A program made the translations under genes and the position numbers. From the NCBI GenBank assembly GCA_026770025.1, contig JAMXDE010000008.1:310001-374000 (forward strand): a stretch of 64,000 nt of DNA. The letters run 5' to 3'. This stretch comes from Craspedostauros australis (Eukaryota; Bacillariophyta; Bacillariophyceae; Mastogloiales; Achnanthaceae). Under the pieces are notes generated by a model that searched no databases, was not told the origin of the DNA, and saw only the letters and a list, made by a program, of their open reading frames with translations. Below, piece after piece: positions 1 through 64,000 of this stretch (its first letter is position 1; the number at the start of each line of letters is the position of its first letter).

Positions 1-324
1 CCGCAGCTCTGTGTCTCTTCCGTAGAAAGACGACAGGCCGCCGTCGCCGTCGCCGTCGCCATCATCATTGCCGTTGAGCAAGGTGAAAGGAACCCCTGTC
101 TCCAGTTCCGTCTCGTTGTACCCATCGTCGTAGAAATCATCCCCAGAACTGAGGACGGCGTCATGTAGGAAAGACGATGGTCGTTTCCCTCCAGAGATTG
201 ACAGAGTGACCGAGGCATCGTCGATTGAGCAAGTGGATGTCCTAGCTGTCGCTGTCGACTTTGACGTCGATAGCTGGCTGGTTGCTTTCATGGTCTCTCT
301 GATACCTTCAGATATGGTTGTCAT
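1..324 (-). CDS. Partial N-terminus of a possible AAA_16-type ATPase
   Basis: An open frame runs on the minus strand from an ATG at 324-322 to the window edge, about 108 codons without a stop, so only the N-terminus is present. The first 60 residues are Ser/Thr-rich, followed by an acidic stretch with an Asp-Gly run encoded by a GGCGAC repeat. The last residues seen read FYGRDTEL, which resembles the conserved opening (F/V-x-GR-x-x-E-L) of AAA_16/STAND-type P-loop ATPase domains. The Walker motifs would lie outside the window, so the family call is an inference from one short motif. The absence of stops and the balanced codon use support a real gene. The upstream region to the right has no recognisable promoter element. 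Confidence 0.5.
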   Translation of the reverse strand, partial: MTTISEGIRETMKATSQLSTSKSTATARTSTCSIDDASVTLSISGGKRPSSFLHDAVLSSGDDFYDDGYNETELETGVPFTLLNGNDDGDGDGDGGLSSFYGRDTELR

Positions 325-1149
325 CTTGTCGGTCGCTCTTGTATAATTATAAATAAGTATATATTATGATGCAGGTGGTGAAGACGTTGATGCGGGAAAG
401 ATGATGGTCTTGTTTTGATTACCGCCCGCCCACTACCCTCCTTCGTTTGCACTTGCAGCTGGTGGAATAGCTTTATGGGGACGTTGATCGTAGCCAGAGT
501 TGCCAAAGTTGCATGCATGTCTGTTGATTGGGACGTGCCAAGGAGCCAAACGGCGGTGACAGTGGCAGCCTTTGGGATGGTTTTGGCAATACCATGCTTT
601 CCGGTTGCGATACAGCAACGCTCTGCGGACGGGCCACAGAATCTGACAAGGGCAAGGACTTGTCTATTGTCACGCCGATTTGTTGCGCCCGTCTGTTCGT
701 AAAAGTGGATTTGTGAGCGCCTTGCGTTCCTTGGGACTGAGTCGCCGATCGGGCGAAGGTGCGAATCTATCAAATGACTCTGTGTTCACAGAGTCGCGAG
801 CGAATTATTATGCCGCGCGTGCAGAGGGCCGGATGGGTTTTTCTTCGGTCAACTGTTCGGGTCTTCTTTCGAAGCACATTCAACCAAAGAAGGGTCGTGG
901 TGGCGCGCATGACCTGACACAATTGCGTTGCGATCGATGCCAACACAATTGCAGGCGATATCTCTTCACATGGACGCGAATAGCGAAGGACCATCGCGAT
1001 TGTTTAGTTTATCGAAAAGCGCATTGGTGCGTCCACCTCACTTCTTGGCTGGTGCGTTCGCGTTCTTGCGCCTCCACCTCAATTCGTGTGATTGTTTGTT
1101 TGGTCTTGACCTGTCAGTTTACGAATATGCCTGTTTGTGAGTCTCCATA
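325..1149. other. Intergenic, no supported gene
   Basis: Short overlapping frames occur on both strands, none with a domain, good codon bias or splice pattern. The first bases probably carry the 5' region of the gene that ends at 324. I see nothing else here. Confidence 0.5.
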
Positions 1150-1720
1150 ATTAGCGCAACGCTATATTCGTACAACAGAGACATCCGTCGACCAATCATA
1201 AAACTATATTTTTCTCCGTTTCTCCGTATTGTATGGGAATCGTGGTGCGACATGACGTCATGTCTATCGTGTGTCGCATTTTGCGTCGCATGAATTGTTT
1301 TTCCCTTCAATCACAGATTTCGGATGTCACGGAGACAATTTCTTGCCCATCCTGAATTCCAAGAAGGTACTTCCGTCCAACCAGGACAGACTCCGGTCTT
1401 GGGTCCGATAAATGTGAAACAGGCCCTGACCTTCTCAAGTGAATACGATCAATCGTGTGATCATACAACTGGCAACATCGTGAGGGGTTGCCCTCTACAA
1501 CATGGCGTATTGTGGTGTTTGTTGTTTGATTTTTGCAAATCTGAACCCACGCAGTAACACGCACATTTGTCGTGTTGTCTCCATGTTATATTCCATCTGC
1601 AATTGCATGAGACCTGCAAATCGTCCCTCATGCTCACAGTTCCAAGATCTCAATCTTTGGAGCTTGACAGCATCCTACCTACTCATATGACTATCACTCA
1701 AATCAACACTCATCCTCACC
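1150..1720. repeat. Tandem direct duplication, copy A
   Basis: About 570 bases that match 1731-2289 in the same orientation and order with moderate divergence. Both copies open with ATTAGCGC and close with CATCCTCACC. Shared blocks include CTTCTCAAGTGAATACGATC and CAGTAACACGCACATTTG. Neither copy has a convincing reading frame. Confidence 0.8.
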
Positions 1721-1730
1721 AACAACAACT

Positions 1731-2289
1731 ATTAGCGCACGCTAAATCTCTAACAATAGCGACACCCGTCGACCAATCAGAAATCTCCACTTTTCTTACC
1801 TTTTCCGTTCCGAACGGAAATTTTGGTCGAAAATCCGTTGTGTCAGATTTGTGTCGCATTTCGCGTCGCAAGAATCGTTTTCCCTCAATCACAGATCCAA
1901 AAATGTCGCGGAAATTGATTTCTTGCCAAGATGAGCCAATCTGCCCAATCAGGACAGACTTGGATCTTGGGTGTGACACGTGCGAATCTTGTCCTGACCT
2001 TCTCAAGTGAATACGATCAATCGTGTGATCGTACTACTAGCAACATCGTGAGAAGACGTAATTCACAACACGGGCTATCGCGGTGTTTTGTTCATTGACT
2101 TTTGCACCTCATCTTCACGCAGTAACACGCACATTTGCCGTGTTGTCTCCGTGTTAATTTCACTTGCAATTTGCATGAGACCTGTCATGTCTCTCTCATG
2201 CTCACAGTTCCAAGATAACAATCTTGTGAGCTCGACTGCATCCATACTACCATACGAATAACACTCTAATACAAACACTCATCCTCACC
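1731..2289. repeat. Tandem direct duplication, copy B
   Basis: Second copy of the 1150-1720 unit, starting about 580 bases later. Divergence by substitutions and small indels suggests an old local duplication or two neighbouring copies of one dispersed repeat. Confidence 0.8.
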
Positions 2290-2290
2290 C

Positions 2291-2411
2291 CAACAACGAT
2301 CTGATCACTCTACGTTTCGGTGCGGAATCCCATCTTCGATTTCGTTCTAACAACAACAATCTGACCACTCTATGTTTCAGTGCGGAATCCCCTCTTTGAT
2401 TTTTGTTCTAA
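2291..2411. repeat. 60-base tandem repeat, two units
   Basis: Units 2291-2350 and 2351-2411 each run from CAACAAC(G/A)ATCTGA through TGCGGAATCCC to TTCTAA. They differ at a few positions and directly follow the larger duplication. Confidence 0.8.
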
Positions 2412-4838
2412 CATAGTTCTACCCCAGAATACTGTACACCAGAAACCGTCTTAGCAACAGCAACTTGGATGCATGTGTATCGTTGAGTTGGATTTTGTGT
2501 ACTGTTGTGACACAATCTAGAAAGGAAGGCCTAGCTGACTGCCAGTTTTGAAGAAACCATTTGATGCAGTTCGCAAGGGGTGAGGGCCTGGGAAGTAGTA
2601 TTATTAATGATGAATCAAGTAGTGCTGGTTGTACTGATCTTGAAGTGTGCTATTTCAATTAGATGGATGTGTGATTATGATTTGATCAGATGTTGTTGTT
2701 GGGATGAAGAAACAGTGTTCAGACAGTTGGTGTGGCTCCTCACTGACCCTCAGTGGTTCAGTGTTGAGGACGGACAATACTCCTTGTTCTCTTTGATCTC
2801 TCCATCTGCAGTAGTCTTCCAGCATTGAAGTACAAGAGCTTGAAATCTTGTTGAGGTTGCAAGTGAAGACACAGCAGGTTGGAGATTGGAATTTTCAGTT
2901 GGATTCCCTGATTGTGTTGAATCAGGTTTGATCTCCTTGCTATGGCCATGTAGTGAAAGCAGGTGCTATAGCTGACAAGGGAATCAAGACAAGTTGCAAT
3001 ACAAGGATCCTGGGAGCATATAGTTCCCAGGATGACTTGGATCAAGGCAATTGTGTTGTTGAGTCAGTGATGGTCCATGAATGAAAAGGGGGAAGAAGAG
3101 AAAGGAGGATTATTGCTGTTGTTGGGGTCGGAAGATTTTGCGCCAAAAGTGAATTTCAGGAAATGTTATGAAACACACTAATATGGAAAATAGTCTGTTC
3201 TTAAGTGAACTTCAACTACTATGTTGCACCGAAGTATTTTCGGACATATATTTATCGGACAGAACCAATTCACGAACACGCTTCATTCTAGAACTTGTCG
3301 TTATTTGACCGTTATTTGCAACTCAATCAATATGCACGACTGGATCATTTTGGAAAACCGCGCACGCTCGTTTTGCACGAAAGAACACCCGAGCCACCTG
3401 ATGACACAACGCAGCCTCACAAATTGCCGAGCTTCATCATCAACTGCTAAATTGTGCCCGTATGTTGCTACACTTCACCCTCCATTCCTCCCATTTGTCC
3501 TGCTCTTGCTTTCATTTGCTCGTGCGAGTCCTCACGCTCCGTCGCACTGATCCGATGTGGAGGGCCTTGACGTCACGGTGGCACACATCGAGTACGAAGC
3601 CGATCGCGGCACCGGGCTCGAATCGACCGCAGAGAGAGAGGAAGGGGCAATTGCAGGGTCCGAAAAGTGATGATACTTAGCCGTTCCTTTCGTGTGATGT
3701 TGGGTGGGCTCGCAACGAGTACTAGAGCACGGACACGAGTATCACGAACGCAGCATTTCAGCCCTTCTTGAAACGTCGCGGAGCGCCGAAATCTCACATG
3801 CGACGACGCCACCTCTGCCAACAAACCCAGCATAGGCAAACAAGAACAACAGCTCAATCAACAGGATGGCATAGAGCAGACGAAATCCAGGTTCCGAGGC
3901 AGCGCGCATCTGAGAGGGATTTTCAGGATTCTCAGAGTCGTCGCTTCCATCATGGCACGGCCGGCTGGGATGGCGTCTCTCCAGGAACGTCTGGATGAGC
4001 GATTGTGGGAGCAAGATTGGATTTGATTAGCGTAGAGTAGAATGGAACGGAATAGGGTAGAGTAGAGTAGAGTAGAGTACTCCATGTGCATACTCGTTCA
4101 TACTCGTGGAGTGAAGCAAAGTGGAAGACTGTAAAGTGAGGCGAGCTCTTGGAGGGGCTACTGCCTCGAAGGAAGACCACGACACTATGTAGCGCAGAGC
4201 TTTCCGGCAGCTGCATATCCAAGACCATGCAGACACGATGTTGTTTGGATGAAAGAGGCGCAAGCTCAAATCACTCTCCGCCTGCGAGTACAAATTACGA
4301 GTATACACGAAGTAGTACAATACGAGGCGATACCGTGTGGTACTCTGCTCTGCTCTATTCTGCTCGACCCCACGCTCGACCCCACGCTCGACCCCACGCT
4401 TCACTCCGCGCTCAATCACCTCTGCATTCGTAACAGCGCGGCTCCACAATGGTCCATCATGCTCGGTCTTGCGACATCCATGATGTGGGGTATCCGCGGT
4501 ACAGTTGGTGACACAATTCATTCTTGGCGCGATGGAAGGCTGTCGGAAGATCGTGAGGGCATCTCACATCCAAGACCGTAGACACGGCTGGGCGAATCTG
4601 ATCGTCGTTCTTTTGCGTAGCACCTCCATGCTGTGTGGGACATCAGATCGGATGCGACGGTCGTGTTCGTTGTCGCTTCAGCCAGACCCAGACCGATGAT
4701 GAAGTCACATGGTGAAGCCCGATCCATTTCACCAAGGCTGGAGAATGTTGCGCTTGCTCGTGTGTTATAGGCTCGTCCAGCTGCGTTCGTAGATCGGTTG
4801 AACTGGTTGGACACCCCACGGCCCTTCAGCGCCGTCTA
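2412..4838. other. Intergenic, low-complexity patches, no confident gene
   Basis: No frame carries a recognisable domain. A minus-strand frame at 3742-4014 (90 codons) encodes a hydrophobic segment that could be one membrane helix, but it lacks other support. Around 4030-4082 there is a degenerate GTAGAGTAGA repeat. Confidence 0.4.
4362..4400. repeat. 12-base minisatellite, three units
   Basis: The unit GCTCGACCCCAC occurs three times in a row (4362-4397) and is followed by GCT. Confidence 0.85.
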
Positions 4839-4842
4839 TTAG

Positions 4843-4957
4843 GAGCCCGATCAGTGAGTCGACCAACTGTTTGCAATCAAGAGTCTAATCAAATTTCTGG
4901 GATTTTGAAACTAATTGCATATACATAATCCTCGTAGTCTATTTACATATTCTGGAC
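4843..4957 (+). repeat. Element 1 left terminal inverted repeat
   Basis: Pairs with 10757-10873 reversed. The outer 38 bases match at 37 positions; the inner part is more diverged but keeps AACTAA and CATAAT blocks in order. Confidence 0.75.
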
Positions 4958-5340
4958 CCTTTCAGCTTGTACTTTGTTTCATTTTAAGTTTTATGGAGTG
5001 ATCTATGTGTACATTGCAGTCGCGTTGATCCTACAGAAGAAAACTCGTTAGTTTCTGCCGAAGGTTCGATAGTGTTCTCATCTATTTATCGTGAGGTGAC
5101 CAGTCACGGACTTGCTTCGGAAGGTGCCGGTGGTTTGGTACGCGTTAATTACACGTTAGCATGTGGCTCATGATTCCACATTCTGCTCGTCACAAAACAG
5201 ATGACACAAAACACATCACACAAAACACATCATCTCCAACATTTCGCAAATTCACGCCACACGTTCGCTCCATTTCACAACTTTCCTCGCCAATGCCATG
5301 CACACTCGCCCTTTCGCTCAATGCACGTTCTCGTCAGAGT

Positions 5341-5380
5341 ACTAGTAGTAGTAGTAGTAGTAGTTGTTGTTGTTGTTGTC
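5341..5380. repeat. AGT/TGT trinucleotide microsatellite
   Basis: A run of AGT units followed by TGT units. It would encode Ser then Cys in the upstream extension of the transposase frame, one reason to place the true start downstream at 5494. Confidence 0.8.
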
Positions 5381-5493
5381 AACGAATGGTCCACCCATCA
5401 TCGCATGCTCTCCTTTCGTCACTTCGTCCTCCACCTGTGCAGTTCATCACATCCATCTTGCAAACAGCACTACTCTCCAGCAACAACTCCACC

Positions 5494-8400
5494 ATGCCTA
5501 CCTCTACCACCGCCAAGGCCTTCTCCAAGGATGCTAACCCCTCCCCCAGTAAGAAACCCCGTGCTGCTCGCCTTGCATCTGCTCCTCCTGCCGACTCCAA
5601 GGGGAACTTGCTGCCTACTGTCGAGCAACTGTTGCCTGACAAGCCGTCCGCTGCGTTGAGGAAGCCGATCACCATCACGCGAGTGATTGATGTGAAGCCG
5701 ATGCATGCAGCGGATGGCAACCTCGTCCCGAACGGCATGCATGCGCACGCTCGTGAGCTGCACGTGTTCGTACACATCTTCGACAACAACGGAGGCGTCT
5801 ACGACGACTCCCATGTCAGGGTGCGTTCGGAGGGACGAGGTGTCGGCGATGGTACGTTGGTGAGCGTTATCGTGAACGCGCCAACTCCGGTTGAGCCTCT
5901 TGTTGCGTCTGATGTTGCACCACCGGTCAAGCTGACCCCACCAGGGAGGCTTCTCCGGCGCTGCAACACGGTAGCTGCTGGGGGGTACGCAGATCCCTCA
6001 AATGAGAGCGACAGCACGTATGTTGACGAAAAGGAAGAGCAGACACTCGCCGGCAGGGGCAGGAGGGGTGGGAAGTTTGGGCATGATCTGGAGGAGGAGA
6101 GCTGGAGGCGCGATGCTATCGTTCGTGTGATGGCGGAGCTTGGATCTAACCTAGATCCAAAACTGTTGCGGTCAATGCCGAAAAAAGGGTTCGTCCTCAC
6201 AGGCAGACACAATCGAACCATCTGGAGTAACATCAAACAGATGTGGAGTGTCGTATCGTGTGCGCTTTGGACTGTCCTGCTTCCAGAAGAGGAGGTGCCA
6301 ACTCGTCAGATGGGACAGGTGGTTGCATACGTGCGCGGTCAGGTTGAGCTTCCTCCAACAATGTTGGCATCTAACCTGTACACCCTCTGCTTGCTCGGAG
6401 AAACTACATCATCCTGCACGGTGAGAGCTGCTTTGGCCATGTCTGCGCCTCATGCACTGTGTACTGCTATCTTGGACAAGCACGCACATGGATTATCGGA
6501 GGAACAGAAGGCGCGCATGCTTCCCAAACGCGACATCATCACACACAGCCAGGCCTGTACCTTGCGGGGTTACTACGACATCTTGAGCAACGGCAAAGTC
6601 ATCCCATCCCGAGTTCTCCAGTATCGCGTGCGTGCCTGTGATCTCTCTGGTGTGGTGTCCTTCCTCATGACCACTACTACATACAAGGCGGGGCTGAGTC
6701 ACACGGTACAGTATGGGGGGGGGGGTTGAATTCGAAAATGTCCCGGTGTTCGATCGAGGTGGCACGACCATCCGAGAATTATTTGGCATGTACTCGTCCA
6801 CTACAAACAGCCCAGTGGGAAGGCCCGCGTTCACCACCATTACTAACCTCCTCACACGCAAAAGCAAGATCAAGACGGGGCTTTCTTCCTTTGAGAGTTA
6901 CTTCTGGATGGCAACCGAAAAACTGAAACACGCAATTTTGCGCCTTCTAGACCTACTGAAGGCTAAGTATGAAGCGAGCGGAGCGGAGAAAAACGATGCA
7001 GCTGTGGATGCCAATGACGGGATCCGCCACAACAACGATGACCCCCATGACGTCATCTCACCACATTTGCGCACAGCAGCGTCTCTGTTGCACGAACTCG
7101 AACTGCTTGTTGTGTTCGTCAAATGGGAATTCACCGCGTCACACATGCAGCTCGAGTGTGATGACCCCATGCATTCCGCCGCGTTCGCTCTCACCACCGA
7201 AAAGGAGAAGAAGAAGGGAACAACCAACCAACGCAAACCACGCACCAACAAGCACAAATGCAAGAAGAACACTGCTGTAACAAAGGACAGTCCAACCATC
7301 ACAATTGACATTTCTTCCGCCGCCGCAAACCAACAACCACGCAAAGTATGCAACCATTGTGGAGCTGCAATGCGATTTGTGGATGATCATTTTGTCCCAT
7401 TTGTCACATTGCTTAAGGACAACGAACTCGCGGAACACAAGGACGAATTGCAATCAATGCTTGCGGCGGCCCCGGGATTCGCCAATGAAATTGTTAACTA
7501 CATGGCTCACAAAGTGCGTGCCAAAGTGCAATTCCGACAAATCGCCTTTTATCAATCCGAACTCAATGATAAGCCTGAAAGAGCCTATGTGGTACTCGAC
7601 CATAAGCAAAAAATTCTACCGACCGGCCAAGGCGAAGCCCAGCAAGAATATTGGGGGAAGAAGGGGATGTCACTGCTTGGGGCGATGGTCATCACGTGTC
7701 GCAATGATATTTTTACTTATCGATTCATCGACATTGTGGTTGATGGAAGACCAACACAAGACACGCTCCAAGTTGGTGGACTACTTGACATTGTGCAAAA
7801 AAAGGTCAAAGACATTCTCCCATCCGTGACTGAAATCATCCTACAGAGCGATAACGCGTGTTGTTTCGCCAGTCACGAGCACATCGCGCTCATCACGTCC
7901 AAACTCAACAAGAACCTTGTGACACGAAACGCGGCCAAAATCATCGCATGGATTTACACGGAGGCCCGAACTGGTAAGAGCATGCTGGACACCCACTTCG
8001 CGTACATCACCCGTGTACTTCGAAAATACGTGCAAAGTGGACGCGACATCAAGACCCCTTTCCAACTCTTCCACGCACTGGTAGCCGGTGACATCGCGGG
8101 AACAACAACAGTACTTGCCGACGCGGCGCTCCTGGCAGGCAACATCACGACGTTGCCAGGTGCACCAAAACAACGATTCCGCGCATCTGGACAACAGGTA
8201 CGTATGACTCACGAGGTGAAGTACGACGATGACCAGGCGCGGTTGGTGGCTGCATCTGGCATCACCGAAGACGTCGTGGTGAAGAGCACCGAATGGGAGG
8301 GCTGGAGTATCAACGAGTTGGGTGTTGTCGAGGACGATTCGCACATGTCCGAGAAGCTGCCGATCACGTCCGAATCATTCAGGAAGACGGACAAGACGCG

Positions 8401-9022
8401 AAAACTCGGGCGCACAGCGGCAGAGAGCAAGGCGCTGGTGTTCGGCAAGGCCATCCAAGACGGACAACAACACCTGCCATCCGATCACACCACGGCACTA
8501 CAAGACCAGACCGCGGAAACAGAACACCCACCACTCGCAGTACAAGGCTGGGCAAGCAAAACTGCGCGCAAACCCGCGGAACTACCAGACTACGTTGTGG
8601 CAAAATTGAAGGACATCTGTGAAGCGTCCGCGAAGGACCCGAAAAACAGACCGTCCGAACACGAAGCACACGAGAAACTGATGAAGAACGAAAAAACGAA
8701 AACTGACTGGTACGTCCAACTGCACGCAAATCCCATGCGCGTAAAAGCGTCGCTGTTTGCAGCGTACAGTGCCAAACAACGCAAACAAAAGAAGGAGGCT
8801 GCTCTCATCAAGACAGCAACCAACACAACAAGCAAAGCAACAGCAACATCCAGAATCGTGGCGACCAACAATGAATCAGCTGGAACAGAGGAGGAACAGA
8901 GGGAAGAGGAGTTGCAGAGAGAGGAAGAGCAACTGGACCATCAGATGTGGTGTGATGCTCACACCATGAAGGCGAACAGAGAAAGTGAGGCTGTGTTGGG
9001 TGATGAGACCGAAACTCCGTGA
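5494..9022 (+). CDS. Element 1 transposase-like protein, frameshifted at a G run
   Basis: Two overlapping frames (to 6729, and from 6713 to 9022) form one gene broken at an 11-G run at 6715-6725. With ten Gs the reading would continue for about 1175 residues. I chose ATG 5494 because the upstream frame is low-complexity and the context ACCATGCC is favourable. The C-terminal half holds a C-x2-C motif (KVCNHCG, near 7350) and a block resembling the RNase H-like core of a transposon protein family seen in oomycetes and cnidarians: VLDHKQK (Asp at 7598-7600), GKKGMSLLG, LQSDNACC (Asp at 7850-7852), TEARTGK and LDTHFAY (Asp at 7988-7990). These acidic residues are candidate metal ligands. The tail after 8700 is rich in Glu, Lys and Gln. 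The gene sits inside matching inverted repeats, which supports its role in mobility. Confidence 0.7.
6715..6725 (+). other. Eleven-G homopolymer at the frame break
   Basis: The upstream frame reads into Gly-Gly-Gly-Gly-stop; the downstream frame opens as Met-Gly-Gly-Gly-Val-Glu. Removing one G joins them. The cause could be sequencing error, slippage or mutation. Confidence 0.85.
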
Positions 9023-9256
9023 TGGGAGTGCATCACCGCGATAACACTAGTTGTGGAGTTTTGTGGGCGACAGATCATGCTACTATGACGAGTCTAGAGG
9101 CCATCCCAAAACCATCCAAACATCTGCTTATCATGCTATATCTCAACAACACATCACTTACAATTGAAGCTAAACATTGCGTTCAGACGCCTGACTATCT
9201 GTTAATCAGAATATTGAAGTTTAATTGATATTGAAGCTGCTTTTATTTTCATGTTG

Positions 9257-9282
9257 ATCCACCACACAATTGTGTGGTGGAT
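9257..9282. other. Perfect 26-base palindrome
   Basis: ATCCACCACACAA is followed directly by its reverse complement, 235 bases past the transposase stop. It could form a hairpin in RNA or bind a dimeric protein. It lies inside element 1. Confidence 0.8.
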
Positions 9283-10756
9283 TCAAAAAATTCTCGATCA
9301 AGCAATGTTGCCCTCCTCTCAGCACCCATGATCATCATCATCATCCTTGTATTTTGGAAAACTGAACAACACAATGACTTGGTATACTCCCCATCTATCC
9401 ACTCCATGAAGGACAGAACATTTCTGCCACATTGCACACCCCAAAGTGTCGATACACTGAAAAAGAGCGATTTCAAAAAACGAAGTGCAAGCTGGATGCG
9501 GTATGGATACGGATCCATATCTCATCCACAGGACCCTTTCAGCCCCTCCACATGACCCTCGTGCATTCCCACACTACCTGGCGACATGCTGATGCATCCA
9601 GACTGGGCTGGGTGTGGAGGGTTCCGATGGTGCGCCTCCATTTGGTGATGGCCCTGTTGGTTTTGGGTGCCCCACCAAAAATGACAGGTCTGCACTCTTT
9701 CCATGCTGCAGCCTCTTCCAGACCGTTGCAGCAGCTCGAACTTCGCGACGTGCATCTTCAGATGATGTCGCACGGACCTTGTATGGGTGACTTGGCGATT
9801 GGGCAGCTTGATGATGCTGCCCCCTCACTGCCAAAGTCACATGGCAGGTTCGCCATGATCCGCCCAACAAAACTCTTGCCCTCCACCTTTTCCTCCGCGC
9901 GGACACCTTCCCGGTCCCTCCCAAGCCTCAAACTTCGTGGGGACCTTGATGGTGACCTCCTGGATGTGTGTTGCCCATTTGTAGGCGTTGGTGTGGCCTG
10001 AGCATGGAATGCACAGGCTACATCCAACGAGCCAATCTGCCGCCATTTTGAGACGTTTGCGCGGAGGCCTGCGGCGGCCCCAAATCAACCGCTCTCGCAG
10101 CCTCCGCTCGTCCACCCACCAAGGGTTGCATGGCGGTGACGTCCATGTGCTTGGATTTGTCATTGGGCCGCTGGTTGGTGCGGCGCTGACAATGCCGTTG
10201 GGTGGCCATTGTGATGTTTTTTTGGTGTTCCGCCATTGTCATCTTCTTGTGTCGAGTTTGGCGCTCTCGGCCAGTCGGGCATCCTGGGGGCTGAGGTAAA
10301 TGTCAAACATTGCAACGAACGTACGAAAAATGCATGACACAAAACACTTCGAGAGTACCAACCTCACTCAACCATTCCACCACAACAAGGCATTGGTGAG
10401 AACCTAGCACATCGTGCTGTGATTGGTGGTTCATGACGCAGCAGCCAGTTTGCTGACGTCGACGACGGATTGGACACGCACAGAGTAGATTGGACGTAAA
10501 CGCGCACCCGCCGCTTCTCCCAGAACTCTACAACTAGCGCTATCGTGGACAGGGTGTTGGATGCTCTGATCGGAACGCCTGAAAAAGAGACTAAACAATT
10601 CAAAATGGGAACAACCTTGCTGAAACAAAGAACAGCAACGCGTTAACTTGGATCGATGTAGTCGTAGCCAAAAGGCTGAAACCCGAAGGAGATGGACGAA
10701 TGTGCAAATCCATCGATCCATAAAAGGTAAAAACAGGAGGAACCGGAAATCGTAAA
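9283..10756. other. Element 1 interior, possible degenerate coding sequence
   Basis: Competing short frames occur on both strands between 9430 and 10300, none clearly real. A minus-strand acceptor-like site (pyrimidine run plus CAG, near 10590) precedes an open stretch, but no donor or start completes a gene. Confidence 0.35.
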
Positions 10757-10873
10757 TGGGTCAGTATATGTTTTAGATCTACTAGTATTATGAATATGAG
10801 CTTAGTTTTTAAATCCGGGAAAAAAATATGGAATGTTGATTGCAAACAGTTGGTCGACTCGCTGATCGGGCTC
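10757..10873 (-). repeat. Element 1 right terminal inverted repeat
   Basis: Reverse complement of 4843-4957. It ends CTGATCGGGCTC and is followed by TTAG, the right copy of the target duplication. Confidence 0.75.
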
Positions 10874-10877
10874 TTAG

Positions 10878-11143
10878 CAACAACACCACCGCGAAGCTCC
10901 ACCGAAGAAGCGCCACAGAGAAACGAGCGAGAGAAGAGCGCAAACGACCTGCCAATCAATGATTGGTCGGCTGTGCGAAGGACATGGCGGATAACCTGAA
11001 ACGACGCGCATGTGGGCAAGAGAAAGTGCGTGGTGTGATGACAGAGCATCGCGACAGGGTGGCGCAACTAGTTTTCTTCGCTTTATTCAGTTCTGTTGGT
11101 ACCCCACTGTTCGTGAGTGTATTCACACAATCATCACTCAATA
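10878..11143. other. Short gap between two elements, possible host exon
   Basis: Between element 1 and element 2. A plus-strand frame from ATG near 10984 stays open to a GTGAGT donor-like site at about 11113, so this could be an exon of a gene into which the elements inserted. Support is weak. Confidence 0.25.
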
Positions 11144-11183
11144 GGACCCCATTCAGGATAGAAACGTATGTTTTTGCGGATTT
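11144..11183 (+). repeat. Element 2 left inverted end
   Basis: Matches 25822-25860 reversed. Shared core: CCCCATTCAGGATAGAA, then GTTTTTGCGGATTT. Confidence 0.7.
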
Positions 11184-12048
11184 TTAAGATAAGCACTTAG
11201 ATCATCCTATTATGTTGTAGAGAGTATATGAGTGAAGTTACAAGATCCTGGGCCTTTTAGTTAAAAAGTTTATATTTTTCGCATTAGTCTACGACTAGAC
11301 ACGTTGAGCATGCGGACGTTGAGAGGCACGTGGGGTCCGGAATCGCCAGTCGTGCTTCGGCTCGCTGTCCAGTCGTGTCCATCATGGGCGCTCTCGCATT
11401 TTGCACGGGTCAGGTGCTTGGGTGGGAAGAAATGATCAGGATTGCGCAGTGGCGGCAGGCTTGCTGAGGCCGATGCTTCGTCTGGGCTGCCGATCAGGCA
11501 TCGCAATCCAGAGTTGTGGGTTGGTGGGTAATCCAGATCTTGATGCCCAGCTTGACTTCCACACTGCTTTGTTCTCTGTTCTGCTGCTATTCACGGCCAT
11601 CGTTGGCTTCTGGCCGTTGTTCATCTGCTTTGCTCTTGGCTTCTTGTTTCAGTGTCAATCACTTGATTCTTCCGAATTGAACGCAGTTTTGTGTATTTTC
11701 CCGTTTCCGGAGACGCATGATTTTCTTGTTCTCAACGTATTTCACGTTTTGGACGAGAGCAAAGGCCTGACGTCATCAAATATTGATTCCAAATTTCTGA
11801 TTTCTGATCATGTGTTGGCGAGAGGTGTTCTCCATGAAACTATTTGAATTTTCAGTGACCAATCATTTCTTCTCGATGTCGCACAATATCTTCACGAAAG
11901 AGGGACAGACCTTGTATTTGGCAGTGAATACCAGCGGCAGTTGGGATCTTGGTGGGAGAGAGTGCAACTCGTGATCCTGTTGTGTTGGGTGCAATCTCTC
12001 CAAGTTCGCCAACCTCTATCGCACCCACACACCACAAGCTACGATTCC
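11184..12048. other. Element 2 left interior, nothing recognisable
   Basis: A plus-strand frame at 11401-11847 is open but has no domain or start context that convinces me. The stretch ends at the AAC microsatellite. Confidence 0.35.
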
Positions 12049-12518
<470 letters not shown>

Positions 12519-12539
12519 TCTAACCACAAAAGCAGCTCC

Positions 12540-15500
12540 TGAAGAATCTGCGTTGTGACCGCCAGTTGTCATGATCAGAGATTGTTCCATGGAAGCAATT
12601 GAAAGTACAACTGGCATTCATTACTGAATTCATTGTTGGGGGCAACACGCATCTTGCACACTCAACATTTGTCACTCTGCCTGGGAAACCATTGACCGCG
12701 CGAGATGTTTGTGCTCCCCGCACGCGCAACACTTGTGATGTTGACATCTGTCGAAGGACCACTTTCAATTTGCATTGTCCACGTCGCGTGCAATGATTGG
12801 TGCAAAAACAAGTCCATCCGGTCGAGGGTCGTGACATGTTGGTGAATCCTTCAGTCTCTCTTGGGTTATTCATCCAAGGACTGTCGGATGAAGGATCAGG
12901 CGCGTGCCGCCAGGATTGATCAGTGTTTGCAGATTGAAATGGTGGCGCTCAAGTATCAGATCGGTGTTGCCCCTGGCATCTGGCCTAGCACGAGTATCCA
13001 TTTGGTTTTCATTCTTTCCATGCTTTGTGACCGATGGCAAAGGTATGAGCTTGACGCTCGACTCGATTGCAGCGGACAATGATGATGGCGATAGTAGTAT
13101 TTAATGACATGAAAGTCACTGGATGATCCAAGTGTTGAGGGTTCACACACAGCAGTATAGCATGATGCATGCCTTGCAACAGAGATGAAGAACAACTCCA
13201 ATGCAATACGCACCACGTGGTGTCAGAGTCTGAGCCACGAATGCAATGTTCCCATACACGCACAATGCCATCACCAATGCACTTACCTGGTGCAGGGCAC
13301 CCCATCTTCTGCATGCTTTTCGCAATCCTCCCATCGACCCTCTTCTGGTGTCGCCTTGCCCATGTGAACAACTGGCCCGAAGAAGCGGCGTCTGCACGAG
13401 GCAACCGATCTTGGGACCAGCGTACTCCAACAACAATTGACCCCACATGACAGGGTATGTGATTAGTCATCTTCCCTCTTCCAATATCTTCTCTTCTATT
13501 CTTCCCATCGTCAGGCGTACCCCAACACGAAGCCTGCATTGGCCACAATCTTGGCATATGCCATCTGGGATCTGTGCGCATGGCCGGAGTAGTAAGGCAT
13601 AATATGGCCAAGGCCCAAGCTCCAACTACGTGGCAACTGACTTGTGTACGTCGCTGCTGCGTATTCTGGTGCATGCAGAGCCTGACAGGACACCTTCCAT
13701 GACTGTACCAAATGCTGATCGCTGGATGCACTAAAACACTGCCATCGGCGCGTGTGTAGAGGCAGAATCTTTGCCCAGTCGCCAACAGCCAAGCTCTCGC
13801 AACCTGGGCACATTCCATGCAGACATATAGATGCGGCGCATTGCTAGTCCCATGCATTGGTGCCTCCTCCTCATGCTCGTAGCCTGCATCACAACACATC
13901 TCACCTATTCTAGTTGTTCAATGCTGCCAACACGGATACCCTGGGCAGCCAACGCGCTCTCGTGGTATGATCGTTGCTCGTTGCATGTGACCGTCGCCGA
14001 GTTTCTGCCAAGTATTTGAACGGATTGACTGATGACAATCATGAGCCAAAAGAATCGATTCTGATGGTGCAGAGGCCATCAGCAATGAACCGCGACTGTG
14101 CTCATGGCATACCATTTCACTGTTGCCATTGCCCTCGTCATGGCACATTCGACGTGTTCCATTCTCCAATGATGCAGGTTGGGCATAAAGCCCGACGCAC
14201 AGACTCGCATCAGCAATCTGACCACCACACATATGCGAATGAGCTCGGTTGTGATGTGTTTTCCTCAACTCTCGTGTCGGTTGTACTGCATCTTCTTTTG
14301 GCTGTCTATCACTGTGGCGAACTCCTCGCACAATGGACACCACAGCTGGTGCTTGAGCTTTGTTCTCCTGATGAGGTGGGGTCAGAGTTTAATAGAGATG
14401 GAGGGATTCACGATGACTGCTGCGAGGATAGACTTGAACGGCAGTTGCAAATCTTGCCGTATTCGCTTGTAGGATGGCCAGTCAATCATGAGAGCCTTCA
14501 TTTCCGTTTGGTGCGCTTACATCAACTACCTTGGCCCCATGTGTTCATCCGCATCCTTGGGGGCATCGTCTGTGCTTTCTTTGTGGGCTACTGCCTGTAC
14601 TTTTCTTGTCCCCACTTCCGCTTCCACGTTCTTCATGATCTTTGCTTTCAGCTTATTAGCACAATGCTTTATTCACCTGATACATTTTCTGATTAGTCCG
14701 TCCTGGTATGTGCTGAAACGTCTTTTCCTCCAGACACATGATTATTGGCATAAGGGACACACTAGAGAACATCAGAGATTCGGTCTGGCCACCACCTGGC
14801 AATCATGTGACGCCAAGTTTAACTTGATCTACTTCCCAACTAAACCTGAAGTGACACCACCTTCAATGACCTCAAGATTCATCAATGGAATGTGGAATCG
14901 ACAGAGCCATGGAATGGTGATGAGTGACATGGACACAGGAGACGTCATCGCCACATCATGGGTCATCTCCACATCAGAACAAGATTGCAGAGGTGCAATG
15001 ACCAAGAGCTGTCCTTGAACGCAGCAACATGAGATACAACTCAATGAAGATAACATAGATTCAGAAGTCACTCTACCCAATCAGTGCCTTTGTTACACCA
15101 GCTCATTGCCATCTTCCTGAAAGACTTGATCTCTCTTGACGGATTCGTGTGATTTCGCTGTGTACAATAATGGGATAACACAGCTCCTCCGCAGGCTGTT
15201 CTGACTCTTGGAGGTGGACAGAGGTGTTCAAATGCTCTCACACATGTGTGTGGATGGTCTTGCTGGACTCGTGAACACAACCACAGATGACCCATCTGGA
15301 TCCTTCGAGATGGTACGTAACATTTTTGGAATTCACTCTGTGTTGATTGTTGTTGCTGAGCCAAGGCTGCTTCATCTGGAAGGAGAATAAGTTCAAAGAG
15401 GATAGGCTTGTTAGGCTTGGTGCTTTGAAGATGGTTCTGGACAAGGGGCAAATGAGGGAGGATTCGAATTCATCTTCCATGCTGCGACCATTGAGGTTGG

Positions 15501-16400
15501 GATCAGCAGGGAAGATGTGAGCTGATGCATCCTGGCAGTTCACATGGAAGACGGCATGACCAGGGGTCTGTGTGGAATGGAATAACACTGTCCCTGGTAG
15601 TTTATCATTGTGCACCTGGGACGGAAAGTTGTTGCACAAGTTGCTGTTCAAGGAAATCGCCTCCTTGGCAATGATAGGCGTCTGCATTCGTTCCCCGCGC
15701 AACCTTGTGGAAAATGCTACCGACATATGCTGATGAGCATCGCGGACAGTGCCGACGTTCTGATTGCCCATGGACCAATTTCAAAGGTTGTACATGGGGG
15801 AGAATCCAATTGGCAGTGAGCTCTTGTCATGGTCGCAAGGTCACAATCATGTTGGCTGTGGAGGATGGGACCCAGTTTGCTCAAATCCAGCCGACTTGGT
15901 GTTGCAAGGCAGTTCAAAGCCATTTCGATTGGCACTCCTTCCTTGTGGTTGTTGGAATCATGATGATATCACCAGTTGCAGGAGTATTAGACCTTGTTTT
16001 GACATCTGGTGTCCTGAGCGAATATTGTGCATGGCACGGGCCACTGCTGTAAAAATGGTGGCAGGATGAGGAGGTGTGGCTGCAAGGAACCTTGCACAAT
16101 GCCTCCTGCCTCCTCTTCTTGTTCCCGTTCCGCTGCTGCTGGAGTTGGCACGCCCTCTGTTGCGGATCGAATTGGTACTGCTGATCCTGATGTAATTAAG
16201 GATCCTGGTGCAGCCAAAGATATCAGGATTTGTACCAACAAAGGCACACAGTTCTTGCTGGAACCTGTCTTCTGTTGACACCAATGGCACAATAGCCAGC
16301 AACTCTCTCCAGTTTTGTACAGACTGCACAAAAGGGTGCATGGTTGATGTCTTGGCGTGCTCTTCACAACAGGAGTAGATGAGATGATGCTGCTACTGCT
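12540..16400 (-). pseudogene. Element 2 broken coding region, 3' part
   Basis: Read on the minus strand, successive blocks look coding but are joined only across stops and frame changes. Near 16300 is NWRELLAIVPLV; near 15750 FSTRLRGERMQTP; near 14480 IDWPSYKRIRQDL; near 14350 a C-x2-C block (LWCPLCEEFATV); and near 13830 a second one (YVCMECAQVARAW). A frame from 14343 to 13009 is broken by a single stop at 13918-13920. The Cys pairs suggest zinc binding. The family is not recognised. The upstream part continues beyond the copia insertion, at 24328 and above, in the same frame through a poly-Ser tract. It is probably the mobility gene of element 2, now inactive, although some breaks might be introns. 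Confidence 0.45.
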
Positions 16401-17191
16401 TGTTGGCAAGTTCCGCTCTCGGTAACCTACGATCGTGGAAGATGGTATTGGTTGATAGTCGTTCGTTTGCTATTTCATTACGTTGGCACTCCGATACTCT
16501 CGGTGTCCGTTCGTTCTCTTGCCCGATGCTCTCGGCGCTTCAATCTGTTTCGTAGATTCGGTCTCCGACTATGAGTCGGTACGCGAGATCCTCTCTCGCT
16601 CCTCTCTGTATTCTCTCTCTCTCTCTCAACATCGTGTGCTCGTGCTACACGATGCTTCGTGTTCGATGCGTACTCCGCATTCGACACTCTGTTCATTCAG
16701 TACTGGCTTCTACTCCATGAGTACTTACCATTTGAAGTTCACCTTCAGTATCCATGATCTTCATGGGTCATCGTATCTTCGCCTCCTGCTCTGACTTGGA
16801 GACAGCTGTCGACGTGGTGACATGTTGACATCCTGTCGACGTCAGTAGGCGTCCTTCTGCTCTCCAGATGTCACGTTCCATTGGTGATGCAGTAGTCTGT
16901 CAGATGATATCGTCATCTGAGGTTTAGTTGGGAAGTACCTCGAGATTCTCTTGGTACCATTGATGCATGGACGGACGATTTTCTGATTCTTCCAGAAATC
17001 GTTATTTGCAAATTTCCTCCAGAAATCTTGCCCCTTTTTGTGTGTTCCATTTCCCCTGTAATTCTGACGAATCACAGCATACTATCGACACGAGTATAGT
17101 TATACCGTCCAAGTGCGTATGAGAGAATAGCGGGTGAACGATGCACATATACACGTACATCTTGATATATACTCACATGTACATCTCGACA
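16401..17191 (-). repeat. Copia 3' LTR (minus orientation)
   Basis: Partner of 23537-24327. It contains an internal TC repeat near 16613 and a CTGTCGACGT-type inverted motif near 16805-16845. Confidence 0.93.
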
Positions 17192-17199
17192 CCCTTCCT
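17192..17199 (-). promoter_or_regulatory. Copia polypurine tract candidate
   Basis: In element orientation the purine run AGGAAGGG directly abuts the 3' LTR, where plus-strand DNA synthesis is primed in LTR retroelements. Confidence 0.55.
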
Positions 17200-17211
17200 G
17201 TGTGCATTCGG

Positions 17212-20200
17212 TCATTCGAATGTTCTCGATGTGTCAAGGTACGACTTCTCATGTTCACGTTGCAAGTCGGCCTTGATGTTCTTGGTGAATCCGTCGCTTG
17301 TGTTCTGCTCGGATTTGACGAAAATGATTTCGATGGTTTTGTTGATTACCATGTTCCTCACGTAGTGATGGCGCACGTCGATGTGCCGCGATCGTTGGGA
17401 TGTTGATGGGTTCTTGGCGATGAAGATCGCCCCGATGTTGTCCACGCGGACCTTGATCGGTGTCTTCACTGGGACGCCCACACTTTCGAGTAGCTGCATG
17501 ACGAAGAAGATCTCCTTTGCCGCTTCGGAAAGGGCAACGTATTCTGCTTCGGATGAGCTGAGTGTGACGGCCTTCTGTGCCTTGGATCGCCAAAGGATTG
17601 GTACCTTGCACAGGTATAGGATGAATCCCCCTACGCTGATTCTTGTATTCTTGTCTCCTGCATATTCGCTATCGCAGAAGAGCTCCATGTCCCAGCCGTC
17701 GTCATCTGGACGCGCTGGATGGATCTTCAATCCATAGTCCTTTGTATCGATCACATACTTGATGATCCGATACATCTCCTTCATTGCAGCCTTGGTGGGC
17801 CCGATCAATACCTTGGAGAGTTCCCTCACAGGGTTCGCGATATCTGGTCGCGAGTGCTTGATGAGGAAGAGTAGCATACCGACGCCTCGGCGGTATTCGG
17901 CATGTTCTTCCGGTCCGACCTTCTGCAGTCCGTTATCTTCGGATGGTCGTACGATGATTTGACCCGGGGTTCCCGGTGTCCCATAACGTTGCATCTTCTC
18001 AACTTTGGCTCCGAATTCCTCGATGAGGTGTCGGATGAGATGTGGTTGACGCAATGTCGCTCTAGTCTTGTCATGGTTCAATTCGATGTTGCAGCTGAGG
18101 TAGTCTCCGAGTCCGCGCTCGATTGTCACCTTGAATTTGCTGCCTTGGATGTCCTTCAGGAATGTCTCCAGTGCCTTGGAGTCTCCGCAACAGAAGCAAT
18201 CGTCCACGTAGATGGCCACGATCATGCTTCCTTCGTTCGTCTTCCTGTAGAACAGGCACGGGTCTGCTGCGCTCTGTTCGAAGTTGATATTCTTGAGGGT
18301 CGATACCAACATCTTGAACCATTGCCTGGCGCTCTGCACAAGTCCGTAGATTGGCTTGTGTAGGGTCAGGGCTTCGTCTGGTTGATGATCCATCCCATTG
18401 GGACAGTTCATGTAGATCTCCTCATCGAGGTCTCCATGTAGGAATGCCGTTACGACATCGACGAGTGCGCAGTCCATCTTCTTGATTAGCATGATCACCA
18501 TCATGACCCGATAGGTCACGTCATGGATGACGGGTGAGTAATGCTCTTGGAAGTCTACTCCTGCAACTTGTGAATAGCCACATGCAACGAGCCGTGCTCG
18601 ATGTGTGCCGTCACGCTTCAGCTTGAAGACCCATTTGCACTTGCAGCATCTGCGGCCGCGTGGGATGGCGTCTCGTTTGATCTTGCTATACACCTTGCGT
18701 GTATCCATGGAGTCGAACTCCTTCTTGATGGCTGCTCGATATCCCTTCCGATGGATAGGATCTGGGTGATTGAAGGCTCCGTCGAACGTTGTAGGTTCGA
18801 TGTGCTTCTCTGGTTCCTTGTTCTCGTCCTGCATCGACAATCCGATGTCGATCGCTGGTGATTCGGTAATGATTGCATTCATTCCGTATAGTCCTGTTGT
18901 GCTATGATGAGTGATCTCGATCTCTTCATTTTCGTCTTCGATTTCTTCATCATCTGTAGTTTCGTTGTTGGAATCGTCGATCATCTCGTCGCTGAGTTCG
19001 TCACTCGCCTCACTGGATGATGGATCGCTCTCATAGCCTTCTTCCTTTCGACCTCGTTCGTTGAAGTCTTCGAGCTCGCGCAGAGCTCTGGGAATACTCT
19101 TCCCTGTGGTTGGCTTGGGATTAGCTTCTCCCTTCCTGCCTCGTGCTTCGTGACGTCGGATCCTCTCCTTTCTAGCTATGTCACGCTTGTTTGGTTTACT
19201 CGGTGGAGATCTAGATGGTGTGTCATGTGTAGACCTTGCTGGTGTGTTCGGAGGAGTGACACCTGTCTCGTCATCGGCTTCGTCGCCGGAGGGTAGGATT
19301 TCGTCATCCTCATGATTGGATTCGCTCCGATCTTCCTCGTCATTCTGGATTAGTTGAGTCACTACTCCGTCGTCCTCATTATCCTCGTCATCACTGTCTG
19401 ATAGAATGTAGTACCTGTTGCTGTCAGCGAAAGATACTCTCTTCGCTTCCGATGTTTGACGCGTTGCCGTCCTTGGCGTTGCTCCCTTTCGTCCGATGGT
19501 TGTGAAGCCGTCTGCGTCCGTTGTTCCTGTTTCGTTGGATATGTTCGGTGCTGGTGCCCAACCACGGAACTGTCCGTATGATTGGTTGAGCCACTTGATG
19601 TCGCGTGAACAGATGAGTGACTTGGTCGATGGTCTGTACATGTTGTAGACCCCTGATGCATGTTGGTGTGCATATCCGATGAACACCATCTCTTCTCCTC
19701 TGTTCTTGAGTTTCGCGGTAATCCCGCCGTAGGTAGTCTTCACAACACCCACCTCTCCAAATGTGCGGAGCGCGTCCGCATATGGTGGATCGTTGCCGAA
19801 GAATTGTCGATGTGGTGACTTTCTCTGGTTCTTCGCTACGGTGATGTTGGCGATGGCGGTGGCAGTGCTAGCAGCTGCTGCCCACAGGCCATGCCTATAC
19901 TCTTCATCGAGCTGTGCTCCGTTGAGCATGGAGCGAATCTTGGTGTAGAGGTACGCGAACTTGCGTTCCACTCTTCCGTTCTGTTGCGGCGTGTTCGATG
20001 CCGTGTATTCGAATTTCACGTTGAGTCCTGCATCGATGAGAATATCCTCCGTGGATTTGTTCTCTCCGCTGTTGTCACCTCGGAAGATGATCTGTTGGTC
20101 ACCAGTCTGTGACTTGATCGTCTGGATGAATCGTTTGATGTATCCTGGTTGATCACTCTTGTTCTTGAGAAAGAAACTCCAGCAGTGATCCGTGCAGTCG

Positions 20201-23200
20201 TCCACGATCAGGGTCCAGTAGCGTTTATCTCCGAAGCTTATGTGTTTAGTGTAACTAATGTCAATGAAGAACCGTTCGCCGCGGCGAGTAGCTCTTGGAA
20301 TAGTTGCCTTCGGAATATTCTTCACTCTTGCGTTCGCGACCGCGCAGTCACGACACACCGGCATCTCGCCGATGATTTTCCATCCGTATTGAGCGGCCGT
20401 CCGCTTCATGGTCTCGAGTGGCGCGTGGCCGAGCATTCGGTGCAAGTTCACCGCGCTGATCTCCTTGGATGGATTCTTGACGATGGCTGTGCAAGCCTTG
20501 TCGTCGTCTGTTGGCATGATGGGATGCATCTGCACTCCCGTGATGAATCCGTTGGATGTGGGGAAGACTCGATCGAACACGATCTTCGTTCCGGATCCGT
20601 TGATGATGTCCATCAGAATGCCGTTGTTACCAAGCTGGTAACCGTTGTACAGAGCCTTGTTCGTGGAGAAAAGGTTCACCGCCATCTTGGGTGTGTACTT
20701 CACATCATCGAGCCGGATGACGTGGCCAGTGTTGTCTCGCTGTTTGACTTTCAAGCGAATGGATCCCATCTTGGGAGAGTCCAGCTTCGTGCTGTCTCCC
20801 ACTTGGACGAAGGACTTGATGTGCCGCACGTTGAAGAGAGCGGCGTCCGAGTTGACGATGTGACACGAAGCTCCGCTATCGGCGAGCCAGGTGTCTTTGT
20901 TGACCTTGTCCTTGTACTTGGTGCTCAGTTCGTGGAGTTGCTCCACAGCTGCCGCAGCTATCTCGTCGTCGAAGCTGCCGTCGTCGTTGTCTTCGTGGAC
21001 TCCATCTTCGTTGTATGGATGATGATGGTCTCCGTCATCCATGTCGTCGGGTAGTTGCGCGTAGTCCGATGGAATCGTAGTGTTCCGATGAGATCCTGTG
21101 GCTGGATCGTATGGGTAGACGCGTGATCGCTCTCGCAAGAGCACGCGCATGCATCCTCCAAGGATGTAATGCAGATCCGTATCTGGGATCGTTTCCGAGT
21201 CGTTCCCTTCCAGTATGCGGTTGACGATGATTGCATTGGCGAGGATCTCTTCGATTGAGTCGAAGTGCTCGGATAGGATGGATCCCATCATGTTCACCCA
21301 TATTGGCATGAGTGCTCCTCGTGTCGTTCCTGGGAATACTCGCATTCCCGCTTCCATCACGGCGTCAAAGATGAGCTGCTTTTGGATTATCAATGCTGTT
21401 GCTGTTGCATTCGGGATGGTGCTGTGACGGAGGAGGTAGTCGACGCTATTGGGATTCTCAATATCCGGGAAGTCGATATTCGATGGATAGACGACACGCT
21501 CGTTTGGATTGAAGCTGTCGTCTGGATGATTGCCGTCCTCGGATTCGTCGCTGTCATCCTCGTCGAAGATGCCCGATCTGTTGTTCCCCGCCGCTGGAGG
21601 AGGCGGCGCCGCGGCGCGGCGCGTTTCGCCTTGATTGATGAAGGTTCCCGTTCTCTCGTATCTCCCAGCTTGAGGAGGAGGCAACTCGTCACGGTTCGCC
21701 TCGTCGTCTTCATCTGCGCCGTCCTCGTCGGCGTCGTCGTCGTCGTCATCGCTCATGGCCTCTTCGATGTCGCTATCGTTGGCCTCGTCCATCTCAGCTT
21801 CGTCGCCGTATGAACCGATCAGGTCGTGCGCGTTGAAGCAGCATTCGTAGCTCACTTCGCGTCTTGGATCCACCTCGTGGATGATTGGCTCCTCACTGAG
21901 CCACTCCGGGATGATCTCATCATCCTGCACTTCGTCGTCACGCCCGACGTATTCGAAGTTATCGAAGAAGGAGTCTTCGATGTAGTCGTCGGACACCAAC
22001 ATGCAGAGCGGCATGTCCTTTGCAGAGAGTACCATCTCGTGCCCGCTCTTGTCGTGTCCTTCCGTAGCCGCGTTGGCTTGTTCGTTGTTCTTCTTCTCGT
22101 TGAACTTCTTCTTTCGGCACTCCGCCTCACGATGTCCGAAGATGCCACAGTAGTTGCACTTGCCCTTGAAGCCGCTTCCCTTGTTGCGCTTTCCGTTCAT
22201 CTTGTTGTTGTTGTTGTTGTTTTTCTTGTTGTTCGGTTTCTTGCGTTCTGGGCAATCGGCGGATCTATGGCCATACACGCCACAGTTGTGGCAAGTACCC
22301 TTGAAGTTACCGGTGCTTGTGAAGCCGGTGTCGTTGCTCTTCGTGTTGCTGTCTTGGAAGTCGTCGACGTATGCCTTGCCTCCTCTGTGGGTGGCGTATG
22401 CAGTACGGAGTACTCCTCTGATCGCGTTGATGGTAACCAGTTCCGGATTGAACGTGAGTTGGTGTTGGAAGTTCACGACGTGGGTTTTGTATTCCACGCT
22501 CACCGTGCTGAGGATCTGCATGATCATTTCCTCGTCTGTAATCTCGTACTTGACATCGTGGAGACGCGATCGTAGACTCTCGAGTTGCGTGATGTAGATG
22601 TCGGGGTCCGTGTCTCTCTTCATCTTTTCGTTGTTGAATTGGCGCTTGAGTTTGATCTTCGTTACTGCGTCGGATGGTCGGAACTTCTCCGCGAGAACGT
22701 TCCACGCTCCGTGTGCGTCTCCTTCGGGGTAGTCGACGGAGATGCATTGGTTGATGTACTGGATGGCTTGCTTGCCCTTTCCTTTTTCTGCATCCATCAT
22801 GAGGATCAGATCGCTGAAGCAATCGCATCCCAGCTCGTAGATCTCCTCCATCGCTTCCTTGTCTTCATCGGCGGCTGCCGCGATCTCGCTCACTGTTGGC
22901 ACCTTGGTCTTGCCCAACATCACGTCTCTCGTCTTCTGTGCACGAGCGTATGCCTTCGCTTGGGACTCCCATGCGCTGTAGTCTTCCTGTTCACCGCTGA
23001 ACATCGGCGCCTTGATGCGTCGCTTGTTCACGTTGGCTGATGTCGCCATGTTGATTCGTTGTTTCGTCGTTGGTGCGCTCGCGCCCTTGATTTCCGTCTG
23101 TTTCTGTGTTGTCGATTCTTCGATTTTCGCCTGTTGTTGCGCGGAGATTGTTTTCGTCACAAATTCTCCTCCTGGTGGTGTCTCACTTTTCCCACCCTGT

Positions 23201-23454
23201 TTGGCTGTGCGAATGCTCTTCGTCACACCAGTCTCCTCTTGCTTGATCGCCTTGAGAATCCTCTTCTCCTTACGATGTAGTCTTGCAGACCGTTCTTCTT
23301 CGGTCTCGTCGATCGCGCTTGCGTCTGCGCTTGATAGGACAGTAGCCGCGGCTGCTTCCTTCTCTTCTCGTGGTGGAGTCTCACTCGCACCTTCTTCTCT
23401 CTTGATAGTCGGATTGGACAGAGGGATGTCTTTCAATTCCTCTTCCTCGCTCAT
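17212..23454 (-). CDS. Copia Gag-Pol polyprotein
   Basis: One frame of 2080 residues covers Gag and Pol, which drive reverse transcription and integration of the element. Residue positions are approximate. Gag lies at about 130-340. Two CCHC zinc knuckles follow near 386 (CHNCGVYGHRSADC) and 430 (CNYCGIFGHREAEC). An acidic linker leads to the protease (WLADSGASC, near 854), then a GAG-pre-integrase zinc motif near 1000. Integrase has Asp in FIDISY near 1066, Asp in RGDNSGEN near 1124 and Glu in NGRVERK near 1160, a DD35E layout. After another acidic linker comes reverse transcriptase with YVDD near 1748. RNase H ends the protein (CDSEYAG, SSSEAEY, KVRVDN, HIDVRHHYV). All catalytic motifs are intact and no frameshift separates Gag from Pol. 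The start Met heads an acidic N-terminus 83 bases inside the 5' LTR. Confidence 0.96.
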   Translation of the reverse strand: MSEEEELKDIPLSNPTIKREEGASETPPREEKEAAAATVLSSADASAIDETEEERSARLHRKEKRILKAIKQEETGVTKSIRTAKQGGKSETPPGGEFVTKTISAQQQAKIEESTTQKQTEIKGASAPTTKQRINMATSANVNKRRIKAPMFSGEQEDYSAWESQAKAYARAQKTRDVMLGKTKVPTVSEIAAAADEDKEAMEEIYELGCDCFSDLILMMDAEKGKGKQAIQYINQCISVDYPEGDAHGAWNVLAEKFRPSDAVTKIKLKRQFNNEKMKRDTDPDIYITQLESLRSRLHDVKYEITDEEMIMQILSTVSVEYKTHVVNFQHQLTFNPELVTINAIRGVLRTAYATHRGGKAYVDDFQDSNTKSNDTGFTSTGNFKGTCHNCGVYGHRSADCPERKKPNNKKNNNNNNKMNGKRNKGSGFKGKCNYCGIFGHREAECRKKKFNEKKNNEQANAATEGHDKSGHEMVLSAKDMPLCMLVSDDYIEDSFFDNFEYVGRDDEVQDDEIIPEWLSEEPIIHEVDPRREVSYECCFNAHDLIGSYGDEAEMDEANDSDIEEAMSDDDDDDADEDGADEDDEANRDELPPPQAGRYERTGTFINQGETRRAAAPPPPAAGNNRSGIFDEDDSDESEDGNHPDDSFNPNERVVYPSNIDFPDIENPNSVDYLLRHSTIPNATATALIIQKQLIFDAVMEAGMRVFPGTTRGALMPIWVNMMGSILSEHFDSIEEILANAIIVNRILEGNDSETIPDTDLHYILGGCMRVLLRERSRVYPYDPATGSHRNTTIPSDYAQLPDDMDDGDHHHPYNEDGVHEDNDDGSFDDEIAAAAVEQLHELSTKYKDKVNKDTWLADSGASCHIVNSDAALFNVRHIKSFVQVGDSTKLDSPKMGSIRLKVKQRDNTGHVIRLDDVKYTPKMAVNLFSTNKALYNGYQLGNNGILMDIINGSGTKIVFDRVFPTSNGFITGVQMHPIMPTDDDKACTAIVKNPSKEISAVNLHRMLGHAPLETMKRTAAQYGWKIIGEMPVCRDCAVANARVKNIPKATIPRATRRGERFFIDISYTKHISFGDKRYWTLIVDDCTDHCWSFFLKNKSDQPGYIKRFIQTIKSQTGDQQIIFRGDNSGENKSTEDILIDAGLNVKFEYTASNTPQQNGRVERKFAYLYTKIRSMLNGAQLDEEYRHGLWAAAASTATAIANITVAKNQRKSPHRQFFGNDPPYADALRTFGEVGVVKTTYGGITAKLKNRGEEMVFIGYAHQHASGVYNMYRPSTKSLICSRDIKWLNQSYGQFRGWAPAPNISNETGTTDADGFTTIGRKGATPRTATRQTSEAKRVSFADSNRYYILSDSDDEDNEDDGVVTQLIQNDEEDRSESNHEDDEILPSGDEADDETGVTPPNTPARSTHDTPSRSPPSKPNKRDIARKERIRRHEARGRKGEANPKPTTGKSIPRALRELEDFNERGRKEEGYESDPSSSEASDELSDEMIDDSNNETTDDEEIEDENEEIEITHHSTTGLYGMNAIITESPAIDIGLSMQDENKEPEKHIEPTTFDGAFNHPDPIHRKGYRAAIKKEFDSMDTRKVYSKIKRDAIPRGRRCCKCKWVFKLKRDGTHRARLVACGYSQVAGVDFQEHYSPVIHDVTYRVMMVIMLIKKMDCALVDVVTAFLHGDLDEEIYMNCPNGMDHQPDEALTLHKPIYGLVQSARQWFKMLVSTLKNINFEQSAADPCLFYRKTNEGSMIVAIYVDDCFCCGDSKALETFLKDIQGSKFKVTIERGLGDYLSCNIELNHDKTRATLRQPHLIRHLIEEFGAKVEKMQRYGTPGTPGQIIVRPSEDNGLQKVGPEEHAEYRRGVGMLLFLIKHSRPDIANPVRELSKVLIGPTKAAMKEMYRIIKYVIDTKDYGLKIHPARPDDDGWDMELFCDSEYAGDKNTRISVGGFILYLCKVPILWRSKAQKAVTLSSSEAEYVALSEAAKEIFFVMQLLESVGVPVKTPIKVRVDNIGAIFIAKNPSTSQRSRHIDVRHHYVRNMVINKTIEIIFVKSEQNTSDGFTKNIKADLQREHEKSYLDTSRTFE

Positions 23455-23536
23455 TCAGCCTGCTGCTCTTGAATGATGTTCGTCTTCCTCGCACGATACG
23501 ATTCGCGGGCTCGCCCTGATCTATCGTTTATAAACG

Positions 23537-24327
23537 TGTTGGCAAGTTCCGCTCTCGGTAACCTACGATCGTGGAAGATGGTATTGGTTGATAGTCGTTC
23601 GTTTGCTATTTCATTACGTTGGCACTCCGATACTCTCGGTGTCCGTTCGTTCTCTTGCCCGATGCTCTCGGCGCTTCAATCTGTTTCGTAGATTCGGTCT
23701 CCGACTATGAGTCGGTACGCGAGATCCTCTCTCGCTCCTCTCTGTATTCTCTCTCTCTCTCTCAACATCGTGTGCTCGTGCTACACGATGCTTCGTGTTC
23801 GATGCGTACTCCGCATTCGACACTCTGTTCATTCAGTACTGGCTTCTACTCCATGAGTACTTACCATTTGAAGTTCACCTTCAGTATCCATGATCTTCAT
23901 GGGTCATCGTATCTTCGCCTCCTGCTCTGACTTGGAGACAGCTGTCGACGTGGTGACATGTTGACATCCTGTCGACGTCAGTAGGCGTCCTTCTGCTCTC
24001 CAGATGTCACGTTCCATTGGTGATGCAGTAGTCTGTCAGATGATATCGTCATCTGAGGTTTAGTTGGGAAGTACCTCGAGATTCTCTTGGTACCATTGAT
24101 GCATGGACGGACGATTTTCTGATTCTTCCAGAAATCGTTATTTGCAAATTTCCTCCAGAAATCTTGCCCCTTTTTGTGTGTTCCATTTCCCCTGTAATTC
24201 TGACGAATCACAGCATACTATCGACACGAGTATAGTTATACCGTCCAAGTGCGTATGAGAGAATAGCGGGTGAACGATGCACATATACACGTACATCTTG
24301 ATATATACTCACATGTACATCTCGACA
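23537..24327 (-). repeat. Copia 5' LTR (minus orientation)
   Basis: 791 bases with the same sequence as 16401-17191, offset 7136. In element orientation it starts TGTCGAGATG and ends GCCAACA. It should contain the promoter. The bases just inside it form a CGTTTATAAACG palindrome; I cannot match a primer-binding site to a specific tRNA. Confidence 0.93.
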
Positions 24328-25329
24328 ACTGCTGCTACTCAATCCTATTGGTTCTTCTCCAGCAACCTCCACTGTTCTGATGTCTGTGCATGCTCCAAGG
24401 ATGTTGGTGGCTGGAGGTTTTGGATGCAGTTGTCATGATGGTCATGTTGTCTCTTGTGGCCACCTGCTTGCCTGCTGATGGTTGGATGGTTGGATGGAGG
24501 GAGGGGTGGACAATGCCATCTATTCGTGTATCGTGCAAGCTCACATGGGATGCTGTGAAAAGCATGGACCCAGCCTGGTAGAAGTATGATGGGTCTGTAC
24601 ATGTATGGGAGAGCAGAATTGATGTGAGGTGTGTCTGTGGACGGATCTTTTCCCAGAGTATACCACGCTCAGCACCAACATTGCAATACGTTGGCAGTGC
24701 ATGCCAGGTTGACTACTTCCATGGGTGCATGGAAAAGTTGGTGGATGGATGGGCCAGCCCATGTGATAATGCTGGAATAGACTGTATTCCATGTCGAAGG
24801 CAAGGATGGCAACAGTCGAGAAAAACTGTCACACTCAACGCACCCTCCCACAGATCACCAGATGCAAAATGTTGAACGGATCATCCGATGTGACCGCAGC
24901 AGCCAAAAAAGCTGTCACGGCAAGTAGCAGTCCGCCCTTGACTTTGCTTCTCCTGCAAAACCAGATACGAAACACTCTTTGGCTGATCTGCACCAACACT
25001 GGTTGTCCGATTCTCAGCAGAATGGTTTGACAGTAGAGCCCATTCTCGTGTGGTTTGTCTCTGCTCGATCCCTCAAAATGACAAATTCAACGTCTGTCCC
25101 ACCACCAGGATCAGAAGTACCAAAACGTGCTCTGACGCCAGATCATGCAAACGGAACCATGGAATTGGAAAAAATGTGGTCATTTGGTACCTTCTTCCAG
25201 CCCAAATCGTGTTGCCATTTGCACAATGATGGCTGCCACAACAGGAAAGGTCAAAATCAACCGACAACCACTGACACACAACAAAGGAAACAACACTGCC
25301 GCCACCAGTATCTTTCCGCGTCGTGCCAT
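24328..25329 (-). pseudogene. Element 2 broken coding region, 5' part
   Basis: Minus-strand sequence on the far side of the copia insertion. Reading through the empty site, EVAGEEPIGLSSSSSS joins directly to the frame at 16400 and below, so copia landed in a serine-rich coding tract. Further upstream, frames such as MLFTASHVSLHDTRIDG (near 24560) look coding but are interrupted. A 49-codon frame at 25180-25329 is strongly hydrophobic and might be a signal or membrane segment. No intact start or domain is visible. Confidence 0.35.
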
Positions 25330-25821
25330 CAGCTCAGCAAGGGGAGAGATGCAGGTTGCGCAGGACTTTGTATTTACAAACTAAGCTTAACATTAAATAG
25401 TAGAATATTATACAATATTTTGCATACCACAGGATAAGCCACTGTGATCCATTACATTATATAATACTGTGCTGTGTGGTATTCGCAAGTGTTGCTGTTG
25501 CTGTGAACATGGACGTGCAGGGACGCTACCACCAACGCTGTGCTGTTTGACACAACACACACACAAACGAGGAAGCACACAACAGAACCAAATCACCAAC
25601 AACGCAAGGAATCAAGGCAACACCGAATCTGCGACAACGTCACCATCCACAACATTGGATTCCATTGCCGTCTGATATCGACCGTCAAAGACGTCATCAA
25701 TTCTGTCCGCGGCGAAGACAAGTCAGCCAGGTATTTGTGTCGTAGAAGCTAGCTAAATATATCTAACCCTAATGGACAACACGAAAAATCATGTTCTAAA
25801 AATATCACGTGTTACGATGTC
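25330..25821. other. A/T-rich interior of element 2, no gene
   Basis: Short frames only. It contains CACAACACACAC-type low complexity near 25550 and leads into the right inverted end. Confidence 0.4.
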
Positions 25822-25860
25822 AAATCCGCAAAAACGTACGATTCTATCCTGAATGGGGCC
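25822..25860 (-). repeat. Element 2 right inverted end
   Basis: Reverse complement of 11144-11183, ending TCCTGAATGGGGCC. It touches the left end of the Harbinger element that starts at 25862. Confidence 0.7.
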
Positions 25861-26235
25861 ATAGAGACTTCCTGAAACCCGAAACCAGTTTCCCGAAACG
25901 ACACGCACTGTGACTATCAATAACGTCTGATAGCAACGGCCCGAAATATGACCGACGTCACCGACCGTGAACTAATATTAGAATCAAGAGGGTCGTAAGC
26001 AAGACTAGAAAGGAAAACGTATTTTTCTAAATGGTTCCTGTGCTCCTTTTTCTCATTCATCCAACCGACCGTCACATTTTGTTCGTCACATCGGCATCGG
26101 CATCCCTGAGCTGTGCCCGTCTCATCTGTTTCATTCATCTGCGTCGGAGGCGTTGCCGTTGGGTTGTTGACTCGTTTATACCTCCAACCTTGCTGCATAC
26201 CTCCTCGTGTACATCATTGATCTTGTCCCTCCCAC

Positions 26236-27486
26236 ATGTACAGACACCATCCGATTGCAATGGGGAAGAGGACTTGGAACTGTCTTCCTGAGCGGGAAGC
26301 TTGCAAGCAGGCAAGGATCGCATTCATCACTTTCGCCGATGAGTTGCAGCAACTACAGCATGCCCAGGCCAACTCCAACGAACCCTTGTTCGATCAGTCT
26401 TTCCTGGATGAGAACTTCGATCTCGTCATCGAGCTCGGGCTTCATTTGCTCAACATGCAAATGCGCTACTACGCACCAATCGTGCCGCCCTCGAATCGCC
26501 AGAAAGCGCCAATCCGAATCGAACATCTTTCGGAGATGCAGGCCATCACCCACTTTCGCTTCCGAAAGTGTTCCCTCCAAAGCATGCTGGGATGCCTTTG
26601 GCCCAAGTTCGAGGAAGTGTCTGGCGCAACATCCTCCGAGGCCATCACCTGCCAATATGGATACAGTGTGCCCTTCGAAACAGGCATGCTCTACATGTTG
26701 TATCGCCTGGCGCATCGGGGCACTCTGGGTGACATGGAGGTTGTCTTCGGAGTCGGGATTTCTAAATTATCCGCTGTGATTCTTACCTTCTGCGGCCATT
26801 TCCACGACATCGCCCGTCCCTACTTCGATAATATACAGACATTTGCGCATCGTTTCGAGATGTATGCTGACTACGTCGAGAGAGCAACTGATGGGATCGT
26901 GGACAACGTCGTCGGCTTCATCGATGGAACGTTGCGAAAAACGTGTCGCCCACACATCCATCAGGAGTTCGCATACTCCGGGCACAAGCGATGTCACGGC
27001 ATCAAATATCAAGGAGTGTCGGCTCCAGATGGATTGATGATGCACTTCTACGGACCCATCGCTGGGAATCGCCATGATGGTTTCATGCTGAAGGAGAGCC
27101 GAGTCGAACGGCAAATGGAAGACATCATGCCATTGGATGGCCCAAACAAAATCTACCGCCTGTACGGGGATCCAGCGTATGCCAACCGTGTGTATGTGTT
27201 CGGTGGTTTCAGCAATGTCGTTCGCGGATCACCTGAAGCTATCGTCAACAGGGAGATGTCTGCGGTGCGCATCTGCGTCGAGTGGCAGTTCAAGGAAATC
27301 GTGAAGCTCTTCCCTTTGTTGGATGTAACCAAGCTGATGCGCATCTACGGCAGTCCACTCACGCATATGTACTACACTGCTGCGTTCTTCATGAATCTGC
27401 ACTGCACTGTGTATGGTAATCAACAGTCTGCAAGGTACGATTTGAACAAGATGAGTATGGAGGAGTACCTCCTCCTCGTGCCATAG
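26236..27486 (+). CDS. PIF/Harbinger transposase (DDE_Tnp_4)
   Basis: This 416-residue protein carries the DDE nuclease of PIF/Harbinger transposons, which cuts and joins the element ends in the nucleus with help from a Myb-like partner. The catalytic triad reads D230 in GFIDGTLR, D312 in YGDPAYA and E349 in RICVEWQF. GHKRCHGIKYQG and GPIAGNRHD between the first two Asp residues are family blocks. The N-terminal 130 residues are helical and probably bind DNA. An alternative start at Met9 (26260) is possible. The frame is intact, so the enzyme may still work, but its probable partner on the other strand has a premature stop. Confidence 0.9.
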   Translation: MYRHHPIAMGKRTWNCLPEREACKQARIAFITFADELQQLQHAQANSNEPLFDQSFLDENFDLVIELGLHLLNMQMRYYAPIVPPSNRQKAPIRIEHLSEMQAITHFRFRKCSLQSMLGCLWPKFEEVSGATSSEAITCQYGYSVPFETGMLYMLYRLAHRGTLGDMEVVFGVGISKLSAVILTFCGHFHDIARPYFDNIQTFAHRFEMYADYVERATDGIVDNVVGFIDGTLRKTCRPHIHQEFAYSGHKRCHGIKYQGVSAPDGLMMHFYGPIAGNRHDGFMLKESRVERQMEDIMPLDGPNKIYRLYGDPAYANRVYVFGGFSNVVRGSPEAIVNREMSAVRICVEWQFKEIVKLFPLLDVTKLMRIYGSPLTHMYYTAAFFMNLHCTVYGNQQSARYDLNKMSMEEYLLLVP

Positions 27487-27774
27487 CTATAATACAAATA
27501 GAAATCAGACTATTGGAAAACATCTGCTATTCTATGCCATGCTATATTATACCGATGTGCCACCTCTTCATATTCTTATGTTGCATGTGCATGTGGTGGA
27601 TACGTGCATGATGGCGTCTATCAGTGGGTGAATGTAAAATTACTCGTTACCGTGTGTTTCTGTTTTGAATTCGCGCGTGTGTGCTCTACTCTATCGCAGG
27701 ATTACTATGAGAATCGCACACAGATGAGTTGTACAGCAAATTCGTTGATGTGGGTGTGCTATTTGTTGATTACA

Positions 27775-27993
27775 TTATTTTGTGTCACTGCCGGAATCTC
27801 TGTCTTCGAAGAACTTGGTCATCGCATGGAGCATGGAGTGGAGGCCGTGGGTCAATGCAGCCTGCTGCTCTGTCTGCGCGCGCTCCTGTCGGCGAGCTTC
27901 CTCCATTTGTTGTTCGTGGCGGCGACGATTCTGCTCCCATTCGAGCTGCTGGAGATTGAAGATGCGTCTTCGTTCATCAAACTCGCGCTGCTC
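27775..27993 (-). pseudogene. Detached C-terminal coiled coil of the Myb-like gene
   Basis: In frame after the TGA, the sequence encodes a charged helix (REFDERRRIFNLQQLEWEQN, later HSMLHAMTKFFEDR) and ends at TAA 27775-27777. Its heptad-like Glu/Arg/Gln pattern continues the helix before the stop, which argues it was once translated. Confidence 0.65.
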
Positions 27994-29196
27994 TCACTCC
28001 ACTTGTTGTTGGGATGCAAGCCGCTGTTGGCGTGACAGGTCATCAAGTTGGCGCGACAAGCATTCATCATACTTACCTCTCTTTGCATTCGCCATCCAGC
28101 TCATCTCCAACTGCTTGTTCCTCGATTCCAATAGGCGCTGAACGATGTCTGCAGTTTTTTTCGTATCTTCCCACAGGTCGAGTGGCTTTGCCTTCTTTGT
28201 GTTGGAAGGCTTGGAATCATCTTCAGAGGTGTCCGATTTGTTGCTGGCGACGGATTTCTTCCTCTTTCCAAGCATGGCTGCACGGAAGTCTGCCGCTGCG
28301 GCTTTCATTTTCTTTTCCCGAACTGTGGCCTGCTTCTTGGTGTTCTTGAAGCTGCTGTAGTGCTGATGAAGGGTGAGGAGTTTGTGGAGATGTGGTGTGG
28401 ACGGCTCACCATCATCTCCCGTTCTCTTCGGAGCGCTGCGCTCGAACTCCACAGTTTCTGCCATCAGTGTCTCAAACCGATATTGGTACCGAGTCTTTTT
28501 GCATGTGGACTTTGTTGGCTTGTACATGCTGGGATGGACAGCTTCGAGCTTGCTAGCCACCTCCATCCAGCTCGCACCGATGTCCTTCTCCCAAGGCTTG
28601 CTGTCCATCCCCATCAGATGGTCGATGAGGATGACATCGGATGTTTTGGGATTTTGAAACCATGGATACTCAGGTTTGAGTATCCATTTCGACGAGGACG
28701 TGGCCTTGCGCCCGGCTGTCTTGGGTTTGATGGAGCGGGCGAGGTGAGGCTTGCCATCCTCAACCTTCGGCTGCTTGGACGGGGTCTTCATGGCCCGCTC
28801 TGCCGCTGTCTCCACCCCAACAACAACAACATCAGGAGGGTTGATTGTTGCTGATGATGTTCCCAGGAAGGAGCGCGTGGTGGATACGAAGGGTGGAGAC
28901 TTCAGGGTGTTGGTGGCAGCAACCCCCATCACGTCGGCCTGTGTGGGCTGCCATAGCGGGCCCTGCCGAATGATGAGTGGGCGAGGAGACCGTGGCGAGA
29001 CGGCAGCTCTGCTGCTCCCACTTGCATGTGGATGATCCGAAGTGATCGCATGGCGATGGTACGATGCTGCGGCGTTGGAGTGGTGGGGGATGGTGGTGAG
29101 GTTGCCACCGTCTGTGTTGTCGTCCTCATCGGAGGACGCGATGTACGAGTGTGGAGGCGGACCTGTGCTCATGGCGCGAGGAGGGAGATGGCGCAA
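27994..29196 (-). CDS. Harbinger-associated Myb/SANT-like protein, truncated by a stop
   Basis: This 400-residue frame converges on the transposase gene. The N-terminal 160 residues are low-complexity, rich in Pro, Ser and His. Residues of about 190-250 (IDHLMGMDSKPWEKDIGASW, then RYQYRFETLMA) look like the trihelix/Myb-SANT fold of the second Harbinger protein, which guides the transposase to DNA and the nucleus. A basic stretch (KRKK, KKAK) around 310-335 may be a nuclear signal. The frame ends at TGA 27994-27996, but the same frame stays open for 72 more codons of coiled-coil sequence to TAA at 27775-27777, so the stop looks like a recent mutation. An alternative start at Met9 is possible. 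Confidence 0.75.
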   Translation of the reverse strand: MRHLPPRAMSTGPPPHSYIASSDEDDNTDGGNLTTIPHHSNAAASYHRHAITSDHPHASGSSRAAVSPRSPRPLIIRQGPLWQPTQADVMGVAATNTLKSPPFVSTTRSFLGTSSATINPPDVVVVGVETAAERAMKTPSKQPKVEDGKPHLARSIKPKTAGRKATSSSKWILKPEYPWFQNPKTSDVILIDHLMGMDSKPWEKDIGASWMEVASKLEAVHPSMYKPTKSTCKKTRYQYRFETLMAETVEFERSAPKRTGDDGEPSTPHLHKLLTLHQHYSSFKNTKKQATVREKKMKAAAADFRAAMLGKRKKSVASNKSDTSEDDSKPSNTKKAKPLDLWEDTKKTADIVQRLLESRNKQLEMSWMANAKRGKYDECLSRQLDDLSRQQRLASQQQVE

Positions 29197-29621
29197 TGGA
29201 TGGGATTGTGGGATGTGATGGAGGGAGAAGCAAGATGGCGTTCACAACACGATCGGCAGAGCAGAGAGGAGAGTGTGTGATCACGACTCATGCCTGTGAG
29301 AAGGGAAATTCCGACGCTGAGGTCGCCAACTCCCGATCGGTGCGTTGGAGATGAGAACAGGAGGAACAAGAATGACGTCACGAGGAGGACTAGTAGGAAT
29401 CAGGATGCACTCCAAATAAGCAGATTTGATTGGTGGACCTTTGAGATGTGTATGGACTACGCGTGGAGGCAAATACTTCACGGGACACAAGGTATTTCGG
29501 GATCTTCCTCCAACCCGAAAAAAAGAGCCCCAGATGGCCATTTCCCGAAACTATTTTTGGGCATGGCTGGCTCGAAATGTCGCAGTATTGGGTTATGAGT
29601 TGTCCGTGTGATTTAATTTTA
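29197..29621. other. Element 3 right flank, no gene
   Basis: Upstream region of the Myb-like gene up to the right inverted end. Motifs TTTCCCGAAAC (near 29546) and CAACCCGAAAA (near 29511) echo the subterminal GAAACCC/TTTCCCGAAAC sequence at 25875-25899, so they may be subterminal transposase-binding sites. Confidence 0.4.
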
Positions 29622-29640
29622 GGATTTCAGGAAGTCTCTA

Positions 29641-29661
29641 ATGTGTGGCAACAGTGTTGCT
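29641..29661 (+). other. 21-base sliver between elements 3 and 4, possible host exon piece
   Basis: These bases read in frame (codons VATVL) into the coding remnant right of element 4 if that element is removed. TGTTGCT at the end and TGTGCT at 38380-38385 may be an eroded target duplication. Confidence 0.3.
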
Positions 29662-30102
29662 GGGGAACACGGTAATTTGTCCACTCACGACTCCATGAGC
29701 TCGTGATTGAGATGAATCGAGTCGTGCCTGACAATGTAGTCCCTGTCTGCCGTTGAAGTTGCGCGCCGGGCATGCCTGATTCCAGAGCTTCGCCCTTGAC
29801 CTGGGCGATTCGCAATCTTGTGATTGGTTGGTGGTAAGGTTGGCTTGTGCAAACGAGTATCATTTTCGTGTCGTTTGGCGAACGGGCGTGGTGCCCAACA
29901 CGAGCTTTCGAGAACTACGACATGTCGCATGCTGTCAATTCGGACAGATGTGTTCTTCCTTTTTGGATAACTCACGATTTCGTGTCACATACACATAATG
30001 TGCTAGCTATTTCGATTATATCTGAAATGTCCCACAACCAATGCAGCATTGTGTGTAAAAATATACGTAGCACCAGTACCAAATTTAGCTTGTTTGAGTT
30101 TG

Positions 30103-30262
30103 TGCGTCGGGGGACAGAGAGGGGACACAGAGGAGACATGATGGAACATAGGGAGAACAGGGGGGTACACAGGGGGGTACACAGGGGGTACACAGGGGGG
30201 ACAGAGGGGGGACACAGGGGGGACAGAGGGGGGACATTTTAGAGGTGACACAGGGGGGACAT
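30103..30262. repeat. G-rich minisatellite in left arm
   Basis: Irregular units of GGGGGG(ACA/TACACA), such as GGGGGGTACACA and GGGGGGACACA. Repeated G runs on one strand could form G-quadruplexes. The mirror copy at about 37773-37935 has an extra 12-base unit. Confidence 0.8.
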
Positions 30263-30439
30263 TTTGGAGGTGATCCAGCAGTGGCGTTTTGTCCTGTTGT
30301 GTTGCTTGGGTTTTGTTCCGCGGGAGCCTTTCGCCACGCAGCTGTGTGCGTGGTAACAGACAAGCACGATAATAGCGAGTGGACATGCATCTTTCTTTTC
30401 ATCCACATCCACATCCACATCCGCATCCACATCCGCATC

Positions 30440-30483
30440 CACACCCACACCCACACCCACACCCACACCCACACCCACACCCA
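30440..30483. repeat. (CACACC)n hexanucleotide repeat
   Basis: About seven units flanked by CATCCA/CATCCG variants. The mirror copy, (GTGGGT)n, is at about 37527-37590 and is slightly longer. Confidence 0.85.
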
Positions 30484-30504
30484 TGCCCACATCCACATCC
30501 ACAT

Positions 30505-31610
30505 TCATCGATCAGCATCCATCCATTCGCATTCACATCCATTGATCAGCATCCAACGATCAGCATCCATCCATTCACATTCACATCCATCGATCAGCAT
30601 CCAACAATCCGCATCCATCCATCGATCAGCATCCAACAATCCGCATCCATCCATCCATCCGCATCCATCGATCTGCATCCATCGACCCGCATCCATCGAT
30701 CACCATCGATCTGTAGCCATCAATCTGTAGCCATCAATCATCATCCATCGATCTGCATCCTTCCGCATCCGCATTCATTGATCAGCATCCATCTGCATTC
30801 GCATCCATCGATCTGTAGCCATCGATCAGCATCTGCATTCACATCCATTGATCAGCATCCATCCGCATTCGCATTCACATCCATCGATCAGCATCCATCC
30901 GCATTCACATCCATCGATCTGTAGCCATCGATCAGCATCCATCAATCAGCATTCACATCCATCAATCAGCATTCACATCCATCGATCAGCATCCATCGAT
31001 CAGCATCCATCCGCATCTGTATCCGCATTCACATCCATCGATCAGCATCCATCCGCATCTGTATCCGCATTCACATCCATCGATCAGCATTCACATCCAT
31101 CGATCAGCATCCATCCGCATTCGCATCCATCGATCAGCATCCGTATCTGCATTCACATCCATTGATCAGCATTCATCCGCATCCATCAATCAGCGTCCAT
31201 CCGCATCTGCATTCACATCCATCGATCAGCACCCATCCGCATCCGTATCCGCATTCACATCCATCGATCAGCATTCATCCGCATCCATCAATCAGCATCC
31301 ATCTGCATTCACATCCATCAATCAGCACCCCTCTGCATCTGTATCCGCATTCACATCCATCGACCAGCATCCATCTGCATTCGCATCTATCGATCAGCAT
31401 CCATCGATCAGCATCCATTGATCAGCATCCATCCGCATCCACATTCATCGATCAGCATCCATCCGCATTCGCATCCATCGGCATCCAGGTCAGCATCCAT
31501 CCGCATCCGCATTCACATCCTTCGATCCGCATCCGCATTCACATCCTTCGATCCGCATCCATCTGCATTCGCAGTCACATCCATTGATCTGCATCCATCC
31601 ATCAGCATCT
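30505..31610. repeat. CATCCATCGATCAG minisatellite, left arm
   Basis: About 1.1 kb of shuffled short units (CATCCATC, GATCAGCATC, CGCATTCACATC). Open frames through it encode Ser-Ile-His-Pro repeats and are artefacts of the repeat. Confidence 0.9.
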
Positions 31611-31683
31611 GCATCCATACCCTTCACTGTGGCCATTGCTGTCAACTTTGGCAAAATCTCTGCTGCAGCCCAGCATTTCCGCA

Positions 31684-32649
31684 ATGACAGACAAGCCAGC
31701 CAATCACACGTCTGTTGCAAATGACTTGAATGCAGATGTGCCATTCGATGGCATTATCTATTGCGATGACGAAGTCATGCTTCGTGGCTTGCACCTCATT
31801 GGGTTCTCTGAACACCAACTTCGTCGGGTGCAAACAAACGAACCCAACCGTCTACGTTTCGTTGGCATCTACGGATGCACGCCACAGGTGTGCAACAAGG
31901 TTTGGGAGGATCTGCAGTCACCTACAGATGAAGCCCATCGGATCCCAATCAACCTGCTGTCCTTGGATGCCATGCTCATGGCCTTCCATTTCCTCAAGCG
32001 ATATCCAACAGAGGCGGAACAAGAGCCACTGTTCCACCTCTCGCGGAAGACGGCAAGGCAGAAGATCTGGTTCTACTTGGACTGCATTCAAGCCCTCAAG
32101 ACCACCAAGATTCGATGGCCAGATCACAACTATGGCAGCGACAAATGGGTGATCTCAGTGGATGGAACCCATTGTGGGATCCAAGAGCCACGCCACCATC
32201 GATACCCACAAGACAAGGCATACTACTCCCACAAGTTCCACAAGGCTGGAATCAACTATGAGTTGGGCCTGGCCATCTCAGAGTCACAGCTGATCTGGAT
32301 GAATGGTCCCTTCAAGGCTGGGATGTCAGACAGAAAGATTTTCGTTGAGTGTGGATTGAAAGCAAAATTGGAGGAATCAAACAAAATGGGAATTGCCGAC
32401 AATGGTTACACAGGCTACCCACTCCTGTTGAGCACTCCAAATGCTCTTGACCCATTCGACGTCGCCATCTTTAAAACTAGAGCCAGAATGAGACAAGAGG
32501 CATTCAACAGAATGGTCAAGTCATTCGATTCTGTCTCCGGCCGATTTCGGCATGGCGAAGCCAAAATCAAGGTGTGCTTTGAAGCCATCTGTGTCATTTG
32601 CCAATACAAGCTTGAGCTCGAATCACCCTTGTTTGATGTATATGTATAA
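31684..32649 (+). CDS. Element 4 transposase, Harbinger-type DDE_Tnp_4
   Basis: This 321-residue protein (from ATG 31684; 337 if ATG 31636 is used) has the nuclease signature of the DGTHC branch of PIF/Harbinger transposases: D160 in ISVDGTHCGI, D239 in GIADNGYTG and E272 in MRQEAFNRM. YYSHKFHKAGINYELG and WMNGPF also match the family pattern as I remember it. It should cut the element ends in the nucleus. It is intact and clearly different from the transposase at 26236-27486, so the two elements are not copies. I prefer the downstream start because the first 16 codons run out of the arm sequence. Confidence 0.9.
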   Translation: MTDKPANHTSVANDLNADVPFDGIIYCDDEVMLRGLHLIGFSEHQLRRVQTNEPNRLRFVGIYGCTPQVCNKVWEDLQSPTDEAHRIPINLLSLDAMLMAFHFLKRYPTEAEQEPLFHLSRKTARQKIWFYLDCIQALKTTKIRWPDHNYGSDKWVISVDGTHCGIQEPRHHRYPQDKAYYSHKFHKAGINYELGLAISESQLIWMNGPFKAGMSDRKIFVECGLKAKLEESNKMGIADNGYTGYPLLLSTPNALDPFDVAIFKTRARMRQEAFNRMVKSFDSVSGRFRHGEAKIKVCFEAICVICQYKLELESPLFDVYV

Positions 32650-32738
32650 GACTAATCACTAGATAAGAAGTACAATGTATGTTCTGATCACTAAGTTATG
32701 GCATCTACATGTTGTGTTGGGTGGGCTGCTCCTTTTGT

Positions 32739-34662
32739 TCAGAGACTTCCCGAGTCGTCACTGCTTGAAGATTCCAAGGGGCGCTTGAGATGCCCTGTTG
32801 GATCATCCATGATGGCATCACCTGCACGTTCAGGGATGCTTGCAGCGGCAGCTGAGCTGCTTGGATCATGTGTTGGGATGTTCGGAGTCCACAGCAGGGG
32901 GTCAGCTGGTGTCTCTGGGAACTCGAGGCCCGTGCCATGGTTGCCGGGGCCTGCAGATGGATGTTTTGCTGCATTTGCAGCAGCGTCGGCCCTTTGGAGG
33001 GCGATCAAGCCCATGCGGCGCGCGGTCTCTGCAGCTTCTGCATTCGACTTGACGTGGTCTGGCACACCTCTGCCTCCCCAGCCACCTCCATGTGGTGAAT
33101 GATCTGAGGGAAAACGAGACAGCATGAAACAGCAATCGAGAAGTATTGATCGCAGTGTGAGAAACATTTTTGTGATTGGGCATGAAGCTTGTTCGACATG
33201 CATTCGTTGGACAATTGATCATGCACTGCAGCTTCAAGTCACAAGAGCAGTCGCAAGTGCACTCACGTGTCAATACCCACCATCTTCGTCATCGGAGTCT
33301 TCGAACAAGAGCTTCTTCTTCTCCATCTTGTGGAAAGCACCCATTTTGTGGCAGCCTTCATCGACGCGGGCCACATCCCAGCACACAAAAGTGTCGATGC
33401 TCTCCTTGCCCTTGCTGGTTTGCTTCACCTGGAGGCGACTCTTCACAACCAAGGGAAGGGCTGGGATGAGCGCCTCGTCCTGCCGGTCGAAGTCTTGGTG
33501 AATGTCCTCGACCGAGAGGCTGTGTCCTTCAGGGAAAGAAAGGAGAACATGGCGAGAGAGGCCAGTGATGGGGCCTCCGCGGCTCATTCTGTTTTGCACG
33601 TCCAAGCGCAATTCGTCAGTGGCGGTCATGCTGTCGTTGCCAAGAGCGTGAAAAAGTTCGTCGCGGTGCCTGAAGGTGACAAAGTCCCAACGCGGCAGCT
33701 TGACGAGAATTTCGTTGGCTGAGGTGATTCGCGCCTCGTAGTGGTCGTAGTCGGGCAAAATCTTGATCCAGCGCTTGTCTGCGCGTACGACGATTTTGTA
33801 CGCAGGCCAGTACTCGTTCTTTCCGACTCCTTTGACTGATTGGATGCGACAGATGGTGAGCTCCCCGTTGTTGGTGGGGTTGTTGGTGTCGACTTCGACG
33901 AAAGCTGAAAAAAAAAAACGAACAAACGTGGTGTGAGCGCACAGTGAATTGCTCGCGCCTTGCCCAGCAAACACAATCAGAAAACAAGTTCACAAAAAAC
34001 ACACATGCAGCTTCCCTTCATTTTTACTTACTGGTCGGATTGCCGGTACTCTTGGCGATGCCCTTGGCCTTGTCATGCAACATGTTTGATGCTGACGCTG
34101 TGTCCTTTCTCTTCTTTGTTGGTGTTCCTGGTGTTGCTTGCGTGATGACGAACTTGGGTGGTACGAAAGCGCCCTTCTCTACTGATGGGGGGATGTCCGT
34201 GCTGCCTGTCCCAACCTGGTCTCCGACTTCCTTCTTGACTTCCGATGCTTGGAACTGTGCCAAGTCAACTTGGTAGACTCGTTCTGCAAACTCTCTGAAC
34301 AGTGTGGTGTTGAACTCTGCGCTCCACTTGGCTGCTCGTTTCTGCACTGCGCGGCGGAGGTCTGTGCCAGGTGCTCCGTAAACTTCGGGGCGACTGTCAC
34401 AGATTTGCTTCAAAGCCGAAGTTCCCAAACGCTGCTTGTATCGTGTGATGCCTCCTCTCCTCAAGATGTCTTCTGCCAGCTGCTTGTAAGTTGCGCGGCG
34501 CGGACCAGAAGAGCCAATGCTATCAGCGACGCTTACCGTGTCTGATTGATAGCCAACGCTGAGTGGTGTGTAGTTTGGTGTGTTTGATTTGGTTGGAGTG
34601 AACCGGAGACCGCGTGGGGTTTTTGGTGGTGGGCTGAGTGGTGGAAGCCTGCTTGTGCTCAT
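32739..34662 (-). CDS. Three-exon gene of unknown function in element 4 (539 aa)
   Basis: Exons are 34662-34032, 33904-33281 and 33103-32739 (631, 624 and 365 bases), summing to 540 codons with the stop. Donors are GTAAGT (34031-34026) and GTGGGT (33280-33275). The acceptors are a T-rich run ending CAG (33907-33905) and CCCTCAG (33106-33104). The introns are 127 and 177 bases. The Met start is followed by a Pro/Thr-rich basic segment, a helical block (YKQLAEDILRRGGITRYKQR), then an alpha/beta region (YWPAYKIVVRADKRWIKILP) and an acidic, Ser-rich tail. I recognise no domain. Its position between the inverted arms beside a transposase suggests a DNA-binding or accessory role in transposition, as an inference. 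Phase agreement at both junctions supports the model. Confidence 0.75.
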
Positions 34663-35181
34663 GCTTGGTTGAATTGTGAGCTGAGAGTGCAGCCTTATGA
34701 TCATGGCAATGAGATGAAAGGAAGGCCACAACAGCACACTCAACCATTCTCCCATCACACATCACCTACAAACTACACTCATCACATCTGTGCAAGCAAG
34801 AAGACAGCAGCATTTCGCGAGTGAATATTTTGCAGCTGCGACGTTCCCAAAATTTCTCCTGGATCTGGCTCGCAAACCCACCAAATGCCAGAAGGCCTAC
34901 AGAACACACCATACAGAAATACATTCCCAATACTGTCTGTATCTGTAGGGTATCTATGTTTGTTTGAGCATGTGCTACAGTTCGAACCTGAGCATGTGCT
35001 TCAGTTCAAACCTTGCTCATTTAGCTTGAGTGAACAAGTGTTGTGTCATGAGACTGTAGCTTTCGAATTTTGGGAATGTTCGGAAACTCAGCCACAGGCA
35101 GCCATAGAGCATTGATGGGTTGGACAGAAGAAACCAGGAAGTGATCGTTGACTTGATTCACATCGAGCTATGTTATGTTGG
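34663..35181. other. Spacer between two minus-strand genes of element 4
   Basis: Probable promoter and 5' leader of the three-exon gene and 3' end of the 224-residue gene. It includes a short near-repeat, TGAGCATGTGCT(A/T)CAGTTC, near 34968-34999. No other gene is seen. Confidence 0.4.
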
Positions 35182-35856
35182 TTATGGTCTACTTGTTTGA
35201 TTTGTTGGTTGCTGCATATTCAATGCATCGAACTCAGAAATGAAGCCGCCATCAACCTCGTTGTCATCTGTTTGGTTGCCATGTTGCTGAATTGGACTCC
35301 GATCTCTTTGATGTGTCTGGATTGCTCCTCTCTGTTCTTTGCTTCTTCGCTTGGCCTCTCGTTTCTCTGCTTTGTCGGTTAAGTAGTTATTGAATTTTAT
35401 CCGTCTTTCCTCCTGATAGACATGGAGGTAGAAGGTTCGATAAGGGATCAGTTGGTATGATTCTCTTGAGTGGAACAATGCAGGCAGTGGCATGGTGTTG
35501 TGCTTTCCAAGTGCCATATCCTCTTTCAAATGCTTCTGCATATTTGACCTGAACCATTGCGGTTCATTTCGGAAGTTCACGACAAGTGGATCATGATTTG
35601 CTGCATAGTTTGCAAAAGCTGCTTGATCAATTTTCTTTCGGTTGAGCGATGTCGCAACCTGTTTGCGCAGCCCACTGAGCCTTGCAGGGAAGTTCTTGTA
35701 GTTGTATTCGCTGAGCTCCGGAATGGATTGGAAGATGTCCTTGTTTGGCATCTCGTCAGTTGCTTGCAAAGGTACAGAGCCATCGAGGATGGCTTGCCTG
35801 AGCAGCTCCTTGGCCTTGCTATCTCGCCATGGCACAGAGGGCTCGTTGAATGCCAT
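35182..35856 (-). CDS. Element 4 accessory protein of unknown function (224 aa)
   Basis: A single intact frame opens MAFNEPSVPWRDSKAKELLR. The pattern (W-x-D-S-x-A-K-x-L-L, then YNYKNFPARLSGLRKQV, later FHSRESYQLIPYRTFYLHVY) resembles an uncharacterised family I associate with algal genomes, often near Harbinger-like genes. That link is from memory and unverified. A Lys/Arg-rich helix (EKREAKRRSKEQR) near residue 175 could bind nucleic acid or act as a nuclear signal. The tail is rich in Gln and Asn. It starts immediately inside the right inverted arm and is transcribed away from it, so the arm probably contains its promoter. Confidence 0.75.
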   Translation of the reverse strand: MAFNEPSVPWRDSKAKELLRQAILDGSVPLQATDEMPNKDIFQSIPELSEYNYKNFPARLSGLRKQVATSLNRKKIDQAAFANYAANHDPLVVNFRNEPQWFRSNMQKHLKEDMALGKHNTMPLPALFHSRESYQLIPYRTFYLHVYQEERRIKFNNYLTDKAEKREAKRRSKEQRGAIQTHQRDRSPIQQHGNQTDDNEVDGGFISEFDALNMQQPTNQTSRP

Positions 35857-35879
35857 TGTGACCTTGGTGTTGGCTGTGA

Positions 35880-36830
35880 ATGCGGATGCGGATGCTGATT
35901 GATGGCTGTAGATGCTGACCTGAATGCTGATGGATAGATGCGGATCGATGGATGTGAATGCTGATTGACGGATGTGAATTTGAATGGATGGATGCTGATC
36001 GATGGATGCTGATCGATAGATGCGAATGCAGATGGATGCTGGTCGATGGATGTGAATGCGGATACAGATGCAGAGGGGTGCTGATTGATGGATGTGAATG
36101 CAAATGGATGGATGCTGATTGATGGATGCGGATGAATGCTGATCAATGGATGTGAATGCGGATACGGATGCTGATCGATGGATGCGAATGCGGATGGATG
36201 CTGGTCGATGGATGTGAATGCTGATCGATGGATGTGAATGCGGATACAGATGCGGATGGATGCTGATCGATGGATGTGAATGCGGATACAGATGCGGATG
36301 GATGCTGATTGATGGATGCTGATCGATGGATGTGAATGCTGATTGATGGATGCTGATCGATGGCTACAGATCGATGGATGCTGGTCGATGGATGTGAATG
36401 CGGATGGATGGATGCTGATCGATGGCTACAGATCGATGGATGTGAATGCGGATGGATGCTGATCGATGGATGTGAATGCGAATGCGGATGGATGCTGATC
36501 AATGGATGTGAATGCAGATGCTGATCGATGGCTACAGATCGATGGATGCGAATGCAGATGGATGCTGATCAATGAATGCGGATGCGGAAGGATGCAGATC
36601 GATGGATGATGATTGATGGCTACAGATTGATGGCTACAGATCGATGGTGATCGATGGATGCGGGTCGATGGATGCAGATCGATGGATGCGGATGGATGGA
36701 TGGATGCGGATTGTTGGATGCTGATCGATGGATGGATGCGGATTGTTGGATGCTGATCGATGGATGTGAATGTGAATGGATGGATGCTGATCGTTGGATG
36801 CTGATCAATGGATGTGAATGCGAATGGATG
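35880..36830. repeat. Minisatellite, right arm
   Basis: Reverse-complement counterpart of the left-arm minisatellite (GATGGATGCTGATCGATGGA units), about 0.95 kb. Its last bases, GGATG at 36826-36830, are the left target duplication of the 662-base insertion. Confidence 0.9.
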
Positions 36831-37036
36831 TATTAGAGCACTATCGAAAAATCACGAGGGGAGAGCAAAAGCAAAGTACCATGCCGGGATTCGAACCCGG
36901 AACCTCAGTTAGAATTACTGGTGCTCTACCGTTGAGCTACAGGCGATGCGATTGCTGATCCGAACACAAGTGAAATTTATAGATAGTGGGGGCTACGGGA
37001 GTAACGTACTTAGCACTATTCGATTTTGTGCTGATA
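36831..37036 (-). repeat. Mini-element terminal direct repeat 1
   Basis: 206 bases identical, as far as I compared, to 37287-37492. Its two ends are imperfect inverted copies (TATTAGAGCAC against TATCAGCAC). Confidence 0.88.
36877..36946 (-). tRNA. Degenerate tRNA-like sequence in terminal repeat 1
   Basis: On the minus strand it has a canonical A box (TAGCTCAACGG), D-arm closure (GCTC/GAGC), T arm CCGGG-TTCGAAT-CCCGG and B box GGTTCGAATCC. The anticodon stem has only four good pairs, position 33 is A instead of U, and only four of seven acceptor pairs form. No amino acid can be assigned and function as a tRNA is unlikely. It would serve as an internal RNA polymerase III promoter. Confidence 0.65.
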
Positions 37037-37286
37037 CTCCCCTACGCTACGACCGTGGACCACCTGCTCAAGAGCACTATGACGGAAAGTTGTTATCTCC
37101 CGCGTCTCCCCATCTCGGGGCACTCTCATTGTTGGGTGGCTAATACTGCCAGACGAAGTGGGAGTGCTGCCGTAGCAGACAAGTGTGAGACTGGGTCGAA
37201 ATCCGGTGATCGCAACGCGCCCACGAAGGCGTGTTGTGCAAGGTTGTCCTAACTCAGCGATGTAGAACTAGCTGCGACTGTTAATC

Positions 37287-37492
37287 TATTAGAGCACTAT
37301 CGAAAAATCACGAGGGGAGAGCAAAAGCAAAGTACCATGCCGGGATTCGAACCCGGAACCTCAGTTAGAATTACTGGTGCTCTACCGTTGAGCTACAGGC
37401 GATGCGATTGCTGATCCGAACACAAGTGAAATTTATAGATAGTGGGGGCTACGGGAGTAACGTACTTAGCACTATTCGATTTTGTGCTGATA
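37287..37492 (-). repeat. Mini-element terminal direct repeat 2
   Basis: Second copy, offset 456 bases, followed by the right GGATG duplication and then arm minisatellite. Confidence 0.88.
37333..37402 (-). tRNA. Degenerate tRNA-like sequence in terminal repeat 2
   Basis: Same sequence as 36877-36946, carried by the second terminal repeat, with intact A and B boxes. Confidence 0.65.
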
Positions 37493-37772
37493 GGATGGAT
37501 GCTGATCGATGAATGTGGATGTGGATGTGGGCATGGGTGTGGGTGTGGGTGTGGGTGTGGGTGTGGGTGTGGGTGTGGGTGTGGGTGTGGATGCGGATGT
37601 GGATGCGGATGTGGATGTGGATGTGGATGAAAAGAAAGATGCATGTCCACTCGCTATTATCGTGCTTGTCTGTTACCACGCACACAGCTGCGTGGCGAAA
37701 GGCTCCCGCGGAACAAAACCCAAGCAACACAACAGGACAAAACGCCACTGCTGGATCACCTCCAAAATGTCC

Positions 37773-37935
37773 CCCCTGTGTCACCTCTAAAATGTCCCCC
37801 CTCTGTCCCCCCTCTGTCCCCCCTGTGTCCCCCCTGTGTCCCCCCTGTGTACCCCCCTGTGTACCCCCCTGTGTACCCCCCTGTTCTCCCTATGTTCCAT
37901 CATGTCTCCTCTGTGTCCCCTCTCTGTCCCCCGAC
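37773..37935. repeat. C-rich (G-rich on minus) minisatellite in right arm
   Basis: Mirror of 30103-30262, with CCCCCCTGT(A/C) units and about 12 more bases than the left copy. Confidence 0.8.
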
Positions 37936-38380
37936 GCACAAACTCAAACAAGCTAAATTTGGTACTGGTGCTACGTATATTTTTACACACAATGCTGCAT
38001 TGGTTGTGGGACATTTCAGATATAATCGAAATAGCTAGCACATTATGTGTATGTGACACGAAATCGTGAGTTATCCAAAAAGGAAGAACACATCTGTCCG
38101 AATTGACAGCATGCGACATGTCGTAGTTCTCGAAAGCTCGTGTTGGGCACCACGCCCGTTCGCCAAACGACACGAAAATGATACTCGTTTGCACAAGCCA
38201 ACCTTACCACCAACCAATCACAAGATTGCGAATCGCCCAGGTCAAGGGCGAAGCTCTGGAATCAGGCATGCCCGGCGCGCAACTTCAACGGCAGACAGGG
38301 ACTACATTGTCAGGCACGACTCGATTCATCTCAATCACGAGCTCATGGAGTCGTGAGTGGACAAATTACCGTGTTCCCCT

Positions 38381-38958
38381 GTGCTCGCGCCGGATGTTCG
38401 AATAGAAGAGTTTGTGTCACTCCAACCAAATGCAAGACACTTCCCCATTCAACAATCGGATGGGATTTATTGGGACGAGAACCCTGCGTCAGGAGTGAGT
38501 ACTAGTGACCGTCCGTAACACTCCCGAAGATGATGGCGTCGTGTTAGGCGCCGTTTTCGGACACAGGACCATGTCGCTACGAATACGTGTGTAGCGGATG
38601 CGTGGTGGCTGATGGAGTACAAAGACTTTTGATGACAGCTGCTATTTTGCTCTTGGCTTTGTTACAGGGAGACATACTTCTCCAAGACTGTGAGCCGCTC
38701 ACAAATCGGATGCTGGGGTGCTGGCGTCTCCTGTTTTCTGGGGAAGAACACATCGACGCAAGAATGCTTGCAGAGCAGCGAAGGAACAAGAAGGTATGAT
38801 GTTGATGGGGGCGAAACAAGACCACGAAGTCGCCGTTTGACTCCACTCATCGCGTGCCGATTCCGCAGGCCAAGCCATCAGGGAGTATCCTGACACGATC
38901 GCAGCACATGCTCGTGGAGGATATGTGTACCATGCCTACCTGCGCGTGTTCGCAGTGA
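38381..38958 (+). pseudogene. Three-exon gene remnant cut off by element 4
   Basis: Proposed exons are 38381-38494, 38668-38793 and 38869-38958, all phase 0 (38, 42 and 30 codons). Donors are GTGAGT and GTATGA. Acceptors are a T-rich run ending TTACAG and CCGATTCCGCAG. The peptides (DVRIEEFVSLQPNARH, QSDGIYWDENPASG, LLQDCEPLTNRMLGCW) look coding but match no family I know. The 5' end stops at the border of element 4, so the gene appears truncated. Other frames in exons 2 and 3 are also open, which lowers certainty. Confidence 0.35.
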
Positions 38959-39663
38959 ATGGTAGTGAATGGTAGTGAATGGCAGCGGAGGGGCGAGCGA
39001 CAAGGGACGCGCAGGCGCCACCCGTCCGCACCTGCCGAGGCGCCGATGGACCAAGGCCACAAACGAGAACGAAGCAGGAAAAGACATGATGAAAGTGAGG
39101 TCTTGGTCTTGGTCATGTGCGAGTCAAGTAGGAGTCAAATACTCCACTCTACACTGTTGTATTAGTATGGTGTGGTATCATCTTGGACGGAGGGGATGTT
39201 CAGGTACTCCATCCATCGGTACTTCGACTACCTCTCCTGCACTCTCTTGTGGCTCCACCGCTGCATGCTCACTTTGTGTTCTTGGTTGAGTGTCGCGGAC
39301 AGCGTCCATCTTGGTTTGGATTCGGCCGGCGGTTGTATCGGAGTAAAGGAGGTAGGTGGATTCGCGTTGGTGCCATCTCATGTCGACTCACTGCAACTCA
39401 CATACCAACCCACGTACCAACCCACGTACCAACCCATGCCGAGTCGTACTCGTACGAGCCATAGTACAGAATCACATCGGATAGTGTGTTGTTTAATGCG
39501 CAGCACCATCATCACATTCAACTCAGCGTTAGATCAGCATGTGTTGAATCGACTTCGATCACTTCCTTATTCTCATAATTCGCAAACGCCGAGCAACAAC
39601 AAACCACAAGCACACAACAACAACAACTCACCACCCAAACACAAACAAGCAAAGTAAGCAAAC
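38959..39663. other. Upstream region of the secreted-protein gene
   Basis: It includes tandem GTGAATGG(T/C)A units at 38957-38985 and three 12-base ACCAACCCACGT-type units at 39402-39437. The last 60 bases before the start are A/C-rich, as in a 5' leader. No further gene is seen. Confidence 0.45.
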
Positions 39664-40392
39664 ATGACTTTCCTCACCATGTCCCGATTCGCCCTCGCCG
39701 CTGCATTCATTCTCAACATGACAGCAACCACCACCATGGTGTCTGCCGCCAACGAACTCATCGTCACTTGCCCACCATCAAGCCTCCCCAACGAGAAGTG
39801 CACTGTGTACCGCATGGAAGCCATCCGCGGCCTCATCAAGTCGATGATCAAGACCTGCGCCGGCGAAGGTTCCGACCATCTCTTCGATGACACCATCCTC
39901 GCAGGTGGTCCACAATACATGGGAAGCAGCCATCCAGGAGATCGCCGCAACCTCGACGAAGCAGCAGACCACGCCAGTGACGTGCGCGCCGCTGTGCACA
40001 ATCATCACGCATCCAACCTGCGCGGTGGTGCCGCCATCGATGAGGTTGCTCCACAGGAGCACAGAAACCGCCGCCGTCTGCAGATCTGCGAGCCATGGGT
40101 GCCGCAGATGTGCCACACCACCGACGCGGTCATGCAGTTCACCTGCTGCGTCTATTACTCCGATTGCAACTATTGCGTCAACTACCCAGGAACCCGCCGC
40201 AGATTGCAGGACGAGGATGAAGATAAGGAGAACGACGAAAGCGCAGCCCCAGTGGCCCACATCGCCGACTACACCCAGAGGATGGCGGAGACCTGCACCA
40301 AGGCGTACAAGGAACTCGTGACCAGCTACCCGGACTGTCTGGGAGATGCCGAGGAGGCTGCCTGTCACGTGGTTGACTTCAAGATGGACTGA
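39664..40392 (+). CDS. Secreted Cys-rich protein with RRLQ sites (242 aa)
   Basis: Residues 1-28 form a signal peptide with a hydrophobic core (FALAAAFILNM) and a likely cleavage after VSA, so the protein should enter the secretory pathway. The mature part has about a dozen Cys, clustered near 139-175 (CEPWVPQMC, then TCCVYYSDCNYC), suggesting disulfides. RRLQ (near 137) and a second RRLQ (near 181) look like dibasic processing sites. An acidic stretch (DEDEDKENDE) follows. I do not recognise the fold. The start has a second Met at residue 6, also compatible with the signal. The high density of GCC/GAC-type codons supports expression. The frame is intact and unspliced. Confidence 0.85.
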   Translation: MTFLTMSRFALAAAFILNMTATTTMVSAANELIVTCPPSSLPNEKCTVYRMEAIRGLIKSMIKTCAGEGSDHLFDDTILAGGPQYMGSSHPGDRRNLDEAADHASDVRAAVHNHHASNLRGGAAIDEVAPQEHRNRRRLQICEPWVPQMCHTTDAVMQFTCCVYYSDCNYCVNYPGTRRRLQDEDEDKENDESAAPVAHIADYTQRMAETCTKAYKELVTSYPDCLGDAEEAACHVVDFKMD

Positions 40393-43300
40393 GCGCATTC
40401 CGGGTAGCATCGTCGGTCATCGGCATCCATGAAGGAAGCGTTTCTCGGTCTGTTTCCTCCACCTTCAACAATACACAATACAGCACCAGTACATAAAACG
40501 GAATAGATACATAAAAATCCAAACAAACGTACGCACATTCACGCATACTTACACATGTGCAAGACCTGTGCCAATCATGCGCGTCCGCTATGATCGTGAT
40601 CTTGTAAGACTGCTTGGTTGCGCTTGTGGTTGCGTTTGTGACCGCAACCGTGGCTGTGACTGCGGCGGTGTGTGGTCGGCAAATCGCAAGCACAAGCGCA
40701 AGTTGCAGGCATAGATGCAAGCACAGGCACAGGTGTACGTGCAAGCGCAAGGAGCCTGATGGCGAAGACCCAATGCATGATCTCCCGCACAATCAAGACC
40801 AATACGGTTCTGCTGATGTGTACATTGCCAGGAAGGTTTGAGCTGTCTGGGTTGCTTGTTTGGTTGCCAACACGAGGCTTCGGATGCAAACAAAATGTGG
40901 TCGCCAGGCATTTATCGCTTGTTGGGAGAGAGTGTGTGTCACTTGTGAAAGTCATGACATGTTGGCCATTCGTGATGATACTTCTATCACATCACTCCCA
41001 AGTCGTTTGCGGATGCCTGTGTGATCTTGGGGGGTTGGATGTTGATGATCCGCGGAGTAACGATGGTTACAGAGTGGGCCGATGCGACGAGTGATGGCGG
41101 AGTTAGTTCCGGCAATGATGTCATTGATGATGTCATTGATGAGCGACAGCTGAGCCGGTATCACAGGAACACCGCAAAGATTGAGATCCGCACGGAGCAG
41201 GAGAAGAAAGATGGGAGCACAGAAAGACAGAAACAAGGACACACAGACACATGAACACAGAGACGCACAGAAGTCCAGGTCCCCCGTTTCTCTTTTCTCT
41301 TGTCTCTCACCTTTCTCCACTCTCGTATGCATGACACAGTCACATCTATCCATCCATCCATCCATCCATCCATCTTTCCGTCGTACCAGCCGGCCATCCA
41401 GTGAATGCAGCCTCTGCAATCTTGTATACGGGAATGGTCGCTGCCCATGGAGCATTGGAAGCTTGGTGGAAGAAGATGATGGAAGGATGATGGCAATGGA
41501 TGACGATGGGTGACGAATGACGGCGAATGATGGTGAATGGCAGTGAATGGCATGATACCTTCTCATCAACAAACGACCAGGACGTGAAGATCGTCAGAAC
41601 TTGTGACATCACCCTGTTGTGCGTGTTGGATCGGCGCACGCTCATTGAAGAGTGTCCTTGTGACTCACTGTCCATGGAGCTGGCCGGAAGTGTCGGCAGC
41701 CTTCACTCATGCCTTCGTTTCTGTCGTTGCGAGCTGCCTTGTAATGTGGTTGGTCGGACTCGTTGGAAGCTACACTTGAAGCGCCAAAGTAGATCGTCTA
41801 ATTGAAGTCGGACCTATCGAATGCCTCCTGATCTACCGTACCAACAGTGTCACTTCGAGCTATCAGTGCCACTGCCACTGCCACTGCCAACTCCAACGAC
41901 ATCAACTGACACAGTATCGCCCATGGATATCTTGTCTCCTCAACTCCATCTGCAACTGGGCTGGCGACGGCAGCGACAACGCACGCAGCCAAAAGAACGA
42001 ATCCTTTCAACTGCATGAATGGCGCGGCCGCATCTGCAGTGGGGATGTCATCCCAACCAACGATCTCTTCTCTCTCCCTTGTTACCGTTTGTGTGTTGCC
42101 CAAGATTCCTTTCGCCGTTGATGTTGGTGTCTTTGTCACTGTGGGTGCGTGTTTGTGTGTTTTCGTTTGTGCGTTTTCGTTTGTGTTCGTCTTGACTTGA
42201 TCTTTGGATCTTTCGACTTTCCCAAATTCAAATTTGTGGAGGGAATCTCGGATTCGCAGATTCGTGATTCGCAAAGCACGAGGTCCTGACACTGACACCA
42301 AGAGGTCTGAATTGTTCCACGTAGAATTGATACTGTGGAGAGAAGTGCGTAAGAACATACTTAGTCCCTCTTAGGTCCTGATTGAGTCACATGAGACATT
42401 TCGATGATTCCGACACGAAAAGGAAGAATCCTGGCGTCACACAAACAGGAATGGCGGAACGTAGTTGATTCTCTCGCGAGGAGCCGTTGTGGTGACGCAT
42501 TGTCGGTATTGTCATCGCGAGGTGCTGTCATTTGGCGTCGACGTCCTCCCCATCTGTGGACACAACAAGAGCAAAGCAGATTAGAGCAGACCAGAGCAGT
42601 ACAACATAAGAGGACTCATACCCGTAGTATCACTTGTGGTATGTGCCGTGTTGATTTGGTTTAGATTGGAGAGTGATGGAAATGGACAACGGGTGATAAC
42701 AATGAAGATGAAGATGGGCATATCCACGAGCATGACAATGGCGAAGGCAGTTCCAGCGAGAGTCTCAATGACTTTGGTGATGGCCTGCTTCGTCATTCAT
42801 TGGTTACTTCGTCCAATTCTCTGGTCGCCCATTCGTCCACTCATTGATCAGCTGACAGATCCAACCACTCTACTATGCTCTACATGGAGTCATTCACTGA
42901 TGCATCGCATCCATCTATCAGATCACTCATTCATTCATGAATCATGCATCATACATCCTTTTCCACGCCCATCTGTACGCATACTCTGGTGTTCTGCACG
43001 TTGGTCGGTGCTCGTCCAACAGTTGAGCTCTCCTCTCGGATTGGATTGGATTGGATTGAATAGACCTTTGGAGTATAGTATAGCATAGCACAGCGGAGCA
43101 ACGTACTCTCCTCTCCAGAGAGAGATCGCCGAGAACAGAAACCAGGTGTTGCGGAAGGCGCAGTGAGAGGGTGATCAAACGAAACGAGGCAAAACAGAAG
43201 CCAACCCGAATCGAGCATCTTTGCCACTACTTCAACTGTGGTTTCGCTTGCGATTACGAAGTTGTGCTGTTCCAATATTTCGGTATCAGTACTTGCATCA

Positions 43301-43489
43301 GCACGTACTCGAGAGAGCACGAAGCACAAGCGTCATACCATACCAGCCGGGTTGAGCAGACGGAAGGGAGATAGCAGCAACACAACGCAACACGGAGCAC
43401 CCCACGATCGTCACTTTCCAAACGTGCACTCGAAATCCAATCACGTGTGCAGGATCAGTACCATCCAAGACAAGCGAAGAAGAAACAAG
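40393..43489. other. Long intergenic region with simple repeats
   Basis: No confident gene except the small candidate at 41798-42016. It contains CCAT tetranucleotide repeats (41346-41372), a GGTGAATGG-type patch (41528-41550) like that at 38957, a GGATT repeat near 43038 and, at the end, the leader of the IBTK-like gene. Confidence 0.4.
41798..42016 (-). CDS. Small secreted-protein candidate (72 aa)
   Basis: From ATG 42016 the frame opens with a textbook signal peptide (MQLKGFVLLAACVVAAVAS) followed by a 50-residue tail with an Ala/Val run encoded by GTGGCA repeats. A shifted frame over the tail is also open and encodes Gly/Ser repeats, so an intron or frame change is possible. No homolog is recognised. 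Only the signal-peptide pattern supports it. Confidence 0.35.
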   Translation of the reverse strand: MQLKGFVLLAACVVAAVASPVADGVEETRYPWAILCQLMSLELAVAVAVALIARSDTVGTVDQEAFDRSDFN

Positions 43490-46400
43490 ATGCCGCGCCG
43501 GAGGTACAGATCCATGTCAGGGGAATCATTCGGAGATCGTCGACACTCACAATCCTTCGATGCCACAGCCACGATGGTCAACACCAATGATAGCATCAAT
43601 GCCCGTACTAGCATGGGTGCCAACTCTGTTGTCAACGCAAATGGGAACAAGGATGAAGCTCGCACGCCAAGCGTGACAATGAAGCAGGCCCAGCAGTCAT
43701 CGGCGGCCATGCTGCAGATTGTCAACCATCTCACCGATGGTGGTTCAGGCATGACCTTCCTTCATCATCGTCATGCCAATCTCACTCTCGCGAAATCATT
43801 GCTGGACAGAGCCAGGTGGTTGGATGATGCTGGAGTCCATTCATCGTCCGTTGCCGTGACTATGTCTGGGAATGCCTCAAACCGTCGGCGAACGAACAGT
43901 CACAGCAACATTGCCGCCTCATCATCTGCTGCATCTGTATCTGCTGACAACAAGCCATCGTCGAGCATGGCCATGTCATCGTCACCATCGTTGTCGCTGT
44001 CGATGTCTTCGGCCTCATTCCAACGAGACTTTTTGTTGCATCAGGAATGGGAAAGCGGATACAACCCGCTGCATTCGGCAATCATCCATGCGGACCTGCC
44101 CCGCATCCTTCTCTTCTTACGGCATATCTCCACAGAGCAAGAGCGCTTTGTGCAACGGCCCATGAATATCTTGCAGACATCCGAAGATACCGGCGCTTCG
44201 ATCTTATCCCTCAGCAACGGGGATGGCAGTAGTAACACCAGCAATGGACGCAGACGTCAACGATCACGCACGGACAGCATGTCACAACCTAACAATGGCA
44301 ACAACGATTCGAGAGCGATGAAGTCGGTCAACAATCCGCGAGAATGCCTCATTCGCTCCATCATGACGCAAGAAGATCGTGAGGGCTTGACACCGTTGCA
44401 GCTGTTGGGGAAGCTGCAGACAACGGAACTGCGTGCCTGCAGAGCATCCATCGCCCGGCCGACCGTCCATTATTGCAGTAGCAACAGTAGATCAGCTGCG
44501 GCCTTCAGCAGCAACAGGCGCACCAGCTTCGATGCCACGATCCATCCTGACAGCGAGGATGAGAATGAAGATGACTTCCATTTCCTCAACGACAACATCA
44601 ATGTGCTCAACGACGATAGCGACAATGATGATGGCGATGCGCAAACAAAGCGCCGCAACGCATACGCGTGCGAAGTCATCACATTCGGTCGCCCGCAGCA
44701 CTGTGCGCTGGGCGTGCATTCCGGTACATCCCACGGTGGTGGAATGGCAGATTCCAAGCTGACGAGCACTTCAGGAGGTATGGCCATGGCAGCAAGCGCC
44801 TCCTTCCGACCTCAGCGTGTCAAGGAGTTTGCGCAGGACACTGTGGGCAGGCTATCGTCCGCGGTTGCCGTTGCGGCGGCAGCGCATCACACCCTCGTCG
44901 TGCAACGCGATGGTGCACTGTATGCATTCGGTCTGGGCAAGGGCGGTCGGCTGGGAGTGGGCAACGACCAAAATCACTGTCCCTTGCCGATGCGGGTGTC
45001 GGGGCCGTTGTCGCGCCGCCGTGTGGTTGCCGTCGCAGCTGCCGAGAATCACTCTCTGTGCGTGACATCCGAGGGTCAAGTATATTCCTGGGGATCCAAT
45101 CGATTCGGGCAACTCGGAATGAGCAACGGCACCAGCACAAACAAGTCGACATCATCATCATCATCGGACATGAATGCTAACTGCCGATACCTCCCTCGCC
45201 GAGTCGAAGATTTGAAGCAGGCACCATGCGTTGCTGTGGCGGCTGGCGAACGCCATTCCATTGCGCTGTCGCGACGTGGAGAGGTTTACGTGTGGGGAGA
45301 CAATTCATCGGGGCAGCTCGGTGTGAGTCGCAAGACCGGAATTCAAAGGGTCCAACGCGTCGAGTCCTTGTGGAACACGGAAAAGGTAACGATCCAAATT
45401 GCGGCGTCGGCCCAATCCACGCTCGTCCTATGCGGTGCCTCAAGGGGCATGCATGTCAACACGATTTACTCCTGGGGGCATGGCAACCACGTCCCCATCA
45501 AGGTTCATTTCGACGATGATTCCAAACAGCAAGACTTTGCAACTGACCGATTGTCGACGAAGCATGTGCGCAATCCAGTATCAATCGCCTGCGCCAAGTT
45601 CCACAACGCGGCCATCACGAGCGACGGCCATGTCTATACATGGGGATTCCATGCCGAGAGCCTCGGTCGTACCAACAGCGACGCCAACAAGTCGTCATCC
45701 TCTTCGACTTCTATGCACCAACAACGCAAGTCACCATCATCGCCGCAGCTGGTGACCGATCTTTTGCCCGAGAATGGTGGTGGCCTCGCCGTTGCGTTGT
45801 CCGCATCGGAGCATCATACGGCCGTCGTGACGGACACGGGTGCGTTGTACACGTGGGGCGCCGCCGATGGCAAGAATGTGCTGGGACATGAAGGCCAACG
45901 GTGGTTGCCATCCCCCAAGCAAGTGCCGGGCATCCATCGCGCCGTCAGTGTGGCGGTGGCGAAGGAGCACACCGTTGTATTGGTTGGTGCATCGTTCCCG
46001 TCATTGCTCCATGAGATGGATACATTGGAGCACTTGGCAACCAGACGGATCGTTGAGCATGTCGACTTGTTCAACGTCCTGCCGATTTTGATACTTGCGG
46101 AACGTACGGAGGTGAGTGCAGATTGATGAGTGGTTATTGAGATGATTGGATGAATCTTGGGATTGGAAATATGTAAGGATGGAGGCACCAGGGCGATGGC
46201 GCGTTTCAATACGCGATGACCTTGTTTAGAGTATGGTGCGTACGAGTATGTGCATGTCCCAACGCCTCACAACATCTCACATTCCGTTACAATACGCTGC
46301 TCGGACTCTACTCTACATATACCATGTCGTGCGTGACAGTCGCATGCGTTGATCAAGCATTGCATGGAGTTCATCCGTTTGAATCTGGATGGAGTACTGA

Positions 46401-48616
46401 ACTTGGCTCAGAGGAGCGTGATGAACCAGTACCTCGATGACATGCTGTCGGACAGCCTGTACCACTCCCGCACTGACTTCCGAGACGGCAGCTTCCATCC
46501 GTTCATCACGGACATCATTGATGCGGGAACCAACAAGCGACCCACCTTCGGCAAGGATTGGTTCTGCTCTCACGAGGAATGGGTGAAGGCATGCCATTCT
46601 CTCTCCATGACGGACATGGCTCGTCTATCCGCCGGTGCTGCAGCTCGTAGAGATGCACAAGTCGCTCTTTCTTCGATGGGCGCCCGTCGCCAACGCGGCG
46701 CTTCTTTCAACAACTTTGCAGACGGTAGAAAGAGGGGCAATTCCGTCTCCGTGAGCTATCAAGACAAGGAGAGCTTAGACCAGATCATCGCAAGCACGAC
46801 CAACATGGACCTCTCCAGCAGCACGTTGGCGAACTGCAAGCTCGAATGGCTCAACAAGGAGATCCGCGGAACCAAGAAGCGGTTGAATCAGATCGCCAAG
46901 CTGGAGCAATCGGACACGAATGATCTCACGCACGAACAGCGCGGCAAAATCACTCGAAAGAATTTGCTGCAGACCAAACTGGACTATCTGGAGAAGGCGA
47001 TGAGAGTAGTCGAGAAGCGCATGGGCGACTTCGTCATTCCATCCAAGAAGCAACCATCGAACACTACTATCGGGTGTGATGCTGTGAAGGTTCAAGACGC
47101 GAATGGAAAGACGCTTTTGAAGACACTTGGCACGAAGAGTCAGCAGGAAGCCGACCCAGCATCGCAGCAATCCGAAGATGGCGAACATGCAACAGCTCCA
47201 GCAGCAACGACAACGACAAATACCAAGTCCTACTACTGCGGGGTGTGCTGCGTGAAATGTCAGGACGAGACCAGCTACGTCTTGCACAACAATGGTCGTA
47301 AGCATCGCAATCGCGTGTCGCAGGCCGCAGAAGCAGAAAAGGCAACCGCTGCAGCAACGATCTTGGCACAGAAGCAGAAGCAGCAGCTCATGGTGTCCAC
47401 CTCGCAAGAAGTCCAACCAACCAATCGCAAGCCAACCAAATTGGCCTGGGCAAGTGCCGCGACACCGAAATCAGTGACACCGACACTAACAACAACAACG
47501 CCAGCAGCAGCAGCAGCAGCCACATCTCCAAAGCCCAAGTACACGCTCCCACCTCCGCCACATACCACGGGTCCCGGCGTCATTCCAAGCATGCCCAAGA
47601 AGCAAGCTTGCGGCAGCCCCATCACCAAGTCCAGTGATCTACGATCGATCATGCAAGAGCAGGACCGCAAGTCAAAGAAGACGAAGAAAGGAACTCTGCC
47701 AACCCCGAAAACCATAAGGACGAAGGTGAGCTTGCGTGACATCATGGCCGGTGAGCAACGATCGGCATCGAAGGTTGTCTCGCCAGGGGCGTCGCCATCA
47801 GTCAAAACGATGACAACGGCTGCAACAGCAAAAGCATCAACAGGAAAAGGAAAAGGAGGTGCGAAAACCATGGCAGTCCCCTCGTTGAAGCAACCCAGGT
47901 CATCCAAGAAGAAGGCATCATCATCATCACAACCGCACTTGCACCAATCGAAGCTGCAAGCAGGACAACATGGGAGTTGGAACGCGATGATGTCAGCATC
48001 ACGCAAATCACCAAGCACCTCGCGAACGTTGGCAACCACAACGACAGCAGGAGCAGCCACAGCGGAGCCATTGAGCACACGCTGTGTTCCAGCAAATCTG
48101 CTTGCACCATCACCGTCCACCAAGGCGGGTGGCGGTGACGATCCGTATTCCTTGGCTGCCTTCTTGACCCCCACCAAGACACCGACGCCCAAACCATCCA
48201 AGTCCCCGTGGTCCACGCCCAAGGCAAAGCGACAACCCCCACCAATCAAGACATCGTCGCCATTCCCCGAACACCCACCCGCCACCCCCAAGACCAAATC
48301 CACCCCAACCTCGAAGAGCCTGCGCGACATCCAGCAGGAGGAGACCGACTTCAAGGCCCGCCAGGACGAGACGTTCGGCAAGGGGGCAGGCAGCTGGTAT
48401 ATCGGACGGCGTGAACGCGCCGGATCTTTCCGCGCCATCCAGACGAAGGAGCTGATGATCCAGGAGCAGTACGAGATCGAGGCCCAAATCCGCAACGAGG
48501 TTGAGGACGCCAAGCGCAAGGCGACAAAGAAGAAGAAGGGCCGCAAGGGCAATCGGAAACGCGGCAAGAACGCGGCAGGCGGTAAAATGCCACAGCCCAT
48601 TCCGGCGTCGTCTTGA
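43490..48616 (+). CDS. IBTK-like ankyrin, RCC1 and zinc-finger protein (two exons)
   Basis: Exon 1 is 43490-46111 and exon 2 is 46340-48616; the intron has a GTGAGT donor and a GTGACAG acceptor, and both junctions are phase 0. The 1632-residue product has ankyrin-like repeats at about 188-310 (SGYNPLHSAIIHADLP, then DREGLTPLQLLGK), seven RCC1-type blades at about 390-833 (LYAFGLGKGGRLGVGN, VYSWGSNRFGQLG, VYVWGDNSSGQLG), then a helical segment spanning the splice site (HVDLFNVLPILILAE, then HCMEFIRLNLDGVL) typical of the part after a BTB domain. Exon 2 adds a matrin/U1-type zinc finger near 1172 (YYCGVCC to GRKHRNRV) and C-terminal SLRDI-type motifs. This order resembles inhibitor of Bruton kinase (IBTK), a cullin-3 adaptor family; a clear BTB domain is missing. 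The ATG context AACAAGATGCC and the in-frame low-complexity upstream sequence favour 43490. Confidence 0.85.
46112..46339 (+). other. Intron of the IBTK-like gene (228 bases)
   Basis: GTGAGT at 46112 and CAG at 46337-46339. Without splicing the frame would stop at 46124-46126, just before the conserved helical segment resumes in exon 2. Confidence 0.8.
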
Positions 48617-48866
48617 GTACTCGCATGGCAACGAGTCGATCGATGAGCTCCACACACGTTAAATGTAATACGTCCATGTGTATGTTCATGCGCTACTATA
48701 CTGTATCCTACAAAAATAAGAGTCCACAACTCTTGATCCATTGTGCAAGCATCTGTTGCCTCCACCCAGACACTGCTCCCACAACGACCGCTATTTTGCT
48801 TATTGTACTACTTTACTTTTCGTATGTCTCGCTCGCTCGCATACCGCACGTATGCTATCACGCGCT
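48617..48866. other. Shared 3' region of convergent genes
   Basis: 250 bases between two stop codons on opposite strands. Both transcripts must terminate here and may overlap. No classical AATAAA is obvious. Confidence 0.5.
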
Positions 48867-50684
48867 TCACCCAATCACGACGCTGTCGCCACCCATGCGA
48901 ATGCTGAGCTGTCCCTTGTCAGACAGATGCAGCTGCACGAGGGAGGATCCCGTGCAGGCCGCGACATTGAGCGTGGCGAGCTTCTTTTGCGTGGGCGATG
49001 TCTGCCACACGACGAGCGGCGGCGCGGCCCCGGAGGCGTCTGACTTCTTTTCCTCCTCCTGCAGGACGGTGGTGGGACGGTACGTGGCCAAGGCCGGCAA
49101 AGGCGTGCCGATGTCGATGAGGCGCGAGGCGGCGTTGAATTCGGCCTGCGCGGATTGGACGATGTCGATGGCGACGGGCGATACCGGGATGGCGGTGCTG
49201 AAAGTATCATCGCTGCTGTTGTTGGCCTTGTCGTTGTCGAGAAGGGCCTGGGCGTGGATGGCGGTGCCGAGCGCGACGGCTTCGGAGGGGTCGATGGTGG
49301 AGGAAAAGCCTACGATCTCGGTGTCCTTGGGACAGGCGGATTTGATGAGGGGCTGGATCCAGGCATGCAGCGGTCCGCTGAGCCAGATCTGGTCGATGCG
49401 GTCGCATTGGTGGGCGTTGTCAGCGGTGGAGGAGAGGACCTCCTGCAGGGTCTTCTGGATGGTGGCCTTGACCTGGTTGGCCAAGGAGGAGGATAGCATC
49501 TCCCACCGCGGTTTGCTGACGGAGACCTGGCAGTCCATGCCCTCGTATAGACCGTCGATGTGGATGGTCGTGGTGGTGGCGGAGCGTTGCAGGAGAGTGG
49601 TGAGGGCGGACTCTCCCGTGCGCTGCAGCTTTCTGCGCGCCTTTTTGGAGGACCAGACCTCGCCGCGCGGGAAGCGGCATTTTGTTTCGAACTGCTGCGC
49701 GACGTGCTTGCCGAGGCATTCGATGAGGAGCGGGCCGGAGACGCTGGTGTTGGTTGCGTGGTACCGCAGCGACCACATGGCAGGTGCGCTGCTGCTGCCG
49801 TTGTTGCTGGTGGTGACGTTATTGTTGGTGCTGGTGCTGGTGCTGTTTGCGTCGCCGTTGGTTGCATTGTTGGAACCGCCATTGCTGCTGCCATTGCCAT
49901 TGGTGTTGCTGCCATCACCCTCCTTGTTGGCCCCAAAGTGCAACTGCTGCAGGAGGGAGACCTTGAGACCGGACGCGCCCAGGTCCACCACGAGCACGTG
50001 CTTGCATTGCGACTTGGGCAACGCGTAGGAGTACGCCAGGCAGACAGCGACAGGTTCCAGCAGGCAGCCGATGAGATTCTTGTCCAGGATGCTCCTGAGC
50101 TTGGCGATGTACTGACGCAGGTCCTCGTCCGCGTTGTGCTGATCGTCCGCAGCGGCCATGCCGGTCGCCAACGCCGGAATGCTGGCCACAACGCCGAGCT
50201 GCCCGAACGGAACGTGCGCCGCATTGCACGCCAGCTGGAGCACGACGCCCTTGAGATAGTCGGCGGTGTGCTCCCTGTCCTCCTTGGCCTCGTCCGCGTC
50301 CTTGAGGATGCCGACGATGCCCTTGGGCGGACCCGGCGGCGGCGGAACGTAGTCCGGGTCGCTGTCATCGAACGGCTTGGGTTGGATGGTGATGGCCGCA
50401 CGCGTCGCACGCGCTCCGTCGTGGTTGTGGATCAGCGCGGGGCCCACCTTGGCGTTGCTGCTGCCCGACGTGCTGTGGTTGCTCGGGCCGTTCAGGCTCT
50501 CCTCGGCCTTGTTGAAGGTGGAGACGCGCGCGTTCCAGGTGCCCAGGTCCAGGCCGACGGCGATGGAGATGGTCTCCGCACCAGCCGCTGTCTTGGCCTT
50601 CGCGTCATTGTTGTTCTTGCCGTCTCTGTTCTTGCTGTCTCTGTTGGAGTTCTTCGAGCTGCTGCCCGACTTGTTTTGCGGCAT
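48867..50684 (-). CDS. HSPA14/Ssz1-like atypical Hsp70 (605 aa)
   Basis: The protein has the actin-like ATPase layout of Hsp70: phosphate 1 near residue 45 (AVGLDLGTWNARVS), EPVAVCLAY near 210, phosphate 2 (VVDLGASGLKVSLL) near 235, the block LYEGMDCQVSVSKPRWEML near 390, and the adenosine region (IWLSGPLHAWI) followed by DPSEAVALGTAIHAQ. The combination and the divergent phosphate motifs fit HSPA14/Ssz1, the ribosome-associated Hsp70 that works with a J-protein on nascent chains. Normal cues of strong ATPase activity are altered. A Ser/Asn/Gly-rich insert lies near 255-300 and the N-terminal 30 residues are Ser/Lys/Asn-rich. The C-terminal part is short and lacks a lid and EEVD tail. It is a single exon, GC-rich, convergent with the IBTK-like gene. 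Confidence 0.85.
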   Translation of the reverse strand: MPQNKSGSSSKNSNRDSKNRDGKNNNDAKAKTAAGAETISIAVGLDLGTWNARVSTFNKAEESLNGPSNHSTSGSSNAKVGPALIHNHDGARATRAAITIQPKPFDDSDPDYVPPPPGPPKGIVGILKDADEAKEDREHTADYLKGVVLQLACNAAHVPFGQLGVVASIPALATGMAAADDQHNADEDLRQYIAKLRSILDKNLIGCLLEPVAVCLAYSYALPKSQCKHVLVVDLGASGLKVSLLQQLHFGANKEGDGSNTNGNGSSNGGSNNATNGDANSTSTSTNNNVTTSNNGSSSAPAMWSLRYHATNTSVSGPLLIECLGKHVAQQFETKCRFPRGEVWSSKKARRKLQRTGESALTTLLQRSATTTTIHIDGLYEGMDCQVSVSKPRWEMLSSSLANQVKATIQKTLQEVLSSTADNAHQCDRIDQIWLSGPLHAWIQPLIKSACPKDTEIVGFSSTIDPSEAVALGTAIHAQALLDNDKANNSSDDTFSTAIPVSPVAIDIVQSAQAEFNAASRLIDIGTPLPALATYRPTTVLQEEEKKSDASGAAPPLVVWQTSPTQKKLATLNVAACTGSSLVQLHLSDKGQLSIRMGGDSVVIG

Positions 50685-51604
50685 GGCTCCCTGCTTCCCG
50701 TTGCGCTGGCTATCTATGGATTAGGTTGTTTGGGGTACGTTTACTATTATATATGTATTGTCTATGCACAATGGACAACTCTTACAATGAACAACTCTTA
50801 CAATGAACAATGATGATGGACGACAATGTCCAGATTCATCACCCGTTTCTTGGAACAGCACCATTTGCGCAAAACACGCTCCTGCCAAGCACGAACACGA
50901 AAAACGTGGAGAACGACCTTGTTGGTCATGGTGACGACTTCAACCGCGTTGGCGGACGGACGGGCGCAATTGGACTACTCGGACTAACTGCGTGGTTTCT
51001 TCCTCGAATTTCGTGCCAACGGACACAATGACGCCATTGCAGAAACAACACGAAGCATCAAGAAGATTCAGCGCGATGCGTGAACTCGTGGTCGTGTTCG
51101 AACATGACATCCGCTTAGATCCAACGACAAGATCACACTCACGCAAGTGCCATCACAAAGAGCAACAACCAAGAAGACATGGAACGAGATGTTCTGCAAG
51201 CTCTGTCTGTGGCTTACGACCTGGGTGTGCCTCTCCGTCTGCAATAGGCCATCTTCCAATCGTCAGCGGCGTCTTCGAAATCGACAATCCGCCGGTGCTG
51301 CGTTCTGGAGTGGGTCCACGACGAATGAGGCGGATCATGCTGGTGGTGGCGGTGGGGTATCGGTTCCTCTTGGGAGTAGTTGAGGGTTGCGCAAGTCATC
51401 AATACATCCACATCAGCGTTCTATAATACTTTACAGCGTTTACAGTGTTACATCGCGTGGCATTGTGGATCCCGCAGGTTCCCTTCCCAATGGTGCCATC
51501 ATGAGTCCTCTTGGCACGGCCATCAATCACGCTACTGCTCCGAGTGCACCACCATACTATGCAAGCACAAGCGCGAGTATGAGTACCGTGTATGACGTAC
51601 CATC
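50685..51604. other. Intergenic, no supported gene
   Basis: Upstream of the Hsp70-like gene (minus strand) and downstream of the arrestin-like gene. It includes an imperfect direct repeat of ACAATGAACAACTCTTAC near 50778-50806. No convincing frame. Confidence 0.45.
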
Positions 51605-52866
51605 TCACTGGGACGCGTCATCATCGTCATCCTCATCATCCGATTCGATGTCCGTGCCTGGATCTTCCACGTCGACCACATTCTGCGATGACACAATGAT
51701 CAGAGGAACATCCACTTTCACGTCCTGATACACGATGCCTTTCATGCAGAACGTCAGCTGCAAGCTATGCGCCACCTTGGTGTACTCGCCATCCAACGAG
51801 CAACGGATCACGCGCGTCGGAATCTGAAATGACAACACGTTCTCGGGCAGCAGCACTTCTTGCGACAGCGCATCGTGCAGCTCCTGCTGCGCCACATCCT
51901 TCAACACCGACGTCTGCAATCCAGGCACCGCCACATCATCGATCTGACCGATCTTCTTAGACTCCACCACGACATTCGATCCATTGTCGATAACGACCTC
52001 CATCAACCGCGCCGTCACGCTATAAATTGGAGTCGGCGATACGTTGCGACAGGCGATGGCGACGTGACCCACGTTTCCTTTCGAGAGGCGGTGATTTGAC
52101 ATGCGCACGGCGATCAGCAAATTGCCCACCTTCGTCATGTGGCGCACGGATTTCGTCGCGATGTCGGGGTGGTAGGGGATGGGTGTGGCTGGCGATGGCG
52201 GTCGTTGCATCACCAAGAAGCGCTGGGCATGCGATGTGCGGAATGCCAGTTTCTTGTCGAGGTACACGGCGACTTGGACGAAGTACTGTTCCGCGTGGTA
52301 TGGCGTACGTGTGGATGGAGAAGTGTCAGTCTCAATTCAGGCGCGACGCAGTTTATGTTTGCGACAACGAGGGAAACCACGCGCAACCCAAAAACCAACA
52401 AGCGGCAGTCATTCATGGATTCACTTACCACAACATCACCGTGAAGCCCTTTCGTATCGGAAAGATAGTATCTTTTCAATGTCAAGGCCTCGAAGGAATC
52501 TGGAGTATCTTCGGGAATATCCACCTCAAAATGGATCTGCGGGTCGTCGCCGTGCGAGATATCGTACGTCTTGTGTCGCTTCCACAACAGCACGATGCCT
52601 CGTCCAATCTGCTGTCTCGTGGTCTCGTCTTCCAATTTGTCGGCCGTTTTGGGATGCGACGACACACCGGCCGTGCGAATCGCGTTGCCGCTGGCACCAT
52701 TCAGTCTGCGTTCCAAGCCTTCCACCGTGACGACGGCCTGCACCGATGCGTCCGAATCGAACACTTCGCTGTGCTTGCCCGAGAAGGTGATGTCAACCCA
52801 TCCCCGCAGTTGGTTGCCGGCCAAGATGGCAGGGGCATCGCTGCGAAGGTCGGCGGTGCCCGACAT
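51605..52866 (-). CDS. Arrestin-fold protein, two exons (387 aa)
   Basis: Exons 52866-52429 and 52330-51605 (146 and 242 codons, phase 0), with donor GTAAGT and acceptor TTGAG; the intron is 98 bases. The N-terminal half has beta-rich text of an arrestin N domain (ILAGNQLRGWVDITFSGK, VQAVVTVEGLERRL, then DIPEDTPDSFE). The C-terminal half has matching C-domain blocks (YHAEQYFVQVAVYLDK, GNVGHVAIACRNVS, VLSFQIPTRVIRCSLDGEY, HSLQLTFCMKG). Arrestin-domain proteins act as adaptors in membrane-protein trafficking. The tail is a poly-Asp/Glu stretch. The start chosen is the first Met after a possible acceptor (CAG at 52883-52881). An extra 5' exon may exist upstream, so the N-terminus is uncertain. 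Confidence 0.72.
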
Positions 52867-53946
52867 GGAATTCAGGAACACTGTGCATGGCAAAATAATG
52901 GAGCGGAGCGATGAATGAGTTCGATCCTGTGGCAAAGATATAATAGTTGCTTGCTCTTGGGTGGAGGGCGCGGTATTTGACTTCCACGGGAATGGCAAAG
53001 CCGAACACAAGAACGGAATAGAACGGAGCATCACAGTAAGCAAGTAGACCGAGGCATGAAGGAACAACCAAACCAGATATTATTCCACTCACGGTATGGC
53101 TGCTCATGATGGCGCAGATTCACACCGATCTTTCCTCTCAGCTGTCTTCCCATCGTTCCTGGGTTCTTTCCTTCGTGCTGTTCGTTGGCGCTGCAATGCT
53201 GCGACCACTTGTACCCGTATGCACTGTAACTTCCACTTCAATTTGTGAGAGTACCAACCTCACAAACAAATCCAATGGGATCACACAACTGTGCCGCGCC
53301 GCCTGTGACCCCCTCCTGGACGTGCTCTCTTGTCTCTGTTTGACCGACTTCTCTCATCCTCTCATTGCTGCCGCGGCATCACAACATGCCACGAACGAAC
53401 ATCACTTTTCAAGATCATGGATGTGTTCTTGTTGTGTCGTGTTTGATGTTGTGTGACCGTGTTTTTCCAGAGGCGCGTGCTCGGTATTTTGTCTTTGTTC
53501 CTCTTGTGACGTCATGCAATCGGTTTCTGAAATCGACTACTACGATCATTTAGACTAATGCGACCATCGACGAATTAAAACACAATGACATTTCTTTCGA
53601 TCGTGGTGGAGAAACAAACAAAGGCACAGTACAGTAGAGACGAGGATTGGATCGGTGATGACGCACCCGAATCTCGCCACACTCACAGACACGGCAACAA
53701 AGGCCCGCGCAATCACTTTCTCAAAAATACGACACGAAAGATGCCATCTCCGAAAAGGCGCGTGGATGACTCTGGATGGATCTTAACGAGACTTGGGTAG
53801 TATCGGACACAGAGGGGCACAACCGCCCTCGACGAAAACAGAGGAGATGCACACAAAAAACGAACGCCAGAGCACATCAACATCAACATCAACATCAACA
53901 TTACACGACACCACACCACACAAGCAAGCAGGTGCGAACAGCGACC
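52867..53946. other. Divergent promoter region between arrestin-like and MORN genes
   Basis: About 1.1 kb separating oppositely transcribed genes. It probably contains both promoters and leaders. A run of ACATCAACATCAAC (53877-53902) lies in the leader of the plus-strand gene. No gene is supported. Confidence 0.45.
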
Positions 53947-55593
53947 ATGAGAGTCAGCGCTCACCAGGTTGACATGGAGACGGCGATGACCATGACGAAG
54001 CCGTTGCCGCTGGAGCTGCATCACAAGGTGCCAGAATCGGGATACATCATGGGCGGCGGCGGAAGCGGCGATGGGTTGGGACATTCGCAAGTGCCTGCCG
54101 CAGTGGACACGAATTCGGCGAGGGAAGGGCAAAATGGCGCCAAATCGGCACAGAACGGCCATACCAACGGTGGCCTTTCGTTCGCCTCCAGCATCATCAC
54201 GGGTCAGGTGGGCAGCGATCAGAAGGCGTCCATCTTCGTCGATCGCCGTGAGGACAACGCCGCGACTCCGGCACGCAAGCGCTCTGACGGGACAACGCCA
54301 CCAGCGCCGGCGGCGAAAGCATCTCCCTCCGACAAGGCGCTGAAAGACGCCATGGGCAGCAAGACGCTGCTCGGGATGTCCAAAGAGATGCAGAAACTCG
54401 CATCGCGTCACGACCAGCTCCAGGAGGACTTCGAGAATCAGGTGGGGGCGTACCAGCTGCAGGTGCAGGGGCTGCGAGTGTCGACGGCCACTCTGCAGTC
54501 CTCCAACGATCAGATCAAGCAGACCCAGGGGAAACGGCAGCATCGACATCAGCTGCGAACGCTGCTGCAGCAGAATGCCGATTACCAGCGTCAGGTGGAG
54601 CGGTCGTCGCAGACCGTCAAGACGATGGAAGCGGATCTGAAGACGACCACGGACGATCTGTGCAAGGTCGTCATGCACAAGTCCATCCTCCAGACGAGGC
54701 TGTCCAAGGAGATCAAGCACCGCACCTCCAAACGGCCCTCCTCGTCCAAGCCCATCGCCGACGGCAGCCCCAGCAGCAAGGACAAGGGCAGCCACAGCTC
54801 CAGAAGACGCCAGCGATCGTCGAACAAGACATCGCAGCGACAGCCACCATCGCCGGCATCCAGCGACACCCTGGCCCACCTGCAGCCGCTGCGCCTGCAA
54901 TGGAAGATGAAGGCGCCGACCGATGACTGGCTGTCGGGCTCGAACCAGATATCCAGCTCACTGCAGCTGCTTGCCAGCGAGGACGAGGAGTACACGCTGG
55001 ACCACTTGTCCAACCTCCTCCTTCACAAACCGAAGGTCGATTTTGTCCCAGCCGCAGCAGCAGCCGCGGGAACAATGTCATCGGCTTCCGCAATCGAGCA
55101 GCACCAGGAAGCGGATCTGTCGATACGTCTCAGCTCGTCGATGGATTCGACTGGAACGCAGACATCCACGGACGAGCACGGCAACAAGATCTATCGCACA
55201 CGACGGCGCAGCATGCAGGTCGAGATCCATAGCGGGCCAAATGTCGATGACGGTGCGACCATCATCACGTGCGAGGCATTCTACTCGGGGCCATTGATCG
55301 ACGACAAACCCAGCGGGATCGGTTCGCTGTGGTTCACGAACGGCGACCATTATCTGGGGGAATTCGTCAAAGGAGAAATGCACGGATTGGGAACATTCTC
55401 CCGCAAGCATGCGACCAATGACGACGAGGCAGACGGGCAGGCTGCCGCAGACAAGCACAAGAGCAGCGACGAAGACGATGATCAAGTAGGCGCGTCCGTG
55501 GCATCCGAGGTGTTCCGTGGGAGCTTCGTGCAGAACTACTTTGTGCAATCGAACGTCACCTTGCTGATGAATGACGACGATTCCATGGCATAG
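53947..55593 (+). CDS. Coiled-coil protein with MORN repeats (548 aa)
   Basis: From ATG 53947 the first 130 residues are low-complexity (GGGGSGDG). A long coiled coil follows at about 138-265 (MSKEMQKLASRHDQLQEDFE through KSILQTRLSKEIKHR), then a Ser/Arg-rich basic segment, and near 448-475 MORN-type repeats (SGIGSLWFTNGDHYLGEF, VKGEMHGLGTFSR), with a final divergent one (VFRGSFVQNYF). MORN repeats often bind membranes or form scaffolds, so a structural role near a membrane or cytoskeleton is plausible but inferred. The frame stays open 57 codons upstream; the sequence there is A/C-rich and repetitive, like a leader, so I favour 53947. No introns are evident. Confidence 0.8.
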   Translation: MRVSAHQVDMETAMTMTKPLPLELHHKVPESGYIMGGGGSGDGLGHSQVPAAVDTNSAREGQNGAKSAQNGHTNGGLSFASSIITGQVGSDQKASIFVDRREDNAATPARKRSDGTTPPAPAAKASPSDKALKDAMGSKTLLGMSKEMQKLASRHDQLQEDFENQVGAYQLQVQGLRVSTATLQSSNDQIKQTQGKRQHRHQLRTLLQQNADYQRQVERSSQTVKTMEADLKTTTDDLCKVVMHKSILQTRLSKEIKHRTSKRPSSSKPIADGSPSSKDKGSHSSRRRQRSSNKTSQRQPPSPASSDTLAHLQPLRLQWKMKAPTDDWLSGSNQISSSLQLLASEDEEYTLDHLSNLLLHKPKVDFVPAAAAAAGTMSSASAIEQHQEADLSIRLSSSMDSTGTQTSTDEHGNKIYRTRRRSMQVEIHSGPNVDDGATIITCEAFYSGPLIDDKPSGIGSLWFTNGDHYLGEFVKGEMHGLGTFSRKHATNDDEADGQAAADKHKSSDEDDDQVGASVASEVFRGSFVQNYFVQSNVTLLMNDDDSMA

Positions 55594-58500
55594 TCGCAGG
55601 GATAGGATCATGGCTATTATGGCATATATATCATATGTATCTGCGTGTCAACGTGTGTCATGCAAAGTGGACGAAGAGCAATACATTGATAAAATAAAGT
55701 GCGCTACTCTTTTGATGGACAAGTACGAGCTATGTGGAGTGCAACAGCATGGTTCTTTGGCCTCGGGCGGTCTTTCCTGGAGTCCAGCCAAAGATGGTCG
55801 CAGAGTGCAGCCGGTATGAGCGTAGCCTTTCGCTTGGGTGGACGGAAGAGCTTGATGCCGCTGCTTGGGTCTGAGTAGTCGTATCATGTTGCTGAACATT
55901 GCGGATTCGTGTCGTGGATGGCGCGCTCACTGCACCATCAATATTGCGTCTGTCATTCAACCATTTGTATCTATGTTCACGATGTAGTTAGTCGATCCAC
56001 TTCGAACAGGTTTGCGGCTTGATCGCGATTGGAGTGCATCGTCGACCGTGGTTGCACACGGCGTTCCTTCCTCCAGAGGCACCTGTTGTGCTTACCAACG
56101 TCTCGAGGTCTCTTCTTCCATCCATCAATTCATACGTTCGCACTTGGCGATGTTCTCTCTCTTGCGGGCAAGGTGCGAGCCATGATGACCGTGACCATCG
56201 CTCAAGCATTTACTCTGTTTCACTGTGGACAATGCGAGTCTTTTGCATGGCTCGGCTGTTTTGACGCACCGCGATTATCGCATGGTGCTGGTGCCGCGGC
56301 ACGAGTATGAACACGTCCGAGTGGTTGTGGAATAGATAGCGTGGAGTACCATGTGTGCTTGCAACCAGCGGCAGTGGTCGTGTTTTGCCTGAAGCTGGGT
56401 ACCGTGAATGGGGCTTCAGTCCGAGCATCGAATGGCACACGCAACCAAATCCACATTCTCTTCTGCGATTGATGGCTCGCACGGTGCTGCGGAGAGATGG
56501 TTGAACGAGCCGAAGGATGTGGATGGGTGACTAGTCGCCTTGATACGAGTAGTTGTAAGAGCGGTATGTGCCAAGTATTATACCTGCTGCAGATGGAAAA
56601 TGTACCCTTGGGATCTTTTGCGCAGAAGAGATGATTGTGTCCTGGTACCTCCGCAATCTGCCCGATGGTCGGCGAGGTTGCTTGGGAGGACGGCGACTTC
56701 GACAGAGCATACTCTCTGCGCGGAACAGTTCCTTGTGGAGTTGAATCTGCGGTCATCTCGATTGTGGCGATGACATGTGTGTCGATGTCGCGAACATCAG
56801 GATTGGTATTTCCATCCGTGGGCTGCGTTACTCCATGTCGATGAGTCGATCCTCCCGCAACCAAACAGACGAAATGTTCCACTTGATGAAGAAGTAAGCG
56901 AGTGGGAGTAAGAGAGAGAGAGAGAGGGAGATAACGCGACTTGGACGTGGAACAGCGACTCCAGCCATGCGCTCTACATTCCATACTCGGTCTAATGGTG
57001 CCCTTCCGTCCGCCTTGCCTGCGCATGAAGACGGCGGCAGAGATTGGGACTCAACACTTGTTCTGTGCCGTGCTGTCTTGCTCTATCGGCATTTCATTCT
57101 ATCAATACTGCGCTATGCCTCAATGTGCTCCAATGGAATCCATAGTACAATCTGATGTGTTCGTACGCTGGTACTCTGCTTGTGCCGCGCGTACGCATGG
57201 TAGAACGGGGTTGTGTGCGATTGCGCGGCCTTTTTCAAATGTTTGGTGAACTCATTCATTCATTCATTCGTTGTGTGGATAACGGGCGATGGATGAAATG
57301 ATATGAATTGATTCTGACGTTGGCCAGGTTGCCGCCATACTTGGAGTGCCCGTACGTATAGGCAGCTCGTATGGTGGGAATACCTGGCTAACGAAACCCA
57401 CTCACGCTGAAAGGCATCAACCACATGAGCTGCCTCCATGCCAGAGTACTCGTAGTTCGTGTAGCTAGTGCAGATCGCGACGTCAGCCCACTCAGACCTG
57501 ATACCTTCGCCGCTTCGTCAATCAGCGCCAAACAGGAATCGGTTCGCATCAGCGCGGACATGTACGTACTACAGGGAATACGCAATCCATCTCGGCCCTA
57601 CGTCATCGAACACAGTTCTCATCCACACAACAAGTTCGGCAAAAGAAACGGTCTCGTCAAACGGGCGGTCTCGATCCGATGTGTTGTGGTGCAACGCAAT
57701 GCGAAGCCAAGAGCACAGAAGTTTTGAGGGGCGAGTGGGGCAGGGTTGGTGTTGGTGTTGGTGATCGGAATTGCGCGGAATGCTCAACCTTGCACACTCT
57801 GGAGGAAAGAGAGAGGAGGAGGTACCGACGTCCGAGGACGAACAAGATCGTAGAGTATAGAGATTTGCGATTGATGAGCTCGTACATCTCTGGACTTGTC
57901 CTCGAAAGTGGGCGGGAGTGGGAGCCCAAGATGACTGACGATGTGGCACCAGAACAACGTATCATACCTGTGAGCTGTGATACATCCACTGCTCAACTGG
58001 GCTCCAGAGTGGTGAACTTCTCTAGCCTTCTGCTGCGGAGATTGTTTTGCCCACGCTCCATCTTTTGTTCTTCGCTTTACATCACGTCATACCCGTACCA
58101 TACATACCAACTCGTGGGCGCAGGTGTGACGAGCCAAGGAGAAGCTTCCACTTCGCTCTCCCCGAGTGCACGCTGGAGTGCTTGTGCAGAGATGTTGAAA
58201 GTGCGTTGAGGTGGCAGTGTACCGTACTGTTCACTGCCGAATGTGTCTCATGACATCATGACCACATCGGTGATGTGGATGACAGGCTTCTGTTTCGCTG
58301 TGACGTTGTTCCATTGTTTCGCGGGCGAGTACACAGACATGTCCGAGCTCAACAAATCTTGCAACGTCACCCCTACACAATGCTGCTGCGGAAATACGAA
58401 TTGGTGTTGTCGCTCCGAGATTCACCGAAGAAATACGTACTCTCTGACAGAGTAGAGTAGAGTGGGCTCGGTTACATACTCGTACATACTTCGCACACAC

Positions 58501-60054
58501 TAAGATTAATGTCGATGTGATGACCAGGCGAGAAGTGGGCCCATCTGCACGAAGCGAAGGAGGGGATGTCAATGTCGGTGTCCATACCGGTACGTGTCCC
58601 AGTGTTGTTAGCCATTGCGACAATGTAGCACAAAGTGCAGTCGCGCTGGTAGTGACGCAAGGCCCGAGCGACAGTTGTTGACCCATGCTACTCGTATTAT
58701 GGAAGAGTGCTCCTCTATTATTCCCGTTGTTGATGGGATGCGCGATGAGCGATAGACGATAGACGATCTGAAAGGATTGCTTCTTCGGTGGCGAGAGCAG
58801 ACAGAGAGTGTACGACCTATGATGGGAGGCAAGGTTGAGGGCATTCATCCTCGTGTAAAGGATGGTACTCTGGCAGACGCTCGTTCACAGGTTGTGGCCA
58901 TGACATCATGTTCTTGCTCGAGTGGACTTGTGAACACATTCCTCGTCCGAATCATCTCCCTCATTGCATTCCATTCCGTTCCATTCCGCGATTCTGCAAA
59001 GGGATCTTTGGCGTCGGAGGTAGAAACGGGCTCTTAAACCTTGTGAATACAGAGAATGACAGGAGGAGAGCATTGGTTTGGCAGACCGTACTGTGCGATG
59101 TGTGGCGTCTCCGATGCTGAATTGCCCATCTCAAATGACGACCATGATTGGCGAAAGAGGAACAGCAACTCTGGTCCCAATCGAAAAGGATGTCGCCAAA
59201 TGACCTCCCATCGTGCGATTCATCCACGACGTTGTTCCCTCTGGATGGATGAAAATGAGACTGGAGCAAATCCCACCCAACCTTACGCGAACAAAGGCTG
59301 GTGCCAGTGCAGAATCCGAATTCCTACATCCAAGGGGCAAACGTATACCAACCCGACTCTGATACGTGACGTCCTTCAGTATTGGAAAAACACCTGCGTG
59401 CGTGTCGCGACCACTGGATCTTTTGAACATTGTCGTCGTCTTTGGTGGTTGCCATCGATTCCTGGGCAGAGCACTCCAGTGTCGAAGCCGCCGCTGCCCC
59501 TGGCGTTGTCGCCGGTGCTGATGCTGATGCTGTGTGGAGTTCGGAGTTTGGTGCCTTGGACTTTGGCATTTCTACTGCAGACATGTGCCACTCTTCGGAG
59601 AGAGAGAGATGGCCATGGTCACATGCACTTGTAGAGTCAAGGCACTTACTTATGATCGTGCCCATGCTCATGTTCATGATCGTGCTCGTTTAGTGACATG
59701 GGCACATACAATGAATGTCTCTCCCTACTCTTACTCCCATGAAGAGACAGAGACTGGCGGATGGATGGCGAGTTCGCTTGGGATGACTGATCGGTCTCCT
59801 GGTCAACCATAGGCAATGTTTGATGGCGTGCAAACACGGGCGGAGTGCAGATACGAGTAGAGGTGCATGTTCTTGGAACGATCATCAAGATTTGTTTCCA
59901 CTTGCCCGCCTGCTGTCCTCTATCATCAGCCAGTAGGTGGGTTCTACTCGTATTGGTATGCACCAGGCCACGCATACCATCGCACGAGCTATGAGTACGA
60001 GCGGTCATGATATCAATATAGTAGGTACATTTGTATATCCGTAAGGAATTTTTC
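55594..60054. other. Long region without a confident gene
   Basis: Frames up to 268 codons occur (for example 56220-57026, minus) but are rich in Ser, Arg and His, overlap each other and show no domain. The one pattern worth keeping is the spliced candidate at 59376-59810. The stretch may hold regulatory DNA or decayed repeats. Confidence 0.4.
59376..59810 (-). CDS. Possible two-exon His-rich small protein
   Basis: Exon 59810-59650 encodes a Ser/Gln-rich start and a histidine-rich run (NEHDHEHEHGHDH) that ends at a strong GTAAGT donor. A pyrimidine-rich acceptor (TCTCTCCGAAG) at 59593 joins it in frame to 59592-59376, ending at a stop, for 125 residues. The His run could bind metal. The second exon has no recognisable feature and competing frames are open, so this is tentative. 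Confidence 0.28.
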
Positions 60055-60171
60055 GGGACTGAGGAGTCCACTTACGGCTAAGTGGATTCCTCAGTCCACT
60101 TACCATTTTTGTTGTTTCGTAAGTGGACTCCTCAGTCCAGTTACCGTAAGTGGACTGAGGAGTCCACTTAC
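60055..60171. repeat. Cluster of near-identical 26-base palindromes
   Basis: Three near-palindromic units of the type GTAAGTGGACT-(4 bases)-AGTCCACTTAC lie at about 60078-60103, 60119-60144 and 60146-60171, preceded by a half unit at 60057-60075. Units 2 and 3 are nearly reverse complements of each other. The array could fold into several hairpins or bind a dimeric protein, and may be the end of a transposon to its right. Confidence 0.85.
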
Positions 60172-60496
60172 GACCACAAAAAAAGTAGTCGAATTTCGCT
60201 CATCTGAGAAAAGACTACTTCGACCACCCCACCCTGTCACATTTTTTGGATTCTTCGTGTTGTTGCGTGTAAACTTGTGCACACAGCGATTTTGCATTGA
60301 GACGCACCTCCTCCGTTCTTTCCTTACACAAATACTCTCTCCATCCCCACAATAACAGCAATCAACACTGACTCTACTCTGCATTATATTGCCTTTCTCT
60401 ACTGTTATGATACTGTTGTGCTACTGTTATGCTACAGTCATCCTTGCGAGCCTCTTGTGCGTGGAATACGTTGGTGTACATAATTCGTATTGCATA
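60172..60496. other. Spacer between palindrome cluster and broken coding region
   Basis: No gene. It carries short imperfect repeats of ACTGTTATG(A/C)TAC near 60399-60435. Confidence 0.4.
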
Positions 60497-63400
60497 TCAT
60501 CGTTTCCGCTTCCTTCCATGCAGACCGTGAGTTATGACCTCTGTATCTCTGCTCTGGATCCTGGCTTTGGTGGCTGCCTTGTGCGCCGCTTGTATTACTG
60601 CTTCCAGATTCAGGACAGGCACCCTTGAGCTAATTCTTGTGGCTGTGTTTGTTTGATTTGCCTTGGCATTGGTGGCTTCACCGTCGGCGTTGTCATTGCT
60701 TTCGTTGCTCATCTCTCTTGCTATGTCTGTTACTGCACCTGTAGCTGTGGTGGTTGTCTCATCTGTGTTTGCGCTGATAGAGGCGTTCATTGTGGTAGCT
60801 TCTCTCATTGATGCTGGGCCTTCACCTTCTCTACCCATTCGACAGGCTCCTTGTGCACAATTCGATGACATAAGTTGTGAACAATGATTGCGTCCGCTCC
60901 TTTTGTGATGTTTCTTAATGCCATGGTTAGGGCAATGCCACATGCCGTGAGCCACTCCTGTTTGTCAGCTTCGATGTATGAGCAAGCATACAAGTTGCAT
61001 CCTGGACAGATCCAGTGTCTACACACTGAACAGGCAACACAGGTTCCCCTCATGTCTGGACAGTACCTTGCTGCATGCTCACCCTGCCGCAATCATTTGG
61101 TCATTTTGATCTCCTCCTTCGGATCCATCGTGGATAGGCTGGCAATCATTCCTTTTTACTTTGGCGGTCCTCGGGGCATCCCTGTGGCTGCATCTCGCCA
61201 TCTTCGACGGCTGACCCGCCTGCTGGAATGATATCAGTGTTGTGGGTCGCTGTCTCCGTGCCTCCCTTTTGTTTCTTGCCCTTTCTTTCGTCTGCAGCCA
61301 TGACTGCGAGCAACTTGCGCAACCGAGCAATGATTCATCCCATCAAGTTGTTCAGGCTTCACTCGTGATTTACTCTGCTGGGATAATGTTCGATGGTGCC
61401 AGTGTGGCCTGCTTCAATTTCATGATCGGAGTGTGCCTCTGTTGCGTAGTGAATCAATCAATGCAGTGCCACAAACATGGTTTGTAGCTGTCAACCGACT
61501 GCTATGCAATGGATTGTTGCAATGAGTGGGGACGCTTTGTGCTGCTGGATGAGCTTTGTTGTTATGTCAGACCCACCATTCAGGCAGTTCCATACAGCAC
61601 AGTTCAGGGGAGGAACGTCTTCACTGGAGGTACTGGGAAAGCAAGAATGTTGTGGTGGGTTTGTCAAGTTTTCTTGTGATGGAATACACCATCCCCTGTG
61701 ATGTTCCGCAGGTTCTTGCTTGCCCTGCAGAACTTGTTCGTCTTTGGGTTCAGCTTGAGAAACTCTTAATGGAGCGTCTTGGATGATTGCTGATCTGCCT
61801 CTGGAATTTCGGGGAAGGCAAACGCCAAGAGCAAACGGGATGCATCTTCAGGAACGTTCTCAGAATGATGCAAGAGGCCAAGGGAAAACCTCGTTTCTAC
61901 AATGCGCAGGATGTTTGCTTTTTGTCCCCTGTCACCCAATCGAGTGTTCATGTGAGTCAGTGGTTGTGGGAAAGGGATCCACAGTTGCGTGAGAAGACAG
62001 ATGAGGTTGGTGCGGAACAAAGTGAAGCCATTCGGACATGGAGAACCTGTGTTGCATTTGCCACAAGGCGCACTTACCGATCACAATCAGAGCTCCTCTC
62101 ACACCATAGACACATATGCATGGTGAAGCACCTGAATCATTTCTTCGTCTGCCCGGAAGAGTGAGCAACATGTTTCATCTTGTGCATTCAGATATAGATG
62201 GGTGCTAGTTGGGAAATTGTGCACATGTTCCACATTTCCGAGGCGACTCCCCTTTCAGCTCTGTGTTCTGAGTTGTTCTCGTCTTCATCTCTACAATGAA
62301 TACCTCATTGTGTGCATCATTCGTTGGATCCCCCCACAATGCTCAGGAAATCGATGGAGGCACGTACGTAAGTTTTGCTCTGTTTCCGGACGAGGCCAGC
62401 ATGAAATGCAGCCTTGATGGTCGTGTTTATTCCACCCACACGTTCGCAGTCCATGACTGCTCTCATCAGTAGTTCCTCGTCTGCGTGTCCCAGACATGTG
62501 TAGGCATAGGATTTACCATGCCAGACCTTCATGAACCATGCCTGCAAAGCTGTCTTTGCAAGCCGTTGCTGCAGTTCCAGTAACTGGAGTGATGCGGTGC
62601 CATCACTTCCTTTGCTGAGCACATCATTTTTGTTGCGTTCTCCTTGTGTATCAGTATGGTGACTGGAGTTACTGTTCCTTGTTGCTGCTGTGGCTTAGTC
62701 TGCATTGTTGGATGGGGATGAAGGATTGCTGTGCTCTGAGCTACCTCTATTGTCACGTGCAGCTGTGCTATCATCTGGTAGGAATGCGTCAGTGAATGCT
62801 GATGTGTCTGCAGCCTCTGCTCTACTGGAAGCACCTGCATTCGACACGGATGTGGCAGTAGTGGGTGGACCAGAGGCAGATGTGCTCGATGCTGCAGTGT
62901 CGGAAGCTGGCATGCCTGATGTGCAAGGGGTTGGTGTGTTGAATGTGGACGATGTGGATTGTGAGGCAGGTGAGCCTGAAGTCTTGGGCGCAGATGCCGC
63001 AGCTGCGGCTTCTTCAGTGGGGTGTGTGTTACATGCCGAAGTTGAAGATATGGAGGATTGAGCTGGAGATGAAGGGAGAGCGAAAGTGCTGGCAACTGAG
63101 GTTGTAGATGTTCAAGTCTGCCAGCAGACAAAGATTGTCCTTGATGGCAGTGGACGGACTTTGTGCGCCTTGATGCTGGTGTGAACCGAGATGGCCTCGT
63201 CCATCTAGAAGCAGATGACCTCGTGCTGTGCGTTGTAGATGTGGATGGAGGAGGAGCTGATGTGGCAGACATCAATGCAGACGATGTGAATGAAGGGGAG
63301 GCACAACAACTGCATGTACTAGGTGCAATTGTATACCTGCCAGAGTTGTGGTTGATGCTGGCTGCAGCATCACTTGACTGCTGGGTTGCAGCAGCCTGGG

Positions 63401-64000
63401 CAACACTGACTCCCTTCTCACGGGCGATGCCGTGCGGGTCCTGCAGTTGTTTGTCGTCTGGCTAGGAGATGGAATGGAATAGTTTGCATTGGTCAAAGCA
63501 GTCATCATTGCAGTCTTGTAGAGGATGTCCATGTCCATTGAAAGCTGCTTCATGCACAGCCCTTGAAAACGGTTTGGCGGCACCATGCAGTGCTTGCAAT
63601 TTGCGTTCCCATGGGTGCTCAGGGTGAGGCTGAGCTTGTTTTGCAGCGTCTTGGCTGGATGCTTGTTTCCATTGCGCGAGCACAGACAGGTGCAGACTTT
63701 CTGCTGAGCAGTCATCCTCTGACCATTGCGCAACAGAGGCTCGTAGGTTGGCCTCCAATTTCGATGAGTTGTCTTGTTCATTTGTGAGCCCCTTGTAGTG
63801 CACCTTTGCATCAAGCAAGGCCATTCCCACAGCAACACAAACTCTGCCATGTTGGGATCCAGCATCTTCCATTGCAGGCCCATAGAAGCCACTCGTTCTG
63901 GTTCTGTCAGAACTGGTTGTTCAACAATTCCGGATGTGCTGATTGCAGATGTGCTGGTTGTAGTTGTGTTAGTGCGAGCATCATTGGGGATGATGATGTT
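60497..64000 (-). pseudogene. Broken or multi-exon coding region, partial, function unknown
   Basis: Minus-strand blocks look coding but need frame changes to join. The region opens near 63990-63845 (EPERVASMGLQWKMLDPN), shifts frame near 63842 and continues as AVGMALLDAKVHYKGLTNEQ through CNDDCFDQCKLF to a stop at 63462-63464. A Ser/Ala/Pro-rich linker lies at 63070-62700. Next comes LQQRLAKTALQAWFMKVWHG, with a possible donor (TTAC-GTACGT) near 62365. A Cys-rich block near 61040-60970 (CVACSVCRHWICPGCNLYAC) looks zinc-binding. The last block (VLNLEAVIQAAHKAATKARI) ends in GRKRKR, a nuclear-signal-like tail, with a stop at 60497-60499. Intron/exon structure or decay could both explain the breaks. 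Position beside the palindromes suggests a transposon gene. Not recognised. Confidence 0.4.

Follow-up and report, generated by a model that had tools for sequence, protein, structure and literature searches.

A probable Helenus-type TRIM with a tRNA-like sequence in each LTR, and its candidate Copia helpers, in the diatom Craspedostauros australis

Helenus is the name given to TRIMs with tRNA-like LTRs from fungi, animals and Selaginella (Kojima 2024; PMC10886601). According to the main text of that paper, the reported length of Helenus elements ranges from 311 to 1263 bp, and in most, not all, of the families the tRNA-like part is unlikely to be a functional tRNA. Fungal Helenus elements are characterized there by 5-bp target-site duplications (TSDs), mostly by an anticodon-loop primer-binding site (PBS; Asn-GTT in one branch) and by Copia as the probable helper, the direct helper match being one between two species (PMC10886601). 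In Cassandra, a 5S-bearing plant TRIM, the LTRs contain terminators and transcription with tandem read-through has been reported; its PBS is TGGTATCAGAGC and its helper is called unknown in the text of PMC7215508.

In the window analyzed here, i.e., the whole stretch of 64,000 nt of C. australis DNA (C6:310001-374000), a 662-nt element composed of 206 + 250 + 206 nt was found (Table 1). A sequence-only reading of the same DNA had described direct repeats of 206 bases around a core of 250 bases, flanked by a GGATG duplication. Direct comparison within the window confirmed the repeats, which are identical at 206/206 nt, and GGATG is indeed found on either side of the element. With a length below 1 kb and a short non-coding core, the element has the size of a TRIM. 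Its sense strand is the minus strand. The repeat ends had been given as TATTAG/CTGATA, which is correct for the letters of the plus strand; the orientation has to be changed, because on the minus, sense strand the LTR reads TATCAG...CTAATA and TATTAG is its reversed 3' end. The core starts with the PBS and ends in the polypurine tract (PPT), both exactly at the LTR borders.

Table 1. Features of the 662-nt element and of its empty target site (positions in the window).
Feature	Position	Strand	Remarks
Target-site duplication GGATG, copy 1	36826..36830		
3' LTR, 206 nt, TATCAG...CTAATA	36831..37036	-	
TTTTT in 3' LTR, possible Pol III terminator	36847..36851	-	
TTTTT, 5' LTR counterpart	37303-37307	-	
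TTTT in LTRs	36867-36870 (3' LTR), 37323-37326 (5' LTR)	-	
tRNA-like sequence, 3' LTR	36882..36941	-	RF00005; A box 36929-36939, B box 36887-36897
TATAAAT at LTR 56, 3' LTR copy	36975..36981	-	
Polypurine tract GTAGGGGAG, adjoining 3' LTR	37037..37045	-	
250-nt core, no sense-strand T-runs of 4 or more	37037..37286	-	
Primer-binding site GATTAACAGTCGCA, against the tRNA-Asn(GTT) anticodon arm	37273..37286	-	complementarity
5' LTR, 206 nt, same as 3' LTR	37287..37492	-	
tRNA-like sequence, 5' LTR	37338..37397	-	RF00005; A box 37385-37395, B box 37343-37353
Target-site duplication GGATG, copy 2	37493..37497		
Empty target site CATCC in mirror arm	30520..30524		read on + strand

Like Helenus (TRIMp3), the element is short, has a PBS and a PPT and carries a tRNA-like sequence in both of its LTRs, and its 662 bp lie within the range reported for Helenus. 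Since these structural features match those of a kind already described (PMC10886601), the element does not represent a new class, and the earlier suggestion of an undescribed class is not supported. Unlike the hosts in Table 1 of PMC10886601, the host is a diatom; the main text of that paper makes no mention of diatoms, stramenopiles or oomycetes. A search of the literature, with most subscription papers and Repbase outside its scope, gave no tRNA-bearing TRIM from a diatom or stramenopile among the matches listed. The LTR ends are TA...TA (TA...CA or other in some copies), compared here with Helenus as presented in the main text of PMC10886601, and both TACA and TATA are contained in the LTR_retriever motif library as quoted in PMC8220671. 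The element resembles Cassandra in having a Pol III-type promoter sequence and T-run stops in the LTRs of a TRIM without coding capacity, and differs from it in that the promoter sequence is tRNA-like rather than 5S and the PBS is of the half-tRNA type instead of the one described in PMC7215508. No 5S rRNA was found in the LTRs; cmscan of the window yielded tRNA matches only (2/2), which rules out a Cassandra-type 5S promoter.

Of the two arms of a long inverted repeat, with arm pieces listed from 29662 to 38379, only the right one contains the element; the arms 30517-30975 and 36375-36833 are 99% complementary. This inverted repeat consists in part of GATG/GCTGATC-like degenerate tandem repeats. 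The single-target empty site proposed for the mirror arm was borne out, with a clean junction. When the element and one GGATG are taken out of the right arm, the match to the mirror arm continues across the junction, and the 220-column alignment contains 4 mismatches, all within the last 40 columns and away from the junction. As the left arm is uninterrupted and has a single copy of the target, insertion as one unit can be observed within the window. Arms that are long inverted repeats could exchange sequence, and the empty site could in principle reflect deletion of an element that was once present in both arms; such an event would, however, need to remove exactly the element and one copy of the TSD, while the junction is clean and copies at unrelated places show the same structure, and we consider it very improbable.

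A search of the 74.8-Mb genome assembly (90 contigs) with the LTR gave 40 scored matches of 135 candidates, and 21/21 scored matches, with 80-100% identity, were obtained with the core. With up to 2 mismatches allowed, the genome contains 74 matches to the first 24 nt of the LTR (reversed control, 0). Thirty of these 74 LTR starts lie 450-465 nt apart in pairs and represent 15 complete elements; a further pair is separated by 5,853 nt, its core being interrupted beside the PPT by a 5.4-kb insert. The insert in this split TRIM (C13:1591130-1597006) is flanked by GTA and is perhaps a DNA transposon. A scan of viral contigs with a 40-nt piece of the LTR gave 0 matches.

The best 30 LTR matches and the best 10 core matches were read with their flanks and represent 25 distinct insertions, a set that is biased to well-preserved elements because only the best matches were cut out. 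Perfect 5-bp TSDs were found around all 14 complete copies and all 10 solo copies, with 24 different duplications; the one remaining insertion is a truncated copy without a TSD. The genome check suggested with the sequence-only reading, namely a search for many copies, 5-base duplications and solo repeats, was therefore positive, with 24/24 complete and solo copies having a 5-bp TSD. Zero differences were found between the two LTRs within each of the 14 complete copies, while, relative to the copy in the window, other copies show as many as 5 substitutions in the aligned part of the LTR and as many as 14 in the core. Identical LTR pairs amid divergence between copies are the product that would be expected from reverse transcription of one template. 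The 3' ends of the LTRs deviate in 4/25 insertions (two TTTCA, one TATTA and one TCATG).

The same copies bear on the possibility, named in the sequence-only reading as one of its refuting cases, that two independent tRNA-SINE insertions flank a core by chance. SINEs move by non-LTR retroposition, and tRNA-derived SINEs (SINE2) share with this element a promoter with an A and a B box, which each repeat does contain; unlike SINE2, the TRIM has LTRs, a PBS, a PPT and constant 5-bp TSDs. Moreover, the same core of 250-251 nt is enclosed by mutually identical LTRs, with one outer TSD around the whole, in 14/14 complete copies, the PBS and PPT lie exactly at the LTR borders, and the mirror arm has a single clean empty site. 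The TSDs and the identical LTRs in 14/14 copies rule out the two-SINE reading for practical purposes, its remaining probability being negligible, and support the earlier proposal of a non-autonomous TRIM-like retroelement that carries a tRNA-like sequence in each LTR and was inserted as a unit.

The PBS, which begins at the first base of the core, is complementary at 14/14 positions to nt 27-40 (linear count) of the host tRNA-Asn(GTT), within the anticodon arm. Because the core starts with an exact complement of this stretch, priming would require a tRNA that has been cleaved in the anticodon stem. The tRNA-Asn(GTT) arm has 5 exact matches in the genome, and the 3 loci that were fetched were all called tRNA-Asn by ARAGORN (3/3). 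The PBS GATTAACAGTCGCA occurs at 293 sites in the genome (reversed control, 0), a handful of which are the tRNA genes themselves, and the PPT with the LTR start, GGGGAGTATYAGC, occurs at 168 sites (control, 2; approximately 4 expected by chance).

Further analysis of these signals used the first 100 places of each, out of 293 and 168, respectively. Among the listed PPT places on C1-C12, 56/65 have a listed PBS on the same strand within 7 kb upstream, compared to 3/65 and 4/65 in controls with a 20-kb shift and a strand flip. The spacing between PBS and PPT in these 56 cases is 243-245 nt in 8, which belong to the TRIM family, and 5.3-6.2 kb in the other 48. Among the listed PBS sites without a preceding TA, and outside those already read, the first 20 are all found directly after TAACA or TATCA (20/20). 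Non-canonical LTR ends are paralleled in the local Copia elements, by TA...CA, and TA precedes the same PBS (pattern WNNTA) at 65 places, including the 662-nt TRIM family and the L079 family.

L101, L102 and L103, three long elements with PBS and PPT that were chosen for their different LTR ends, were read. These contain open frames of 1,910 aa (L101), 1,830 aa (L102) and 1,839 aa (L103), each with an RVT_2 domain (3/3; E 6e-21 to 2e-25). At the border of PPT and LTR, GGGGAG is followed by TATTAGCGCA in L101, by TATTAGCACA in L102 and by TAATAACACA in L103; in L106, of which the ends only were read, GGGGAG is followed by TATCAGCACA, with the same ten LTR letters as in the 662-nt TRIM. The sequence that precedes the PBS is found again further downstream, as an LTR, in both L101 and L102; L103 was read only in part. 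The local Copia elements (L101, L102, L103 and L105/L106) therefore resemble the TRIM in their PBS, PPT and LTR start, and differ from it in an internal region of 5.3-6.2 kb, in the RVT_2 open frames of L101-L103 and in sampled LTR ends with CA. Larger relatives that share the termini, as anticipated in the sequence-only reading, do exist in that these RVT_2-bearing Copia elements share the 5' terminus of the LTR. Unlike in the fungal Helenus elements of PMC10886601, the probable helper is found in the same genome, with a shared PBS, PPT and LTR terminus, plus a chimera.

This chimera, L104 (C5:1700580-1701268), is old and consists of an L101-like Copia 5' LTR joined at the PBS to a TRIM core and 3' LTR. 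Its 5' LTR is 80.6% identical to that of L101 over 129 columns and 75.3% identical over 166 columns, and 30/66 substitutions relative to the window copy are C-to-T or G-to-A. Either template switching within a shared particle or an exchange of DNA at a later time may have given rise to L104. An Rfam analysis of 8 fetched pieces found no tRNA in the Copia pieces, the LTRs of which were partly read; the sole match was the TRIM-type LTR of L104. When the element was compared with L076-L080 and L101-L103 by BLAST, nothing better than E 0.28 was obtained beyond the matches at the PBS with the LTR end and short ones at the PPT.

A number of other candidates were considered as helpers. Among the best 150 of 1,493 RVT_2 candidates, 74 are located in the part of the genome for which PBS sites were listed, and only 1/74 has a same-strand PBS in the 8 kb upstream of it; the best-scoring RVT_2 clade was accordingly rejected as the helper. 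None of the other 76 was found near the 46 TA-preceded PBS sites, the sole sites that could be compared. The clade whose ORFs are approximately 2,450 aa long was also rejected, as a PBS on the same strand within 25 kb upstream was found for 3/59 matches, one of which is the query's own locus (59 of the 60 listed matches on C1-C12, among 150 listed). An RNase H match at C24:429764-430096 was listed with a 22,870-aa open frame, which is perhaps a masked run of N.

L079 (C1:1049800-1057200) is a Copia-derived element that is repeated at a spacing of 6,733 nt and has a tRNA-Asn PBS and the LTR end TATTA. A remnant resembling the tail of the Copia RNase H, ADMHTKPL, was recognized by eye. Its 2,075-aa ORF does not contain any Pfam family, and L079 was rejected as a helper since it is thereby itself non-autonomous; it appears to be a large non-autonomous element with a protein of its own. 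L080 has the PBS and is broken, and was rejected as an intact helper. The Copia element in the window (16401-23836) has terminal repeats (16401-16700 and 23537-23836) that are identical at 300/300 nt and a 2,080-aa open frame with gag and RVT_2; it was rejected because CGTTTATAAACG, not the tRNA-Asn PBS, stands at the primer site after the 5' repeat. The window also contains a 421-aa ORF with a DDE_Tnp_4 transposase domain (26221-27483) and an RCC1-like gene with a best match of 33% identity and no close relative.

As high-scoring RVT_2 copies rarely carry the PBS and L079 and L080 are not intact, the partner would belong to lower-scoring Copia lineages. At C11:884850, the PBS is preceded by TAATA, as in the TRIM, and the PPT GGGGAGTATTAGC is found 5.9 kb further on, at C11:878925. 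The long element between these positions is a candidate for the closest helper.

Each LTR contains an A box, TAGCTCAACGG, and a B box, GGTTCGAATCC, on the minus strand of both repeats. This bears out the earlier description of A and B boxes of a degenerate tRNA, and Rfam RF00005 matched each of the two repeats with 35.4 bits (gathering threshold, 29), spanning only model positions 6-65 of 71. No tRNA gene was reported by ARAGORN for the whole window under default settings or, under the standard code, for the LTR with flanks whether or not introns were allowed. At a 60% threshold, ARAGORN gave three poor structures for a 325-nt LTR piece, of which one lies at 131-216 of this piece and two are on the opposite strand; by eye, none of these follows the tRNA of the A and B boxes. 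Considering the partial RF00005 model and the absence of an ARAGORN gene at the normal threshold, the tRNA-like part is unlikely to be a functional tRNA. Comparison with 32 distinct tRNAs (35 loci, nuclear and organellar) identified tRNA-Arg(TCT) as the closest, with 53/71 positions; plastid tRNA-Arg also matched at 53, with a lower score. These values weakly suggest an origin from tRNA-Arg. A 10-kb piece of the 133-kb contig C90 (L072) was found to carry plastid psbV and dnaB. The PDB entries closest to the psbV product were 8IWH, 6JLU, 6J3Y, 7VD5 and 8J5K, the first five of 18; 8IWH, 6JLU and 8J5K are structures from diatoms (PMC10599620, PMC10710467). Diatoms are also the source of 6J3Y and 7VD5. 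The DnaB has the same sequence as an MMETSP transcript, followed by matches with 54-58% identity; the named species among the 120 matches listed include a diatom (Naviculales sp., 55%) and a bacterium. By these matches the host is an alga with a plastid of the red type and most likely a diatom.

Pol III transcription of the element, directed by its tRNA-like A and B boxes, is moderately likely, and the promoter is the weakest step of the proposed mechanism. The order within the LTR is TATAAAT (56), A box (98), B box (140), TTTT (167) and TTTTT (186), so that in the 5' LTR both T-runs fall between the B box and the PBS. These T-runs would stop Pol III unless termination is leaky and would count against simple Pol III synthesis; because the T-run that could end the RNA in the 3' LTR also precedes the PBS in the 5' LTR, Pol III would have to read through the latter. 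If assumed to start at about LTR 88 and to end at the T-run in the 3' LTR, a putative Pol III RNA would have a length of approximately 559 nt, with a repeat of 103 nt. A tentative alternative, which we consider possible, if somewhat doubtful, is an ordinary TRIM in which the TATAAAT directs Pol II transcription and the tRNA-like part is a captured passenger or has another role (decoy or chromatin signal). It is consistent with the position of the TATAAAT, 42 nt before the A box, and with the T-run stops ahead of the PBS, which would leave a terminated Pol III transcript too short for replication. The B box, on the other hand, is unchanged in 25/25 LTRs and the A box in 24/25, which argues weakly against a passenger since only 14 other LTR variants were listed, 3 of them between the boxes. 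T-runs of at least 4 are absent from 16/16 cores examined, as Pol III transcription might favor, a depletion that is not significant (0.65 of shuffled cores are equally free of them).

The LTR-core-LTR structure, the 5-bp TSDs, the solo LTRs, the half-tRNA-Asn(GTT) PBS, the PPT and the signals in common with Copia can all be read from the DNA. Taken together, the element is very probably a recently active non-autonomous LTR retrotransposon of the Helenus type, a TRIM on the minus strand, for which we infer transcription, packaging, priming and integration as follows. The 5' LTR would give rise to the transcript, through its A and B boxes in the case of Pol III or through its TATAAAT in the case of Pol II, and the proteins of an L101/L102/L106-type Copia element would package this RNA. 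A tRNA-Asn cut in the anticodon stem would prime reverse transcription, after which the Copia integrase would accept the TAT(C/T)AGCAC terminus, make 5-bp staggered cuts and integrate the product. For its own copying, the element seems to use machinery that is supplied by the larger Copia elements of its genome.

With respect to PMC10886601, as far as its main text extends, the element adds a new lineage to the hosts of the Helenus kind, with an unusually complete helper case. We give an even chance to the fuller reading of a stramenopile Helenus-type TRIM that arose when a Copia-dependent element captured a tRNA-Arg-like promoter, independently of the Helenus elements of fungi, animals and plants, with TA...TA ends and with helper lineages intact in the same genome. 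Through this finding, a class of elements that was described only recently gains a major algal line among its hosts, and one genome is seen to bring together a parasite and several candidate helpers with open frames that are matched at the PBS, the PPT and the LTR terminus. It also calls for caution, as tRNA-like matches in such genomes may be LTRs of transposons. If independent capture and intact helpers hold true, the question of who mobilises a TRIM with a Pol III promoter would become directly testable.
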